DNA from: an uncultured Lachnospiraceae bacterium
Lineage (GTDB): Bacteria > Bacillota > Clostridia > Lachnospirales > Lachnospiraceae
Assembly: GCA_947175055.1 (NCBI GenBank)
Contig: CAMWLJ010000005.1
Location: 1-64,000 of the forward strand
Direction: 5' to 3'
Length of the DNA: 64,000 nt
Shown here piece by piece: positions 1 through 64,000 of this stretch. The notes under the pieces were generated by a model, which was given only the letters and a program-made list of their open reading frames with translations, made no database searches and was not told the origin of the DNA. Both the position numbers and the translations under genes were made by a program. Each line of letters starts with the position of its first letter. Positions within the stretch are counted from its first letter, which is position 1.

Positions 1-12
1 CCTGAAATATAA

Positions 13-654
13 TCAGTATTTACGAGCAACATCTTCTTCTCCTCCTTCAATCTCTCTTATTCGCTGTACCAGTGATATGATCACGCCCAGGATAACCACT
101 GCCGGGATCAATATAAAACCACATAACATCCACAACGGGATCGGATCCACCAGGAATCCCCAGACAAAGACCATGATCAGGAATACCATGATGAGGATAA
201 AAACTGCCGCCGCAATGATGGAACCGCGTTTTCTACGGATCACATCCTGTTTATCCACATTTGAAAATCTTGTTCCTTCCTTTTCCATCTCTACCATCCT
301 TTCTAAATAATGTTCCGGCGAAAGGGTCAGATACTGACAATGTTCCTCACCGAGACTGCGGCAGAGTCTCACGGTTGCCTCCAGATCCGTTTTCTCTCGC
401 TCCAGAATGATGACCTGACGCATCAGCGCATCTTCCAAAACGAGCGCACCGGTCTGGATCTTACGGATCTCCTCAATCGGCAGGGAAAGCTTGCGGAGTA
501 GTTTTATCTTCTTTAACTCCTCTACTTCTTCCTCCGTGTAATCGCGGTATCCATTCTCACCATTGCGCTTCGGGGACAAAAGTCCCTGCTGTTCATAGAA
601 GCGGATATTTCTCTTGGTTATGCCTGCCCGTTGTTCCACTTCGTTGATCTTCAT
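13..654 (-). CDS. MerR-family transcriptional regulator with C-terminal transmembrane segments
   Basis: N-terminal MKINEVEQRAGITKRNIRFYEQQGLLSPKRN is a typical MerR HTH; C-terminal IIAAAVFILIMVFLIMVFVWGF and LWMLCGFILIPAVVILGVIISLV are hydrophobic. ORF track extends to 732; M at 654 starts the HTH. Confidence 0.85.
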   Translation of the reverse strand: MKINEVEQRAGITKRNIRFYEQQGLLSPKRNGENGYRDYTEEEVEELKKIKLLRKLSLPIEEIRKIQTGALVLEDALMRQVIILEREKTDLEATVRLCRSLGEEHCQYLTLSPEHYLERMVEMEKEGTRFSNVDKQDVIRRKRGSIIAAAVFILIMVFLIMVFVWGFLVDPIPLWMLCGFILIPAVVILGVIISLVQRIREIEGGEEDVARKY

Positions 655-837
655 CCCTTCTGCCTCCAATACTATCTTGCCGGTTCTCCCGGGAATTTTG
701 TCTTCGCAGAGCTGTATCACTTCGCCTGACACTGTCAGGATAAAGCTTTCATAAGGTGGAATGTCAATAGATTTCTGTAAAAATCAACCGGAAAGTGTAA
801 CAATTCAACCATTGTTCATAAAAGCATCTGCTACGCA

Positions 838-1518
838 TCAAACGGCATCCAGCGGAACAAATTTATGGGCGTTTTCTGTGTATGTTTCTAGCTTGATGAT
901 CTGATAACTGCCTGCCGGAATTTCTACCCCGGCAAAGGAACAGAATGCTTCCATGACCATTCCGGGCTTAATATTACCGCTGCTGCTGGCATTCACCATC
1001 ATACGGATCGCATTGGATCCATCTGCCGCCAGCTCATAAATCCCCTCTTTCAGATTCAACTCCACCACACTCTTCTTCGTCTCCTTTGTGTAGGGAATCG
1101 CTTCCAGTGCCAGAAATGCCTGCAGTTTTTCGGCCAGATCATTCACCGGATAATCACCCTCTTTCCTTTGCAGCAAATAGGAAGCCGCCGCTACGCTGGC
1201 CATGGCATTTTTGGCATTGTCCGGCAATACACTCACGGAAATGATATCTACACCTTCTACCATGACCCGGGCAAGCGCTTCTTTCATATCCTGCGTGCTG
1301 GTCATGGAACACACCTCGATATCCATATATTCCCCTTTACTTTCCATGCCGATTCCCAGTGGTGCCGCAAAGGACATGATCTGGTGCGGGCTGAATCCTT
1401 CTGAATATTTTACATCGATCCCGGCACGTCGGATCGCTTTCTGGAAAAACCGCATCATATCCAGATGCCCGATATATTTCATCGTTCCATATTTAGAAAA
1501 TTTAATTCTTATCTTCAT
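838..1518 (-). CDS. TIGR03936-type radical SAM-associated protein (DUF2344)
   Basis: MKIRIKFSKYGTMKYIGHLDMMRFFQKAIRRAGIDVKYSEGFSPHQIMSFAAPLGIG is characteristic; adjacent to the TIGR03960-like partner. Confidence 0.85.
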   Translation of the reverse strand: MKIRIKFSKYGTMKYIGHLDMMRFFQKAIRRAGIDVKYSEGFSPHQIMSFAAPLGIGMESKGEYMDIEVCSMTSTQDMKEALARVMVEGVDIISVSVLPDNAKNAMASVAAASYLLQRKEGDYPVNDLAEKLQAFLALEAIPYTKETKKSVVELNLKEGIYELAADGSNAIRMMVNASSSGNIKPGMVMEAFCSFAGVEIPAGSYQIIKLETYTENAHKFVPLDAV

Positions 1519-1553
1519 GTATCAATGGCCTTTCATAAGTTAAGCTTTTGCTG

Positions 1554-3422
1554 TCAGGAAGCCGTCGGACAAATACCACACTCAAACGTCCCGGCACCAC
1601 ATCCCTGACACTGCTCCTGGCAGTTGGGCGACACGACACCCGCTTGTGCCTTCTTCCACTCCCGCAGAAGAAATTGTCTGGTCACACCACAGTCTATGAA
1701 ATCCCAGGGGAAAATCTCGTCGTCCGACCGCTCTCTCGTCGTATAGAAACCGATATCCACGCCACAGTCCTCAAAGCACTGGATCCACACGTCATTTTTA
1801 TAGTATTCGCTCCAGGAATCGAACAGACAGCCGCGTCTGTAAGCCTCTAAGATCACCTTTGCCACACGACGGTCGCCGCGGGCAAATACACCCTCCAGCA
1901 CGCTCACGTCAGCCTCATGCCAGTTGTATTTGATGCTCTTCTGATTCAACTGCTCCATGATTCCTTTTTTCGTCTGATAAGCTTTCTCCAGAAATTCCTC
2001 CTTCGTACACATGGGCGCCCACTGGAAGGGGGTAAATGGTTTCGGGATGAAGAAAGAAGTACTGGTGACGATCTGCACCTTGCCGTTTACACGCTTGTCC
2101 TTCGGCACGGTCTCGAAAAAGGTGGCAGCGATCTTATTGGAAAGCTCACCGATCCCCTTGATATCTTCTTCCGTCTCGGTGGGCAGTCCCAACATAAAGT
2201 ACAACTTGACCCGCGTCCAGCCGCCCTCAAAGGCAAGCGCCGCCCCTCTCAAAATGACTTCTTCGGTCAATCCCTTGTTGATCACATCCCGCAGTCTCTG
2301 GCTGCCTGCCTCCGGCGCGAAAGTAAGGCTACTCTTCTTCACATCCTGTACCTTACGCATCACATCCAGGGAGAATGCGTCGATCCTCAGGGAAGGCAGA
2401 GAAATATTGATATGCTTCTGTCCACATTCTTCGATCAGAAACTCCAGCAGCTCATTCAGCTGGGAATAATCGCTGGAACTCAACGAACTCAAAGATATTT
2501 CTTCATGTCCTGTACTTTGGAGCATTTCCACGGCATACCGCTTCAATATGTCCACATGCCGTTCCCGCACCGGCCGGTAGATCTGCCCCGCCTGACAGAA
2601 ACGGCAGCCTCGGATGCACCCCCGCTGGATCTCCAGTACCACTCTGTCCTGCGTAACTTTGATAAACGGAACTACCGGTCGCAAAGGATAATAGGTGTCC
2701 GATACATCCGTAACGATCTCCTTACGGACCACGTCCGGCAGTTCTTCGTATAATTTCCGGCGTCCTTCTATGGTGCCGTCTTCATGATACAGCTCTTCGT
2801 AAAACTGTGGCACATAGATACCCGGAATCTGAGCCGCGCCCCGCAAAAAATCCTGCCGTGATCCGCCATTTTCCCGGTTTTCCACATACCAGTCCAAGAG
2901 TCTGCGATACTGTGTCTCTCCCTCACCGATATAGAAAAGATCGAAGAAATCCGCGATCGGCTCCGGATTATACGTGCAAGGACCGCCGCCGATCACAATG
3001 GGCATGTCCTCTCCCCGCTCCGTTGCCAGCAGGGGAATCTGCGCTAAGTCCAAGATCTGCAGGATATTCGTATAGCACATCTCATACTGCAGCGTGATAC
3101 CCAGAAAATCCATCTCTTTCACCGGCTCCTGTGACTCTAACCCGAAAAGCGGGATATGCTGTTTACGCATGATCTGATCTAAATCCGTCCACGGAGAATA
3201 GACCCGCTCGCACCACACATCCTCCCAGGAATTAAACATACTGTATAGAATCTGGATCCCCAAATGTGACATGCCGATCTCATATACATCCGGAAAACAC
3301 ATGGCGAAACGGACCGCCACATCTTCCCGGTCTTTAACCACACTGTTGACTTCGTTGCCGATATATCTGGCCGGTTTCTCAACCTGCAATAGTATTTCTT
3401 CGCTCAGAGCTGTTTTTCTCAT
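1554..3422 (-). CDS. B12-binding/radical SAM protein, TIGR03960-like
   Basis: Radical SAM CxxxCxxC (GCIRGCRFC), N-terminal B12-binding-like region, Cys-rich C-terminus. Confidence 0.88.
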   Translation of the reverse strand: MRKTALSEEILLQVEKPARYIGNEVNSVVKDREDVAVRFAMCFPDVYEIGMSHLGIQILYSMFNSWEDVWCERVYSPWTDLDQIMRKQHIPLFGLESQEPVKEMDFLGITLQYEMCYTNILQILDLAQIPLLATERGEDMPIVIGGGPCTYNPEPIADFFDLFYIGEGETQYRRLLDWYVENRENGGSRQDFLRGAAQIPGIYVPQFYEELYHEDGTIEGRRKLYEELPDVVRKEIVTDVSDTYYPLRPVVPFIKVTQDRVVLEIQRGCIRGCRFCQAGQIYRPVRERHVDILKRYAVEMLQSTGHEEISLSSLSSSDYSQLNELLEFLIEECGQKHINISLPSLRIDAFSLDVMRKVQDVKKSSLTFAPEAGSQRLRDVINKGLTEEVILRGAALAFEGGWTRVKLYFMLGLPTETEEDIKGIGELSNKIAATFFETVPKDKRVNGKVQIVTSTSFFIPKPFTPFQWAPMCTKEEFLEKAYQTKKGIMEQLNQKSIKYNWHEADVSVLEGVFARGDRRVAKVILEAYRRGCLFDSWSEYYKNDVWIQCFEDCGVDIGFYTTRERSDDEIFPWDFIDCGVTRQFLLREWKKAQAGVVSPNCQEQCQGCGAGTFECGICPTAS

Positions 3423-3435
3423 ATCTTACACCATA

Positions 3436-3529
3436 TTTCTGCGCTGCTTTTTGCGCATATCGAGTTTGTGGCAACAATGCGCAGACACAAATCTCGCGAT
3501 TGAAAATTTTAACTTTCAATCTTTCCTCT
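3436..3529. repeat. Intergenic element copy A (about 94 nt), near-identical to 6718..6813
   Basis: Direct comparison: tttctgcgctgctttttgcgcat...gcgcagacacaaatctcgcgatt.aaaattttaa.tttcaatctttcctct in both. Confidence 0.9.
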
Positions 3530-3548
3530 CAATGTTACTTTGTTCCTC

Positions 3549-3971
3549 TCAATCCAGTTCAAACAACGCAGCAAGACTCTCCATCGTCTCATTTCCATCC
3601 CCGTCATACAGATGAAAAGTATCTGCCACGATCATATCATGCACCTCATTCGTAGTATACTCAAAAATCTTACTGCCTCTCGTGTCACAGAGTAGAAAGC
3701 CCACGAACAGAAGCACTGCCAAGATCATCCGGTAACGAAAGGTGCCTGTGGAAAAAAGCGGCATTGTCCCTTCCTGCTCCGACGGCTGCAGATCATTGTC
3801 ATAGGGGGATGTCGCTGACGGCAGCCTGCCCTTATCAAAAAGTGGCAGCTGCGTATCGGTCCCATATAAGATTCGCTCCCGTTGTCTTATCTTCATACGG
3901 TTTCCCATGTTTTCTTCCCTGATATATTGTGCCAGCTGCATTTTCTTTTCCAAAGGAACTTTGTGATCCAT
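3549..3971 (-). CDS. Hypothetical protein with one transmembrane segment
   Basis: 140-aa ORF in operon orientation; TM MILAVLLFVGFLLC. Confidence 0.55.
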   Translation of the reverse strand: MDHKVPLEKKMQLAQYIREENMGNRMKIRQRERILYGTDTQLPLFDKGRLPSATSPYDNDLQPSEQEGTMPLFSTGTFRYRMILAVLLFVGFLLCDTRGSKIFEYTTNEVHDMIVADTFHLYDGDGNETMESLAALFELD

Positions 3972-4041
3972 TCTGATTGCCTATCCTGTAAATCTGTTGG
4001 TACATTCTATGATGGATATGCCAAAAAAAGAAGCAGATACA

Positions 4042-5325
4042 TCACCTTTGCGCCAGTTCCGCCGTAATCTCTTCCCAGGTAATATTTTTCTCCGCCATCA
4101 GCACCATCATATGGTACAGAAAATCGGAAATCTCATATTTTACCTCGTTAGCATTAGGGTTCTTGGCGGCGATCACGATCTCCGTCGCCTCCTCCCCCAA
4201 TTTCTTCAGGATTTTATCAAGTCCTTTATCAAATAGATAATTCGTATAGGAGCCTTCCTTGGGATGTTCTTTTCTGTCCTTGATCACATCAAATACCTGC
4301 TCAAAAACCCGCAGCGGGTTGGATTCCTCGTACTCCCGGCCGATGATCTCGTTAAAAAAGCAGGAATGCGCACCGGTATGGCAGGCAGCACCGATCTGCG
4401 AAACTCTGGCAAGGATGGTATCCATGTCACAGTCCGCCGTCAGGGATTTCACATACTGATAATGTCCGCTGGTCTCCCCCTTGATCCACAGTTCCTGCCG
4501 GCTCCTGCTGTAGTAGGTCATCCTGCCGGTCTTAAGCGTCATGCGGTATGCTTCCTCATTCATATAGGCTACCATCAATACTTCATCGGTTTTGTGGTCC
4601 TGCACTACCACCGGCACATGACCGTCCGAATTCAGCTTAAATTCCTCCCATCTGACCGTCGCATCAAAGGTATTGACCGCGATGCCATTACTCTGGCAGA
4701 GTGCCTTGATCGCCAGCAGTTCTTTGGCATTCTCATTGATCGCATGGCCGGAAATGCCGCAGATATTGGCTTTGGCCAACAACTCAAGCAATTTGTCGAG
4801 TGAGACCTCCGGTATGGAGACGATGACCGGGAATCTGGATACGGCGATCACATCCTTAAGCTCTTTCTCCCGCACCAGAATGAGTTCCGACACATACTCT
4901 TCCAACAATGCTTCATTGCGGGTGATGGTATCGACTTCCGTCACACAGGCCACGATCTTGTCCCTGCCAAACTTCAGGGAGACCTCTTCCGTGATCTCCA
5001 CATTGCCTTGTTTGGAGTAATTCAGCGCTGCTTTCTTACATCCCGCATAGAGCAGTTTCTTGATATCCTCCATGCGCTTCACGTTGCCCGCGCCGATCAC
5101 GGGAATCTCCGCTTCATTGCAGATAGCTTTGATGATATCCAATGCTTCCTCATGCTCGGCATCGCCGTCCGACATATCGTAGACGATCAATTCGTCCGCA
5201 TTATTGTCGCTGTAGAATTTCCCCAGCGCCGCCGGGTTGGTATCGATGATCGTGCTGTCTCTAAACCCCTTGACAGCATTGCCTTTATATAAGTAAATAC
5301 AGGGAATAAATCTCTTGTAAGACAT
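4042..5325 (-). CDS. hisIE: Phosphoribosyl-AMP cyclohydrolase / phosphoribosyl-ATP diphosphatase with N-terminal degenerate HisF/HisA-like barrel
   Basis: HisI signature TYYSRSRQELWIKGETSGHYQ and HisE signature KKLGEEATEIVIAAKN; N-terminal 200 aa align with HisF (FIPCIYLYKGNAVKG vs IIACLDVKDGRVVKG). Confidence 0.9.
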   Translation of the reverse strand: MSYKRFIPCIYLYKGNAVKGFRDSTIIDTNPAALGKFYSDNNADELIVYDMSDGDAEHEEALDIIKAICNEAEIPVIGAGNVKRMEDIKKLLYAGCKKAALNYSKQGNVEITEEVSLKFGRDKIVACVTEVDTITRNEALLEEYVSELILVREKELKDVIAVSRFPVIVSIPEVSLDKLLELLAKANICGISGHAINENAKELLAIKALCQSNGIAVNTFDATVRWEEFKLNSDGHVPVVVQDHKTDEVLMVAYMNEEAYRMTLKTGRMTYYSRSRQELWIKGETSGHYQYVKSLTADCDMDTILARVSQIGAACHTGAHSCFFNEIIGREYEESNPLRVFEQVFDVIKDRKEHPKEGSYTNYLFDKGLDKILKKLGEEATEIVIAAKNPNANEVKYEISDFLYHMMVLMAEKNITWEEITAELAQR

Positions 5326-5374
5326 AGCTTTACATTTCCTTTTTATATTTTATCTGTCGCAGGGATTCCTTATT

Positions 5375-5410
5375 CCCGCGAGCAACGAGCCAAGTGGCTG
5401 CTTGCAGCGG
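5375..5410. repeat. 36-nt imperfect-palindrome repeat, copy 1
   Basis: cccgcgagcaacgagccaagtggctgcttgcagcgg; identical to 43114..43149. Confidence 0.9.
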
Positions 5411-5416
5411 GGGCTT

Positions 5417-6706
5417 TTATTCAAACCGCACCCGGATAGAATTGGCATGGGCGGTAAGGCCCTCTTTTTCCGCAAAAAATTCAATGTCGCGGTGCGCCTT
5501 CTCAAGCGCTTCCCGTGAATAAGAGATCAGGCTCATCTTCTTCATGAAATCGTCTACGTTTAACGGGGAGAAGAATTTCGCCGTACCGTTTGTAGGCAGG
5601 ATATGGTTTGGTCCTGCATAGTAATCCCCCAGCGGCTCGGAAGAATACTCTCCCAGGAAAACGGCGCCTGCATTCTCGATCCTCGTCATCACTGCATAAG
5701 GGTCTTTTGTCAGGATCTCCAGATGTTCTGATGCTATGGCATTGGCCGCATCCACTGCATCTTCCATCGTATCCGCCACCAGGATATAACCGTAATTGTC
5801 CAATGACTTACGAATGATCTTTGTCCGGGACAGCTCCTGCATAAATCCCTCGATCTGCTGCTCCACTTCTGCAGCCAGCTTCTCCTCCGTAGTGATCAGG
5901 ATCGCACTGGCCAGTTCATCATGCTCCGCCTGGGAAAGCAGGTCGGCCGCCACATAGCGGGGGTTCGCGGTCTCGTCCGCGATGACCAGGATCTCACTGG
6001 GTCCCGCGATGGAATCGATGCTGACATAGCCGAAGCAAGCCTTTTTCGCAAGTGCAACAAAGATATTGCCCGGCCCCGTGATCTTATCCACTTTAGGGAT
6101 ACTCTCTGTGCCGAAAGCCATGGCTGCGATGGCCTGTGCACCGCCGACTTTGTAAATCTCGTCTACCCCTGCGATCTTCGCCGCCACCAAAGTACCCGGA
6201 TTCACTTTACCGTCTGCGCCAGCCGGTGTGGTCATGATGACCCGTCTCACCCCTGCCACCTTCGCCGGTATCACATTCATCAGCACACTGCTGGGATAGG
6301 CCGCCTTGCCACCTGGCACATAGACACCGGATACCGATAAAGGCAAGATCCTCTGTCCCAGCAGACTGCCGTCAGGCTTCGTATCGATCCAGCTGCTGCG
6401 CAGCTGCTTCCTGTGAAAATCCTCGATGTTGGCTGCCGATCTGCGTAACACTTCCACAAAGGATGCTTCGATAACATCGAAAGCCTCCGCGATCTCCGCC
6501 TCGGTGACACAAACGTTCTCAGCATCACATTCCCATTTGTCAAATTTCCTCGTATACGCAAAAACTGCCTGATCGCCTCTGGTGCGGATGTCTGCGATGA
6601 TATCCGCCACCACCTTCTCATATTCAGGATATTTGTCAGGGCTGCGTTTTAGCAGCTTATCCAATAAGTCTTTCTTTGTGTCTTCTGTCAGCTTTATTGT
6701 TTTCAT
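5417..6706 (-). CDS. hisD: Histidinol dehydrogenase
   Basis: VYVPGGKAAYPSSVLMNVIPAKVAGV, GPGNIFVALAK, DSIAGPSEILVIAD. ORF track extends to 6772; true start probably at 6706 (GGAGGAAACG-ATG). Confidence 0.95.
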   Translation of the reverse strand: MKTIKLTEDTKKDLLDKLLKRSPDKYPEYEKVVADIIADIRTRGDQAVFAYTRKFDKWECDAENVCVTEAEIAEAFDVIEASFVEVLRRSAANIEDFHRKQLRSSWIDTKPDGSLLGQRILPLSVSGVYVPGGKAAYPSSVLMNVIPAKVAGVRRVIMTTPAGADGKVNPGTLVAAKIAGVDEIYKVGGAQAIAAMAFGTESIPKVDKITGPGNIFVALAKKACFGYVSIDSIAGPSEILVIADETANPRYVAADLLSQAEHDELASAILITTEEKLAAEVEQQIEGFMQELSRTKIIRKSLDNYGYILVADTMEDAVDAANAIASEHLEILTKDPYAVMTRIENAGAVFLGEYSSEPLGDYYAGPNHILPTNGTAKFFSPLNVDDFMKKMSLISYSREALEKAHRDIEFFAEKEGLTAHANSIRVRFE

Positions 6707-6717
6707 CGTTTCCTCCA

Positions 6718-6813
6718 TTTCTGCGCTGCTTTTTGCGCATAAACGAGTTTGCGGCAAGCAACGCGCAGACACAAATCTCGCGATTAAAAATTTTAATTTT
6801 CAATCTTTCCTCT
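6718..6813. repeat. Intergenic element copy B, near-identical to 3436..3529
   Basis: See copy A; lies between hisG and hisD. Confidence 0.9.
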
Positions 6814-6851
6814 TTCTTGATACTGCATGTCTCTGATATTCAAAAAGCTTC

Positions 6852-7499
6852 TCAGTTCAATCTGCCACGGATATCCGTGATCAGCTTCTTGATCCTCTCC
6901 GGTTCCATCTGCATGCTGACCTGATTGACGATCATGCGCGCGGACAAAGGACAGATCTCTTCCAATACCTCCAGTCCGTTTTCCTTTAAGGTGGACCCCG
7001 TTTCCACGATATCCACGATCACGTCTGCCAGCTTAACGATCGGCCCCAGCTCCACGGAACCGTTCAGCTTTATGATATCTACCGTCTGATGTTTTTTGTT
7101 GTAAAAATAGTCCTTGGCAATATTCGGATACTTCGTCGCCACCCGGATCATCTCATGATGCCGCAGCAGATCCGCAGCGCTTTCGGGACCGCACACACAC
7201 ATTCGGCATTTCCCATATCCAAGATCAAGCACTTCATAAACCCGACGGTTTTCCTCCAGGATCGTATCTTTGCCCACCACACCGATATCGGCGGCGCCAT
7301 ACTCTACATAAGTAGGCACATCAGGGCCTTTTGCCAGGAAAAACTTCAACTTTAGTTCCTCGTTCACAAAGACCAGTTTTCGGGAATTCTTGTCTTTCAT
7401 CTCTTCGCAGGTAATGCCGATCTCTTCTAACAGCTCCATCGTCTTGTTGGCAAGACGGCCCTTCCCGAGCGCAAAAGTCAAATATCTGTGTTCACTCAT
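6852..7499 (-). CDS. hisG: ATP phosphoribosyltransferase catalytic subunit (short form)
   Basis: YLTFALGKGRLANKTMELLEEIGI; GAADIGVVGKDTI; DIVETGSTLKENGLEV. Short form consistent with adjacent hisZ. Confidence 0.93.
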   Translation of the reverse strand: MSEHRYLTFALGKGRLANKTMELLEEIGITCEEMKDKNSRKLVFVNEELKLKFFLAKGPDVPTYVEYGAADIGVVGKDTILEENRRVYEVLDLGYGKCRMCVCGPESAADLLRHHEMIRVATKYPNIAKDYFYNKKHQTVDIIKLNGSVELGPIVKLADVIVDIVETGSTLKENGLEVLEEICPLSARMIVNQVSMQMEPERIKKLITDIRGRLN

Positions 7500-7633
7500 C
7501 TGTTCTACCACTCTATCCTCCATGTCGCTGCTTCGCAGCGACACAAATTTCCTCTCTGCCAAATCTCAAATCCAGGGACAAGCAAGCTTGCCCGGGAGAA
7601 TGCCCCGTTTCCCCGCATTCTCTGGCGTGAGCC

Positions 7634-8764
7634 TTAGAAGTTCTTCTCACGCTCACGCTTTGGCAGAAGTTCCACGCATTTTCCGGCAGCCCGCATCTGT
7701 CTGGCCTCCAGCAGCTTCTCACGGAAGTCCTCCGGCGTATAATACAGTTTTGCGCACCGTTCTATACCGGAGATAACGGCTCCCTGCCGGTTCATTGCTG
7801 CTAACAGATCGTCTACCACGATCATAAACCCGATGGCCGGCGCATCCTTGCCAAAGCGGCGCAGCAGATTATCGTAACGCCCGCCCTTCACGATCGCGTC
7901 CCCGACACCATAGGTAAAGCCTTTAAAGATAATACCCGTATAATAATTATACTTACTTAACATGCCCAGGTCAAAGGAAACATATTTCTCAACACCGTAC
8001 TCGCACAGCACCTGATAAACTTTCTCAAGCCGGTCGACGGCATTCTTCGACCGCTTATTGGAGGCAGCCCGTTTCGCCTCATGCAGAATCTCAGCGGTTC
8101 CGAACAAGTCACTCACCTTCAGAAGAAGTTCCTTATCCTTCCAGTCCACATGAATGCCTTCCAGCAGTTCTTCTGCGCCGAAATAATTCTTACCGGAGAT
8201 CAATTCCCGCAGCTCCAACTCCGTCTCTTCATCCAGCCCGGCCTCCGCACAGATACCCTTGAAATATTCCAGATTCCCGATACTGATCTGGAAATCGGAC
8301 AGTCCGGTATGATACAGGGACTCGATCATCATAGCGATCATCTCCGCATCTGCCTGTACAGACGCATCTCCGATCAGCTCCGCTCCCATCTGAGTTACTT
8401 CTTTTAATTTACCCTGCAGACTCGAAGTGTTGGTAAACGTGTTGCCGCGATAACAGAAACGGATCGGCACATCCTCGTCCATAAAATACTTCGCAGCACA
8501 TCTGGCAATAGACGGCGTAAAGTCAGGCCGCAGCACAAGCGTATCCCCTTCCTTGTCAAAGAACTTATACAGCTCTCTGGACGGCGTGGTTCCCACTTCT
8601 TTGGAAAAGACATCGAAAAACTCAAAAGTCGGCGTCTGAATGTCCTGATAACCGTAACTTTTGATCTTATCCTGCAAAAGCTGTTCTACGATATTCTTCG
8701 CTGCCTTCTCGTCTCCGTAGATATCCCGTACGCCTTCCGGCGTATGTACTAATCTCTTACCCAA
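7634..8764 (-). CDS. hisZ: ATP phosphoribosyltransferase regulatory subunit
   Basis: HisRS-like: LVHTPEGVRDIYGDE, LVLRPDFTPSIARCAA, YYTGIIFKGF; next to short-form hisG. Confidence 0.88.
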   Translation of the reverse strand: MGKRLVHTPEGVRDIYGDEKAAKNIVEQLLQDKIKSYGYQDIQTPTFEFFDVFSKEVGTTPSRELYKFFDKEGDTLVLRPDFTPSIARCAAKYFMDEDVPIRFCYRGNTFTNTSSLQGKLKEVTQMGAELIGDASVQADAEMIAMMIESLYHTGLSDFQISIGNLEYFKGICAEAGLDEETELELRELISGKNYFGAEELLEGIHVDWKDKELLLKVSDLFGTAEILHEAKRAASNKRSKNAVDRLEKVYQVLCEYGVEKYVSFDLGMLSKYNYYTGIIFKGFTYGVGDAIVKGGRYDNLLRRFGKDAPAIGFMIVVDDLLAAMNRQGAVISGIERCAKLYYTPEDFREKLLEARQMRAAGKCVELLPKREREKNF

Positions 8765-8848
8765 CTTGCACCTCCATGTCTTCTCTCACACAAACCTCTG
8801 TCACTTTAATACTGCGCAGTGATAATTTGATAAATTCCGACCTTTTAC

Positions 8849-8877
8849 ACTATAAGATATTTAGAGCCGTCTGTCAA
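8849..8877 (-). promoter_or_regulatory. Sigma-A-type promoter of the his cluster
   Basis: Minus strand TTGACA-17 bp-TATAGT, about 85 nt upstream of hisZ. Confidence 0.8.
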
Positions 8878-8889
8878 TGTCATGATACA

Positions 8890-9423
8890 TTATTCTCTAT
8901 CTTCCAGATCTCTCTGCAGCGCATCCAGATACGGTACGAGAATACCGTGCTTTTTCGGCAGGACATAAGACGGATTCAGTTCTTCATAGCGGAAGCTCTT
9001 CCGTCCGCCTTCTTTGGCTCTGTCCCAGAAGAAACGCAGCATTTCATAGGGCAGGTAATAGAAGCTGTCCTTGTGCGTATAGTAGATCAGGAAAAAGGCA
9101 ACCCCTTTTTGTTTCTCAAACTCACCCATAAACTTTACCTGGTGTTCATGGATATTCTGAAGCGCAAAGGTATCCGCCGCGCACTCCTTTGCATCGAAGC
9201 AGACCGGGATTCCCTGTACCACGCCAATGTAGTCCACCGTACTTTTCTGGTCGAAATAAGCAAGCGTGATATGGCGGCTCGTCTTGTCAATATTGATAGG
9301 GGTGATGGGGGTCGGCACCTTCTGGATCAGCGCCAGCCCGTTTTCCAGATATTTTTCATTTGTCCTGTTGATCAGATCTTCTAATGTAGAACCGCGCAGC
9401 CCGCGGGAATTCCAAGTCGCCAT
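8890..9423 (-). CDS. recU: Holliday junction resolvase RecU
   Basis: NSRGLRGSTLEDLINRTNEKY, STVDYIGVVQGIPVCFDAKE, IHEHQVKFMGEFEKQKGVAFFLI. Confidence 0.92.
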   Translation of the reverse strand: MATWNSRGLRGSTLEDLINRTNEKYLENGLALIQKVPTPITPINIDKTSRHITLAYFDQKSTVDYIGVVQGIPVCFDAKECAADTFALQNIHEHQVKFMGEFEKQKGVAFFLIYYTHKDSFYYLPYEMLRFFWDRAKEGGRKSFRYEELNPSYVLPKKHGILVPYLDALQRDLEDRE

Positions 9424-9493
9424 GCCGGCCCCTCCATTTGCAGTTATAGACTTTCGGAAGTCTCAGACGCCAAAAGGTTCCGAAAACCTGTTG

Positions 9494-10483
9494 TCATTTC
9501 TCTGAAACCGTCTCAAAGATCTTCGGAATATCTGCGTAGAAGGTCTTCCCGCTTACCGCCTCAAACGGTGCGCTCAGTTCCGGAAATACCACTTTATAAG
9601 CATGTAAAAGCTGTGATCTGACCTGATACTTCTTCTGATAGAGATCGTTCCATGCTCTGTCGCCGTACTTATAATCTCCAAGAAGCGGATGTCCGATACT
9701 GGCCAGATGGGCTCTGATCTGGTGAGATCTGCCAGTGAGAAGTTCCACTTCCAGCAAGGTTTTGTCCCGTTCTGTCCGCAGCGGCCTGTACTTTGTCTTA
9801 ATATAGACATCCGTTGTGCCTTCAGATACAATGACTACCTTGTTATGTTTCTCATCCTTCTGCAGATAACCCTCGATCAACTGTTCTTCCGTCACCCGTC
9901 CCTTAACATAGAGTTGATAATATTTATGAAGGGTTCTGTCCTTCAGCAGTTCCCCCAGCAGCTGAGCCCCCGGAAGGGACTTGGCACAGAGCACGATACC
10001 GCTTGTATTGCGATCCAGACGGTTGCAGACGGATGGTCTGTATGCGGCAAGTCCTTCTCTTGTCACCGCCCCGCTGTGGAGCAGATGACCGATCAGCCAC
10101 TCATTCAGGGACAGGTCTGTCTTCTCTGCTTTCTGAGACAGGATGCCGGCCGGTTTGTCTGCCAGGAGAATGTGTGTATCTTCATACAGAATCTTAATGC
10201 CCTTCAGCTTTTCGTAGGCACATCCATAATCCTCCCGTTCCGGTATACTCTTGCCCATAAACTTTGCTAATGTTTCTTCCGCAAAAAAAATCGACACGCT
10301 ATCGCCAAACACAAGCTTTTCGCTGCCGTCTGCCTTTTTTCCATTTAAAATGATATTCTTCTTGCGCAGCATCTTATAAAGAAAGCTGCTCCCGGCTTCC
10401 GGTAAAAGCCTGTGCAGATATTTATCGAACCTTTGCCCGGCTTCCCTTTCCGTGATCGTCCTCTGAAACATAATATTTATCAC
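9494..10483 (-). CDS. RluA-family (RluC/RluD-like) pseudouridine synthase
   Basis: NRLDRNTSGIVLCAKS; LLTGRSHQIRAHLASIGHPLLGDYKYG. Confidence 0.92.
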   Translation of the reverse strand: MINIMFQRTITEREAGQRFDKYLHRLLPEAGSSFLYKMLRKKNIILNGKKADGSEKLVFGDSVSIFFAEETLAKFMGKSIPEREDYGCAYEKLKGIKILYEDTHILLADKPAGILSQKAEKTDLSLNEWLIGHLLHSGAVTREGLAAYRPSVCNRLDRNTSGIVLCAKSLPGAQLLGELLKDRTLHKYYQLYVKGRVTEEQLIEGYLQKDEKHNKVVIVSEGTTDVYIKTKYRPLRTERDKTLLEVELLTGRSHQIRAHLASIGHPLLGDYKYGDRAWNDLYQKKYQVRSQLLHAYKVVFPELSAPFEAVSGKTFYADIPKIFETVSEK

Positions 10484-10508
10484 TGCCTTTTAAGTTTTTG
10501 TTGCCGTC

Positions 10509-11081
10509 CTATATGGAAATAGAGTACAGCAGATCAACGATCTGACCCTGACTTTTACTCTCAACAGTATCTAAGTCCATAATCTGACCTAGTCGGTCAA
10601 TATACTTATCCACATTGTCAAAGATCTTTACCGTAATATTCCTGATCCCTTCCTGGGAAAGCATCTGTTCCAGATGCTTCTCCGCCGCGTTACAGTCACA
10701 TTTGGCCGTCTCTGTCATGCCACAGAGCACATTACCTTTAAGTGCCATATGGCTGATAGCATAATTCTTCTGATAAGAAGTAAAATACATATCATAGAAA
10801 GTCAGCAGTTTCGCATCATAAGCGCTGACCTTGTTCTCCAGAGCTTCGCTGCAGCCCTCCGCTTTCAGAAAGAGTATGAGATTCACCAGACTTTTGCAGG
10901 CCGGAAGACACCCCAGGACTGCTACGATCGTCAGAAGATTCCGATTGCTTCCGGTCGTCATATACCCCATGGCATACAGGCCTATACTGACCCCGAAAAA
11001 AAGCAGTGTTCTGACCGCCGCCATCATTCTGTGATTTCTGATATAGCCGTAGGAACCCTTTGCTACTAACCTATTTTTCAT
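10509..11081 (-). CDS. Hypothetical protein with two transmembrane segments
   Basis: ORF in operon context; hydrophobic segments FFGVSIGLYAMGYM and LLTIVAVLGCLPACKSLVNLILFL. Confidence 0.6.
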   Translation of the reverse strand: MKNRLVAKGSYGYIRNHRMMAAVRTLLFFGVSIGLYAMGYMTTGSNRNLLTIVAVLGCLPACKSLVNLILFLKAEGCSEALENKVSAYDAKLLTFYDMYFTSYQKNYAISHMALKGNVLCGMTETAKCDCNAAEKHLEQMLSQEGIRNITVKIFDNVDKYIDRLGQIMDLDTVESKSQGQIVDLLYSISI

Positions 11082-11141
11082 ACTTCCCCATTCCTTCATC
11101 TTCCTTATATGGATTACGAGCAAGTTTTGTTCGCATATACA

Positions 11142-11891
11142 TTATGTAAACTTATACAGCAGGTTCTGTACGCCCTGTGTTGCCAGATACAATGCCTTCA
11201 TCGGTAAACCGCAGACCGAAACGGATTTTCCTCTTTTGCAGTCCATGACTGCTTTGGCGACCACACTTTCAGCCTCCATCATCGCCATCTTTTTGTGACG
11301 GCTCATATTGGATGCTTCCCCGTATGCGCTTGCAAGAAAAGGTGTATTCACCGGCCCAGGGCAGACTGCCATGACACGGATCCCGCGCTCCGCCAACTCT
11401 TTGTTCAAGGCTCTGCTTAAGGAATACACATAAGCTTTGGATGCGGCATAGACTGCAAAAGCCGCCTGAGGTACGAATGCCGCCCCCGATGCCAGCTGTA
11501 TGATCTTGCTGCCTCTGCGCATATAGGGCAGGCAGAGTTTGGTCATCCTGGTCAGCGCCACGATATTGAGCTGCACCATATCCGATACCGCCGCATCGCT
11601 CTGCTGCATGAATTTACCATGATTCCCTGTACCGGCACAATTGACCAGCACAGTGATCTTAGGATTGCTGATGGCAAGAATCTCGGCAAACTGGTCCATT
11701 GCACTGTCCAGAGTCACATCCATGGCAATTATCTGCGTTTTATGCCGCAGAGAACGGGCCAACTCTTCCATCGGCTCCCGCCTGCGTGCCAAAAGCCAGA
11801 TTTCATCTGTTTTATGTAAACTACTGTCCAACTGCCGCGCAAATTCCATTCCCATTCCGGAGGATGCGCCTGTGATAATTGCAATATTCAT
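11142..11891 (-). CDS. Short-chain dehydrogenase/reductase
   Basis: IITGASSGMGMEFARQL, YAASKAYVYSLSRAL. Confidence 0.92.
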   Translation of the reverse strand: MNIAIITGASSGMGMEFARQLDSSLHKTDEIWLLARRREPMEELARSLRHKTQIIAMDVTLDSAMDQFAEILAISNPKITVLVNCAGTGNHGKFMQQSDAAVSDMVQLNIVALTRMTKLCLPYMRRGSKIIQLASGAAFVPQAAFAVYAASKAYVYSLSRALNKELAERGIRVMAVCPGPVNTPFLASAYGEASNMSRHKKMAMMEAESVVAKAVMDCKRGKSVSVCGLPMKALYLATQGVQNLLYKFT

Positions 11892-12010
11892 AATCTTTCT
11901 CCCTCGTGTATACCTTTATCGATCGAAGATACCAGACAGCCCTATTCGCAGGATCTTCATCTGTATATTATATCCACTTACATCCACAACATCAATACAT
12001 TGTGATACAT

Positions 12011-13927
12011 TCACCCCTTCTTATGATGCACATTCCTAATGGTCCTTTTCTTCCCGGTCTTTACTTTATTCGGTCTACTTAAGCTCCTACTGTTATTCTG
12101 CCTTGTCTCCGCTTTGCCGCCTTTATCCCGCTGATTGTTGCGCGGCCTGATCAGGCACTTTTTGTCAAACCCTATCAAATCTTCACGGCCACCTTTGATC
12201 AGCGCTTCCTTCACCAGTTCATAGTTGTTCGGATTACGATACTGGATCAGAGCCCGCTGCATAGCCTTCTCATGGGGATTACGACAGACATACACCTTCT
12301 GACCGTCTCTCGGGTCGATCCCAGTATAGTACATGACCGTTGACACCGTTGACGGCGTCGGGTAGAAATCCTGCACCTGCTCCGGCATATATCCAAGATC
12401 CCTCAGATATTCTGCCAGTTCAATGGCCTCTTTCAAGGTGGATCCCGGATGGGAGGACATCAGATACGGCACCAGGAACTGCTTCTTCCCAAGCTGGTCA
12501 TTAAGCTTGTAATATTTCCTGACGAATCGTTCATAGACCGATTTCTGCGGTTTCCCCATCTTCTGAAGCACCGCGTCCGAAATATGTTCCGGCGCTACCT
12601 TGAGCTGTCCACTGACATGGTGCTCCACCAGTTCCCGGAAGAAAGAGTCGTCCCGGTCCGCCATCAGATAATCAAAACGGATACCTGAGCGGACAAAGAC
12701 CTTCTTCACCCCAGGCAGTGCCCGCAGCCTGCGCAGCAATGACAGATAATCGGAATGGTCAACTTCCAGATTCGGACAGGGTTCCGGGAAAAGGCACTGT
12801 CTGTGTTTGCAGACTCCTTGTGTCATCTGTTTCTGGCAGGAAGGCCGCCTGAAATTGGCCGTGGGACCGCCCACATCGTGAATATATCCCTTAAAATCTT
12901 TCTCCCGGATCATCCCCTCCGCTTCCCGCAGAATGGACTCATGGCTTCTGACCTGTACCGTCCGTCCCTGATGAAACGTCAGAGCGCAGAAATTACAGCC
13001 GCCGAAACATCCTCTGTTGCTGGCAAGGGAAAACTTGATCTCCGAGATCGCCGGCACACCGCCAGCCTCTTCATAGGACGGATGGTAAGTGCGCATATAG
13101 GGCAGGTCATAGACTGCATCCATCTCCTGCGTCGTCAGCGGCGGCTGCGGCGGATTCTGTACGACAAAGACACCGTGCGGATACTCCTCGATCAGCGTCT
13201 TGCCGATGCATGGATCGGTGTTGCAGTACTGTATCTGAAAACTCTCCGCATATCTGTGCGGCGCTGCTTTCATTTCTTCATAGGAGGGCAGCCGAATGGC
13301 ATCATAAATTCCCGTGCTGTCTTTCGTCTTATAGACCGTCCCCGGAATAAAGGTGATGTCCTTCACCGCAATGCCGCCGGCCAGCGCATCCGCGATCTCC
13401 ACGATCGATTTCTCCCCCATGCCGTAAGAGATCAGATCCGCCTGACTGTCCAGAAGGATGGAACGCTTGAAACTGTCTGACCAGTAATCATAGTGAGCCA
13501 TGCGGCGCAGACTGGCTTCGATACCACCGATGATCACCGGCACATCTTTATATACCCTGCGGATCAGATTGCCATAGACTACTGTGGCGTGATCCGGCCT
13601 CTTATAGGGCACGCCGCCCGGTGTATAAGCATCTGTCTGACGATGTTTTCCGGACACGAAATAATGGTTCACCATGGAATCCATATTGCCACCGGAGATC
13701 AGAAACCCGAGTTTGGGCTTGCCCAGAACCGTAATGCTGCTCTCATCCTTCCAGTCGGGCTGCGAGATAATGCCTACCCTGTATCCATTCGCCTCCAAAA
13801 CCCTGCTGATGATGGCATGCCCGAAGGAAGGATGATCCACATAGGCATCCCCGATCACATAGACGAAATCCAGTTGATCTATGCCCTGTCTCTCCATATC
13901 CTCTTGCGAAATCGGTAAAAAATCCAT
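12011..13927 (-). CDS. YgiQ-family radical SAM protein
   Basis: [19 protein letters not shown], long YgiQ-like sequence, basic C-terminal tail. Confidence 0.92.
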
Positions 13928-13996
13928 TCCATGTACTCCTGTATACTTAGTATTGTCTTAAAACAAAGCAGCCTATCTTTCTCTTCTTACGTCTCC

Positions 13997-14671
13997 TCAC
14001 TGATGCTGCCCAAAGCCGCCATTAAGCGTGCCGTCTTCGATCAGTTCCGTAAACTCACGGGTATAATAGTCCGCCAGCATTTTCTTCTCTTCTTCCTGAT
14101 ATTCCGAATACTTGTCATAGACGGCGCACACCTTCATTCCCGCGGTCTTTCCCGCCTGAATGCCATGGACGATATCCTCGAAAACAAGGCAGTGTGCAGG
14201 ATCCACCTTAAGATGTTTCGCCGCTGCCAGATAGATATCGGGAGCCGGTTTCCCCTTCGCCACATCACAGCCCGTTACAATGCAGGAAAAAAAGCGCTCC
14301 AGATGATGCACCGCAACGATATTCTCCACCAGCTCCCTCGAATTACTGGTGGCGATCCCCATCTTGATGCCCTGCCTTCTGCAATACTGCAATAACTCCC
14401 GCACTCCCTTTTTCAGAGGGACTTCGTGCGTATATTTGTCCCAGGCCATACGGTTCCAATCAGCCTTGATCGTCTCTAAGGAATCCGGAAGCCGGAAGCG
14501 TTCCTTAAAGTAAACCGCCGTCTCGGTAAAACTTCTCCCACCAATGGATGCCTGCAGATCCTCCGGCATAGCGATACCGCGTCTTCCCAGATATTCTATA
14601 TCAACACTTTTCCATACCCACATGGAATCCACCATGGAGCCATCCAGATCAAAGATGACTGCTTCTATCAT
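13997..14671 (-). CDS. HAD-superfamily phosphatase (beta-phosphoglucomutase-like)
   Basis: AVIFDLDGSMVDSMWVWK; KMGIATSNSRELVEN; CLVFEDIVHGIQAGKTAGM. Confidence 0.9.
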   Translation of the reverse strand: MIEAVIFDLDGSMVDSMWVWKSVDIEYLGRRGIAMPEDLQASIGGRSFTETAVYFKERFRLPDSLETIKADWNRMAWDKYTHEVPLKKGVRELLQYCRRQGIKMGIATSNSRELVENIVAVHHLERFFSCIVTGCDVAKGKPAPDIYLAAAKHLKVDPAHCLVFEDIVHGIQAGKTAGMKVCAVYDKYSEYQEEEKKMLADYYTREFTELIEDGTLNGGFGQHQ

Positions 14672-15362
14672 ATTTCAAACTCTCCACTTCTTCTTTAGTC
14701 AGTCTGCGGAAGGCACCCCTGGGCAGCGTCTCTTCCAAGACCAGCGGGCCCATCCGAATCCTTTTCAGATAGACCACCTCATTCCCCACTGCATGCAGCA
14801 TACGTTTCACCTGATGAAACTTACCCTCGGTGATCGTCAATGTGATCTTCTTATCTTCCAGTATCTGTACCACTGCCGGTTCAAGGGGCTTCTTCTCTCC
14901 GATATCCACACCCTGGTCCAGCATCTGTCTCTGCTTCCCGTCAAAAGGACGGGCCAGATGACATTCATATTCCTTCTCCACATGCCTGTTTGGCGCCAAC
15001 AGCTCATGAGCCAGTGCACCGTCATTTGTGATCAGCAAAAGCCCCTCTGTGTCCTTGTCCAGTCTCCCTACCGGAAAAAGATCCTTCCGCGTCTTATCTA
15101 CGATCAGGTCAAGAACCGTGCGGGCCTGCCGGTCCCTCGTGGCGGACACCACACCTGCCGGTTTATGCAGCAGATAATAAACATATCCTTCGTAGATACA
15201 GGGCTGTCCTTTATAAGAAATGCTGTCCTCTTCCGCCTGAACCTGCTCTTCCGGACGAAGGACCAACACCCCGTTGACCGATACCAGCCCCGCCTTGATA
15301 TCCTTTTTCACCTGGCTTCTTGTGCCAAGATTCAATTCACATAAATATTTATCCAAACGCAT
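14649..15362 (-). CDS. RsuA/RluB-family 16S/23S rRNA pseudouridine synthase
   Basis: MRLDKYLCELNLGTRSQVKKDIKAGLVSVNG; GRLDKDTEGLLLITNDG. Confidence 0.9.
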   Translation of the reverse strand: MRLDKYLCELNLGTRSQVKKDIKAGLVSVNGVLVLRPEEQVQAEEDSISYKGQPCIYEGYVYYLLHKPAGVVSATRDRQARTVLDLIVDKTRKDLFPVGRLDKDTEGLLLITNDGALAHELLAPNRHVEKEYECHLARPFDGKQRQMLDQGVDIGEKKPLEPAVVQILEDKKITLTITEGKFHQVKRMLHAVGNEVVYLKRIRMGPLVLEETLPRGAFRRLTKEEVESLKYDRSSHL

Positions 15363-15534
15363 CCTGATCCCATCCACCTGTTCCGGCATCTGCACCGCGC
15401 AGCACGGCTGATGCAGAATTACATCTCTATCTGCAGCTGTTGCCTTCCAATGACAAAGACATACAACCTGTTAATAATCACGCACGCCTCAGAATATAAA
15501 TAAAGTAAGCTTTCCTGAACAAGGAACATCCACC

Positions 15535-16500
15535 ATGAAAAAGAAAGATACCCTATATCAGCTCCTGTTCACTGCGCTCTCCCTCTATCTGATCTTCCTG
15601 ATGCTCCGTTATCCGGCGCTTGCTCTCGAATATGCTTCCAAAGGACTGCAGCTCTGGTTTACCAAAATGGTGCCCACCCTCCTGCCCTTTATGATCCTCT
15701 CGGGGATCATGATCCGTATGAACCTGACAGAAAGCTTCGTACGTCTACTCCACCCGCTCCTGCATCAGCTGTTCGGGACTTCCAGAAACGGTTCCTACAC
15801 GATCGTCATGGGCTTTTTGTGCGGCTTCCCAATGGGGGCGCGAATCGTGGGAGAACTCTACGAACATCATAGATTGTCCCGAGAAGAAAGCACATATCTG
15901 CTGTACTTCTGCAATAATATCGGGCCCATCTATTTCTTAAGCTATGTAGTCCCCACCCTTGGCATCGACCGGCCACTTGGGCCGTTTCTGCTCATGTATG
16001 GCATACCGTTGTTCTATGGCTTTCTACTTATGCGTATCGTGCCATTGTTATCCCATCTGTGCCGTTCACACGGGAAACGCACTACAAGTCCATACAACCT
16101 GTTTTCAGAGAGCTGTTCCGATCCTGCCAAAAGATCTGATTCCCTTTTGGCGGCCATCGATGCCTCCGTACTATCAGGCTTGATCGGCATCGCCAAGCTG
16201 GGTGGCTATATGATCTTCTTTAATTTACTGAATATCGTGTTTCAACCCTTTCATCATGTTAACATACAGATCCTGAATGTATACAGGTGTCTTCTGGAAA
16301 TCACCAGTGGTATTGACTATTCTGGTCGGTCAATCTACTATGCCGTCCTTATTCTTCTTCCTTTTGGCGGCTTTTCCTGTATCGCCCAAACCTACAGTAT
16401 GATCCGACAGACCGATCTTTCCGTCCGCCCTTATGTCTTCCACAAAACAGTGCAAACGGCTGTCACAGCGGTGATTTACCTGTTTCTGTATTTACGATGA
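15535..16500 (+). CDS. ylbJ: YlbJ-like sporulation/nucleoside-recognition membrane protein
   Basis: KGLQLWFTKMVPTLLPFMILSGIMIRM; GFLCGFPMGARIVGELY; CNNIGPIYFLSYV. Confidence 0.75.
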   Translation: MKKKDTLYQLLFTALSLYLIFLMLRYPALALEYASKGLQLWFTKMVPTLLPFMILSGIMIRMNLTESFVRLLHPLLHQLFGTSRNGSYTIVMGFLCGFPMGARIVGELYEHHRLSREESTYLLYFCNNIGPIYFLSYVVPTLGIDRPLGPFLLMYGIPLFYGFLLMRIVPLLSHLCRSHGKRTTSPYNLFSESCSDPAKRSDSLLAAIDASVLSGLIGIAKLGGYMIFFNLLNIVFQPFHHVNIQILNVYRCLLEITSGIDYSGRSIYYAVLILLPFGGFSCIAQTYSMIRQTDLSVRPYVFHKTVQTAVTAVIYLFLYLR

Positions 16501-17904
16501 ACTGTCACGCCTGCGCTTTCTTCTCCTGCGTCTTTTGCTTCTTCTGCGTCTGTGTCTTCCACGCAGAATCATTGCCATGGAAACTGCCATACCTAAGATC
16601 AGCAGTGCGCATACGATACACACGGCAATGAGGAATCCATCATACATGCGTTCTTCTCTACCGTCCGTTTCCGGTTCTCCTGCTCTGTCTTCTATAGGAC
16701 GTACATCCCCGGAAGCACTTTCCAGCGCTTCTTTCTCTGCCAGCTGCGCAGCGATCTCTTCCGGCGTCTTATAATCCATAGCCGGCAGGGATACCATATT
16801 GCTGGCAGTATATAGATCGTAGCCGTTATAACTGTTCACCACGATACGAGGCACCACCCGGGGAGGCACCTGCATGGTAAAGTGGAATGTATCGGAGGAC
16901 CGATCCGGCCACCTTAAGAGCTCGGAGAAAGTCTCTCCGCCGTCATAACTGTATGCATAATACAGCATACCGCTGTCCCTGTCCGCTGCAGACACCTGCA
17001 CCGTCACTTCACCGTTATCTGCATTCTGTTCCAATACCTCAATGATACAGAATTCCGGTTCCGTACTGTCAGGCGCCACCAGATCCGCTGGTACATCCAC
17101 TACCACATTTTGGTAGCCGCTGTAGTCTACTCCCAATTCCTCAGAACTGAGATTAAAGTATTTCGCGACGGCAGTAGCATCCAGCCTGCCGAAAGCTTTC
17201 AATTTATCATCATGATCATAGAACGGTTTATCATTATCCTGATCCAAATGGCAGTGTTCTATCAATACACAGGGAATATCCCGTTCCGTGGCATGACGGA
17301 TGATCCCATAATAATCGAGTCCCGTACTGCCAAGTCTTGTCTTGATACCTCTGGAATATAGCCCCAGTTCCTGCAGCAGCTCCATCTCAACGCTGGCAAA
17401 CGCATATCCCTTACTATAGTTCTCCCCAAACGCCGATACCCAGCACTCAGCCCCGAACAGCGTATGATGCTCCGACAGGTTAAAGTGCAGACAGAACAGG
17501 AAATCCGCATCAACACTCTTGGCATATTCGCATCGCTCCTCTAAGGAGAGTTCCTGATCGCCGTTTCTGGTCAGATATACGCTGACACCTTCATACTTTT
17601 CCAACTCCTCTTTCATGGCTTCGGCCACGACTATAGTCATCTCTTTCTCGGTGTAATCCTCGTATTCGCCGCCCAGGTTCTCCCCGCCATGCCCCGGATC
17701 TATCACGATCCGCAGCGTATCGTAAACATCCTTCTCCGCGGCACATACGATCATCTTCCCAGCGTCGGCACCGCTGACAATACTGTGCAACTTATCGAAA
17801 AAAACAATACCGCAGACTATCATCATGCCTGTCAAGATACCAACTGTCAATAACCGCACGATCATCATTAAACTTCTCACCATTGTTGTTATATTCCTGT
17901 TCAC
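16492..17904 (-). CDS. N-acetylmuramoyl-L-alanine amidase (Amidase_3), two TM anchors and Arg-rich C-tail
   Basis: IVIDPGHGGENLGG, FCLHFN, LIEHCHLDQDND zinc-site motifs; C-terminal RGRHRRRRSKRRRRRKRRRDSSS. Confidence 0.85.
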   Translation of the reverse strand: MNRNITTMVRSLMMIVRLLTVGILTGMMIVCGIVFFDKLHSIVSGADAGKMIVCAAEKDVYDTLRIVIDPGHGGENLGGEYEDYTEKEMTIVVAEAMKEELEKYEGVSVYLTRNGDQELSLEERCEYAKSVDADFLFCLHFNLSEHHTLFGAECWVSAFGENYSKGYAFASVEMELLQELGLYSRGIKTRLGSTGLDYYGIIRHATERDIPCVLIEHCHLDQDNDKPFYDHDDKLKAFGRLDATAVAKYFNLSSEELGVDYSGYQNVVVDVPADLVAPDSTEPEFCIIEVLEQNADNGEVTVQVSAADRDSGMLYYAYSYDGGETFSELLRWPDRSSDTFHFTMQVPPRVVPRIVVNSYNGYDLYTASNMVSLPAMDYKTPEEIAAQLAEKEALESASGDVRPIEDRAGEPETDGREERMYDGFLIAVCIVCALLILGMAVSMAMILRGRHRRRRSKRRRRRKRRRDSSS

Positions 17905-18018
17905 TTCCTATTCTATTCCCGCAGGCAACGAGTCAAAGACTACGTATGTCCGGCCCTATAAGGAAAAAAAGAGCCTGCCTAATGGCAAACTCTGTTATTC
18001 AAGCCAACCCCTATGGCT

Positions 18019-18633
18019 TTACATCAAATTCAGTTCAGCCGGTTCACTTTCACCCTCAGCTTCTTTCAACATCTGCTCTACCTCGATCGGACGCAGTTCA
18101 GCGCGATTTGCCTTAACGGTTTCATTATAACCGCTGATCGTATTATAGAAACTCTCATAGTGTTCTGTCGTCGTTGCCAGAGTCGCCGTCATGGCATTTT
18201 CCAGATTGGCCAGCATCTCGTCAAGATACTGCATGGCAGATGTCCGGACACCATTGGCCTCCAAAGTTGCATTATTAAGAATCTCCTGCGCCTGCATCGT
18301 AGCCATCCGCACTACTTCATTGGCCTGTGCGTAAGCCTGCTGCATGATCTCATGCTCATTGATCAACTCCGTAGTCTGCACCGTTGCATCTTTGATCAAT
18401 GCCTCCGCCTTAGTACGTGCATCATTCAAAATGGCTTCCTTATTGGTGATGATCTTCTGATAACGCTTGATCTCATCCGGTGTCTTCATGCGAAGCTCCC
18501 GTAAGAGTTCATCAATCTCTTCTTTATTCACGATTATGTTCGTCTTAGACAAGGGCTGATATTTACAGCCATCAATGTAATCTTCAATCTCATCGATAAG
18601 TTGTTCAATTTTACTACTCATCTTTATCCCCAT
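18019..18633 (-). CDS. Coiled-coil protein, V-type ATPase subunit H / DivIVA-like
   Basis: Long predicted coiled coil; adjacent to coaD-rsmD. Confidence 0.5.
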   Translation of the reverse strand: MGIKMSSKIEQLIDEIEDYIDGCKYQPLSKTNIIVNKEEIDELLRELRMKTPDEIKRYQKIITNKEAILNDARTKAEALIKDATVQTTELINEHEIMQQAYAQANEVVRMATMQAQEILNNATLEANGVRTSAMQYLDEMLANLENAMTATLATTTEHYESFYNTISGYNETVKANRAELRPIEVEQMLKEAEGESEPAELNLM

Positions 18634-18726
18634 TCCTGAATATTCTGTAAGGTTTGGTCTTCTATCTCAGCTTAATTCTGACTTTACACCCCGGCAGGCT
18701 GGGTGTATTCCCTTCTTGACCCTTCC

Positions 18727-19215
18727 TTATTTCACGTGCCCATATTTCTCATAGATCAATTTAGCGACAAATTCCGGCACACATTGAGAAATATCACCAT
18801 TAAAGCTGGCGAATTCCCTGACTGTGGAAGAACTCAAGTATGCATATTCCAAACTGGTGGTCAGAAACATCGTGTCCAGATCACCACCTGAAAATTTCCT
18901 GTTAGTCTGTGCAATCTGCAGCTCGTATTCAAAATCCGTGATCGCCCGCAATCCTCTGATCGCTACATGGATATCCTTCTTCCTGGCATAATCGATCAGC
19001 AGGCCACTGAAGGAATCTACCACCACATTAGGCATATCCTTAGTCGCTTCCTCTAACATCTTAACACGTTCTTCCACAGAAAACAATGGAGTCTTTGTTT
19101 TATTATTCAACACGCTCACCGTTAATTCATCAAAAATTTCGGCTGCACGCCTGATAATATCCAAATGCCCAAAAGTAACAGGATCAAAACTTCCTGGATA
19201 GATTGCTGCTTTCAT
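18727..19215 (-). CDS. coaD: Pantetheine-phosphate adenylyltransferase
   Basis: [25 protein letters not shown]. Confidence 0.95.
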
Positions 19216-19314
19216 AATACTCTCCCCTTTATCACGATATCCCCTTTGGGATTCCCGGAAATACTTCCTACTTTTGGCATTATAAATCACTTTTTCCAAA
19301 ATGTCTTTACTTTT

Positions 19315-19863
19315 TTAAAAAATTCTGCAAAACACATGCTTGTTCGTCTTATAACATTTCTCCTTCTCCACTATAAATCCCAGATCCTTCACATAAGAAA
19401 AATCACTGTCAAGCGCCGCTTCTATCACGATCAGCGTATTCTCCGTCACATACGGAAGCGTCCGCAGCATCTGCAACACCTGCTGTTCATATGTGCTATG
19501 ATAAGGCGGATCCATAAAGATCACATCCACGTCTTTCTCGTGGATCCCCGGCAGCGCACTCAAGACGTCCTGCCGCAGTACCGTCGCCCGAGCCGTGAAC
19601 CTGGTAAACTGCAGATTCTCCGTGATGCAGGCCACCGCATTCCTGTTGTTCTCCACAAAATAGGAATGTCTTGCCCCGCGGCTTAACGCTTCAATTCCGA
19701 TACCGCCGCTCCCGCTGTACAGATCTAAGAATACGGCATCCGGCAGATAGGGCTGCAGCATATTAAATAATGTCTCTTTTATCCTGTCCGTAGTCGGCCT
19801 GGTATCCATTCCCTCCGGTGTCTTCAGACGCAGGCTTCTGGCCGTCCCCGCTATCACTCTCAT
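19315..19863 (-). CDS. rsmD: 16S rRNA (guanine(966)-N(2))-methyltransferase
   Basis: MRVIAGTARSLRLKTPEGMDTRPTTDRIKETLFN; DVIFMDPPY. Confidence 0.95.
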   Translation of the reverse strand: MRVIAGTARSLRLKTPEGMDTRPTTDRIKETLFNMLQPYLPDAVFLDLYSGSGGIGIEALSRGARHSYFVENNRNAVACITENLQFTRFTARATVLRQDVLSALPGIHEKDVDVIFMDPPYHSTYEQQVLQMLRTLPYVTENTLIVIEAALDSDFSYVKDLGFIVEKEKCYKTNKHVFCRIF

Positions 19864-19898
19864 AGTTTCCTCCATTCCGGTCTATTCTCTATTCCCTG

Positions 19899-22175
19899 TC
19901 AAATCCTGATCTTTACTCCCTTACCGTCGCGTTTCCCCAACTTGATCTTATTCAGTTCGATTTCCTTTCCGCCATACTCGATCGTCTGCTCCACTGCATT
20001 GCGGGTATAATAAACTGCTTCCAGGCTGTCTTTTGCCCCAAGCTTCATGCCGCGGACGCCGATGGCACCTTTCTTTTTCTCCGGTATCTCCTCCACCGGA
20101 AACCGCAGGAAATACCCGTCCGCTGACTGCAGGACGATATTGCGCTGTTCTTTCAATGTCACAACGCTCACCACTTCATCCTCGTCCGCCAGCTTTGTGG
20201 CCGCCACCGTCCGCTTGGCAACATCAAATTCTCCGCCGTCCACCACCTTTAGCATGGCCTGCCTGGTAGCAAAGATGACCCGGTAAAGATTCAAGTCACT
20301 CTGGCTGGCAGCATAGAGGATAGTCTCCTTTGAAGAATCAAAATTACTGACATTATCCACCGGCACACCCTTGTCGCGAAACTTGCCCATAGGCAGATCC
20401 ATCACTTTCAGAGTATGCAGCTGTCCGGTATTCGTAAACAGGCATACCTTACCCGTATTCTTGCAGACAAAGGCATACTTGTTCTCGCTGTCCGCCGCCT
20501 CCTTGTTTCTCTCATAGGTGGCCGTATCGATTGTCCTGGCGTAACCGAAACGGTCCATCAGGAAGACGATATCCATCTCTTCCACCTTCTTCTCCACATA
20601 GACTGCCTCGCTGGCCTGTGTGATCACCGTTCTGCGGCTCCGTCTGTATTCTTCCCGGATCTCATCCAATTCATTGATGATGACCTGGGCCATGGAATCC
20701 CTTCGGGCCAGGATATCTTCGTAACGGTAGATATTAGCCATGGTATCCTCATGCTCGTTGATCAGCTCCTCGATCTCCAGTCCGATCAGCTTATAGAGCC
20801 GCATATCCAGAATGGCATTTGCCTGTTTCTCGGTGAACATCAGCTGCGCGGCCATGATCTTGGATTCCTTGGACTTAAATTTGATACCGTCGATCTTGCC
20901 CTCGATCAGGCAGGCCTTCGCCATCGCCCTGTCTTTGGAGCCCCGCAGGATCTCGATGATTAGATCGATCACATTGCAGGCCTTGATCAGTCCCTCCTGT
21001 ATCTCCTTGCGTTCCAGCTCTTTCGCCAGAAGATTCGTGTATTTTCTAGTCGTCACCTCGAACTGGAATTTAACGTTCTCCTTAAGGATCTGTTTTAACC
21101 CCATGGTCTCCGGTCTGCCATCGGCGATGGCCAGCATATTGACACCGAAGGTATCTTCCAGCCGGGTCTTCTTATACAGCAGATTCTTGAAGTTCTCCAC
21201 ATCTGCGTCCTTGCGCAGTTCAATGACGATGCGGATGCCCTCCTTGGAGGACTGGTTGGTGATATCCACGATATCCTGTGTCTTCTTGGTCTCTGCCAGA
21301 GCCGCCACATCCATCAGAAACTTGCCGATCCCTGCGCCGATCATGGTATAGGGGATCTCCGTGATCACCAGATTGGTCTTGCCGCCTTTGGCCTTCTCAA
21401 TCTCCACCTTACCGCGGATCTTGATCTTGCCCGTTCCGCTCTCGTAGATTTCCAGCAGTTCGTCTTCATTGATGACAATGCCGCCAGTGGGAAAATCCGG
21501 GCCTTTGACATAGCGCATCAGTTCCCTGGTGGTAATATTCTCGTCCAGCATATAGGCCTTTACAGCTTCGATCACCTCTGCCAGATTGTGAGGCGGGATG
21601 CTGGTGGCCATGCCGACCGCGATACCCTCGGATCCGTTGATGAGCAGGTTGGGAATCTTCACCGGCAATACACTAGGCTCCCGCTCTGTGGCATCGAAGT
21701 TGGGCAGGAAATCCACCACGTCCTTATCCAGGTCGGATAAAAACGCCTCCTGCGTGATCTTCTCCAGTCTGGCTTCCGTGTAACGCATGGCCGCGGCGCC
21801 GTCCCCCTCGATATTTCCGAAGTTGCCGTGTCCGTCGATCAGGGGAAGCCCCTTCTTGAAATCCTGAGACATGACCACCAACGCCTCATAGATCGAACTG
21901 TCGCCGTGGGGATGGTACTTACCCATGGTATCGCCCACGATACGCGCTGATTTACGGTAGGGCCTGTCGTAGCGGATTCCCAGCTCATACATATCATACA
22001 ACGTTCTTCTCTGTACCGGTTTCAGACCGTCCCGCACATCCGGCAGCGCCCTGGCGACGATCACGCTCATGGCATAGTCGATAAATGACTTCTGCATGAC
22101 CTCAGAATATTCTGTCTTGATGATTCTGTCGTTTCTATCATTCACACTCATATTATCTTTCATTCTTGCCTCCAC
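19899..22175 (-). CDS. Type II DNA topoisomerase subunit A (ParC/GyrA family)
   Basis: [49 protein letters not shown]. Confidence 0.93.
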
Positions 22176-22198
22176 TCCGAAGCGTTTTACGCTGAGGA

Positions 22199-22250
22199 CG
22201 CGAGCAGAATTCAGGAGTTTTCCGAAGGAATACTCCGATTTTGCTCTGCG
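22199..22250. repeat. 52-nt long imperfect stem-loop between the two topoisomerase genes
   Basis: cgcgagcagaattcaggagttttcc-gaa-ggaatactccgattttgctctgcg; manual pairing covers most positions. Confidence 0.75.
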
Positions 22251-22290
22251 ATCAACTTAAATTTGTGCCAAACCTTCACAAATTCTTGGA

Positions 22291-24222
22291 TCAGATATCC
22301 AGTTCCGCATCCTGGGCGTGCCGGTAGATAAACTCCTTACGGGGCAGTACCTCCGTCCCCATCAGCATCTCTGTCACTTCTGTAGCCATACGGGCGTCCT
22401 CGATCTCCACCTGTTTAAGCAGCCTGGTATCCGGATCCAAGGTAGTCTCCCACAGCTGTTCGGCGTCCATCTCACCCAGACCTTTATATCTCTGCAGGGT
22501 AAAAGGCCCTTTATGCCGCTTCCGATACTTCTCCAGTGCCTTATCATCATAAAGGTATTCTTCCGCCCCCTTTGAGGGCATGACCTTATATAACGGCGGC
22601 ATGGCGATATATACATGTCCTTCATAGATCAATTCCGGCATAAACCGGTAGAACAATGTCAAAAGCAAGGTGGAGATGTGCTCTCCGTCCACGTCCGCAT
22701 CGGCCATGATGATGATCTTGTCATAACGCAGCCTGCTGATATCAAAGTCATTGCCGTACCCTTCCGAAAAACCGCAGCCGAAGGCGTTGATCATAGTCTT
22801 GATCTCCGCGTTGGCAAGAATCTTATCGATACTTGCCTTCTCCACATTTAAGATCTTACCGCGGATGGGCAGGATTGCCTGGAACATACGGTTACGTGCA
22901 GTCTTGGCGCTGCCGCCTGCCGAATCTCCCTCCACGATAAAAATCTCACACTTGGAGGCGTCTCTGGACTCACAGTTAGCCAGCTTGCCGTTAGAATCAA
23001 AAGAGAACTTCTGTTTAGTCAGAAGATTGGTCTTCGCCTTCTCTTCCGTCTTCCGGATTTTCGCCGCCTTCTCCGCACAGCCGATAATACTCTTCAAAGT
23101 TTCCAGATTGCGGTCAAAGAACCGCACGATCTCCTCCCCCGTCACCTTACTCACGATCTTCGCCGCATCCTGGTTATCCAGCTTGGTCTTTGTCTGTCCT
23201 TCAAACCGGGGATCCGGGTGCTTGATGGACACTACGGCGGTCATGCCGTTACGCACATCCGCACCGGTAAAATTAACGTCCTTTTCTTTTAAGATATTTA
23301 AACCTCTGGCATAGGTATTGATCACGTTGGTAAACATGGTCTTAAATCCGGTCAGATGAGTACCGCCTTCTGCATTGTAGATATTGTTGCAGAATCCCAG
23401 CACATTTTCGTGGAATTCATTCACGTACTGTAAGGCTACCTCCACTGTGATCCCTTCTGATTCCCCTTTGTAATAGATCACATCATGGATGGCTTCCTTG
23501 GACTTGTTCATATCCTTTATAAAACCGATAATACCCTCCGGCTCATGGTACTCAATATGTTCGATCTCCTCTTTGCGTTTATCCTCATAAACGATCGTCA
23601 GAGCCGGGTTCAGATAAGCAGTCTCATGCAGACGGCTCTTGACCTCATCTTCCTTAAACCGTGTCCTGTCAAATATGGTATCGTCCGGCAGAAAATTTAT
23701 AGTAGTCCCGGATTCCTTCGTCTTTCCCACCACTGGAAGGAGACCTTCATGCAGCTCCAGGGTTGGGATACCGCGCTCATACCGGTCTTCATAGATATAG
23801 CCGCCTGTCTTCACCGTCACATGCATATGTGCCGACAGGGCATTTACAACGGAAGAACCCACCCCGTGCAGACCGCCGCTTGTCTTATAGGCATCATTGT
23901 CAAACTTACCACCCGCATGAAGTGTGGTAAAGACAAGCCGCTCCGCACTGATGCCTTTCTCATGCATTCCGACCGGGATTCCCCGTCCGTCGTCTGACAC
24001 CGTGGCCGATCCGTCCGCCTCTAACGTCACATGTATGGTAGAACAGAATCCTGCCAGATGCTCATCCACTGCGTTATCCATGATCTCATAGATCAGATGA
24101 TTCAATCCTTTCGTGGAAACACTGCCGATATACATGCCTGGCCGAACGCGCACCGCTTCCAATCCTTCCAAAACGGTGATACTGGACGCATCATATGTGT
24201 TTGCTGTATTTGTCTTCGCCAT
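22291..24222 (-). CDS. Type II DNA topoisomerase subunit B (ParE/GyrB family)
   Basis: [72 protein letters not shown]. Confidence 0.94.
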
Positions 24223-24249
24223 ATTGTCATACACCTCTTGTTTCTCTTC

Positions 24250-26445
24250 TCATTCATTGTACTGAACCATATCCTCCGGCAGATATTCCCGGATCATTTC
24301 TTCCAATCTCTTGTGATCGATAGGTTTCGACAGATAATCTGTAAAACCCTCTTCGAGATATTTCTCTCTTGCTCCTATGACCGCATTCGCCGTAAGTGCG
24401 ATAACGACTGGCGCATTCTGTCGAAAACGTTCCGTCTCCTGCATCCTGTGCAGCGTCTCCACACCGTCCATCACAGGCATCATATGATCCAGCAAAATGA
24501 TATCATAATCGTTTTTGCTAAATTTATCAAGACATTCCTGTCCGCTGATCGCAGAATCAAACTGAACCTTTATTCTCTTTAGCAGTCCTTTGGCCACTGT
24601 AATGTTGACACGGTTATCATCCACTGCCAGGATCCTGGCTGCCGGTGCGATGAATTTCTCGCGGGAATGCTCCCGCTCCGCGAACCGGCGAAGTCTCTCT
24701 TTATAGTCTCCAAGCAGCTCCGGTCCGGCAACTCTCTGCGGTACGGTAAAGGTAAAGACACTGCCCTCACCGTATACACTCTCAACGCGCAGGCTGCCGT
24801 TCATCCTGTCGATCAGATTCATCGTGATGCTCAGGCCCAGCCCCGTACCCTCTACATGTTCATTCTTCAATCTGTCCAATCTGACAAAAGGCTCAAACAA
24901 TACGGAAAGCTTATCCGCCTCAATGCCGATACCGGTATCCGACACTGTGACCTGCAAGTCGATATTATTTTTATCTTTATCCGTAAAATCTATCTTAAGT
25001 GTGACCTGACCCTCTCTCGTATACTTTAACGAATTAGTCAGAAAATTAATGATACACTGCTTGATCCGCTGCTCATCCCCGTAAAGCATCTCCGGCAACA
25101 TCGGATCTGCCTGAATATGTAAGGCAAGACTGCTTTCTTCCGCCCGCATGGTCATCATATTCTCAATATCGGTCAGCATCTTCCCCAGATGATAGTTCTT
25201 CTCCACAATCTCCATCTGTCCGGATTCTATTTTGGAAAGATCCAAAATATCATTGATGATAGAGAGCAGTATCTTACCTGCATTCTGGATATTCAAGGCA
25301 TAATCCTTGATAGAATCGGAACAACTCTCCCGCAGGATCATTTCATTCATCCCCAGCACCGCATTGATCGGCGTTCGTATCTCATGAGACATGTGGGCTA
25401 AGAAAACGCTTTTGGCTGTATTGGCACGCTCCGCTTCCTCTTTCAGGCTGATCAGCTGCTGCGTGTACAGATGTCCTTCCGTCCTGTCGCTGATCCGATA
25501 GATCGTACCTGCCCGACGGTGATTATCATCAAAGATATCGCTCAATTCCCACTGGTAATATTTATTTCTTACCGTAAATCCTTCCTGATTCTTCTCCAAA
25601 AAATCAAATACCGTCTCTTCAATGTCCCGTCGGTCTTTCCAGTCAACTTCCGGAAAGATTCTCGATATTTCCCTGTTTAAATAAATAACCTCCCCATGGC
25701 GGTCAATGACAAGAATGCCTTCCCTGATATTATCGATCACCCGGTCCTTGGCCGTCTTGACCGTATCAAACAGACGATATTTGTACATGACAAATACAAG
25801 AAAACACTCTGTGATCATCATAGACATGGGATAAGGATCGTAATAGCCGAACGCTCCTGACATTCTAAGGAACCACAGGCAGATCGGATTCAGGGCAGCC
25901 AGACAGAGCAGGTACAGCTCAGGCCGTTTCTCTCCCCGGTGCTCCAACGCCGACTGCAGCACGATAAAAGTGATCAGGATGCCGAGGATCATCGTTGTCA
26001 CGACCCACCAGTAATAGACAGGTCCCGGTACGATGGACCACAGATAATATCCGTTCTGCGCGACACGTTCCACTTTCCTGTAAAAGATCGTATTATGATC
26101 GATCGTAAATACAACGATCAGGATAAAAAGATGATCCACCGCATAAAATCGCTTGATCATCCTGACATGCCAATCTTTCAGATGCGTACTGTACAGACAT
26201 GAAAAATACAGAAAACTGAGCAGTCCCATTGTAGTGCCGATATATTCGACCTTGATCGAAAGCCGTGCCGCCTCCTCACTGATACTCTGCAATTCCAGGA
26301 AATATCCTGTCATGTCCAGAAAGGTACAGATTGTCCCCACCAGCAGGATCTTCTGCTGTACGGAAGGTCTGGCCATCCCCACAAACAAGATCATGGCAAA
26401 GCAGATCAGCACGCCGATCCCATGTATTATTATGATCACTCCCAT
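24250..26445 (-). CDS. Hybrid sensor histidine kinase/response regulator with multi-TM N-terminus and PAS
   Basis: FLAHMSHEIRTPINAVLGM (HisKA), GTGLGLSITMNLI (HATPase), RILAVDDNRVNITVAKGLL and IILLDHMMPVMDG (REC). Confidence 0.93.
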   Translation of the reverse strand: MGVIIIIHGIGVLICFAMILFVGMARPSVQQKILLVGTICTFLDMTGYFLELQSISEEAARLSIKVEYIGTTMGLLSFLYFSCLYSTHLKDWHVRMIKRFYAVDHLFILIVVFTIDHNTIFYRKVERVAQNGYYLWSIVPGPVYYWWVVTTMILGILITFIVLQSALEHRGEKRPELYLLCLAALNPICLWFLRMSGAFGYYDPYPMSMMITECFLVFVMYKYRLFDTVKTAKDRVIDNIREGILVIDRHGEVIYLNREISRIFPEVDWKDRRDIEETVFDFLEKNQEGFTVRNKYYQWELSDIFDDNHRRAGTIYRISDRTEGHLYTQQLISLKEEAERANTAKSVFLAHMSHEIRTPINAVLGMNEMILRESCSDSIKDYALNIQNAGKILLSIINDILDLSKIESGQMEIVEKNYHLGKMLTDIENMMTMRAEESSLALHIQADPMLPEMLYGDEQRIKQCIINFLTNSLKYTREGQVTLKIDFTDKDKNNIDLQVTVSDTGIGIEADKLSVLFEPFVRLDRLKNEHVEGTGLGLSITMNLIDRMNGSLRVESVYGEGSVFTFTVPQRVAGPELLGDYKERLRRFAEREHSREKFIAPAARILAVDDNRVNITVAKGLLKRIKVQFDSAISGQECLDKFSKNDYDIILLDHMMPVMDGVETLHRMQETERFRQNAPVVIALTANAVIGAREKYLEEGFTDYLSKPIDHKRLEEMIREYLPEDMVQYNE

Positions 26446-26469
26446 AAGAAAACCCCATTATATATCTAC

Positions 26470-27222
26470 CTAATTATTTTCATTCACTTCATACAGATAT
26501 TCCCGGCCCCGCTTCCCGGCCCGCGAAAGCAGCTGCATATAAGTAAGCAGCGGCAGCGCACTTCCTGACAGGTCCCGGTGTATCCCGGCGGCCTTCGCAA
26601 ACTCCTTTACCGTAAAAGGCTCTTCCAATTCATAGGGCACAAGCTGCAGAAAATCCTCCACACGCTCCATCCGCACCTCATCAAATAAAGCTACCGGCAT
26701 TCGGTCATAACGGCTCGATCCCCGCTTCTTATTCTTGCTCCATCCGTTTAACAGCCGATACTCGTCTATGTCCAGCAGTGGAAAAGCAAAAGACAGATTG
26801 GGATGTCCCAGAAACTGTTTGATCTTATACAGTTCCGGAAACGCGTGATATACATTACCCGTGACCGGAGACTTGTGCCTCTTCGATAATTCTCCCGTCT
26901 CCTCCTCCATCCAGATCACCCATTTATGGTGCGGAATCGGATAGACCACCGTCACAGGATACAACGGCAAAAATACCGCCAGCTTCGGACGAAGTCTGTT
27001 GAAATTGCCGTTCTGAATCTCTATGATCCGCTCTCCCGTATAAATATCCGCTATGTATCCCTCGATAGGCACCTCATGGTAGTCTTCATTCGGTTCATAA
27101 TACAGCTTCATCACCGCATGTACCGTCTTCTCCTGCAGCGTACCGAACCCATGGGGATCATTCTGTTTTAAGAGTACTTTGAGCTTCGCCTGCTCGAAGG
27201 CTTCCTGGTTTAGTGTGTTCAC
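26470..27222 (-). CDS. Uncharacterised protein; candidate CoiA-like PD-(D/E)XK nuclease plus C-terminal winged-helix-like region
   Basis: GYIADIYTGERIIEIQNGNFNRLRPKLAVFLPLYPVTVVYPI resembles D-x(n)-E-x-Q nuclease core; C-terminal PFTVKEFAKAAGIHRDLSGSALPLLTYM. Confidence 0.55.
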   Translation of the reverse strand: MNTLNQEAFEQAKLKVLLKQNDPHGFGTLQEKTVHAVMKLYYEPNEDYHEVPIEGYIADIYTGERIIEIQNGNFNRLRPKLAVFLPLYPVTVVYPIPHHKWVIWMEEETGELSKRHKSPVTGNVYHAFPELYKIKQFLGHPNLSFAFPLLDIDEYRLLNGWSKNKKRGSSRYDRMPVALFDEVRMERVEDFLQLVPYELEEPFTVKEFAKAAGIHRDLSGSALPLLTYMQLLSRAGKRGREYLYEVNENN

Positions 27223-27506
27223 AGCCGTTGTTCCTTACTGTCACGAGTGAATTTGTCAGACCGTCTGTATAAAAGCTTGCGAATGTCGTAACTTTTATTA
27301 GTATAACAAAAAATCCGGCATCGAACAAGCGTTTTGTTTCGACAAGTATATCGAGTTCTTTTGGAAAAGACATGTCCGTGAGAAAGTTCAGATCTTCGTT
27401 CTATAGGTTTTGTTCCACAAAATGTCTGTCATAAAGATTCCAGTACTTTTGATATATTCTTTCTTCGTTCCCTTACCAAATATCGAAAGGTCACTGTTTT
27501 TATTTC

Positions 27507-27535
27507 AGTATATCTTTTTCTCCCGCCAAAAGCAA
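27507..27535 (-). promoter_or_regulatory. Promoter-like sequence (twin 1)
   Basis: Minus strand TTGCTT-17-TATACT preceded by TGATAGTAG; shared with 28457..28485. Confidence 0.6.
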
Positions 27536-27616
27536 CTACTATCATAAGATCGCAGTTTCTCCTGACGTACGAAAGATACCGTTCGCGATGCCCTGCAACG
27601 CGCGGGCAAAAAAGAA

Positions 27617-27644
27617 GAGCTGACAACACCGTTGGTTTCAGCTC
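27617..27644 (-). terminator. Intrinsic terminator of 27654..28379 gene
   Basis: Minus strand GAGCTGA-loop-TCAGCTC followed by TTCTTTTTT. Confidence 0.75.
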
Positions 27645-27653
27645 AGTAATTCC

Positions 27654-28379
27654 TTACAGTTTCTTCACATTCCGGTCGCCATACAGGATCCGCTCCTGAT
27701 CTGACGCACTTAAAGACGTGAATCTGCCGGTCCGGTCGTAATAGGTCAACAGGGAAGAATTTTTGGCGATGGTCCGCTGCCCGTCCTCTGTCAGCAGACT
27801 GATCACCTGATCCAGATTTCCGGAACGCAGATATTTCTGAATCTCCTTATCTTTCTCTATCCTCCCGGACAATACTTCCTCTGGCAATTCCGCAGCTGCT
27901 TTTACCGTCTCATCAGATAAGGCATCCTGATTCATCTCCAGATACTCTTCCGATAAGCGATCCGTCTCTTCCAGCGGCGCTTCTTCCGCAGACAGCACCG
28001 TCTCCTCCGGTACGGGATCATTCCATACTCTGTCAAGAAGTCCCTTGAAAGACTGGACAAACATGGCAAACCAAGAACGGACAGTGCGAAACAAGTCCGC
28101 AAAGGTATCCTTCTGCGCCGATGCTTCCTTCTCCGGCCCGTTTCCGGACAGCTCCAATTTAACACCGCTCTGCATTACCGTGCGGGATCTGTTCCCGGCC
28201 AGATTTTTATCCAGCCCTTCTTTGGAAACCTTCTCTTTGTTCTCGTCTTCTTCTTTCTTGTCATCGGCACGCTGATAGTCCAGGCTGAATTTCTCACCGT
28301 TGCTGTTCGTATCCGCTGCCGTAGGCATATTTAATTTTTTGTAATCATAATAATCGTTGTCACTGACTCTATTTATCAT
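27654..28379 (-). CDS. Hypothetical highly charged protein
   Basis: Strong ORF with promoter and terminator; no family recognised. Confidence 0.7.
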   Translation of the reverse strand: MINRVSDNDYYDYKKLNMPTAADTNSNGEKFSLDYQRADDKKEEDENKEKVSKEGLDKNLAGNRSRTVMQSGVKLELSGNGPEKEASAQKDTFADLFRTVRSWFAMFVQSFKGLLDRVWNDPVPEETVLSAEEAPLEETDRLSEEYLEMNQDALSDETVKAAAELPEEVLSGRIEKDKEIQKYLRSGNLDQVISLLTEDGQRTIAKNSSLLTYYDRTGRFTSLSASDQERILYGDRNVKKL

Positions 28380-28456
28380 GGTATCTTTCTTTCCGTGGTG
28401 AACATACTGTGCGCGCATCCTGTAAACACGATCTGCTCTTTTTCATCTTTTGTATA

Positions 28457-28485
28457 AGTATATCCTGTTCCACCCCGGAAAGCAA
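28457..28485 (-). promoter_or_regulatory. Promoter-like sequence (twin 2)
   Basis: Minus strand TTGCTT-17-TATACT preceded by TGATAGTAG, upstream of 28379. Confidence 0.7.
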
Positions 28486-28520
28486 CTACTATCAGTTTCT
28501 GGCTCTGTAAAACCCGCCCC

Positions 28521-29264
28521 TTAAGCTTGGATCATATTCTCCAGTTCCTCCATGATATGTATCAGATCTCGTAAAGTTCCTTTCTGCGCGATCTCCGCAC
28601 GTAAATATTTCATCACTTCATAATAACCTATCCTGTCCGGCACCAGTCCGTCTAATGTGCCCGGATACTGTTCCTGCAGATTATCCAGCAGGCTTTTTAC
28701 GATCTGCTTATTTAAGATTCTGTCATAATGCTCTCTGCACAATCTGACGGTCTCGTCAATGATCGCGTAAAATGTATGCTCATCTGACTCCACATATTCT
28801 TTTTGCAGTAACACCTGGTCATAGGATGTGATACAGACTTCCTTCTCCGATAAGTGCAGGGAATCCCGAATCCTAAGGATTGGCAGTAGCATTCCTGTCT
28901 CTGCGGCGAGTTTCTTTCGGCATTCGTTCACATGATCGGTTTTTAAGCCTTCTGTGATACAGGAGATCAATCCGACTCCCACTTCGATACGAAGGGGTTC
29001 CGCGATCAGGTTCTGCTTGATCTCCCGTTCTACCACGGTATTCTCATTTTCACACAAAGGCACGCTTTCCATGCCGAGTAAAGAATCCGCCCGTACCTTC
29101 AACAAGCGACAAATTTCCGCAACGAGGGTAACATCAGGAAGACTGTAACCCCTCTCCCATTTACTTACGGCCTGCGGTGTTACGCCGAGCCGCAGCGCAA
29201 ATTCGTCTTGTGTCATGTTCTGTTCTCTCCGAAACCTGCTGATGTTTTCACTTAAATGCTGCAT
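28521..29264 (-). CDS. XRE-type HTH fused to FlhA (FHIPEP) cytoplasmic-domain-like region
   Basis: HTH: MTQDEFALRLGVTPQAVSKWERGYSLPDV; FlhA-like: LRIEVGVGLI...RKKLAAETGMLLPILRIRDSLHLSEKE...NKQIVKSLLDNLQEQYPGTLDGLVPD...YEVMKYLRAEIAQKGTLRDLIHIMEEL. Confidence 0.85.
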   Translation of the reverse strand: MQHLSENISRFRREQNMTQDEFALRLGVTPQAVSKWERGYSLPDVTLVAEICRLLKVRADSLLGMESVPLCENENTVVEREIKQNLIAEPLRIEVGVGLISCITEGLKTDHVNECRKKLAAETGMLLPILRIRDSLHLSEKEVCITSYDQVLLQKEYVESDEHTFYAIIDETVRLCREHYDRILNKQIVKSLLDNLQEQYPGTLDGLVPDRIGYYEVMKYLRAEIAQKGTLRDLIHIMEELENMIQA

Positions 29265-29392
29265 ATTTTCCTCCATTCTGAAGCTTTTTTGTGTTTCTAC
29301 CTGTATGATATCTCATATGTCCGGCATTGTAAAACAACTGTCCGTTAAAGCATGATTCAACCGGTACAAAATCGGAGCTAAGGAAAACAGCA

Positions 29393-29421
29393 TTGTGATG
29401 TCCTCTATGCTATGGTATAGT
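29393..29421 (+). promoter_or_regulatory. Promoter of sugar O-acetyltransferase gene
   Basis: TTGTGA-17-TATAGT; followed from about +1 by a 10-bp inverted repeat (29428..29456). Confidence 0.6.
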
Positions 29422-29530
29422 TTCATTATCTTCCATTGACAGGGATAATGGAAGATCTATCGATCGTAGAGACAAATTTGAAATTTGGCTCGCAGTCTTC
29501 ACAAAAAACTGCTTCGGCACGGAGGTAAAG

Positions 29531-30142
29531 ATGGGCGAAATGAAGAATGAACTGGAAAAGTGCATGGCAGGTGAATACTATAACTGCCACGATGAAATTT
29601 TTCTGGGATATAAGACGCAGGCAAGAAAGCTTCTGAAAGAATATAATATGCTCGCCTATGAGCAAAAAGAGGAAAAAGCCGATATACTAAGGCGATTATT
29701 TGGAAGCATCGGCACCAACGTATCCGTTGGCCTGCCGTTTATCTGTGACTACGGACAGAATATTTATATCGGAAATAACGTATCTGTCAATATGAACTGC
29801 ACCTTTGTAGACTGTAATAAGATCACCATAGGCGATAATGTGCTCATCGCCTCCAATGTGCAGCTCTATACGGCAACACATCCCGTGGAACTGTCAGACA
29901 GGCTCACACCTGACTGGAGTCCTGAGACAGACCAGTATTTCTGCCGTACTTATGCCCTGCCGATCAGAATCGGCAACGGCTGTTGGCTGGGCGGCGGCGT
30001 GATCGTGCTGCCAGGCGTGACTATTGGGGATGGCTGTGTGATCGGCGCCGGCAGTGTCGTCACGAAAGATATCCCGGACAATTCACTGGCCGTCGGCAAT
30101 CCCTGCCGCGTGATCCGGCAGATCAACCGTACCGACGTATGA
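29531..30142 (+). CDS. Sugar O-acetyltransferase (LacA/Maa type, left-handed beta-helix)
   Basis: MAGEYYNCHDEIFLGYKTQARKLLKEYN; hexapeptide repeats; GNGCWLGGGVIVLPGVTIGDGCVIGAGSVVTKDIP. Confidence 0.93.
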   Translation: MGEMKNELEKCMAGEYYNCHDEIFLGYKTQARKLLKEYNMLAYEQKEEKADILRRLFGSIGTNVSVGLPFICDYGQNIYIGNNVSVNMNCTFVDCNKITIGDNVLIASNVQLYTATHPVELSDRLTPDWSPETDQYFCRTYALPIRIGNGCWLGGGVIVLPGVTIGDGCVIGAGSVVTKDIPDNSLAVGNPCRVIRQINRTDV

Positions 30143-30149
30143 GCGCAAC

Positions 30150-30173
30150 GAAGCCGTCATTTCTGACGGCTTC
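30150..30173 (+). terminator. Intrinsic terminator
   Basis: GAAGCCGTCA-tttc-TGACGGCTTC then TTCTCAT. Confidence 0.8.
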
Positions 30174-30210
30174 TTCTCATAGAACTAAAATATCTCATTT
30201 TAGAAGGCTT

Positions 30211-30699
30211 CTATTTCTGATTGATATAATTCACAAGCCCTTCCGCAGCAATGATCTTCTGCATAAACTCCGGGAACGCCTGCCCCTTATAACTCGTACC
30301 CTTCGTCACATCCGTGATCACACCGGTGTCAAAGTTCACCTCCACGGTATCACCCGCCTCGATCGCCTGTGCGGCCTCCGGACACTCGATGATCGGTAAT
30401 CCGATATTGATCGCATTCCGATAGAAGATCCTGGCAAAGGTCTCGGCGATAACGCAGCTCACTCCCGCAGCTTTAATGGCGATCGGGGCGTGCTCTCTGG
30501 AGGAACCGCAGCCGAAATTCTTGGTCGCCACGATGATATCCCCTCTACTAACCTTATGAATAAATTCCTTATCGATGTCTTCCATACAATGTGTCGCCAA
30601 TTCCGCCGGATCGGAAGAATTCAGATACCGTGCCGGGATGATGACATCTGTATCCACATTGTCTCCATATTTAAAAACAGTTCCTTTTGCTGATTGCAT
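30211..30699 (-). CDS. leuD: 3-isopropylmalate dehydratase small subunit
   Basis: [39 protein letters not shown]. Confidence 0.94.
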
Positions 30700-30726
30700 G
30701 ATCGATCCTACCTCCGTTTCATAGTT

Positions 30727-31992
30727 TTATCCCAGTCTGCAGGGACAGGAAATCTTCCCGGCTACCGCGCTTGCAGCCGCTACTGCCGGACTTGCCAGAT
30801 AAATCTCGGAATTGACATGTCCCATACGTCCTACAAAGTTACGATTGGTCGTGGAGACACATCTCTCCCCTTCCGCCAGAATACCCATATAACCTCCAAG
30901 ACAGGGGCCGCAGGTGGGCGTACTGACGATCGCTCCAGCCTCGATAAAGGTCTTCAGAAGTCCTTCTTCCATTGCCTGCAGGTAGATCGCCTGCGTCGCC
31001 GGGATCACGATGCAACGCATTCCCGGAGCCACATGCCTGCCCTTCAGAACCTCAGCTGCGATCCTGAGATCATCCAGCCTGCCATTGGTACAGGAGCCGA
31101 TCACTACTTGGTCGACTACAATATCCTCTTTGATCTCATCGATGGTCTTCGTATTCTCCGGAAGATGCGGGAAAGCGATCGTCGGCCGCAGCGTACTTAG
31201 ATCGATGATATACTCCTCATCATACACCGCATCCTCATCGGCCTCATAAATCTTATACTCCTTCTTGGAGTGCTCCTTCATATAGGAAACAGCCAGCTCG
31301 TCTACCGGGAAGATCCCGTTCTTGCCGCCCGCCTCGATAGCCATATTGGCGATGGTGAACCGGTCATCCATAGACAGATTCTGTATACCCTCGCCCACAA
31401 ACTCCATAGATTTATAGAGCGCACCATCCACACCGATCATACCGATGATATGTAAGATCACATCCTTGCCGCTCACCCATTTGGCAGGCTTTCCCACCAG
31501 ATTAAACTTGATGGCAGCGGGAACCTTGAACCATGCCTTACCGGTCGCCATACCGGCGGCCATGTCTGTGCTGCCCACGCCTGTAGAGAAAGCGCCCAGC
31601 GCACCATAGGTACAAGTGTGAGAGTCTGCTCCGATGATCACATCTCCCGCTACTGTCAGTCCTTTTTCCGGTAAAAGCGCGTGCTCGATGCCCATCTCGC
31701 CTACTTCAAAGTAATTCGTGATCTCATTGCGCTTTGCAAACTCTCTTACACACTTACAGTGCTCTGCTGATTTGATATCCTTATTCGGTACAAAATGATC
31801 CGGCACCAGCGCAATCTTATCCTTGTGGAACACGCCGTCCACATTCATCTTCTCCATTTCCTTGATGGCTACCGGACTGGTGATGTCATTTCCCAGCACC
31901 AGATCCAGATCGGCCTCGATCAGCTGTCCCGCTTCCACATATTCCAGCCCCGCATGGGCCGCCAGAATCTTCTGTGTCATTGTCATTCCCAT
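30727..31992 (-). CDS. leuC: 3-isopropylmalate dehydratase large subunit
   Basis: [68 protein letters not shown]. Confidence 0.94.
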
Positions 31993-32065
31993 AATCCCGT
32001 TCTCCTTACCTGTCATTCTTCTGCCGAAAACAAGGCTTATCCGGAAATCCAGACAAGCCCTGCTG

Positions 32066-32629
32066 TCAACTCATCTCTGCTATCACATCATCCATGGAAT
32101 GAGTCGTAATGTATTCAAAAAGATCCGCCATCTGTTCGGGCGTCAGACTCATATCCATCTTCGTCCACTGGATGACAACAAAAGCCATGCACTGTGCATA
32201 GTAATCCGCCACCATACCGACCGTCAGACCTCTCTGCAACAGCTTCTTCTCACCGGCCTTCTCATTGATAACGGTCAAAAGAATCTCCCGAATGAATTTC
32301 CTGGCAATACGCTCACAAGAATTCTGCCCTTCCAGCCGAGCGACTTTCTTGTAGAACTTCTTGTCCTGCAGCATGTTGCAGAAGATCTGCACCATACTGT
32401 CTCTCAGATTCCCCAACTGCATCAACGGTTTTACCGGATCTAAGATCTCCGTACGGATGATCCATTCCAGCAGCTCGTACTTATCCTGGAAATGATTATA
32501 AAAAGTAGGTCTGATCACGCCAGCACTGTCTGTGATCTGCTTGATCGTTATCTTGTCGATCGGCATTCTGAGTGCCAGATCCTTAAAACTCTCCGCCAGC
32601 ATCTGATCCACATTGGTTTTGGACTGCAT
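32066..32629 (-). CDS. TetR/AcrR-family regulator
   Basis: [31 protein letters not shown]. Confidence 0.9.
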
Positions 32630-32645
32630 GTCTGTCTCCGACCGA

Positions 32646-33686
<1,041 letters not shown>

Positions 33687-33765
33687 TTATATTGTTACCA
33701 GCCCTGTGCCCGCCATAGGACAGGCACACTGCCTCTTAGTGCACTGTTTGATCCGTAAAAGTACT

Positions 33766-34266
33766 CTACTCCAAATACGTGACATTCTCGATGCCCCGGC
33801 CCAATCCCGTGATGCCGGTCCTGGCAAGCTCCAGAATTTCATAACTTTCCAACAGATTGATGAACGCTCCCACTTTATCCTGCGTACCGGTCAGCTCGAT
33901 CACCAGGCTTTCCGGCGCCACATCAATGATCTTCGCCCGGAAAATATCGGCTATGGCAATCACACCCTGCCGTTCCTCCGCTGATGTCCTGACCTTGATC
34001 ATGACCAGTTCCCTGTAAACACTGTCACTGGGCTTTAATTCCTTGATATCCCGCACATCGATCAGCTTCGCCACCTGTTTCTCGATCTGATCTAAGATCT
34101 CATCGTCTCCCGATGTGACGATCGTGATACGGGTAAAACGCTCATCTGCAGTCCCACCCGCCGTAATACTATCGATATTATAGCCCCGCCTGGAAAAAAG
34201 TCCTGCGATACGACTGAGCACACCGGAGGTATTATCTACTAATAACTGAAATACTTTCTTCTGCAT
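33766..34266 (-). CDS. ilvN: Acetolactate synthase small subunit (copy 1)
   Basis: QLLVDNTSGVLSRIAGLFSRRGYNIDSITAGGTADERFTRITIV. Confidence 0.93.
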   Translation of the reverse strand: MQKKVFQLLVDNTSGVLSRIAGLFSRRGYNIDSITAGGTADERFTRITIVTSGDDEILDQIEKQVAKLIDVRDIKELKPSDSVYRELVMIKVRTSAEERQGVIAIADIFRAKIIDVAPESLVIELTGTQDKVGAFINLLESYEILELARTGITGLGRGIENVTYLE

Positions 34267-34316
34267 AAAGTAAACCTTTCCGCACATGACAATTTAACTG
34301 CCACACGCTGACCATT

Positions 34317-34345
34317 ATTTTAACAATTTACCAGAGAAAAGTCAA
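34317..34345 (-). promoter_or_regulatory. Internal promoter upstream of ilvN copy 1
   Basis: Minus strand TTGACT-17-TAAAAT. Confidence 0.65.
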
Positions 34346-34427
34346 TAATTGTTACTTCTTCTGGCTTATGATCGTTTACTAATTGCTACTATTCACAGCC
34401 CAGAGGCCGCTCGTAGTAACGTAACTA

Positions 34428-34916
34428 CTAATTATCCGTCTCCAGACATTTCTGCAGCGCCAATGTTCCGGTACGGGCAACTTCAACGATACTGATAGAC
34501 TGCATCATGCCGATAAATAACTGGATACGCTCCGGCACGTCACAGATCTGGATGATCATCGTCTTCTTGGACATATCCACGATCTGCGCCTTCATGATCT
34601 CGCAAGTCTCCATGATATCCCGACGGTTGCCTTTGTTATATTTCACCTTCATCAACATCAATTCTCTGCTGATGCTGGCAGTCTCGTCAAAAGTCTTTAC
34701 CTTGAAGACATCCAGTTTCTTGTTCAGCTGTTTCTCAATCTGCTCCAGTGTGCGCTCGTCGCCGCTGCTGACGATCGTCATACAGGAAGTCGTAGGATCA
34801 TCGGTCTCTCCCACCGCCAGGCTGTCAATATTAAAAGATCTTCTGGAAAAAAGCCCGGACACTTTACAGAGAACACCGGATCTGTTTTCCACCAAAACCG
34901 AATATATTTTCTTCAT
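34428..34916 (-). CDS. Acetolactate synthase small-subunit paralog (ACT protein)
   Basis: YSVLVENRSGVLCKVSGLFSRRSFNIDSLAVGETDDPTTSCMTIV. Confidence 0.9.
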   Translation of the reverse strand: MKKIYSVLVENRSGVLCKVSGLFSRRSFNIDSLAVGETDDPTTSCMTIVSSGDERTLEQIEKQLNKKLDVFKVKTFDETASISRELMLMKVKYNKGNRRDIMETCEIMKAQIVDMSKKTMIIQICDVPERIQLFIGMMQSISIVEVARTGTLALQKCLETDN

Positions 34917-34932
34917 CGCAATCCCCCATTTT

Positions 34933-36549
34933 CTATTTTACAAGATCCAACGGATCGATGATGCACTCCAACAGTACAGACTCGTCCTTCGCCAAAAACT
35001 CTTCGATCGTCTCCTGCGCCCGCTCCATCGTATGCAGCCGCATGAACTTCATATCATAAGCCGAAGACAGTTTTTCCAGATCAGGGCTTCCGGACAGATC
35101 CACCACCGAGTAATTATCTTTATAGGTATAGTGCTGGAATTCTCTTACCATGCCCAGGAAATTATTCTTGAGCACAATGATCTTCACCGGCACATTAAAT
35201 TGCCGCATAGTAGCCAGTTCCATCATGGACATCTGGAAAGAACCATCACCGCATACCGCTACCACCTGCCTGTCCGGCGCTGCCAGTTTGGCTCCCATAG
35301 CCGCCGGAATGGAGTAGCCCATGGTACCCATGCCGCCCGTAGTCAGAAATCTTCCGTTCTTGACTACATGATAATTACAAGACCAGATCTGATTCTGTCC
35401 CACATCCGCCACATAGACCGCGTCCTCCTCCATGGCCTCCGAAAGCATCCGGATAAATTCCGCCGGATCCACATAAGCCGGATCGGGTTTTCGTACACGC
35501 GCCATCGTGGAACGGTATGCATCCAATGTCCCGATCCATTCTTCATGCTCGCAGGTAAAGGTTTCTTTGTTAAAATCTTCAAAAATATGCCTTGCATCGC
35601 CCACCAGAGGAATGGTCGGCCCTACATTCTTACCGATCTCTGCCGGATCCACGTCAATATGTACCAGCACTTTATTCTCCGTGATCAGATCCGGCTGGCT
35701 CACAGCCCGATCCGCCACTCTGGCTCCAACCATAATGAGCAGATCCGACTCATTCATAGCCCGATTGGCGTATGGGTGCCCGTTATTCCCCACCATACCG
35801 TAATACAGCGGATGTCTGGTAGGCATGGCACTGATACCCATCATCGTGGAAACTACCGGCACACGGTATTTCTCCACGAAGGATCGGAATGCCTCCACTG
35901 CCTCGCTTAAGAGTACACCGCCGCCCGCACAGATGATCGGGCGCTTCGCCTTGGACAATTCCTTTACCACTTTCTGGATCTGTACCGCATGGCCCTTAAT
36001 GGTGGGCTTATAGGTGCGCAGGCTGACCGTCTCCGGATACTTGAATCTGCTGACAACTGCATTCTGAATATCAATGGGCACGTCGATCAGCACCGGCCCC
36101 TTCCTGCCGGAATTGGCGATATAGAATGCTTCCTTAAAGATCCGTGGTATCTCGGCTGCATCCTTGACCAGATAACTGTATTTGACAAAAGACTCCACCG
36201 CACCGGTAATATCCGCTTCCTGGAACACATCGGAACCGATCAGCGCACTGTCCACCTGTCCCGTAATACACACAAGCGGTATACTGTCCGCAAATGCCGT
36301 AGCGATACCAGTGATCACATTCGTAGCCCCGGGACCGGATGTAACGGCACAGACCCCGGCCTGTCCTGTTACCCGGGCAAACCCACTGGCCGCGTGGGCC
36401 GCATTCTGCTCCGTGCGGATCAGTATCGTCTCAACCGGAGAACTTAAGATACTGTTGTAAAAAGGACATATCGCCACCCCCGGATAACCGAATACATATT
36501 TTACACCTTCCTCTTCCAGACATTTTACGATCGCGTCTGCACCTAACAT
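34933..36549 (-). CDS. ilvB: Acetolactate synthase large subunit
   Basis: ThDP enzyme: GVKYVFGYPGVAICPFYNSI, EQNAAHAASGFARVTGQAGVCAVTSGPGATN, GDGSFQMSMMELATM. Confidence 0.94.
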   Translation of the reverse strand: MLGADAIVKCLEEEGVKYVFGYPGVAICPFYNSILSSPVETILIRTEQNAAHAASGFARVTGQAGVCAVTSGPGATNVITGIATAFADSIPLVCITGQVDSALIGSDVFQEADITGAVESFVKYSYLVKDAAEIPRIFKEAFYIANSGRKGPVLIDVPIDIQNAVVSRFKYPETVSLRTYKPTIKGHAVQIQKVVKELSKAKRPIICAGGGVLLSEAVEAFRSFVEKYRVPVVSTMMGISAMPTRHPLYYGMVGNNGHPYANRAMNESDLLIMVGARVADRAVSQPDLITENKVLVHIDVDPAEIGKNVGPTIPLVGDARHIFEDFNKETFTCEHEEWIGTLDAYRSTMARVRKPDPAYVDPAEFIRMLSEAMEEDAVYVADVGQNQIWSCNYHVVKNGRFLTTGGMGTMGYSIPAAMGAKLAAPDRQVVAVCGDGSFQMSMMELATMRQFNVPVKIIVLKNNFLGMVREFQHYTYKDNYSVVDLSGSPDLEKLSSAYDMKFMRLHTMERAQETIEEFLAKDESVLLECIIDPLDLVK

Positions 36550-36672
36550 AGTCCACTCTCCCTTTTCGTTTCTATAATGGTTTCCCTATATCCTTATCAT
36601 ACTAACTGCCATGCCGCAGCTCACTACGGCTCAGATTCATGCGTAAAATGCTGCTTACATGGCATTCACACG

Positions 36673-39132
36673 CTATTCGATCTGCAGGATCCGTTTCGTC
36701 AGCTTTACGGCATCCGCAGCGTCTTTGGAATATCCGTCTGCACCGATCTCATCTGCATATTCCTGGGTGATCACGGCGCCACCCACAATGATCCTGGCGT
36801 CTACATGCTGCTGTCTCGCATAATCGATCACATGCTGCATCTGCTGCATAGTGGTCGTCATCAGCGCAGACAACGCTATGACCTGTGCGTTGTGTTCTTT
36901 TGCCGCCGCGATGATCTTCTCCTTCGGCACATCCTTGCCAAGGTCAATCACCTTAAAGCCATAATTCCTGAGCATCAATGCGACCAGATTCTTGCCAATG
37001 TCGTGAATATCCCCCTCCACCGTAGCGATCACCACAGTCGGCATCTCCTGTCCGGACTGGTCGCCCATCAGCAGTGGCTCCAAGTATTCTATGGAAGCTT
37101 TCATAGCCTCCGCACCGGCGATCAGCTGGGGCAGGAAATACTTTCCTTTATCAAAAAGTGCTCCCACTTCATTGATGGCCGGCAGCAATACGTCGTCCAA
37201 GATCGCCTTCGCCTCATATCCTTCCTGCAGCGCCTGCTTTGTGTCCTCCACGATAACGCCGCCGCTGCCTTTCAATACATCGGCATACAATTTATCCTTT
37301 ATGGTGCCGCCCTGCTCCGGTACGGCCGCCGTCTGCCGGATATGGATACCGGTATTTTGCGGCTGCGTGCCTCCCTGAGCCTCCCGTTTGGCCTTCACCG
37401 CATCCATCAGCTGAATATAGCGCAGATCCGCCTCCTTCTTCCCAAGCAGCAGATCCGATGCGAAAGCACAGCTGACAAGCAGCTCCTGCGACGGATTAGC
37501 GATGGCCATGGTCAGCCCTGCCTGGATCGCCATCGTCAGAAATGTGGTATTGACGAAGCTGCGTTCCGGCAGGCCAAAGGAAATATTGGAAAGGCCGCAG
37601 ATCGTCGCCAGGCCCCTTTCCTTACAGTAACGAATCGTCTCCAATGTCTCCAGTGCCGCTTTCTTGTTGGTGCCCACCGTAGTCACCAGACCGTCCACTA
37701 CAATATCCTCTTTGTCCATACCGAGCGCATAAGCCCGCTCCTGTATCTTCTCTATAATGTCGATCTTCTCCTGAAGACTGTCCGGCAGTCCTGCATCTGA
37801 CAGGGGCAGGAGGACGAACATGGCGCCGTATTTCTTTGCGATCGGCAATAATGCGTCTACTTTCGTCTTCTCATAAGAGATCGAATTGATCAATGCCCGG
37901 CCGGGATATCTGCGAAGCGCCGCTTCCAGTACATTCACATGGCTGGAATCCAAAGAAAGGGGCAGATTCGTAATGCCGCTCACTGTCTCGATGGCTTTCA
38001 ACATCATCGTTTCCTCGTCGATACCGCCCATACCCATATTGATATCTAGAATATCCGCGCCGCAGGCTTCCTGTTCCTCTGCCAGATCGGATACCATCTC
38101 CATGGATCCGGCCCGCAGCTGCTCCTGCAGTTTCTTTTTGCCGGTAGGATTGATCCGTTCTCCAACAATGATAAAATTATCCTCCAGACCGAAAGCTACC
38201 GTCTGCCGCTCACTCGTCAGAAAACGTTTCCTGGGCTTTTGCCTGGATATTATCGGCATGGTGCCTACCGCCTCCTTCAGCGCCCGGATATGCGCAGGTG
38301 TGGTCCCACAGCAGCCGCCCACGATTAAAGCACCTGCCTCCACGATCCTCTTCATACTTTCGCCGAAAGCCGCAGGTTCCATATCATAGACCGTATTCCC
38401 GTTCTGGTCCAGAGACGGAAGTCCGGCATTGGGTTTGGCAATAATCGGTACAGAAGTCACTTCAGCCATCCGGCGGATGATGTCCGCCATTTTATCAGGC
38501 CCCGTAGAACAGTTAGTGCCCACAGCATCGGCACCCAGGCTCTCCAATACCACTGCCGCCGTCACGGCGTCGGTTCCGTATAATGTCCTGCCATCCGATT
38601 CAAAAGTCATCGTAGCCATCACCGGCAGCTCACAGACTTCTTTTGCTGCGATCAGAGCAGCCCTGGTCTCTTGCAGACTCATCATCGTTTCCACCACAAG
38701 AAGATCTACGCCCGCCTCCGCCAAGTAGGTGATCTGTTCCTTATAGACATCGATCAGTTCTTCCAGATCGATACTGCCGATCGGTGCAAGCTGTGCCCCC
38801 GTCATGGTAATGTCCCCGGCTACCAAAGCCCTGTCGCCAACAGCCTCTCTGGACAATGCCACCAGATCCAGGTTGATCTGGCGAGTCTGCGCCTCCATCC
38901 CATACTCCGCCAGCTTGACGCGATTAGACGTAAACGTAGGCGCATAGACGATATTCGTACCTGCCGCCACAAAGGCCTGCTGCAGCTCCACCAGCGTCCT
39001 GCCGTTTTCCAGGATCCATTTCTCCGGACATACACCTGCAGGCATTCCTTTCTGCTGTAGGTTTGATCCCGTGGCCCCGTCCAAAAAAATGGGACTTCCT
39101 TTGAATAATGCCTGAAATTCCTGTTTCTTCAT
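36673..39132 (-). CDS. metH: Cobalamin-dependent methionine synthase, short form without AdoMet-activation domain
   Basis: Hcy-MT domain (FLDGATGSNLQQKGM; GGCCGTTPAHIRAL), pterin-binding (GERINPTGKKKLQ), B12-binding (EGDIHDIGKNLV). 819 aa. Confidence 0.92.
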   Translation of the reverse strand: MKKQEFQALFKGSPIFLDGATGSNLQQKGMPAGVCPEKWILENGRTLVELQQAFVAAGTNIVYAPTFTSNRVKLAEYGMEAQTRQINLDLVALSREAVGDRALVAGDITMTGAQLAPIGSIDLEELIDVYKEQITYLAEAGVDLLVVETMMSLQETRAALIAAKEVCELPVMATMTFESDGRTLYGTDAVTAAVVLESLGADAVGTNCSTGPDKMADIIRRMAEVTSVPIIAKPNAGLPSLDQNGNTVYDMEPAAFGESMKRIVEAGALIVGGCCGTTPAHIRALKEAVGTMPIISRQKPRKRFLTSERQTVAFGLEDNFIIVGERINPTGKKKLQEQLRAGSMEMVSDLAEEQEACGADILDINMGMGGIDEETMMLKAIETVSGITNLPLSLDSSHVNVLEAALRRYPGRALINSISYEKTKVDALLPIAKKYGAMFVLLPLSDAGLPDSLQEKIDIIEKIQERAYALGMDKEDIVVDGLVTTVGTNKKAALETLETIRYCKERGLATICGLSNISFGLPERSFVNTTFLTMAIQAGLTMAIANPSQELLVSCAFASDLLLGKKEADLRYIQLMDAVKAKREAQGGTQPQNTGIHIRQTAAVPEQGGTIKDKLYADVLKGSGGVIVEDTKQALQEGYEAKAILDDVLLPAINEVGALFDKGKYFLPQLIAGAEAMKASIEYLEPLLMGDQSGQEMPTVVIATVEGDIHDIGKNLVALMLRNYGFKVIDLGKDVPKEKIIAAAKEHNAQVIALSALMTTTMQQMQHVIDYARQQHVDARIIVGGAVITQEYADEIGADGYSKDAADAVKLTKRILQIE

Positions 39133-39232
39133 CCTCTAATGCACTCTCCCGTGTGATATCTATAATTATGCGGTTGCCCGCATCATTGTATCATTTCTAT
39201 ATTATTCTACGGCAAAATTAATATAGCCCTCA

Positions 39233-39901
39233 TTACTCCTCCGGCGTTTCTTCATAGAAGACGGTATCATCCGTATCAAAATCATCTGCGGCATCCCCCG
39301 CGCCAACGTCCTGTTCTGTTTCTACAGGTGTCTCTTCGCCTTCTTCCTCTTCTTTGTCCTTATTCAGATAGCCGCCGCCCAGGATACCGCTCTCCTCCGT
39401 GTACGTAATCCCTTCTCCTTCCGGAATCTCTCCGTGCAGAATAGAAATGATGTACTGAATGCGGATATTTGCCCGGTCGTAATATTCCCGTGCCGCCTGC
39501 GCCGTCGGCTCATCGAAGACCTCCGTCTCATAAACGCTATGATACAATGCCACCGCTTGTTGCATGTTCTCGTCCGCCTCATCTGCTAAACTATCCACCG
39601 TTGAAAACGCATCCGGCACGGTAAGTTCCGCCATCCAGGTAAACTCTGCCTGCAACTGATCCAGATAAGAAAGTAGCTGCTCCTTCGCATCCGGCGCAGA
39701 GGCGTCGATCGCATTCATCCCTTCATGATAAGAAGCAATATGCTCAAAAAACGTATTCATGTCCTCCTGATATGCCGTCAATTCCTCATCCTGTCCACAG
39801 GCCGTGATCAGGATGCCGCACAATAAAACCACACATAAGATCACTATTCTATTACATCGGAAAACGCCTCGAATCTCCGAGACTCCATTTCCAGTCATCA
39901 C
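39233..39901 (-). CDS. Putative lipoprotein with acidic C-terminus
   Basis: Signal peptide with lipobox-like ILITACGQDEE. Confidence 0.65.
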   Translation of the reverse strand: MMTGNGVSEIRGVFRCNRIVILCVVLLCGILITACGQDEELTAYQEDMNTFFEHIASYHEGMNAIDASAPDAKEQLLSYLDQLQAEFTWMAELTVPDAFSTVDSLADEADENMQQAVALYHSVYETEVFDEPTAQAAREYYDRANIRIQYIISILHGEIPEGEGITYTEESGILGGGYLNKDKEEEEGEETPVETEQDVGAGDAADDFDTDDTVFYEETPEE

Positions 39902-39948
39902 AAACGTTTCCTCCGGTCATATATTCTGATTATACTGGGAATACATAT

Positions 39949-40587
39949 CTATCTTGTGCCGAAAATCCTGTCACCGGCATCCCCAAGCCCCGGGCAGATA
40001 TAGGCGTGTTCATTCAGGCAGCGATCCAGATGGCCCACATAGATCTGAATATCCGGATGATCCTTCTTAAGCCGCTCTAACCCTTCCGGCGCAGCGATGA
40101 TACACATGAATTTGATATGTCTCCCGCCGTGCTGTTTGATGAAATCCACCGCCTCGGAACCAGATCCGCCCGTTGCAAGCATCGGATCTACCACAACGAT
40201 CGTCCTTAAGTCGATCGGCTCAGGCAGCTTACAATAATATTCATGCGGTTCATGGGTATCAGGATCCCTGTACAATCCGATATGTCCCACCTTCGCGCTT
40301 GGCACCAGAGCCAGAATGCCATTGACCATGCCCAATCCCGCTCTTAAGATCGGCACAACGGCCAGTTTCTTGCCGGCAAGCATAGGCGTCATACACTTCT
40401 CGATCGGTGTCTCCACTTCCACATCTTCCAAAGGAAGATCCCGCAGAGCCTCATATCCCATCAGCATCGCGATCTCTTCGATGCATTTCCTGAATTCGTT
40501 TGTTCCCGTGTTGATATCCCTGATATGAGAGATCTTGTGCTGTATCAGCGGATGATCCATAATAAATACGTTTTCCTTCTTTTCCAT
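39949..40587 (-). CDS. upp: Uracil phosphoribosyltransferase
   Basis: [48 protein letters not shown]. Confidence 0.96.
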
Positions 40588-40738
40588 CTTTCGTCCTCTT
40601 TTCTTACTTGCGTCTCACCTTCCCCAGGCAAACACCCTATGAAACGTGAAGCAAGTATCCTCTAAGGTTACTCCTATCTATAAATAGTAATGATTTCTGA
40701 CGTTTAAGTCAACAATTTTTATTTGTTTTCTAAATTGC

Positions 40739-40767
40739 TTGCCAAAAGGAACCGCAGTCTTTATAAT
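40739..40767 (+). promoter_or_regulatory. Promoter of uracil permease
   Basis: TTGCCA-17-TATAAT, 58 nt upstream of start. Confidence 0.8.
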
Positions 40768-40824
40768 CACTTTAGGCTACCTGTTAATCCAATAGATTTT
40801 ACATGATGAGAAGGGAGATTTATA

Positions 40825-42204
40825 ATGAGTAACAACTTTGAAGCCATTCGGGACGCAAGGAGTCTTGGCGTTCCCAAGATGCTGCTGCTCGGTCTGCAGC
40901 ATATGTTCGCAATGTTCGGTGCAACGATTCTTGTACCGATCCTGGTCAACAGCTATTTTAATGGAGAGGGTCTTTCGATTCAGGTAACATTATTCTTTGC
41001 AGGAATCGGCACCCTCTTTTTCCATGTCTGCTCAAAGCTGAAAGTACCGGCCTTTCTGGGTTCCTCCTTTGCTTTTCTGGGCGGATTTGCTACAGTGGCA
41101 AATTTAGACAGCGGCATATTCGCCGACATGACCTACGGTGAGAAATTACCCTATGCCTGCGGCGGTATCGTGGTTGCCGGCATTCTGTATCTGATCCTGG
41201 CTCTGGTGATCAAGCTGGTCGGCGTGAAGCAGGTCATGCGCTTCCTGCCCCCTGTGGTAACCGGACCGATCATCATCTGCATCGGCTTAAGCCTGGCTCC
41301 TTCTGCAGTAAACAACGCATCCTCTAACTGGTTCCTGGCGCTGATCGCGCTGGCAGTCATCGTCATCTTTAACATCTGGGGAAAAGGCATGTGGAAGATC
41401 ATCCCCATTCTCCTTGGCGTTGTGATCTCCTACATGGCAGCTTTGATCATGAACGCAGTGGGATTTACCAACGCAGACGGAAGCGCCATCCTTGACTTTT
41501 CCGGTGTGGCGGCTTCTTCTGTCGTGGGACTGCCCCCTTTCCTCCTCTGCAAATTCGATGTGACGGCGATCCTGGTCATGGCACCTATCGCACTGGCTAC
41601 CATGATGGAGCATATCGGTGATATCTCTGCCATCTCCGCAACTGTTGGTGAAAACTATCTGGAAGATCCCGGACTGCACCGCACTCTGATCGGCGATGGT
41701 CTTGCCACTTCCCTCTCTGCACTGTTTGGTGGTCCGGCCAACACTACTTACGGTGAGAATACCGGTGTGCTGGAATTGAGCGGTGTACACGATCCAAAGG
41801 TGATCCGTCTGGCAGCATTGTATGCCATCATCTTAAGCTTTATCCCGAAGATGTCGGCTATCATCGGCTCCCTGCCTTCAGCCATCATCGGCGGCGTCAG
41901 TTTTATTCTCTATGGTATGATCTCCGCCATCGGTGTCAGAAATATCGTAGAAAACAAAGTGGATTTCACAAAGTCAAGGAATCTGATCATCGCTGCAGTC
42001 ATCCTTGTCTGCGGCCTCGGCTTCTCCGGCGGTCTTACTTTTACCATAGGCGGTACTTCCATCACTTTGACTTCTCTCGCGATCGCTGCATTGGCAGGAA
42101 TCATCCTGAATGCTATCCTTCCGGGTAATGATTATACCTTCGGTGAGAACCCCAATGGTGATATCAACAGAGGTGTCAGTTTTAACCCGCAGAAAAAGAA
42201 ATAG
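40825..42204 (+). CDS. uraA: Uracil/xanthine permease family (NCS2)
   Basis: LLLGLQHMFAMFGATILVPIL; MEHIGDISAISATVGENY; GGPANTTYGENTGVLELSGV. Confidence 0.92.
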   Translation: MSNNFEAIRDARSLGVPKMLLLGLQHMFAMFGATILVPILVNSYFNGEGLSIQVTLFFAGIGTLFFHVCSKLKVPAFLGSSFAFLGGFATVANLDSGIFADMTYGEKLPYACGGIVVAGILYLILALVIKLVGVKQVMRFLPPVVTGPIIICIGLSLAPSAVNNASSNWFLALIALAVIVIFNIWGKGMWKIIPILLGVVISYMAALIMNAVGFTNADGSAILDFSGVAASSVVGLPPFLLCKFDVTAILVMAPIALATMMEHIGDISAISATVGENYLEDPGLHRTLIGDGLATSLSALFGGPANTTYGENTGVLELSGVHDPKVIRLAALYAIILSFIPKMSAIIGSLPSAIIGGVSFILYGMISAIGVRNIVENKVDFTKSRNLIIAAVILVCGLGFSGGLTFTIGGTSITLTSLAIAALAGIILNAILPGNDYTFGENPNGDINRGVSFNPQKKK

Positions 42205-42222
42205 AACACTTACAAAAGAGAA

Positions 42223-42259
42223 AGCAGGCGGCTTTTTTATCTTTAAGCAGCCGCCTGCT
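42223..42259. terminator. Hairpin between convergent uraA and HMA genes
   Basis: agcaggcggct ... agccgcctgct, 11-bp arms. Confidence 0.6.
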
Positions 42260-42288
42260 AAATCCTTTCAAGATCTTTCTGTATCTCA

Positions 42289-42328
42289 ATCCCACGATAT
42301 CCTAATATTAAGCAGGATATCGTGGGAT
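42289..42328. repeat. Perfect 15-bp inverted repeat
   Basis: atcccacgatatcct-aatattaagc-aggatatcgtgggat. Confidence 0.9.
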
Positions 42329-42341
42329 CATCTGACTTCTT

Positions 42342-42560
42342 CTAGAAAACGATCTCGCAATCAGGCTCCACCTTCCTGCAAGCCTTCAACACCTTCTTCA
42401 TTACTGTCTTCTCGTCTGCCCCCTCTGCAAACTCCACCTTCATCTTCTGTGTCATAAAACTGACAACAGCATCCGTGACTCCCTCTGTCTTCTTAGCCGC
42501 TTCCTGCATCTTCTCCGCGCAGTTGGCACAGTCTACTTCAATCTTATACGTTTTGTTCAT
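42342..42560 (-). CDS. Heavy-metal-associated (HMA) domain protein
   Basis: EVDCANCAEKMQEAAKKTEGV, CxxC metal-binding motif. Confidence 0.9.
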   Translation of the reverse strand: MNKTYKIEVDCANCAEKMQEAAKKTEGVTDAVVSFMTQKMKVEFAEGADEKTVMKKVLKACRKVEPDCEIVF

Positions 42561-42627
42561 CTCATTTCCTCCGTTCCCTTGTCTTAAATATCCTGGATTT
42601 CCTTAAACAGCCGCATAGCTCCTTCTT

Positions 42628-43011
42628 CTATTCCTCCACGTGCTCCATCCCCATACTGATGATTGCCCGCACATGCTCGTCATCCAGGGAATAAAAGATT
42701 GATTTGCCCTCCCGTCTAAACTTCACCAACTTAGATGTCTTGAGAATCCTCAACTGATGACTCACAGAAGACTGGCTCAGGTTCAACAGCCTGGCAATAT
42801 CATTGACACATAGTTCATTCTCAAACATGGAATACAGAATTTTGATTCTGGTGGAATCCCCGAATACCTTAAACAGCTCTGCAAGATCGTACAGGATCTC
42901 GTCATCCGGCTGCTGGTCCTGGATACCTTTGATGATGTCTTCCCGTGCTTCTAAAAATTCTTTCTCCGCAAATGACGGGCTGTTTTCCGCTTTCCTGTTG
43001 TTTTCTGCCAT
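42628..43011 (-). CDS. ArsR/SmtB-family metalloregulator
   Basis: LFKVFGDSTRIKILYSMFENELCVNDIARLLNLSQSSVSHQLRILK; C-terminal DEHVRAIISMGMEHVEE. Confidence 0.93.
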   Translation of the reverse strand: MAENNRKAENSPSFAEKEFLEAREDIIKGIQDQQPDDEILYDLAELFKVFGDSTRIKILYSMFENELCVNDIARLLNLSQSSVSHQLRILKTSKLVKFRREGKSIFYSLDDEHVRAIISMGMEHVEE

Positions 43012-43113
43012 TGTTTACTCCATTTCCACGTTCCCCATGTCCAGGCAGCACCCCGGACTGCACCCAAACGCTCTCCTATACAGTTCTCGTTCAACTTGCT
43101 GTGAGGCATTTTT

Positions 43114-43149
43114 CCCGCGAGCAACGAGCCAAGTGGCTGCTTGCAGCGG
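43114..43149. repeat. 36-nt imperfect-palindrome repeat, copy 2
   Basis: Identical to 5375..5410. Confidence 0.9.
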
Positions 43150-43159
43150 ATCTTCGACT

Positions 43160-43193
43160 ATTATACATATGCTCAACTGTTCATATGTATAAT
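43160..43193 (-). promoter_or_regulatory. Candidate ArsR/SmtB operator overlapping promoter -10
   Basis: ATTATACATATG-N10-CATATGTATAAT; core TACATATGAACA-GT-TGAGCATATGTA is a 12-2-12 arrangement. Confidence 0.75.
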
Positions 43194-43397
43194 AATAAAT
43201 TCTCTTTCTATTGTCAATCCTTATTCTGAAAATACTACAGCGCCTTCCATTTTATGTTTCTCCTGAGAACCGCCTAAAAACGTCGATACTTAATGAGGTT
43301 TTTCACGAATTTAGTACCGTTACGTTTGGAACCGAGCAAAAGCGCGTCCGAAGATGAACTATAGTATCCTACTGTTTCACTGACACAGATAAGAATA

Positions 43398-44645
43398 TCA
43401 GCTTCGGATCTGCCCGTCTCCACGGATCAGGTATTTATAAGTCGTCAATTCCTTAAGACCCATAGGGCCTCTTGCATGCAGCTTCTGTGTGCTGATCCCG
43501 ATCTCCGCGCCAAAGCCAAATTCAAAGCCGTCCGTAAAGCGTGTGGATGCATTGACATACACACACGCAGAATCCACTTCCCGCAGGAACTTTTCTGCAT
43601 GTTCCCTGTTCCCGGTAAGAATAGCATCGGAATGTTTGGTGTTATAACGGTTGATATGGGCTATGGCTTCCTCCACAGATGATACTGTCTTCATGGATAT
43701 GATATAATCCAGATATTCCCTGCCATAGTCTTCTTCCGTTACTGCCACTGCATCCGGGATCAGTGCGCGCACATTTTCATCTCCGCGCATCTCCACCTGC
43801 TTATCCCGCAATGCACATCCAAGCACAGGCAATAACTTATCTGCGATCTTCTCATGGATCAGCAGAGATTCGCAGGCATTACATACACCGATCCGCTGTG
43901 TCTTGGCATTTATGATGATGGACACAGCCTGCGTCAGATCCGCATCCTCATCTACATAGATATGACAATTGCCCGTTCCTGTCTCGATCACAGGGATGGT
44001 GCTGTTCTCTACCACCGCACGGATCAGCCCCGCGCCGCCTCTGGGAATCAGCACATCCACATACTGCTTTAACTTCATAAAGGCTGTCGTAACCGCCCTG
44101 TCATTGTCTTCGATCAACTGTACCGCATCCGCTGTGACAGCTTCTGCCACAAGCGCTTCCCGGATCACTTCCGTGATAGCGACGTTCGAGTAAGCTGCGT
44201 CTTTACCACCCTTTAAGATCACGGCGTTCCCTGTCTTAAAGCACAATCCAAAGGCATCTGCCGTCACATTAGGCCGGGCTTCATAGATAATGCCGATCAC
44301 CCCCATGGGCACTCTTACCTTGTCAATGTGCAGCCCGTTAGGCCGGTCAAAGGACTCCATGATCGTCCCCACCGGATCTGTCAGTTCTGCAATCTGTAAC
44401 AAGCCCTCCGCCATACTTTTGATACGCTCCGGCGTCAACTTCAAACGATCCAGCAGCCCTGCCGTCATGCCTCCTGCCGCCGCGATCTCATAGTCTTTGT
44501 CGTTAGCCATAAGGATACGGTCTGTAGCCGTTGTCAAAGCGGCTGCCGCTGTCCGCAGAACCCTGTTCTTGTCCTCCGTGGATAGTCTCTGTAATTCATA
44601 CTTTGCCGCAACGGCTCTTTGTCCTAACTTCTCTAAATATTCCAT
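43398..44645 (-). CDS. proA: Gamma-glutamyl phosphate reductase
   Basis: RVPMGVIGIIYEARPNVTADAFGLCFKTGNAVILKGGKDA. Confidence 0.95.
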   Translation of the reverse strand: MEYLEKLGQRAVAAKYELQRLSTEDKNRVLRTAAAALTTATDRILMANDKDYEIAAAGGMTAGLLDRLKLTPERIKSMAEGLLQIAELTDPVGTIMESFDRPNGLHIDKVRVPMGVIGIIYEARPNVTADAFGLCFKTGNAVILKGGKDAAYSNVAITEVIREALVAEAVTADAVQLIEDNDRAVTTAFMKLKQYVDVLIPRGGAGLIRAVVENSTIPVIETGTGNCHIYVDEDADLTQAVSIIINAKTQRIGVCNACESLLIHEKIADKLLPVLGCALRDKQVEMRGDENVRALIPDAVAVTEEDYGREYLDYIISMKTVSSVEEAIAHINRYNTKHSDAILTGNREHAEKFLREVDSACVYVNASTRFTDGFEFGFGAEIGISTQKLHARGPMGLKELTTYKYLIRGDGQIRS

Positions 44646-44681
44646 ATGATCCCTCTTTTCTTCTATTCCGAAACTTCACGA

Positions 44682-46871
44682 TCACTCCCGCAAAGATATT
44701 ACCACAAACTCCGCCGGTTCCTTATCTTCTATCCCTTCCTGGAGTCTATGGACAACACTGCTGTGGTACTCACCGGATTCCAGCATGGCTTTTGCAAACT
44801 CCGCACGAATACATAAGTGATCGGAACCATAGTAGGTCTGCTGCAAATCCGCGAACTCGTCTCCCGGTCTGATCGTCCCCTCCACCACATCCGGCCGGTA
44901 ATAGGAAGACCGGAAATCAATATCGTTGAAGATCACCACCGACTTTTCAGGAATCCCCTTATATGTCTCTTCCCACTGCGCTTCCAGTGCCAGATAATAA
45001 TTATCGTTCCGATCCATGCCGCCATTGGCAAAGACAGACCATACTGCGGTCACAAGAAGCAATGTCACCATACCGGCAAAATAGCGAAATCCCCTTTTCT
45101 CTCGCAGATACGGCAGCAGCAGGCCGATCAGCGCGATGCTGAGCAAGAAAGTAGCCGGCTCAAAGAAACGGAAATAGAAGCTGTCCATCGATGAAACATA
45201 ACGGATACCGATAAAGACCACATCATAGACTACTGCCATTACGATCAGCACAGACTCTCTCGTAAAATGCCTGCAGTTTCGTATGATCAGCCAGCCGATC
45301 CCCGCCAGGATACCCACTACCACGAATACCTTGATCCGGTAGGGAAACCCTTCCACCAATTCCGGTATCTGCATGGAAAAGATATTGAAAAACTCGGTCA
45401 GCAGGCTTTCGATCAAATCATCCGTCAGGATCCGATAGTCGTCCCACCACATGGTACGGCTCACCCCGGACGCCATGCCATTTATTAATTTGTTCATAAA
45501 CAGATACGCCATGCTCAAAGCGCCTGACACAAACGCCGTCACCGTCAGTCTCACCAGTTTGGAAAGGACCGCTCTCTCTTTCTTTTGCTGATACAAGACA
45601 AACAGTACCAGCAGATACAGCCCTGTCACGATCCACACGAAGATACCGTAATATCTGGTCAAAAAGCAGCAGATACCAACGATACCAAGTGCCAGGTACC
45701 ACCCCCATGCCGGCCTCTCCTCTTGCAGCACTTTGGCAAAAAGCAGAGCAAACAACAGCATAAACAGCATAAAGGGAATCTCGCTCCACGTATAGTAGCT
45801 CAGATTCAGATACCCGATGTTGGTCAGACACAGACCATAAAGCCACGCATCTTTGCCAAAGCACTTATACAGCACAAGCAGGATAAGTCCTGCCGTCACC
45901 ATGGCTACGATCTTGGATGCCAAATAGGCTTCTGTCCCGGTGACAAGCATCACCGCCGCGATCAACACCGGATACAGGATCGGCCAGTTGGCAAACCATG
46001 TATCATATCCGGCCAGACCGTCATAGGAGAATCCGTTCCCCGCTGTCAGATTCACCGCCTCACGCAGATAGCCTGCCGAGTCTGCCGAAATGTATGCACC
46101 TTTCAGATAGGCCCGAGAATAGATGCTGACACAGATACAGCCGAACAGCAACAGAAGAAACAACTCACTGCCATATCGTCTCACAAGCGTCTCTGCCGGA
46201 CTCCTGAGCCTTAAGACCACCGACCATACTTTCCGCCAGCCAGCCCAGATACAGAGCAGTCCGATGGCGGTAAGGAGTACAGAGACCGGCACGGAATAGT
46301 AGAAAATATCCCCATAAGTCATACGGACGGGCTCTACCCGATCGATTCCCAGAGAAATACCGCATTCCATCACTTCACCGTCTTTGAAGACTTGTTCGGT
46401 AAAAGGCAGTTGTGCTCCCTCTCCCTTTGGCACCTGCATAAAGTACGGAGAGCTGCCATCCGCGAAAACGGTCAGTTTGTATGACTGTCCTGCCGTAAAA
46501 TCCATATTTCCGGCAATCGTAAACCATTTCCCCGGTGTAATAGTCTCCACCGGGATCACCTGGCTCACCAAAATGTTGGAAGTATCGTCGGTGACCGTAA
46601 AGCGCAGCGTCCCTCTGCTATCCTCCGCAATATTGACCAGAAGCACCGGAAAACCGCTGACCTGAAAATCCTCTTTGGCCGTCAGCATGACGTCCAGTGT
46701 TTCTCCCGCCTCGCAGGTCACATACACCGGATCCGGATTGATGCCCGGCAGGATCTGGGTCGTCTGCATTCCGTTCTGCGCCGTGTGTGTCAGCACCAGC
46801 ATAACGGCGCCAAAGAGAAGGCAGACTATAAATGAATAGATTATTTTGCGGATCGTGGTTCCCTTTTTCAT
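44682..46871 (-). CDS. Multi-TM GT-C-like glycosyltransferase
   Basis: SADSAGYLREAVNLTAGNGFSYDG...WFANWPILYPVLIAAVML and many TM segments; large extracytoplasmic N-terminal region. Confidence 0.6.
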   Translation of the reverse strand: MKKGTTIRKIIYSFIVCLLFGAVMLVLTHTAQNGMQTTQILPGINPDPVYVTCEAGETLDVMLTAKEDFQVSGFPVLLVNIAEDSRGTLRFTVTDDTSNILVSQVIPVETITPGKWFTIAGNMDFTAGQSYKLTVFADGSSPYFMQVPKGEGAQLPFTEQVFKDGEVMECGISLGIDRVEPVRMTYGDIFYYSVPVSVLLTAIGLLCIWAGWRKVWSVVLRLRSPAETLVRRYGSELFLLLLFGCICVSIYSRAYLKGAYISADSAGYLREAVNLTAGNGFSYDGLAGYDTWFANWPILYPVLIAAVMLVTGTEAYLASKIVAMVTAGLILLVLYKCFGKDAWLYGLCLTNIGYLNLSYYTWSEIPFMLFMLLFALLFAKVLQEERPAWGWYLALGIVGICCFLTRYYGIFVWIVTGLYLLVLFVLYQQKKERAVLSKLVRLTVTAFVSGALSMAYLFMNKLINGMASGVSRTMWWDDYRILTDDLIESLLTEFFNIFSMQIPELVEGFPYRIKVFVVVGILAGIGWLIIRNCRHFTRESVLIVMAVVYDVVFIGIRYVSSMDSFYFRFFEPATFLLSIALIGLLLPYLREKRGFRYFAGMVTLLLVTAVWSVFANGGMDRNDNYYLALEAQWEETYKGIPEKSVVIFNDIDFRSSYYRPDVVEGTIRPGDEFADLQQTYYGSDHLCIRAEFAKAMLESGEYHSSVVHRLQEGIEDKEPAEFVVISLRE

Positions 46872-46943
46872 CTTACTTATGATTCCTTTATAAATATTCT
46901 GTATTCCTGATCCCGTACCTTTATAGTGCCCGAAGCACCTGAT

Positions 46944-48242
46944 CTATGACTGCAGTAGACGCTGGGCCAACTGCATGGCAAGCTCCACCACCACATCCGA
47001 ATTATAATGACAGTGTTCACCCCAGCGTCCCAGACCGTAGATCTGCCTTGTGCTGCAGAAAGCCAGCAGCCTCTTCATCGCCTCCGGTTTGCCGATGGTA
47101 TTCAATGGATAGGCATATTCATTCAGATAATGATATCCGGCTCTGCCGTGATCGCTCTCATCAAACAAGATGTCATTTCTCCTCGCATTATCCTCTGCAG
47201 TACCCGGAAGCTTTACCGAGATGTCCTCGAGCATCTGCACCCGCTCTTTTCTCGTCTCCAGCCAATATCCTCTGCTTCCCGGACAGAAATTGTGGCGCAC
47301 TAAGATCCTGTGCCAGGGAATCTGCAGATCCGGCTCATAGATCCACTGCGCTTCCGTAGAAAGGCGCTTTGGCACATAACGGGTTTCTATGGCGCTGGAT
47401 CTTAACTCTGCCACCAACCCTCTGATGTCTTCCGGCATACCGGTAATCTGTGTAAAGCTATGCCACGGCACCGTAGTGATCACGTGCTCCGCTTCAAACA
47501 CCTCTCCGGTCTTCGTCCTGACGCTACGCGTTTCACAATCCAGAACGGCTGCCTCCATACCGTACAGTACCTGCGGCGCCAATTCTTTCGCCATGCGAAT
47601 CCATACTTCTCCATACCCGTATTTTTGCGGATAGTAGAAAGACGCATGCCCCGGTTGTGTTCCGTATGGTCTGTGTGTCAGACAGGACAAAAGTGTTTCT
47701 TCAAAACTCACGTCAGGCAGCTTTTCCAGCCAATAAGTACCCAGTTCATCCAGCTCATCCGCAAACATCTTTTGATTGTAAGGAAGCATATAGTGGTCGG
47801 CGATCCGCTGTCCAAGCTTCCACACGATCCATTCGACAAACCGCTTGGGCATAGGCCGGTCCAGGTTACAGCCGGCCTTGGCTATGGAAGTCAGATAAGC
47901 CACCTGTTCCGGCAGATCAAACTGCCAGATATTAGCCTCCAACGGATGACCGATCTCCGCACCGTCCACCCGGATCCGGCTATCCCTTGTATAAAGCACC
48001 CATTCCTCCTTGGGCATAAACCGGAAAAGGAATTCGTTGACATTCGGTCTCCTCACATCCAGAAAATGCCCGCCGCCAATATCAAAAGGACTTCCATCCA
48101 CCATCACGCTGCGGCACAGACCGCCCGCCTCTTCCTCTTTCTCCAAAAGTAAGAAAGACGTTTCACCCTGCTCTTTCAGCCGATTCGCCAGTGTAAGCCC
48201 TGAAGGACCTGCACCAAGGATCAGATACTTTATTTTTTCCAT
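46944..48242 (-). CDS. FAD-dependent protein, UDP-galactopyranose mutase / amine-oxidase-like
   Basis: YLILGAGPSGLTLANRLKEQG; GGLCRSVMVDGSPFDIGGGHFLD; PYNQKMFADELDELGTYWLEKLP. Confidence 0.75.
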   Translation of the reverse strand: MEKIKYLILGAGPSGLTLANRLKEQGETSFLLLEKEEEAGGLCRSVMVDGSPFDIGGGHFLDVRRPNVNEFLFRFMPKEEWVLYTRDSRIRVDGAEIGHPLEANIWQFDLPEQVAYLTSIAKAGCNLDRPMPKRFVEWIVWKLGQRIADHYMLPYNQKMFADELDELGTYWLEKLPDVSFEETLLSCLTHRPYGTQPGHASFYYPQKYGYGEVWIRMAKELAPQVLYGMEAAVLDCETRSVRTKTGEVFEAEHVITTVPWHSFTQITGMPEDIRGLVAELRSSAIETRYVPKRLSTEAQWIYEPDLQIPWHRILVRHNFCPGSRGYWLETRKERVQMLEDISVKLPGTAEDNARRNDILFDESDHGRAGYHYLNEYAYPLNTIGKPEAMKRLLAFCSTRQIYGLGRWGEHCHYNSDVVVELAMQLAQRLLQS

Positions 48243-48256
48243 GTTTTACCGCCATT

Positions 48257-48976
48257 CTAAAGATGTAAACCAACTCGGTGTTCATTCTTCTTCAACTGAA
48301 ACAAAAGACGCAAGGCCTCCGTTACGGAACTGCTCTTTAAGCTGGATGCTGTCCCCACATAGTGGATCGGCACCTCCACAGTCCGCAGATTCCTACAGTA
48401 ATACCGCATTTCCGTCTGATACATATGTCCCGTAGACAGAAAAGCACTAAGATCCATAGCTTCCAAGACTCTGCGCTGAAAACATTCAAATCCGCTGGTC
48501 ATATCCTTAAGTCTTGTTCCCAATACCAGATTGGCCAGGATCGTACCTCCCTGGCTTAAAATCCTTCTGTATAGAGACTGTTTGCGCATGGAGCCGCCTT
48601 CCATAAACCGAGATCCCCACACGCAGTCATAGCCTTCTTCCATCTTCGCAAGAAACTGCGGTATCTCCGAGGGCAGATGGCTTCCCCCGCCATCCATCTC
48701 CAAGATCCGCTCCGCCCCGTCCGCAAGCGCCTGGCGGAACCCTTCCAGATAGCAGCTGATCACTCCTCTGGATTCCTTGTAAAAAATACATTTCACTCTG
48801 TTATTCTCAGCAGCCTTCTTCCTGATGATCTCCTCCGTCCGGTCCTTGGAATAATTGTCAATCACCGGATAAATGTGTAAATTGTCATAGGGCAGCGCAA
48901 GAATTTCATCCAGGATTCTCTCCATGGTATCTTCTTCGTTGGCTACCGGCATGACGATGATCGTCTTCTTCATCAT
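48257..48976 (-). CDS. Family 2 glycosyltransferase (dolichyl-P-mannose-synthase-like)
   Basis: IIVMPVANEEDTMERILDEIL; ILEMDGGGSHLPSEIP; WGSRFMEGGSMRK. Confidence 0.82.
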   Translation of the reverse strand: MMKKTIIVMPVANEEDTMERILDEILALPYDNLHIYPVIDNYSKDRTEEIIRKKAAENNRVKCIFYKESRGVISCYLEGFRQALADGAERILEMDGGGSHLPSEIPQFLAKMEEGYDCVWGSRFMEGGSMRKQSLYRRILSQGGTILANLVLGTRLKDMTSGFECFQRRVLEAMDLSAFLSTGHMYQTEMRYYCRNLRTVEVPIHYVGTASSLKSSSVTEALRLLFQLKKNEHRVGLHL

Positions 48977-49033
48977 ATCCCCTCATATGTAATAATTTAA
49001 TTACCATTCACGGTGCAATGCAAATGCTGTTAC

Positions 49034-49699
49034 TCATAGTATCTCTGCTTCCGTGATCACTATATCCGGCCTCACATCATGCGGCTCACAGGGTAGTTCC
49101 TGCATCAGCTGGCATGCATAGGCAAGTGCTGCCGTTGTCAAAAGAATCTCTGTCTGACTGCCGGCAATCTGTTCCTCCCTATCACACCCGTAAAACCTGC
49201 CCAGATACCGGTCATAAAATCCTTTCCCGTATCCGATCCGGTGTCGTTTCCTGTCAAATACGGCACCCGGCATCCACATCATTACCTTATACTGTAACCT
49301 CTGTTGTACACCGATCGCACGCTCAATCCATTCCGGAAAGGAAATCCGCTCCTCCGGCTCCAATATTCCCTTATACCCTTTGTGCAGATCCTCCAAAGAT
49401 GTAATTTGCCAAAATTCCATCTCCGTACCGGCAACCTTCGGTGCGAACACATACTTTCCGTCAGCCAATGCATGCCTGATCATTACAGCCGTGTCTACTT
49501 CGCTTCGATAACTGGCATAGGCAAGGATGACCTGCGCCTCCTTATAAACCGAATGTGCGAAGACACGGGCCCGTATCGCCTCATCACACCGGGCTTTAAC
49601 TTCCGGTTCCATTCGATCCCGCACCGTCAGTATCTGTCTGCGGATCTCGCCTTTATTCAGACTGTTCTTTCCGCAGTTTCTATTTGCTTCCTTTGCCAT
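49034..49699 (-). CDS. 5-formyltetrahydrofolate cyclo-ligase
   Basis: KGEIRRQILTVRDRM; VILAYASYRSEVDT; IGYGKGFYDRYLGRF. Confidence 0.9.
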   Translation of the reverse strand: MAKEANRNCGKNSLNKGEIRRQILTVRDRMEPEVKARCDEAIRARVFAHSVYKEAQVILAYASYRSEVDTAVMIRHALADGKYVFAPKVAGTEMEFWQITSLEDLHKGYKGILEPEERISFPEWIERAIGVQQRLQYKVMMWMPGAVFDRKRHRIGYGKGFYDRYLGRFYGCDREEQIAGSQTEILLTTAALAYACQLMQELPCEPHDVRPDIVITEAEIL

Positions 49700-49901
49700 G
49701 CTTCTTCCCCAGATCAGTGATGGAACCGTCCTTCTCCACAATAGAGATATTATCAAGCTGTCCCTTTAAATTTGCCCGCACATTCGCCACATACGCGCTG
49801 CGAAGCTGCTTCTGCTCTTCCTTCTCTGCATCTGTCAGGCCTTCCGCCTGTGATTTATGATACAATGCATTGATCCTGGCTGTCATCTGCTCTACATTCA
49901 T
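49680..49901 (-). CDS. DUF896 family protein
   Basis: ARINALYHKSQAEGLTDAEKEEQKQLRSAYVANVRANLKGQLDNI. Confidence 0.92.
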   Translation of the reverse strand: MNVEQMTARINALYHKSQAEGLTDAEKEEQKQLRSAYVANVRANLKGQLDNISIVEKDGSITDLGKKHGKGSK

Positions 49902-49952
49902 GTCGCTGCCCTCTTACTTAACTTTATTCTATCTTTGTCCACTGAGGGTACC

Positions 49953-50822
49953 TTATTCATGCGTCATCTGCTGCACATACAACGGCAGGTCAAACCCTTC
50001 CTCCTTGTGCGCCCTGAAAAGAGTCCCTATATTCTGTCCTGCCAAAATGCGATGGATCACCTTAATGTCCGCACTGTTGGCAATCACCATATCCACACCC
50101 ATATTGCCTGCTATCCTGGCTGCCTGCAGCTTTGTATTCATGCCGCCTGTGCCGGAAGAACTGCCTGTAGAGCCTTTACCCATCTCCATCAGTTCCTCTG
50201 TCAGCTCATCCACCACCTCAATGTACTTCGCTTCCGGATTCTTTCGCGGATCATCCGTGTAAAGCCCGTCGATGTCCGACAGCAGTATCAACATATCCGC
50301 ATCGATCAGTGCCGCCACGATGGCAGATAATGTATCATTGTCTCCGATACCAAGCTCATAGGTTGCTACCGTATCATTCTCGTTAACGATGGGCACCACC
50401 CCCAGCTTAAACAGTTCCGCAAAAGTATTGCGGGCATTAAAGCGATTCAGATTATCGATGATCGTATTCTTCGTCATCAGAATCTGTGCCGCCACCTGAT
50501 TATATTCGGCAAAGATCTTCTGATAAGTCATCATCAGTCTTGCCTGGCCGATAGCCGCACAGGCCTGTTTCACTGCAGTCGGGTCATCCTCGTCGATTCC
50601 CTGCATCATTACCGCCTTCCTGCCCACTGCCACGGCGCCGGACGTCACCAGCACTACATCCTTGCCACGATTCCTGATGTCGCACAACTCCCGCACCAGC
50701 ACATCCAGTTTCGTATAATCCAGATCTCCCGTCTGTTTATGCTGCAGTGACGAAGAACCAATCTTGATCACGATCCGTTTCTTATCCTTCATCATCTCTC
50801 TGATCTGCGTATATTCTGACAT
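49953..50822 (-). CDS. proB: Glutamate 5-kinase
   Basis: RIVIKIGSSSLQHKQTGDLDYTKL; VTSGAVAVGRKAV; GTGGMNTKLQAARIAGNMGVD; lacks PUA domain. Confidence 0.95.
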   Translation of the reverse strand: MSEYTQIREMMKDKKRIVIKIGSSSLQHKQTGDLDYTKLDVLVRELCDIRNRGKDVVLVTSGAVAVGRKAVMMQGIDEDDPTAVKQACAAIGQARLMMTYQKIFAEYNQVAAQILMTKNTIIDNLNRFNARNTFAELFKLGVVPIVNENDTVATYELGIGDNDTLSAIVAALIDADMLILLSDIDGLYTDDPRKNPEAKYIEVVDELTEELMEMGKGSTGSSSGTGGMNTKLQAARIAGNMGVDMVIANSADIKVIHRILAGQNIGTLFRAHKEEGFDLPLYVQQMTHE

Positions 50823-50957
50823 ATTGTCCTCTCCCTGTTCTCAAGTACCGTACACTGCCGTAATTTCGCAGCAATCCGATTCTTATCCTCTCCTAAGCAT
50901 CCTTATCACGTATCATCATCCGATTGCAAGTTACTTCTATAAATATAAATCAAAGCC

Positions 50958-50993
50958 CTCGCTGCAAGCAGCCACTCGTCTCGTTGCTCGCGG
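50958..50993. repeat. Diverged copy 3 of 36-nt repeat, inverted orientation
   Basis: Reverse complement ccgcgagcaacgagacgagtggctgcttgcagcg. Confidence 0.8.
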
Positions 50994-51080
50994 AAATAAA
51001 TATCCGTGTCGCTTCCTGTCAAAAAGCAGCACTGAAGAATCACACTGGTTAGTATATCATAAAAAAGCAAAATACAACAG

Positions 51081-51115
51081 AAAAACCACCGACTATTTCA
51101 TGATCGGTGGTTTTT
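51081..51115. terminator. Bidirectional intrinsic terminator
   Basis: AAAAACCACCGA-ctatttcatga-TCGGTGGTTTTT, perfect 12-bp arms. Confidence 0.9.
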
Positions 51116-51153
51116 GATATTACAATCCATGATGCACTGCACCTTGCTGCAGA

Positions 51154-52089
51154 TCATCCTTTGACGGCGCCCATCGCGATTCCCTGCGTAAAGTACTTCT
51201 GGAAGATGATAAACACGGTAATGATCGGTATTGCCGCCAGCGAAGCGCCCGCCATGATCAGACCGAAATCCGTAGAGTTTTCTGCCTGCAGTTTGGCGAT
51301 ACCAAGTGAAATGGTCAATTTGCTCGTACTGTTCAACATGATCAACTGCATGAAATAATCATTCCAGCTTGTGATAAAGGTAAAGATTGCCAACGCGCCG
51401 ACACCCGGCTTGATCATCGGCACTACGATCTCAATGAATGTCTTCGCTTCTCCCGCACCGTCAATCCTGGCCGCTTCCAGCATTTCACCCGGAACTCCTT
51501 CCGAGAACTGCTTCATCAGGAATACACCGAACGGCCATCCGACTGTCGGGAAGATCACTGCCCATATCGTATTATACAAGGATAAGGACGACATTTCCCG
51601 CAGTAACGGAATCAGGATCACCTGCTTGGGCAGCGCCATCGCACAAACGATCAGGGTAAAAAGCATCGCCCGGCCCCGGAAACGTTTCTTGGCAAGCGCA
51701 TATCCGGCCATGGCCGATGTGATACAAGTAAGGATCATTGCCATCACAGCCATGAATACGGTATTGACCAGCCAGCGGATTGCTGCCGGCACTACAGGGC
51801 CAGCCGTAAAAATCAACGGATTCCCGTCAGCGGTGAATTTACTGCTGAAAGGAACTGCCAGTTCCCATAACGGCGCTGACTGTTTACTGAAAAGTTTCCT
51901 GAAATTATCCATCACCCATTCCTTCGGGAACCAGTCCGGAGTCGTCGCATTGATAGAAGCATTCGTCTTAAATGCACCTGTAATGATCCAATACAGAGGG
52001 AAAGCAAACAGAATCGCCAGAATCACTAAAACGATGATCGATACGACCGTATATAAACTTCTATGTTTTAAACCTGAATCTGAATTCAT
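51154..52089 (-). CDS. Carbohydrate ABC transporter permease (MalG-type)
   Basis: FPLYWIITGAFKTNASIN; EAARIDGAGEAKTFIEIVVPMIKPGVGALAIFTFITSWNDY. Confidence 0.94.
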   Translation of the reverse strand: MNSDSGLKHRSLYTVVSIIVLVILAILFAFPLYWIITGAFKTNASINATTPDWFPKEWVMDNFRKLFSKQSAPLWELAVPFSSKFTADGNPLIFTAGPVVPAAIRWLVNTVFMAVMAMILTCITSAMAGYALAKKRFRGRAMLFTLIVCAMALPKQVILIPLLREMSSLSLYNTIWAVIFPTVGWPFGVFLMKQFSEGVPGEMLEAARIDGAGEAKTFIEIVVPMIKPGVGALAIFTFITSWNDYFMQLIMLNSTSKLTISLGIAKLQAENSTDFGLIMAGASLAAIPIITVFIIFQKYFTQGIAMGAVKG

Positions 52090-52100
52090 ACTTTCACCTC

Positions 52101-53018
52101 CTACTTTTCTTTGGCCAGCTTAAACTGTACGGCAGACAGGAGTGCAATAAAGATCGCAAGCACTACGCCCATCGCATTTCCGTAACCGTAGCGGTACAGC
52201 TTAAATGCCGAATAATAGATATAGTACATGACAGTATCCGTGCTGTGGTTCGGTCCGCCTGACGTTAAGAGCTGGATCAGGGCAAAGCACTGGAAACTGT
52301 TGATCGTGGTGATGACCAGAATATAAAGCGTTGTCGGCATGATCAGCGGCCACTTGATCTTCCAGAATTTCTGGATATTATTCGCCCCGTCTACCTCAGA
52401 AGCCTCTACCAGCGAAGTATCCACATTTCCAAGCGCTGACACATACAATACGATCGGCTGTCCTACGGAAGTGGTGAACAGGATCAATATGATACACCAC
52501 AACGCAAATCTTTCGTCTCCCAACCAGTTGATATTATTTTCAACAACTCCCAGACCTTTTCCAACATAATTGAAGATACCATAATAGTTGTTGAACATCC
52601 ATTTCCATACTACGGTAACCGCCACCGAACCGGTAACGACCGGCAGATAGAAAACACAGCGGAAGGTAGAAAGGACTACTCCTTTCATCCTGTAGATCAA
52701 TGCCGACACCCACAGGGAAAAGATACAAACCGCGGGCACCGAAACAAGTACGATCACGAAAGTATTTTTTAAAGCCCGAAGAAAGATCGGATCCTGCCAA
52801 AGTTCCGTGTAGTTTTTCAGTCCGATAAAAACATCCTCCACATCTTTACCCATTGTGGAATCAAAAAAACTCGTATAGACGCACAGGATCATCGGGATAA
52901 CGACAAATCCTACAAAAAAGATTAAATTAGGCAGAAGAAAAAGATACGCCGAACGTGTTTCTCTTCTTACCAGCGCCTTGCTTCTGCCTGTTGCAACGGA
53001 TGATTTAGCCATGAACAC
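52101..53018 (-). CDS. Carbohydrate ABC transporter permease (MalF-type)
   Basis: FLLPNLIFFVGFVVIPMILCVYTSF; EASEVDGANNIQKFWKIKWPLIMPTTLYI. Confidence 0.94.
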   Translation of the reverse strand: MFMAKSSVATGRSKALVRRETRSAYLFLLPNLIFFVGFVVIPMILCVYTSFFDSTMGKDVEDVFIGLKNYTELWQDPIFLRALKNTFVIVLVSVPAVCIFSLWVSALIYRMKGVVLSTFRCVFYLPVVTGSVAVTVVWKWMFNNYYGIFNYVGKGLGVVENNINWLGDERFALWCIILILFTTSVGQPIVLYVSALGNVDTSLVEASEVDGANNIQKFWKIKWPLIMPTTLYILVITTINSFQCFALIQLLTSGGPNHSTDTVMYYIYYSAFKLYRYGYGNAMGVVLAIFIALLSAVQFKLAKEK

Positions 53019-53205
53019 ACCCCCTCATTTACTTATTGTATACAGGATAAGGAACATGCCTCCTCATCCATCCCCCGTCCGGCCCTCTATAAACTGCCGG
53101 AACTGTCAAGCTGTCAGGACAGCAGCCGAAACCGGAGATTCCGGTCTCAGCCTGCTGTTCGTGACATTCAGGATTTCCTGTCTTTTCGCAACTGCCTGTT
53201 ATAGA

Positions 53206-54636
53206 TTATTTTGCAGCAGCCGCATTTGCATTGGTCACGAAGGTTTCTACTTCTGTCGCAACATCTCCGCCTGTACCGATACGCTGCAGCATGTTCCACC
53301 ACTCTGTACGTGCTTCTGCCCAGCCCGGAACTACCTGATAGTAGTCACCCATAGAAGGCATAAAGTGTGTAGAGAATGTATTCATAACGTCTGCTGTATC
53401 TGTTCCGTCATAAATGCCTGTCAGAGTAGGACGTACCGGGAAGTATGTAGAAGCCTTAACGCTCTCATTTACCTGATCGGCATCGTTACAGATAAAGTCG
53501 ATAAAGGTCTTTGCCGCATCAATCTTAGCCTGGTCGCCGTTATCGAAGATACCAAAGCCCCAGATACCGCCGCAAAGTTCTGTCTTGCCATCATCGGAAG
53601 GGAACAGCATCGGGATGATCGTATCGCCGTTGTTTGTCTTGCCTGCTTCGCCATTGTCAGCATTGGTCTGCTGTGCAGCATTCCAGCAAAGGGACATTGC
53701 CAGTGTACCGTTACGGAATAATGTGATTTCCTCACCACCGTTGATGGAAGCGTCAAAGTTGATGCCAGCCTGCGCATATAATTCTTCCAGCGCCTTGATA
53801 TTTTCCGGTGTGTTGGCTGTGTACTCCGTATGCTCAGCATTCGTGAATGTGCTGCTATACAGGTTGTTGATCAGGGCTCTTGTTCCCTGGTCGCCGCCCT
53901 GTCCAGAACAATAGATCGCTGCTACGTTCTGCTGTCCGGAATCATAGACTGCCTGCACTGCCTTCATGAAGTTCTCTGTTGTCCAGGTATGTGTCTCAAG
54001 ATCCAGATACTGCATAGCATCTGCAGCCTCAAACATGGTCTGGTTGATTGCCATACAATGTGCTACCATACACAGCGGATACTCATAGTAAGCACCGTCA
54101 GCCGCCTTACATGCCGACTCTACGGAATCGTAGATCTCGCCGCCTGCCTCTGTTGCAAACAGGTCAGACAGGTCTACCATCAGGCCGCGTGCGCCCCAGT
54201 TAGCTACCAGACGCTCTGGTCCTTCCATTACGATGTCAGGAGCCTGGCCGCCTTCGATGGCGGTGTTAACCTGATCGTCACCGTTGGTGTAATCAAGATA
54301 CTCCACTGTCACGGTAACACCGGGATATTTCGCATTAAAACTTGCGATCAGGCTGTCAACCGTTGCAGAATCACCCCAGTTACCAATGGGATATGTCCAC
54401 AGTGTGATAGATGCATTCAGATCTGCACCTGCGCCGTCCTCAGCGGGTGCTTCCGCCTCTGCACCTTCTGTTGTCTCTTCAGCAGGCGCTTCCTCCTCCG
54501 GCGTCTCTGCTGGCGTCTCTTCCGCCTCCGGCTCTGCTGCCGGCTGCTCGGATGCGCTATTACCGCATGCTGCCAATGACATCATCATGGTCAGGGAAAG
54601 ACCAAGCGCTGCTAACTTTTTCATCGTCTTTTTCAT
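53206..54636 (-). CDS. Extracellular solute-binding lipoprotein (CUT1 type)
   Basis: Lipobox MSLAACGNS; acidic Ala/Glu/Pro linker; ASITLWTYPIGNW...SFNAKYPGVTVTVEYLDY. Confidence 0.93.
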   Translation of the reverse strand: MKKTMKKLAALGLSLTMMMSLAACGNSASEQPAAEPEAEETPAETPEEEAPAEETTEGAEAEAPAEDGAGADLNASITLWTYPIGNWGDSATVDSLIASFNAKYPGVTVTVEYLDYTNGDDQVNTAIEGGQAPDIVMEGPERLVANWGARGLMVDLSDLFATEAGGEIYDSVESACKAADGAYYEYPLCMVAHCMAINQTMFEAADAMQYLDLETHTWTTENFMKAVQAVYDSGQQNVAAIYCSGQGGDQGTRALINNLYSSTFTNAEHTEYTANTPENIKALEELYAQAGINFDASINGGEEITLFRNGTLAMSLCWNAAQQTNADNGEAGKTNNGDTIIPMLFPSDDGKTELCGGIWGFGIFDNGDQAKIDAAKTFIDFICNDADQVNESVKASTYFPVRPTLTGIYDGTDTADVMNTFSTHFMPSMGDYYQVVPGWAEARTEWWNMLQRIGTGGDVATEVETFVTNANAAAAK

Positions 54637-54720
54637 ACTTTTTTCTCCTTTTCTTCTCCCTTAATATTTATTTTTCCAGACGGCAGGAAAGATACCCTGT
54701 CATCTGTCAAAACCTGAATT

Positions 54721-55380
54721 TTATTCCGGATTCTCAATCCGGTCCTCCAACACTGCCCTCTCTTCCTGATCCAGATATCCGGAAAAGATACGTTCCAGGA
54801 ACAGGGACAACAGGAGCATGGCCGCCACCGGCACGAACAGAACCGGCCACCACCACTCAATCGTAAAAATCGTCATTTCTACCAGCAGCATCACCATCAC
54901 GACAGTAGATGGAAGATGCTTAAATGTCAGAATAAAGGCTGTTCTTATCAGTTCTTTCACCTGAAATGTAAATCTGCCCATCAGCGGAAACAGATAACAC
55001 ATGATCCCCGCCGGAATCAAGAGCAGTACGTAATAAGTCATATACATGACTGCACCGACGGAACTGCCTGTATTGCTAGCCATCACATGATAACCCCAGG
55101 CCAAAAATACAACTGCAGGTACGCAGATACAGGTGACCGGTATTCCGACTCTCAGATTATCCAGAAAAGCCCGAAGATACATGCCAAAGGCGCCGTCCTT
55201 TCTGTTCCGAAAAGTCTTCACCACAGTATAATATAATGCCGCAGTTGCCGATCCGGCCGTGACAAGTGGCATACAAAGCAGCAACCACAGAAGCGACAGA
55301 CCTACCAGATCCACACCCTTTGCGATCATCCGGAAAAAGAGATTCTCCGGATCAAAAATATCCCGCCCCATCGGTATCAT
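54721..55380 (-). CDS. YesL-like DUF624 membrane protein
   Basis: FFRMIAKGVDLVGLSLLWLLLCMPLVTAGSATAALYYTVVK. Confidence 0.85.
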   Translation of the reverse strand: MIPMGRDIFDPENLFFRMIAKGVDLVGLSLLWLLLCMPLVTAGSATAALYYTVVKTFRNRKDGAFGMYLRAFLDNLRVGIPVTCICVPAVVFLAWGYHVMASNTGSSVGAVMYMTYYVLLLIPAGIMCYLFPLMGRFTFQVKELIRTAFILTFKHLPSTVVMVMLLVEMTIFTIEWWWPVLFVPVAAMLLLSLFLERIFSGYLDQEERAVLEDRIENPE

Positions 55381-55404
55381 TCCTTTCCGTTCCCGGATCC
55401 AGAC

Positions 55405-56244
55405 TCAAACGATATGCTTGGCCTGCCCGTTTTTGGACTCCAACGCCCGTAGCGTGTCATCATACATGTCAGCCTTTTCATAACTCTCATGACGGATATA
55501 ATAGTTATACACAATATCGATCATCACAAGGATCGGAAACTGCGGCGATATCATGTTACCGTGATTCAGATGCTGTAAAGATGCCAGCAGCACTACTTCA
55601 CTGCAAAAATCCGCATAGATATCCTTGTCATTGGCCGTAAAGATGACCGTTCTGGCGCCCTTCTTATGTGCTTCCTTGAGCAGATAGAGTACTCCTTGTG
55701 TCTCTCCGCTCAGCGAAAAACCGCACACCAGACTCCGTTTGTTCAAAAACACTGCCTGCATACGCATCCGGTCCGTATCCTGTAGCGAATCGATATCCAC
55801 ACCGATCCGCATAAACCGGTTTTCCATCTCGCTTGCCGCAAGTCCGGAACTTCCGATGCCACAAGCCACCACTCTCTCCGCCTGAAAAAGATACTGCACC
55901 ACTCTTGTGATCTGCGTTTCATCCATAAGGCTGTATGTCTTACTGAGCAGATCCTGATAGGTATTCAATACCAATCTGGTGCTGTCTGCTGTCGCTTCGC
56001 CTTTTCTCATGAAAGTCTTTTCATATTGATAAATAAATTCTCTGTATCCGTGAAATCCACACTTCTTCGCAAACCTCGAGAGCGATGCCTCGGATACAAA
56101 TATCGTCCTCGCCACATTCTGTGCCGAAAAATCTATTTCTGTTTTGTTATTAATAAAAAAATCCGCTATATTCTTTTCAACATTCGTTAAACTATCATAT
56201 CTTGCTTCTATGATCGGAACGATCGACTTTATGTAACTGTTCAT
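55405..56244 (-). CDS. MurR/RpiR-family regulator
   Basis: SLTNVEKNIADFFINNKTEIDFSAQNVARTIFVSEASLSRFAKKCGFHGYREF; SIS domain. Confidence 0.93.
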   Translation of the reverse strand: MNSYIKSIVPIIEARYDSLTNVEKNIADFFINNKTEIDFSAQNVARTIFVSEASLSRFAKKCGFHGYREFIYQYEKTFMRKGEATADSTRLVLNTYQDLLSKTYSLMDETQITRVVQYLFQAERVVACGIGSSGLAASEMENRFMRIGVDIDSLQDTDRMRMQAVFLNKRSLVCGFSLSGETQGVLYLLKEAHKKGARTVIFTANDKDIYADFCSEVVLLASLQHLNHGNMISPQFPILVMIDIVYNYYIRHESYEKADMYDDTLRALESKNGQAKHIV

Positions 56245-56326
56245 CCTCTGTCACTCTTTGCTCAAATGATTGTTCTTTCATCCCACTTGATGCTATGATA
56301 TAGAAAAACCCAAAGGAGGGACACTT

Positions 56327-56977
56327 ATGAGTTCTGTATCCAAAACTATCGTCTGTTACGGCGATTCCAACACCCATGGCTACAATTCAGCCAACATGGG
56401 ACGCTTTACCGAAAAAGAACGCTGGACCTGTCTTCTGGCCAATCTGCTTGGCTCCGGTTATCTGATTCGCGAAGAAGGCCTGAGCGGACGAACCACCTCT
56501 TTCGACGATCCCCTTTTTGAAGGCTTAAACGGCGTCACCTTTCTTCATCCCTGTATGATGACCCATGAACCACTGGATCTACTGATCATCATGCTCGGCA
56601 CCAACGATGTGAAACAACGTTTCAGCGCTACGCCCGGCAATATCGCCAAAGGCATGGAGCGGCTCGTGACCAAAGCGCTTCATACAACGGAAGCCTGGCG
56701 AGATCAGCCCAATATTCTGATCATCGCACCGCCGCCCATAGAGAAAGGCTATTACGAAACAAGTATCGGTCCTGAGATGGGAATAGACTGTATGGAAAAA
56801 TCCATGGCGCTCTCCCCGCTCTATCAGGACATCGCCGACAGGCTGCACTGCCATTTTCTGGATGCCGCGTCTATCCCCGGCCTCGGTATGTATCCCTATG
56901 ACTATATGCATCTAAGTCTGGAGGCGCATCGGCTTCTGGCTGAAAAGCTCGCCGAGCTGATTCCACAGATCTGTTAA
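56327..56977 (+). CDS. SGNH/GDSL hydrolase (candidate sialate O-acetylesterase by context)
   Basis: IVCYGDSNTHGYNS, IIMLGTNDVK, DYMHLSLEAH. Confidence 0.88.
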   Translation: MSSVSKTIVCYGDSNTHGYNSANMGRFTEKERWTCLLANLLGSGYLIREEGLSGRTTSFDDPLFEGLNGVTFLHPCMMTHEPLDLLIIMLGTNDVKQRFSATPGNIAKGMERLVTKALHTTEAWRDQPNILIIAPPPIEKGYYETSIGPEMGIDCMEKSMALSPLYQDIADRLHCHFLDAASIPGLGMYPYDYMHLSLEAHRLLAEKLAELIPQIC

Positions 56978-57891
56978 CAGATCCCGGCTTTTGCCTCACG
57001 GATCATTCTGGCTGCCTCTTCTACGATCGGCATATCTTCATTGATCAGATCAGTCAGGGGCCTGCGCACACCACCGATGTCCAGGCCTTCGTTGATCCGC
57101 AGAATTTCTTTGATGACTGCATACATGTTGCCATGTGCCGCACACATCTTATAGATGACTGCGTTTGCCTGATACTGTATCTCGCTGGCTTTCTTCAAAT
57201 CTCCCGCTTCCACCAGTTCGTTCATCTTAAGGAACAGCTCCGGCATAACACCATACGTACCGCCGATACCGCCTTCCGCACCGATCACACGGCCGCTGAT
57301 GAACTGCTCATCCGGTCCGTTGAAGATAATGTAGTCCTCTCCGCCGGCCTGTTTGAACATCTGGATATCCTGCACCGGCATAGATGAATTCTTGACGCCG
57401 ATCACCCTCGGATTCTCACGCATCTTAGCAAACAAACTCTGTGTCAGAGCAACCCCTGCCAGCTGCGGGATATTGTAGATGATAAAATCGGTATCCGGCG
57501 CGGCATCGCTGATATCGTTCCAGTATTCCGCGATCGCATATTCCGGCAGATGGAAATAAATAGGCGGGATACAAGCGATCGCATCCACCCCAAGCTTCTG
57601 CGCATGAGCCGCCAGTTCTCTGCTATCCTTCGTGTTATTGCAGGCAACATGTGCGATCACCGTCAGTTTTCCGGCCGCTGCCTCCATCACATTTTCCAAT
57701 ACGACCTTACGATCCTCCACGCTCTGATAGATACATTCCCCGGAAGAACCGTTAACATAGATGCCCTTCACGCCTTTCCTGATAAAGTATTCTGTCAGTG
57801 CCCGCACTCTCTCCGGGCTGATATTGCCTTCCCCGTCATAGCAGGCATAAAATGCGGGAATGATTCCCTTATATTTATCCAGGTTTCTCAT
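56974..57891 (-). CDS. nanA: N-acetylneuraminate lyase / DHDPS family
   Basis: GIIPAFYACYDGEGNISPERVRALTEYFI; GVKGIYVNGSSGECIYQS; IYNIPQLAGVALT. Confidence 0.88.
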   Translation of the reverse strand: MRNLDKYKGIIPAFYACYDGEGNISPERVRALTEYFIRKGVKGIYVNGSSGECIYQSVEDRKVVLENVMEAAAGKLTVIAHVACNNTKDSRELAAHAQKLGVDAIACIPPIYFHLPEYAIAEYWNDISDAAPDTDFIIYNIPQLAGVALTQSLFAKMRENPRVIGVKNSSMPVQDIQMFKQAGGEDYIIFNGPDEQFISGRVIGAEGGIGGTYGVMPELFLKMNELVEAGDLKKASEIQYQANAVIYKMCAAHGNMYAVIKEILRINEGLDIGGVRRPLTDLINEDMPIVEEAARMIREAKAGIC

Positions 57892-57989
57892 ATTTTCCTC
57901 CATTCCGAAGTGTCACAAACTCTTGATACTTCTCCGGCACAATGCCATCTCTTTCGTGCGCCGCCAATGCCAAATCCTTTTATACGCTT

Positions 57990-58679
57990 CTATTCCAACG
58001 CTTCCGCGAATGCTTTCGTGATCAGCTGCGGCCTGGTAATGATCGAACCGACAACGACACTGAACACTCCCAGTTCCACAACCCTCTTTGCCTTCTGAGG
58101 GGTATTGATATTCCCTTCCGCTATCACTCTGTGCTTTGCCTTCGCAACAATCTCCCGGATGATCTCAAAATCATTGGTCTCTATCTTGTCATTTCGGCTC
58201 TGCTCCGTATATCCGACCATCGTTGTCCCGATAAAGTCAAATCCAAGTTCATCCGCATGCAGCGCTTCTTCGATGGTAGAGCAGTCAGCCATCAAAAGCT
58301 GCTCCGGATATTTCTCTTTGATCTGATGAAAAAATGCGTCCAGCGTCAATTCTCCCGGCCGCAGCGCACCGGTGGCATCCACCGCGATGATCTCCGGCCT
58401 AACCTCCATCAGCTCGTCAACTTCTTTCATCGTAGGCGTGATATAAACTTTGCTTCCTTCATAATCACGCTTCACGATGCCAATGATCGGCAGATCAACC
58501 TGTGACTGAATCTCTTTGATATCCTCTTTGGTATTCGCCCGGATCCCGAACGCCCCGCCCTCTTTGGCCGCCAGTGCCATCTTCCCCATAATATAGGAAG
58601 AATGCAACGGTTCATGCGGAAGCGCCTGACAGGATACAACTAATTTCCCTTTTAACTGTTCTACTCTACTCTCTACCAC
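57990..58679 (-). CDS. nanE: N-acetylmannosamine-6-phosphate 2-epimerase
   Basis: LVVSCQALPHEPLHSSYIMGKMALAAKEGGAFGIRAN; IIGIVKRDY; MADCSTIEEA. Confidence 0.93.
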   Translation of the reverse strand: MVESRVEQLKGKLVVSCQALPHEPLHSSYIMGKMALAAKEGGAFGIRANTKEDIKEIQSQVDLPIIGIVKRDYEGSKVYITPTMKEVDELMEVRPEIIAVDATGALRPGELTLDAFFHQIKEKYPEQLLMADCSTIEEALHADELGFDFIGTTMVGYTEQSRNDKIETNDFEIIREIVAKAKHRVIAEGNINTPQKAKRVVELGVFSVVVGSIITRPQLITKAFAEALE

Positions 58680-58934
58680 TTCTCCTCGCCTCTTTTCTCG
58701 TCACCATTTTTACAGCTATAGTTCACATTATATCATCAAGGAAATTGTTTTCAATACGATATGTTTTTCAGAAAGTTCTTTCAGCGCTTTTGTATGTTTT
58801 ACCCTTATTTTTGGTGATTTTGATTATTTTTTTGTCATATCCATACAAAAAACTGTTTATGATTTCATTATTTTGATTATAAATATTGGAAACAAGATTC
58901 TTCAATTCATGCAATCAGAATACCTTGACAAAAA

Positions 58935-58956
58935 AGAATCCTGACTGCAGGATTCT
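58935..58956 (-). terminator. Intrinsic terminator
   Basis: Minus strand AGAATCCTG-cagt-CAGGATTCT followed by TTTTTG. Confidence 0.85.
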
Positions 58957-59014
58957 CCACCAGCGCCGGGTCTCTTCAGCAGCATGATCCCGTTCCGCTA
59001 CAGCGCGGCCAAAA

Positions 59015-59047
59015 GGGGATATTGCCGGCTATACCTGCAATATCCCC
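59015..59047 (-). terminator. Intrinsic terminator hairpin after ROK gene
   Basis: GGGGATATTGC-N11-GCAATATCCCC followed on minus strand by TTTT. Confidence 0.75.
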
Positions 59048-59069
59048 TTCGTTACCCCTTACTGCTTTA

Positions 59070-59960
59070 TTAGATTTTCTTCTCGTATTCCCGACAGGCG
59101 GACCAGGCAGCGCCAAGCATACCTGCTTTATTCCCCAAACCGGCCTGTACCACGCGGACATTTCTGAAAGAAGGCATAATGTGTTCCTGTAGCGACTCCC
59201 GCACTTTCCGAATCACATATTCCTGTTCCATGATTCCGCCACCCAAAACCACAAGCGCGGGATTAAAAATATGTACCAATGTGATCAGCCCATAGACGAT
59301 CTCTGCGATCCACAGATCAATTTGTTCCCGCACCTGCGGTAATTCCATCTGTGCAAAAATCTCACGTCCATTGCACAATTCCGGAAAATGAGCCTTGACA
59401 CGCTGCACAAGCGCCGTTGTCGATGCATACCGCTCATAGCATCCGCTAAAAATATCTGTACCGGGATCCCGATGCTCCGGATGCGTCACAATGCCGCCAA
59501 ATTCCCCCGCCGAGTACCCGGAACCGGTATACACTTCTCCGTTCATGACAATTGCGCCTCCTACACCTGTTCCATAGGTCAAGCACAGAAAATCTGGCGC
59601 TCCTTTGCCTGCTCCATAATGAGCCTCTCCCATGGCCGCACTGTTGACATCATTCTGTACGGCCGTCGGTACATGAAACTTCTCTTCAATCCGTTCCTTA
59701 ATCTGCATCCCCGTATAACCGGGGATATTCTCATTGGCAAAGAGGATTGCCCCCTTCTCCACATCCACCTGCCCGGCCGTGCTGATACCGACCGCTTGAA
59801 AATCCTTATAGCACTCGAGAATCTCCAGAACCGTCTGCATAACGTGTTCCCCGCCCAATCCGGCATTCGTGTCCGTCTCTTTCATTTCTCTGATCTGACC
59901 CTCTTCCCAGATACCGGACTTGATACTTGTGCCCCCAATATCCACTACCGCTGCCCTCAT
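59070..59960 (-). CDS. nanK: ROK-family kinase, probable N-acetylmannosamine kinase
   Basis: AAVVDIGGTSIKSGIWEEG; LTYGTGVGGAIVMNGEVYTGSGYSAGEFGG. Confidence 0.82.
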   Translation of the reverse strand: MRAAVVDIGGTSIKSGIWEEGQIREMKETDTNAGLGGEHVMQTVLEILECYKDFQAVGISTAGQVDVEKGAILFANENIPGYTGMQIKERIEEKFHVPTAVQNDVNSAAMGEAHYGAGKGAPDFLCLTYGTGVGGAIVMNGEVYTGSGYSAGEFGGIVTHPEHRDPGTDIFSGCYERYASTTALVQRVKAHFPELCNGREIFAQMELPQVREQIDLWIAEIVYGLITLVHIFNPALVVLGGGIMEQEYVIRKVRESLQEHIMPSFRNVRVVQAGLGNKAGMLGAAWSACREYEKKI

Positions 59961-60088
59961 ACTATTCTCCATTTCTGCGCTGTATACGCGTTCTTTTTTC
60001 TTAATTCAAATGGTATCCTGCATCGTTCACATTCCATCATGTCTTACTGATGCCTCTGCTGCATCGTTCTCCATATGCCCAGATCCTG

Positions 60089-60538
60089 TCATTTGCGCAC
60101 TTTGATCACGGCTTTACGAATCCGCTCCTCAAGACCATCTGCCGCCACGCCCGGCATATGCGGTTCCGTCGGCATACAGACGACAAACTTGCCCGGCTCC
60201 AGATGACAGACTGCCTTACAACTACAGATTCCCATACCGATATCTCCGTCCTCGTTGTATGGCTTTGTGATCTCCTGAAACTCCTGTGCAAAGAGAATGT
60301 CTTCTCTTCCGGACAGATCTATCTGAATATCGTAATATTCTTCATGAAACTCATATTCCGTCTTATCCGCCTTCGTATCCGCATGCATGATGTTCACAAA
60401 CACTTTATCCCCGTCGATTTCATGCCTGCCGTCCTCCAGTCCAGTCAGATCTGTTTCCAGCATGTAGCGCAGTGCTCGGTCCAGATTCCTGCTCGTGCCC
60501 ATATAGCGCTGTGCATTTTCTATTTTGTCATAGATCAT
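60089..60538 (-). CDS. YhcH/YjgK/YiaL (DUF386) family protein
   Basis: MIYDKIENAQRYMGTSRNLDRALRYMLETDLTGLEDGRHEIDGDKVFVNI. Confidence 0.92.
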   Translation of the reverse strand: MIYDKIENAQRYMGTSRNLDRALRYMLETDLTGLEDGRHEIDGDKVFVNIMHADTKADKTEYEFHEEYYDIQIDLSGREDILFAQEFQEITKPYNEDGDIGMGICSCKAVCHLEPGKFVVCMPTEPHMPGVAADGLEERIRKAVIKVRK

Positions 60539-60621
60539 ATTTTCCTCCATTCTGAATCGTCCCTAAGTCTTTCTTGATACCTCGATGCTTGCGGCGGGGT
60601 CTTTGATTCAACCTTATCTGC

Positions 60622-62334
60622 TTACTCCTGTAACGGAGCAAATACCGACGCGATCTTCTCCGCGGTCACCATACCGTCCATCGCCGCCGAAGTAATGCCG
60701 CCCGCATATCCTGCACCTTCTCCGCACGGATACAGCCCCCGAAGCGTCGACTGCCCGGTCTCGTCCCGCATGATCCTCACCGGGGAAGAAGTTCTGCTCT
60801 CAACTCCGGAAAGATAGGCTCCGCTGTCAGAGAATTCGTCTACAGTCTGACCAATTAAGTCAATTCCCTCCACCAGCGCATGGTTTAATTCGGGCGGAAG
60901 GATATCATGTACCGGCGCCGATCGATACGCTCCTTTGACTGCCGGCGCAAAGCCCGGATAACGCTGTGCGACAACCGATGCATATGGTTCTTTCGATTCT
61001 GTCACTGCCTGCCGGAACGCTCCATAAGTCTCTACCGGAACAGCTCCCTTTCCAATCAAATATGCCCGCTCCTCCAATTCCCGTTGAAAGGCAATCCCAC
61101 CAAGCGGAGACTTATCCTTGTAATCCTCCGGCGTCACCGTAACGATCATGGCGCTGTTACTGTTATCCCCGTCGCGGCCGCTGTAGCTCATGCCGTTCAC
61201 GGCCAGCCGCCCCGGTTCAGACGAAGCGTTGACCACATAACCACCCGGACACATACAAAAGGAATAGACACCCCGGCCCGAACAAGTCTGTGCCGTCACT
61301 TTATAGCTGGCCGCCGGCAGCAATGGATTGTCTGAACAACCGTACTGCATCCGATCGATCATTCTGCGCGGATGCTCCATGCGTAACCCCACGGCAAAAG
61401 CTTTGGCTTCCATCGGCACCCGCTTTCCATACAACATCTCGAAAGTATCCCGCGCACTGTGCCCGATCGCCAGCACTACCGTCTCACTTTCTATACTCTC
61501 CATCCGCCGTACGGGCCTCCGGTGCTGTTCTTGCCCGGAACAATCGCTGCACGTCTCTGTTAAATCCCCTGTTTCACCGGCCTTGTCCCGATAATGAACA
61601 ACCACACCTCTCACCTGCTCCTCTTCACAGAGCAATTCCGTTACCTGTGCACCGAATCTGACTTCACCACCCCAGGCTATGATCTGCTCCCGCAGACGCT
61701 TCACCACCGAGACCAGAATATCTGTGCCGATATGCGGCTTCGACTCATACAGGATCCGTTCCGGCGCACCGGCCTCCACGAAGATCCGCAGGACTTCTTT
61801 GTTTCTGCCGAATTTATCCTTTACCAGCGTGTTCAGCTTACCGTCCGAAAAAGTGCCTGCACCCCCTTCTCCGAACTGCACATTGGAATCCGGATCTAGC
61901 ACCCCCTCCCGCCAGAACTTCTCCACATCTGCAATCCGCTTCTCCACACAGTCGCCCCGCTCCAAAAGCAGTGGCCTGTAACCATGCTTCGCCAGCAGAT
62001 ACCCACAGAACAAACCCGCCGGCCCTGTGCCTATAATGATCGGCCTGTCGCGCATCTGCATATTCCCCGGCGTCGAAAACCTATATGCTTTCTCATCCAC
62101 TGCCTGAACCTGCTTACTTCTGCATCTGGCAAGCACTTTTGACTGCGAGGACACCGACACATCCAGCGCATAGTTGATCCAAATCTGTGGCTTCTTCCTG
62201 GCATCGATCGACTTCCTGACGATCTGCCATGACAAGATCTCCTCATGTGTAATATGCAATATGGCAGCGGCCTTTTGCACAATATCCTGTTGGGTATGTT
62301 CCAATGGAACTTTGATCTGATTGATACGAATCAT
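60622..62334 (-). CDS. FAD-dependent dehydrogenase-like protein
   Basis: PIIIGTGPAGLFCGYLLAKHGYRPLLLERG; GGAGTFSDGKLNT; GEGAGYAGGITSAAMDGM. Confidence 0.9.
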   Translation of the reverse strand: MIRINQIKVPLEHTQQDIVQKAAAILHITHEEILSWQIVRKSIDARKKPQIWINYALDVSVSSQSKVLARCRSKQVQAVDEKAYRFSTPGNMQMRDRPIIIGTGPAGLFCGYLLAKHGYRPLLLERGDCVEKRIADVEKFWREGVLDPDSNVQFGEGGAGTFSDGKLNTLVKDKFGRNKEVLRIFVEAGAPERILYESKPHIGTDILVSVVKRLREQIIAWGGEVRFGAQVTELLCEEEQVRGVVVHYRDKAGETGDLTETCSDCSGQEQHRRPVRRMESIESETVVLAIGHSARDTFEMLYGKRVPMEAKAFAVGLRMEHPRRMIDRMQYGCSDNPLLPAASYKVTAQTCSGRGVYSFCMCPGGYVVNASSEPGRLAVNGMSYSGRDGDNSNSAMIVTVTPEDYKDKSPLGGIAFQRELEERAYLIGKGAVPVETYGAFRQAVTESKEPYASVVAQRYPGFAPAVKGAYRSAPVHDILPPELNHALVEGIDLIGQTVDEFSDSGAYLSGVESRTSSPVRIMRDETGQSTLRGLYPCGEGAGYAGGITSAAMDGMVTAEKIASVFAPLQE

Positions 62335-62341
62335 TTACCTG

Positions 62342-63682
62342 TCACCTCAGTGTTGTCTTTATGCCCTTGCTGCCCCCACAGCTGCCATTCTTCTGTTCCG
62401 GTGATCCACTCCTGCAAACCTTCCCTGCATGTTCTGACTTTCCGGCGGCGGCACGCCCTGCCACTGCACCGCTGCTCCACGCCCACTGCAGATTATAACC
62501 GCCACAAATTCCGTCAATATCCAGCATCTCCCCTGCCATAAACAATCCCGGTACTCTGACCGACTGCAAGTCCGCTGTAACTTCCTCGAAGTCCACCCCG
62601 CCGGCGCAAACCTGTGCCTGATCAAAAGAATTCGTCCCCAGCACCGTTACTTTATGAGCATGGAAAAGTGCTTCCAGCTTCTTCCTCCGAGGCAAAGCAA
62701 TCTTACATGCTGTTTCTGTCTCCCCTATCCCGGCCAGTTTTAACAGCAACAGTCCGACCTTCTTATTAACAATGCCTGTCACAAACTGCTCCATGTTCTG
62801 TTCCTTCTGCCGGTCCCATCTCTGTTCCCAGAAAGCGCTGTCGATCGGTATATAATCTATCCCAACCGTCACGCATTGGTTCTCCCGCAGCGCATATGCG
62901 GCAATTCTGCTGAACTGAAAAACCGGAATCCCCGAAATCCCATACTCCGTCAGCTGTAATTCCCCATGCACGGTACTGACAGCGGTTCCACCTACATACA
63001 ACGTCAGACAGGCCTCACACCGTACCCCCGCCACTTGCTTCCAAAAAGTTTCCCCACACCTGAGCGCCGTAAGCGCCGGCACAGTCGGTACAATCCTGTG
63101 TCCAAGCTGCCCGGCTATCGCCAGTCCCCCGCCGTCCGAACCTGTCTTCGGGGCAGCCTTGCCGCCACAGGCCAGTATCACCGCATCATACCTTTGTGGC
63201 GCATCTTCTTCCTGGCTTCTGCGCGTCGTCAGATCGGTCTCTACCACCAGTCGGGTAACACCCCCTTTCTTCGTCACGCTTCTGACCCCGATAACTTTAC
63301 ACTTCGTACAAATCCGAATTCCCAACCGCTCCATCTCATACCGCAGCACATCCAGCACTGTTGCCGCCTGCTCACTGGCCGGATACAGATACCCGTTCTT
63401 GTCCTTAATCCGCATTCCCAACTTCCGAAAGAACTCTTTCGTCTCTGTCACCCCGAAACGCTCATAAATCTCATCCAAACGGGCCGCTCCGCTCCCATAA
63501 TAACAGTCTGTATCCATGATCTCGTTAGAGAAATTACACTTTCCGTTCCCTGTAGACAGAATCTTCCTGCCGACTCGATCATTTCTCTCGTATACCGTCA
63601 CGCATGCGCCCGCATACGCCGCCTGGATCGCTGCCATCATCCCGGCCGCTCCACCGCCCACTACGGCAATCTTTCTTCCCAT
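62342..63682 (-). CDS. NAD(P)/FAD-dependent oxidoreductase (HI0933/BaiN-like)
   Basis: KIAVVGGGAAGMMAAIQAAYAGACVTVYERNDRVGRKILSTGNGKCNFSN. Confidence 0.92.
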   Translation of the reverse strand: MGRKIAVVGGGAAGMMAAIQAAYAGACVTVYERNDRVGRKILSTGNGKCNFSNEIMDTDCYYGSGAARLDEIYERFGVTETKEFFRKLGMRIKDKNGYLYPASEQAATVLDVLRYEMERLGIRICTKCKVIGVRSVTKKGGVTRLVVETDLTTRRSQEEDAPQRYDAVILACGGKAAPKTGSDGGGLAIAGQLGHRIVPTVPALTALRCGETFWKQVAGVRCEACLTLYVGGTAVSTVHGELQLTEYGISGIPVFQFSRIAAYALRENQCVTVGIDYIPIDSAFWEQRWDRQKEQNMEQFVTGIVNKKVGLLLLKLAGIGETETACKIALPRRKKLEALFHAHKVTVLGTNSFDQAQVCAGGVDFEEVTADLQSVRVPGLFMAGEMLDIDGICGGYNLQWAWSSGAVAGRAAAGKSEHAGKVCRSGSPEQKNGSCGGSKGIKTTLR

Positions 63683-64000
63683 ATCTCCTATGTTTTCAAT
63701 CCTTTCTATGTAGATCAAAGATTACTTTCTCCATTCCGAATAAACACCCCTTCTATTCATGGTGATATCATAATGTAGGATATGGGTGTTTAGAAAAATA
63801 TAGCAGCTCTTGCTGATATGTCGTATTCCACATAACCGCAAAAACCGCTATGTCCAGTCTCAGTCACGTCAGGCTTATTTTCAATGCTGTATCTTATTAT
63901 AGTATTTATAGATACCTTTTACAAGATTCAAAATATCCTTTCCAAACAAATGCAGGAAACCTGATTACTATTCACGGGTCAGGAATGCGCCAAACTGCGC

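Follow-up and report, generated by a model that had tools for sequence, protein, structure and literature searches.

How does part of the flagellar export gate come to be joined to a DNA-binding domain, and does a protein so built still answer to the flagellum? The question is raised by a gene on the minus strand (28521-29264) of the window, the 64,000-nucleotide stretch of DNA analysed here. The longest minus-strand frame at this place, 28521-29276, encodes 251 residues, and the plus-strand frame contains many stops. A preliminary description of the locus had placed the start at 29264. This is the better start, because a GGAGG that would serve as its Shine-Dalgarno sequence (29270-29274, minus strand) lies 5 nt upstream of the ATG and because close homologues begin at the equivalent ATG, each with its own AGGAGG. 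The protein then has 247 residues. Residue numbers below follow the 251-aa frame, and all features of the locus lie on the minus strand.

The protein had been described as a Cro/CI-type helix-turn-helix (HTH) followed by the cytoplasmic domain of FlhA, and both halves were recovered. The Pfam HTH_3 model matches residues 14-64 (E 4.8e-15; 55.8 bits against a cut-off of 23). FHIPEP matches in two stretches (E 1.8e-16; 60.2 bits against a cut-off of 29.1), which cover profile positions 320-399 and 457-535. The score against TIGR01398, the FlhA equivalog model of NCBIfam, is 63.3 bits and does not reach the cut-off of 772 bits, as expected of a protein that carries only a fragment of FlhA. When the C-terminal half alone was compared with PDB chains, FlhA structures ranked top (best 3mix, 7e-11). 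A profile of 20 family sequences likewise had FlhA as its best PDB match (E 2.4e-18), and its matches also included SinR, P22 C2 and the ICEBs1 Xre regulator. Aligned profile to profile with 27 FlhA cytoplasmic domains from clostridia, the family reached a probability of 99.7%.

Structure prediction agrees. A single-chain AlphaFold model, for which the input alignment held 20 sequences and no FlhA, reached a mean pLDDT of 89.1 and a pTM of 0.74. Its first match in the PDB is FlhA-C (3mix, E 1.9e-8), followed by SctV-type homologues; the TM-scores of about 0.55 are by query length and cover the whole two-part protein including the HTH. Neither the lack of a significant FHIPEP match nor a fold unrelated to FlhA-C, both named beforehand as contrary outcomes, was observed. 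The fusion of an HTH with a FlhA cytoplasmic domain is confirmed and lies far beyond chance.

The XRE/Cro-CI type HTH occupies residues 9-68 (29073-29252), with helices at 2-18, 23-30, 34-41, 49-59 and 63-66 in the AlphaFold model. A linker helix (residues 80-93; 28998-29039) matches the last part of the FlhA linker in a gap-free alignment. The first part of D1 (residues 94-160; 28797-28997) runs, in the alignment with clostridial FlhA-C, as far as the D2 insertion point. There the alignment places a junction (residues 161-167; 28776-28796) where some 50 residues of D2 are missing. The second aligned block restarts in the D1 helix leading to D3 and comprises the rest of D1 (residues 168-187; 28716-28775) and D3 (residues 188-251; 28524-28715). 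Pfam, PDB matches and profile-profile alignment define the first part of D1 and D3; the latter two methods define the second part of D1. Since the alignment stops and resumes within D1 around D2, D2 appears to have been excised nearly at its domain boundaries. The C-terminus of the protein falls where D4 would start.

Alignment with FlhA-C thus finds neither D2 nor D4, and the N-terminal membrane domain is absent too: the 247-aa protein opens with the HTH, and the FHIPEP match begins only at about profile position 319. Both the membrane part and the region for chaperone docking, previously called missing or shortened, are absent. With membrane domain, D2 and D4 gone, the regulator is not a FlhA. 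For Salmonella FlhA we take the D2 boundaries to be residues 435-483. The positions reported for Pro434, Ala446, Phe459, Gln477, Leu492 and Gln498 (PMC9431611) fit this numbering.

Within the retained parts, Gly100 corresponds to the conserved Gly368 of Salmonella FlhA. Counting back without gaps from this glycine, we infer that Ile86, invariant across 20 homologues, holds the position of Salmonella Trp354 in the FlhA linker. The glycine alone survives of the GYXLI motif of FlhA. D1 still has its LxPxxRIRD-type block and D3 its IRD/IRN block, and the D1-D3 surfaces have diverged from FlhA. In the F state of the FlhA ring, the linker contacts D1 and D3 of the adjacent subunit, and the chaperone dimple sits between D1 and D2 (PMC10965912). 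A published model puts FliJ into the cleft that lies between D4 domains (PMC9431611). The FlhA parts that the regulator keeps are those making subunit contacts in the cytoplasmic ring. Because these parts are kept and those linked to chaperones (D2) and implicated in FliJ binding (D4) are lost, self-assembly or docking on a FlhA ring is favoured over cargo recognition. The leading reading of the module is still the one first proposed: within a transcription factor, it would act as a sensor or serve oligomerisation.

The same architecture is found in about 29 Lachnospiraceae genomes. Homologues are present in 14 of the 298 genomes in a survey of the window's family, which held nearly one genome per genus. 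A scan of named genomes, queried with a closer homologue set after the first alignment proved too diverse, returned loci L049-L067, again Lachnospiraceae or close clostridia by title, with Parablautia intestinalis D8-82 among the carriers. One further match, at 22% identity, is from a planctomycete and stands outside these loci. Two wider samples comprised 388 genomes at the level of the class and 398 at that of the phylum; among the matches listed for them there was no other HTH-FHIPEP protein, though rare weak members may have been missed. The remaining listed matches were HTH-only matches, frames of FlhA size and a small number of shorter ones, and several of the shorter FHIPEP frames in these wider samples lie at contig ends. 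One genome, G683, has two short FHIPEP frames (C2:387475-387993 and C70:5514-6053) that are probably two regulator paralogues.

In a phylogenetic tree the regulators form a single clade (support 100/99) apart from all FlhA, on a branch too long to place the donor FlhA. Among close orthologues dN/dS is 0.06-0.09, and D1 and D3 are constrained like the HTH. The family is under strong purifying selection and its function is kept. Its most FlhA-like member, in G173 (L046:7106-8008), has a continuous FHIPEP match over D1-D2-D3 (7e-29); D2 is retained only in this relative, which joins the tree near the base of the regulators. Directly upstream of it lies a stand-alone FliD_C gene (L046:6062-6838; 1.8e-9), the only flagellar-type neighbour recognised for the family. 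The copy of G174 is interrupted by stops, and that of G045 is without part of D1, its frame remaining open.

The preliminary description saw no flagellar or type III secretion genes and raised the possibility that host genomes lack flagella. Instead, the carriers are flagellated. FliF is present in 13/13 intact carriers against 154/298 genomes of the survey as a whole (Fisher p = 1.5e-4), a value that is optimistic since the carriers, though of different genera, are related. G045 was entered as an intact carrier because its frame is open, despite the missing part of D1. A separate flhA, full-length or nearly so, is found in 27 of the 29 carrier genomes, the exceptions being G271 and G174. As G271 has FliF, the lack of a flhA match in its assembly (93% complete) is probably a gap in the assembly. 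G174, which bears the broken regulator, had no FliF found at 76% completeness. The regulator gene is accessory, since 141 of the 154 flagellated genomes in the survey do without it. In one carrier, the one-contig genome G264, the flhA match (C1:1727725-1729680) has an internal TAA and is possibly interrupted; in G681 a second full-length FlhA (C1:17697-19721) beside that at C21:42553-44505 suggests two flagellar systems.

The window's own genome (G000) encodes a full-length flhA on contig C31, in a flagellar-chemotaxis cluster, next to what we take to be flhB, flhF and flhG-like genes. Its fliF-fliI genes lie on contig C62, where a gene that looks to us CodY-like (L171:9067-9852) lies upstream of what we take to be the fliE-fliF-fliG operon. 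The absence of flagellar genes noted earlier is a property of the window only, because the regulator sits outside flagellar operons. Its neighbourhood is generally not flagellar, and no neighbour or operon partner is conserved beyond the five closest relatives. In those five, two downstream genes with no Pfam match (27654-28418 and 26470-27222, minus strand) are in place. Farther along, 24250-26445 (minus strand) encodes a hybrid histidine kinase with a HisKA_7TM 7TM sensor, HisKA, HATPase and a receiver domain. Because the genome has flagellar genes and the carriers are flagellated as a group, an export fold cut off from any remaining flagellar tie is probably not what the family represents.

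The clearest regulatory signal lies at the gene's own promoter. This promoter (29305-29333) has a TTTACA -35 (29328-29333), a 17-nt spacer and a TATCAT -10 (29305-29310), and the -35 falls within an operator-like site, GTTGTTTTACAA (29327-29338), a palindrome of the form TTGT-N3-ACAA that is conserved in orthologue promoters. The promoters of close orthologues have GTTGTTTTACAA(C) in common, and in close relatives the -35 in the site is exactly 17 nt from the -10 (TATNAT). We then used a motif drawn from close relatives only to scan 400 nt upstream of remote homologues. The site, with at most two mismatches, was found in 9/18, against a mean of 0.37 and a maximum of 2 after shuffling. Autoregulation through a putative operator over the regulator's own -35 is well supported.

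Other targets did not emerge. The exact 12-mer occurs once in the window's genome, at the regulator's own promoter; elsewhere in relatives it is intragenic or without promoter features. One-mismatch matches were no commoner than in the reversed control, and none was convincing at any promoter. Across 28 carriers, a scan for the site plus a -10 mostly led back to the promoter of the regulator itself, the other matches being singletons whose spacing varied. A half-site palindrome plus -10 is common to five relatives only at the regulator gene itself, and the other shared half-site match looks like coding sequence. On flagellar contigs operator matches stood at the level of the reversed control, and the flagellar promoters examined had no qualifying site. 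With the site conserved at its own promoter and flagellar contigs at control level, autoregulation is supported and a flagellar regulon governed by this operator is not. A weaker or different operator could have escaped these site scans.

Which reading fits these observations? At about even chances, we take the protein to be an autoregulated XRE-type regulator that has a minimal FlhA ring module (linker end, D1 and D3) as its effector domain and an output tied to the state of the exporter. The regulator would bind the putative operator and repress its own gene. The module would do protein-protein work, through self-association, docking on FlhA or other parts of the export gate, or both. Through such contacts, DNA binding or the level of free protein would come to track exporter state. 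The output may be one or more other genes, or the protein may act mainly as a self-limiting FlhA mimic on the gate. In a more specific form, the regulator would use its own linker-D1-D3 module to join the FlhA ring as it assembles or to dock on it, and the finished gate would capture it, freeing its promoter or promoters; such an export-gate mimic, sensing assembly directly on DNA, strikes us as rather doubtful. Counted against an output that follows exporter state are the lack of an operator at the flagellar promoters examined, the non-flagellar and unconserved neighbourhood, the diverged D1-D3 surfaces, the 141 of 154 flagellated relatives without the gene and the relatedness of the carriers.

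In another account, the FlhA-derived module was recruited long ago solely as an oligomerisation or small-ligand domain of an ordinary autoregulator that has no present flagellar link. The operator-free flagellar promoters, the non-flagellar neighbourhood and the strong divergence from FlhA would all follow. However, the intact carriers, which span 13 separate genera, are all flagellated, and no FliF was found in the genome with the broken copy; we consider this account possible, on the unlikely side. Less probable again is that the HTH sets only the protein's own level and that its working part is a soluble mimic of FlhA, which would dock on the ring or linker of FlhA and limit or time export. 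The sole genomic operator at its own promoter, the retention of exactly the ring-contact parts and the co-occurrence with flagella speak for such a mimic, but its interface residues have diverged and the scans could have overlooked another target that has a weaker site. A chance fusion, an assembly artefact or a decaying pseudogene is ruled out by the shared architecture in about 29 genomes, the single clade (100/99) and the low dN/dS (0.06-0.09), and deserves next to no credence. Nothing about the window's copy points that way; among homologues there are the broken G174 copy and the incomplete D1 of G045.

The preferred reading, an autoregulator that follows the exporter through its ring module, has partial parallels in known systems. 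The regulator resembles FlhA-C (FHIPEP, PF00771; 3MIX, 3A5I, 6CH2) in the sequence and fold of D1 and D3 and in the linker end. Unlike FlhA, it is soluble, fused to an HTH and without the membrane domain, D2 and D4, and the same genome has a genuine FlhA at another locus. With XRE/Cro-CI regulators such as SinR, P22 C2 and ICEBs1 Xre it shares the five-helix HTH, a TPQAVSKWERG recognition region and an operator-like site over its own promoter, whereas its C-terminal domain derives from the export gate. In flagellar checkpoints of the FliA-FlgM and FliT types, the state of the export machine sets regulator activity. The logic proposed here is similar, but neither a sigma or anti-sigma factor nor a chaperone is part of this system, and no flagellar target came to light. 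In Helicobacter pylori, the export gate informs transcription by protein contact, FlhA contacting the sensor kinase FlgS (PMC6978683). Here, by contrast, the FlhA-like part sits inside a putative DNA-binding protein, and contact with the flagellum would be its presumed role.

Both halves of the protein belong to known families; their combination, an XRE regulator with a FlhA-derived effector domain, appears to be new. No pairing of FHIPEP with a helix-turn-helix or XRE domain was found in the papers searched, and the architecture may already stand in subscription literature or in InterPro architecture lists. Annotation by FHIPEP only may mislabel such proteins as 'type III secretion'. The family also offers a natural case of D1 losing D2 with its fold apparently intact. 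Feedback from exporter state to transcription is known for a few checkpoints, FlgM export among them. The influence of FlhA itself on early gene expression has been stated to be unknown (PMC6978683). With the ring-contact part of FlhA and a DNA-binding domain in one soluble protein, the relation between FlhA and transcription becomes testable in a single molecule, and if the flagellar tie is true, these bacteria would have a new way of coupling gene control to the state of the exporter.
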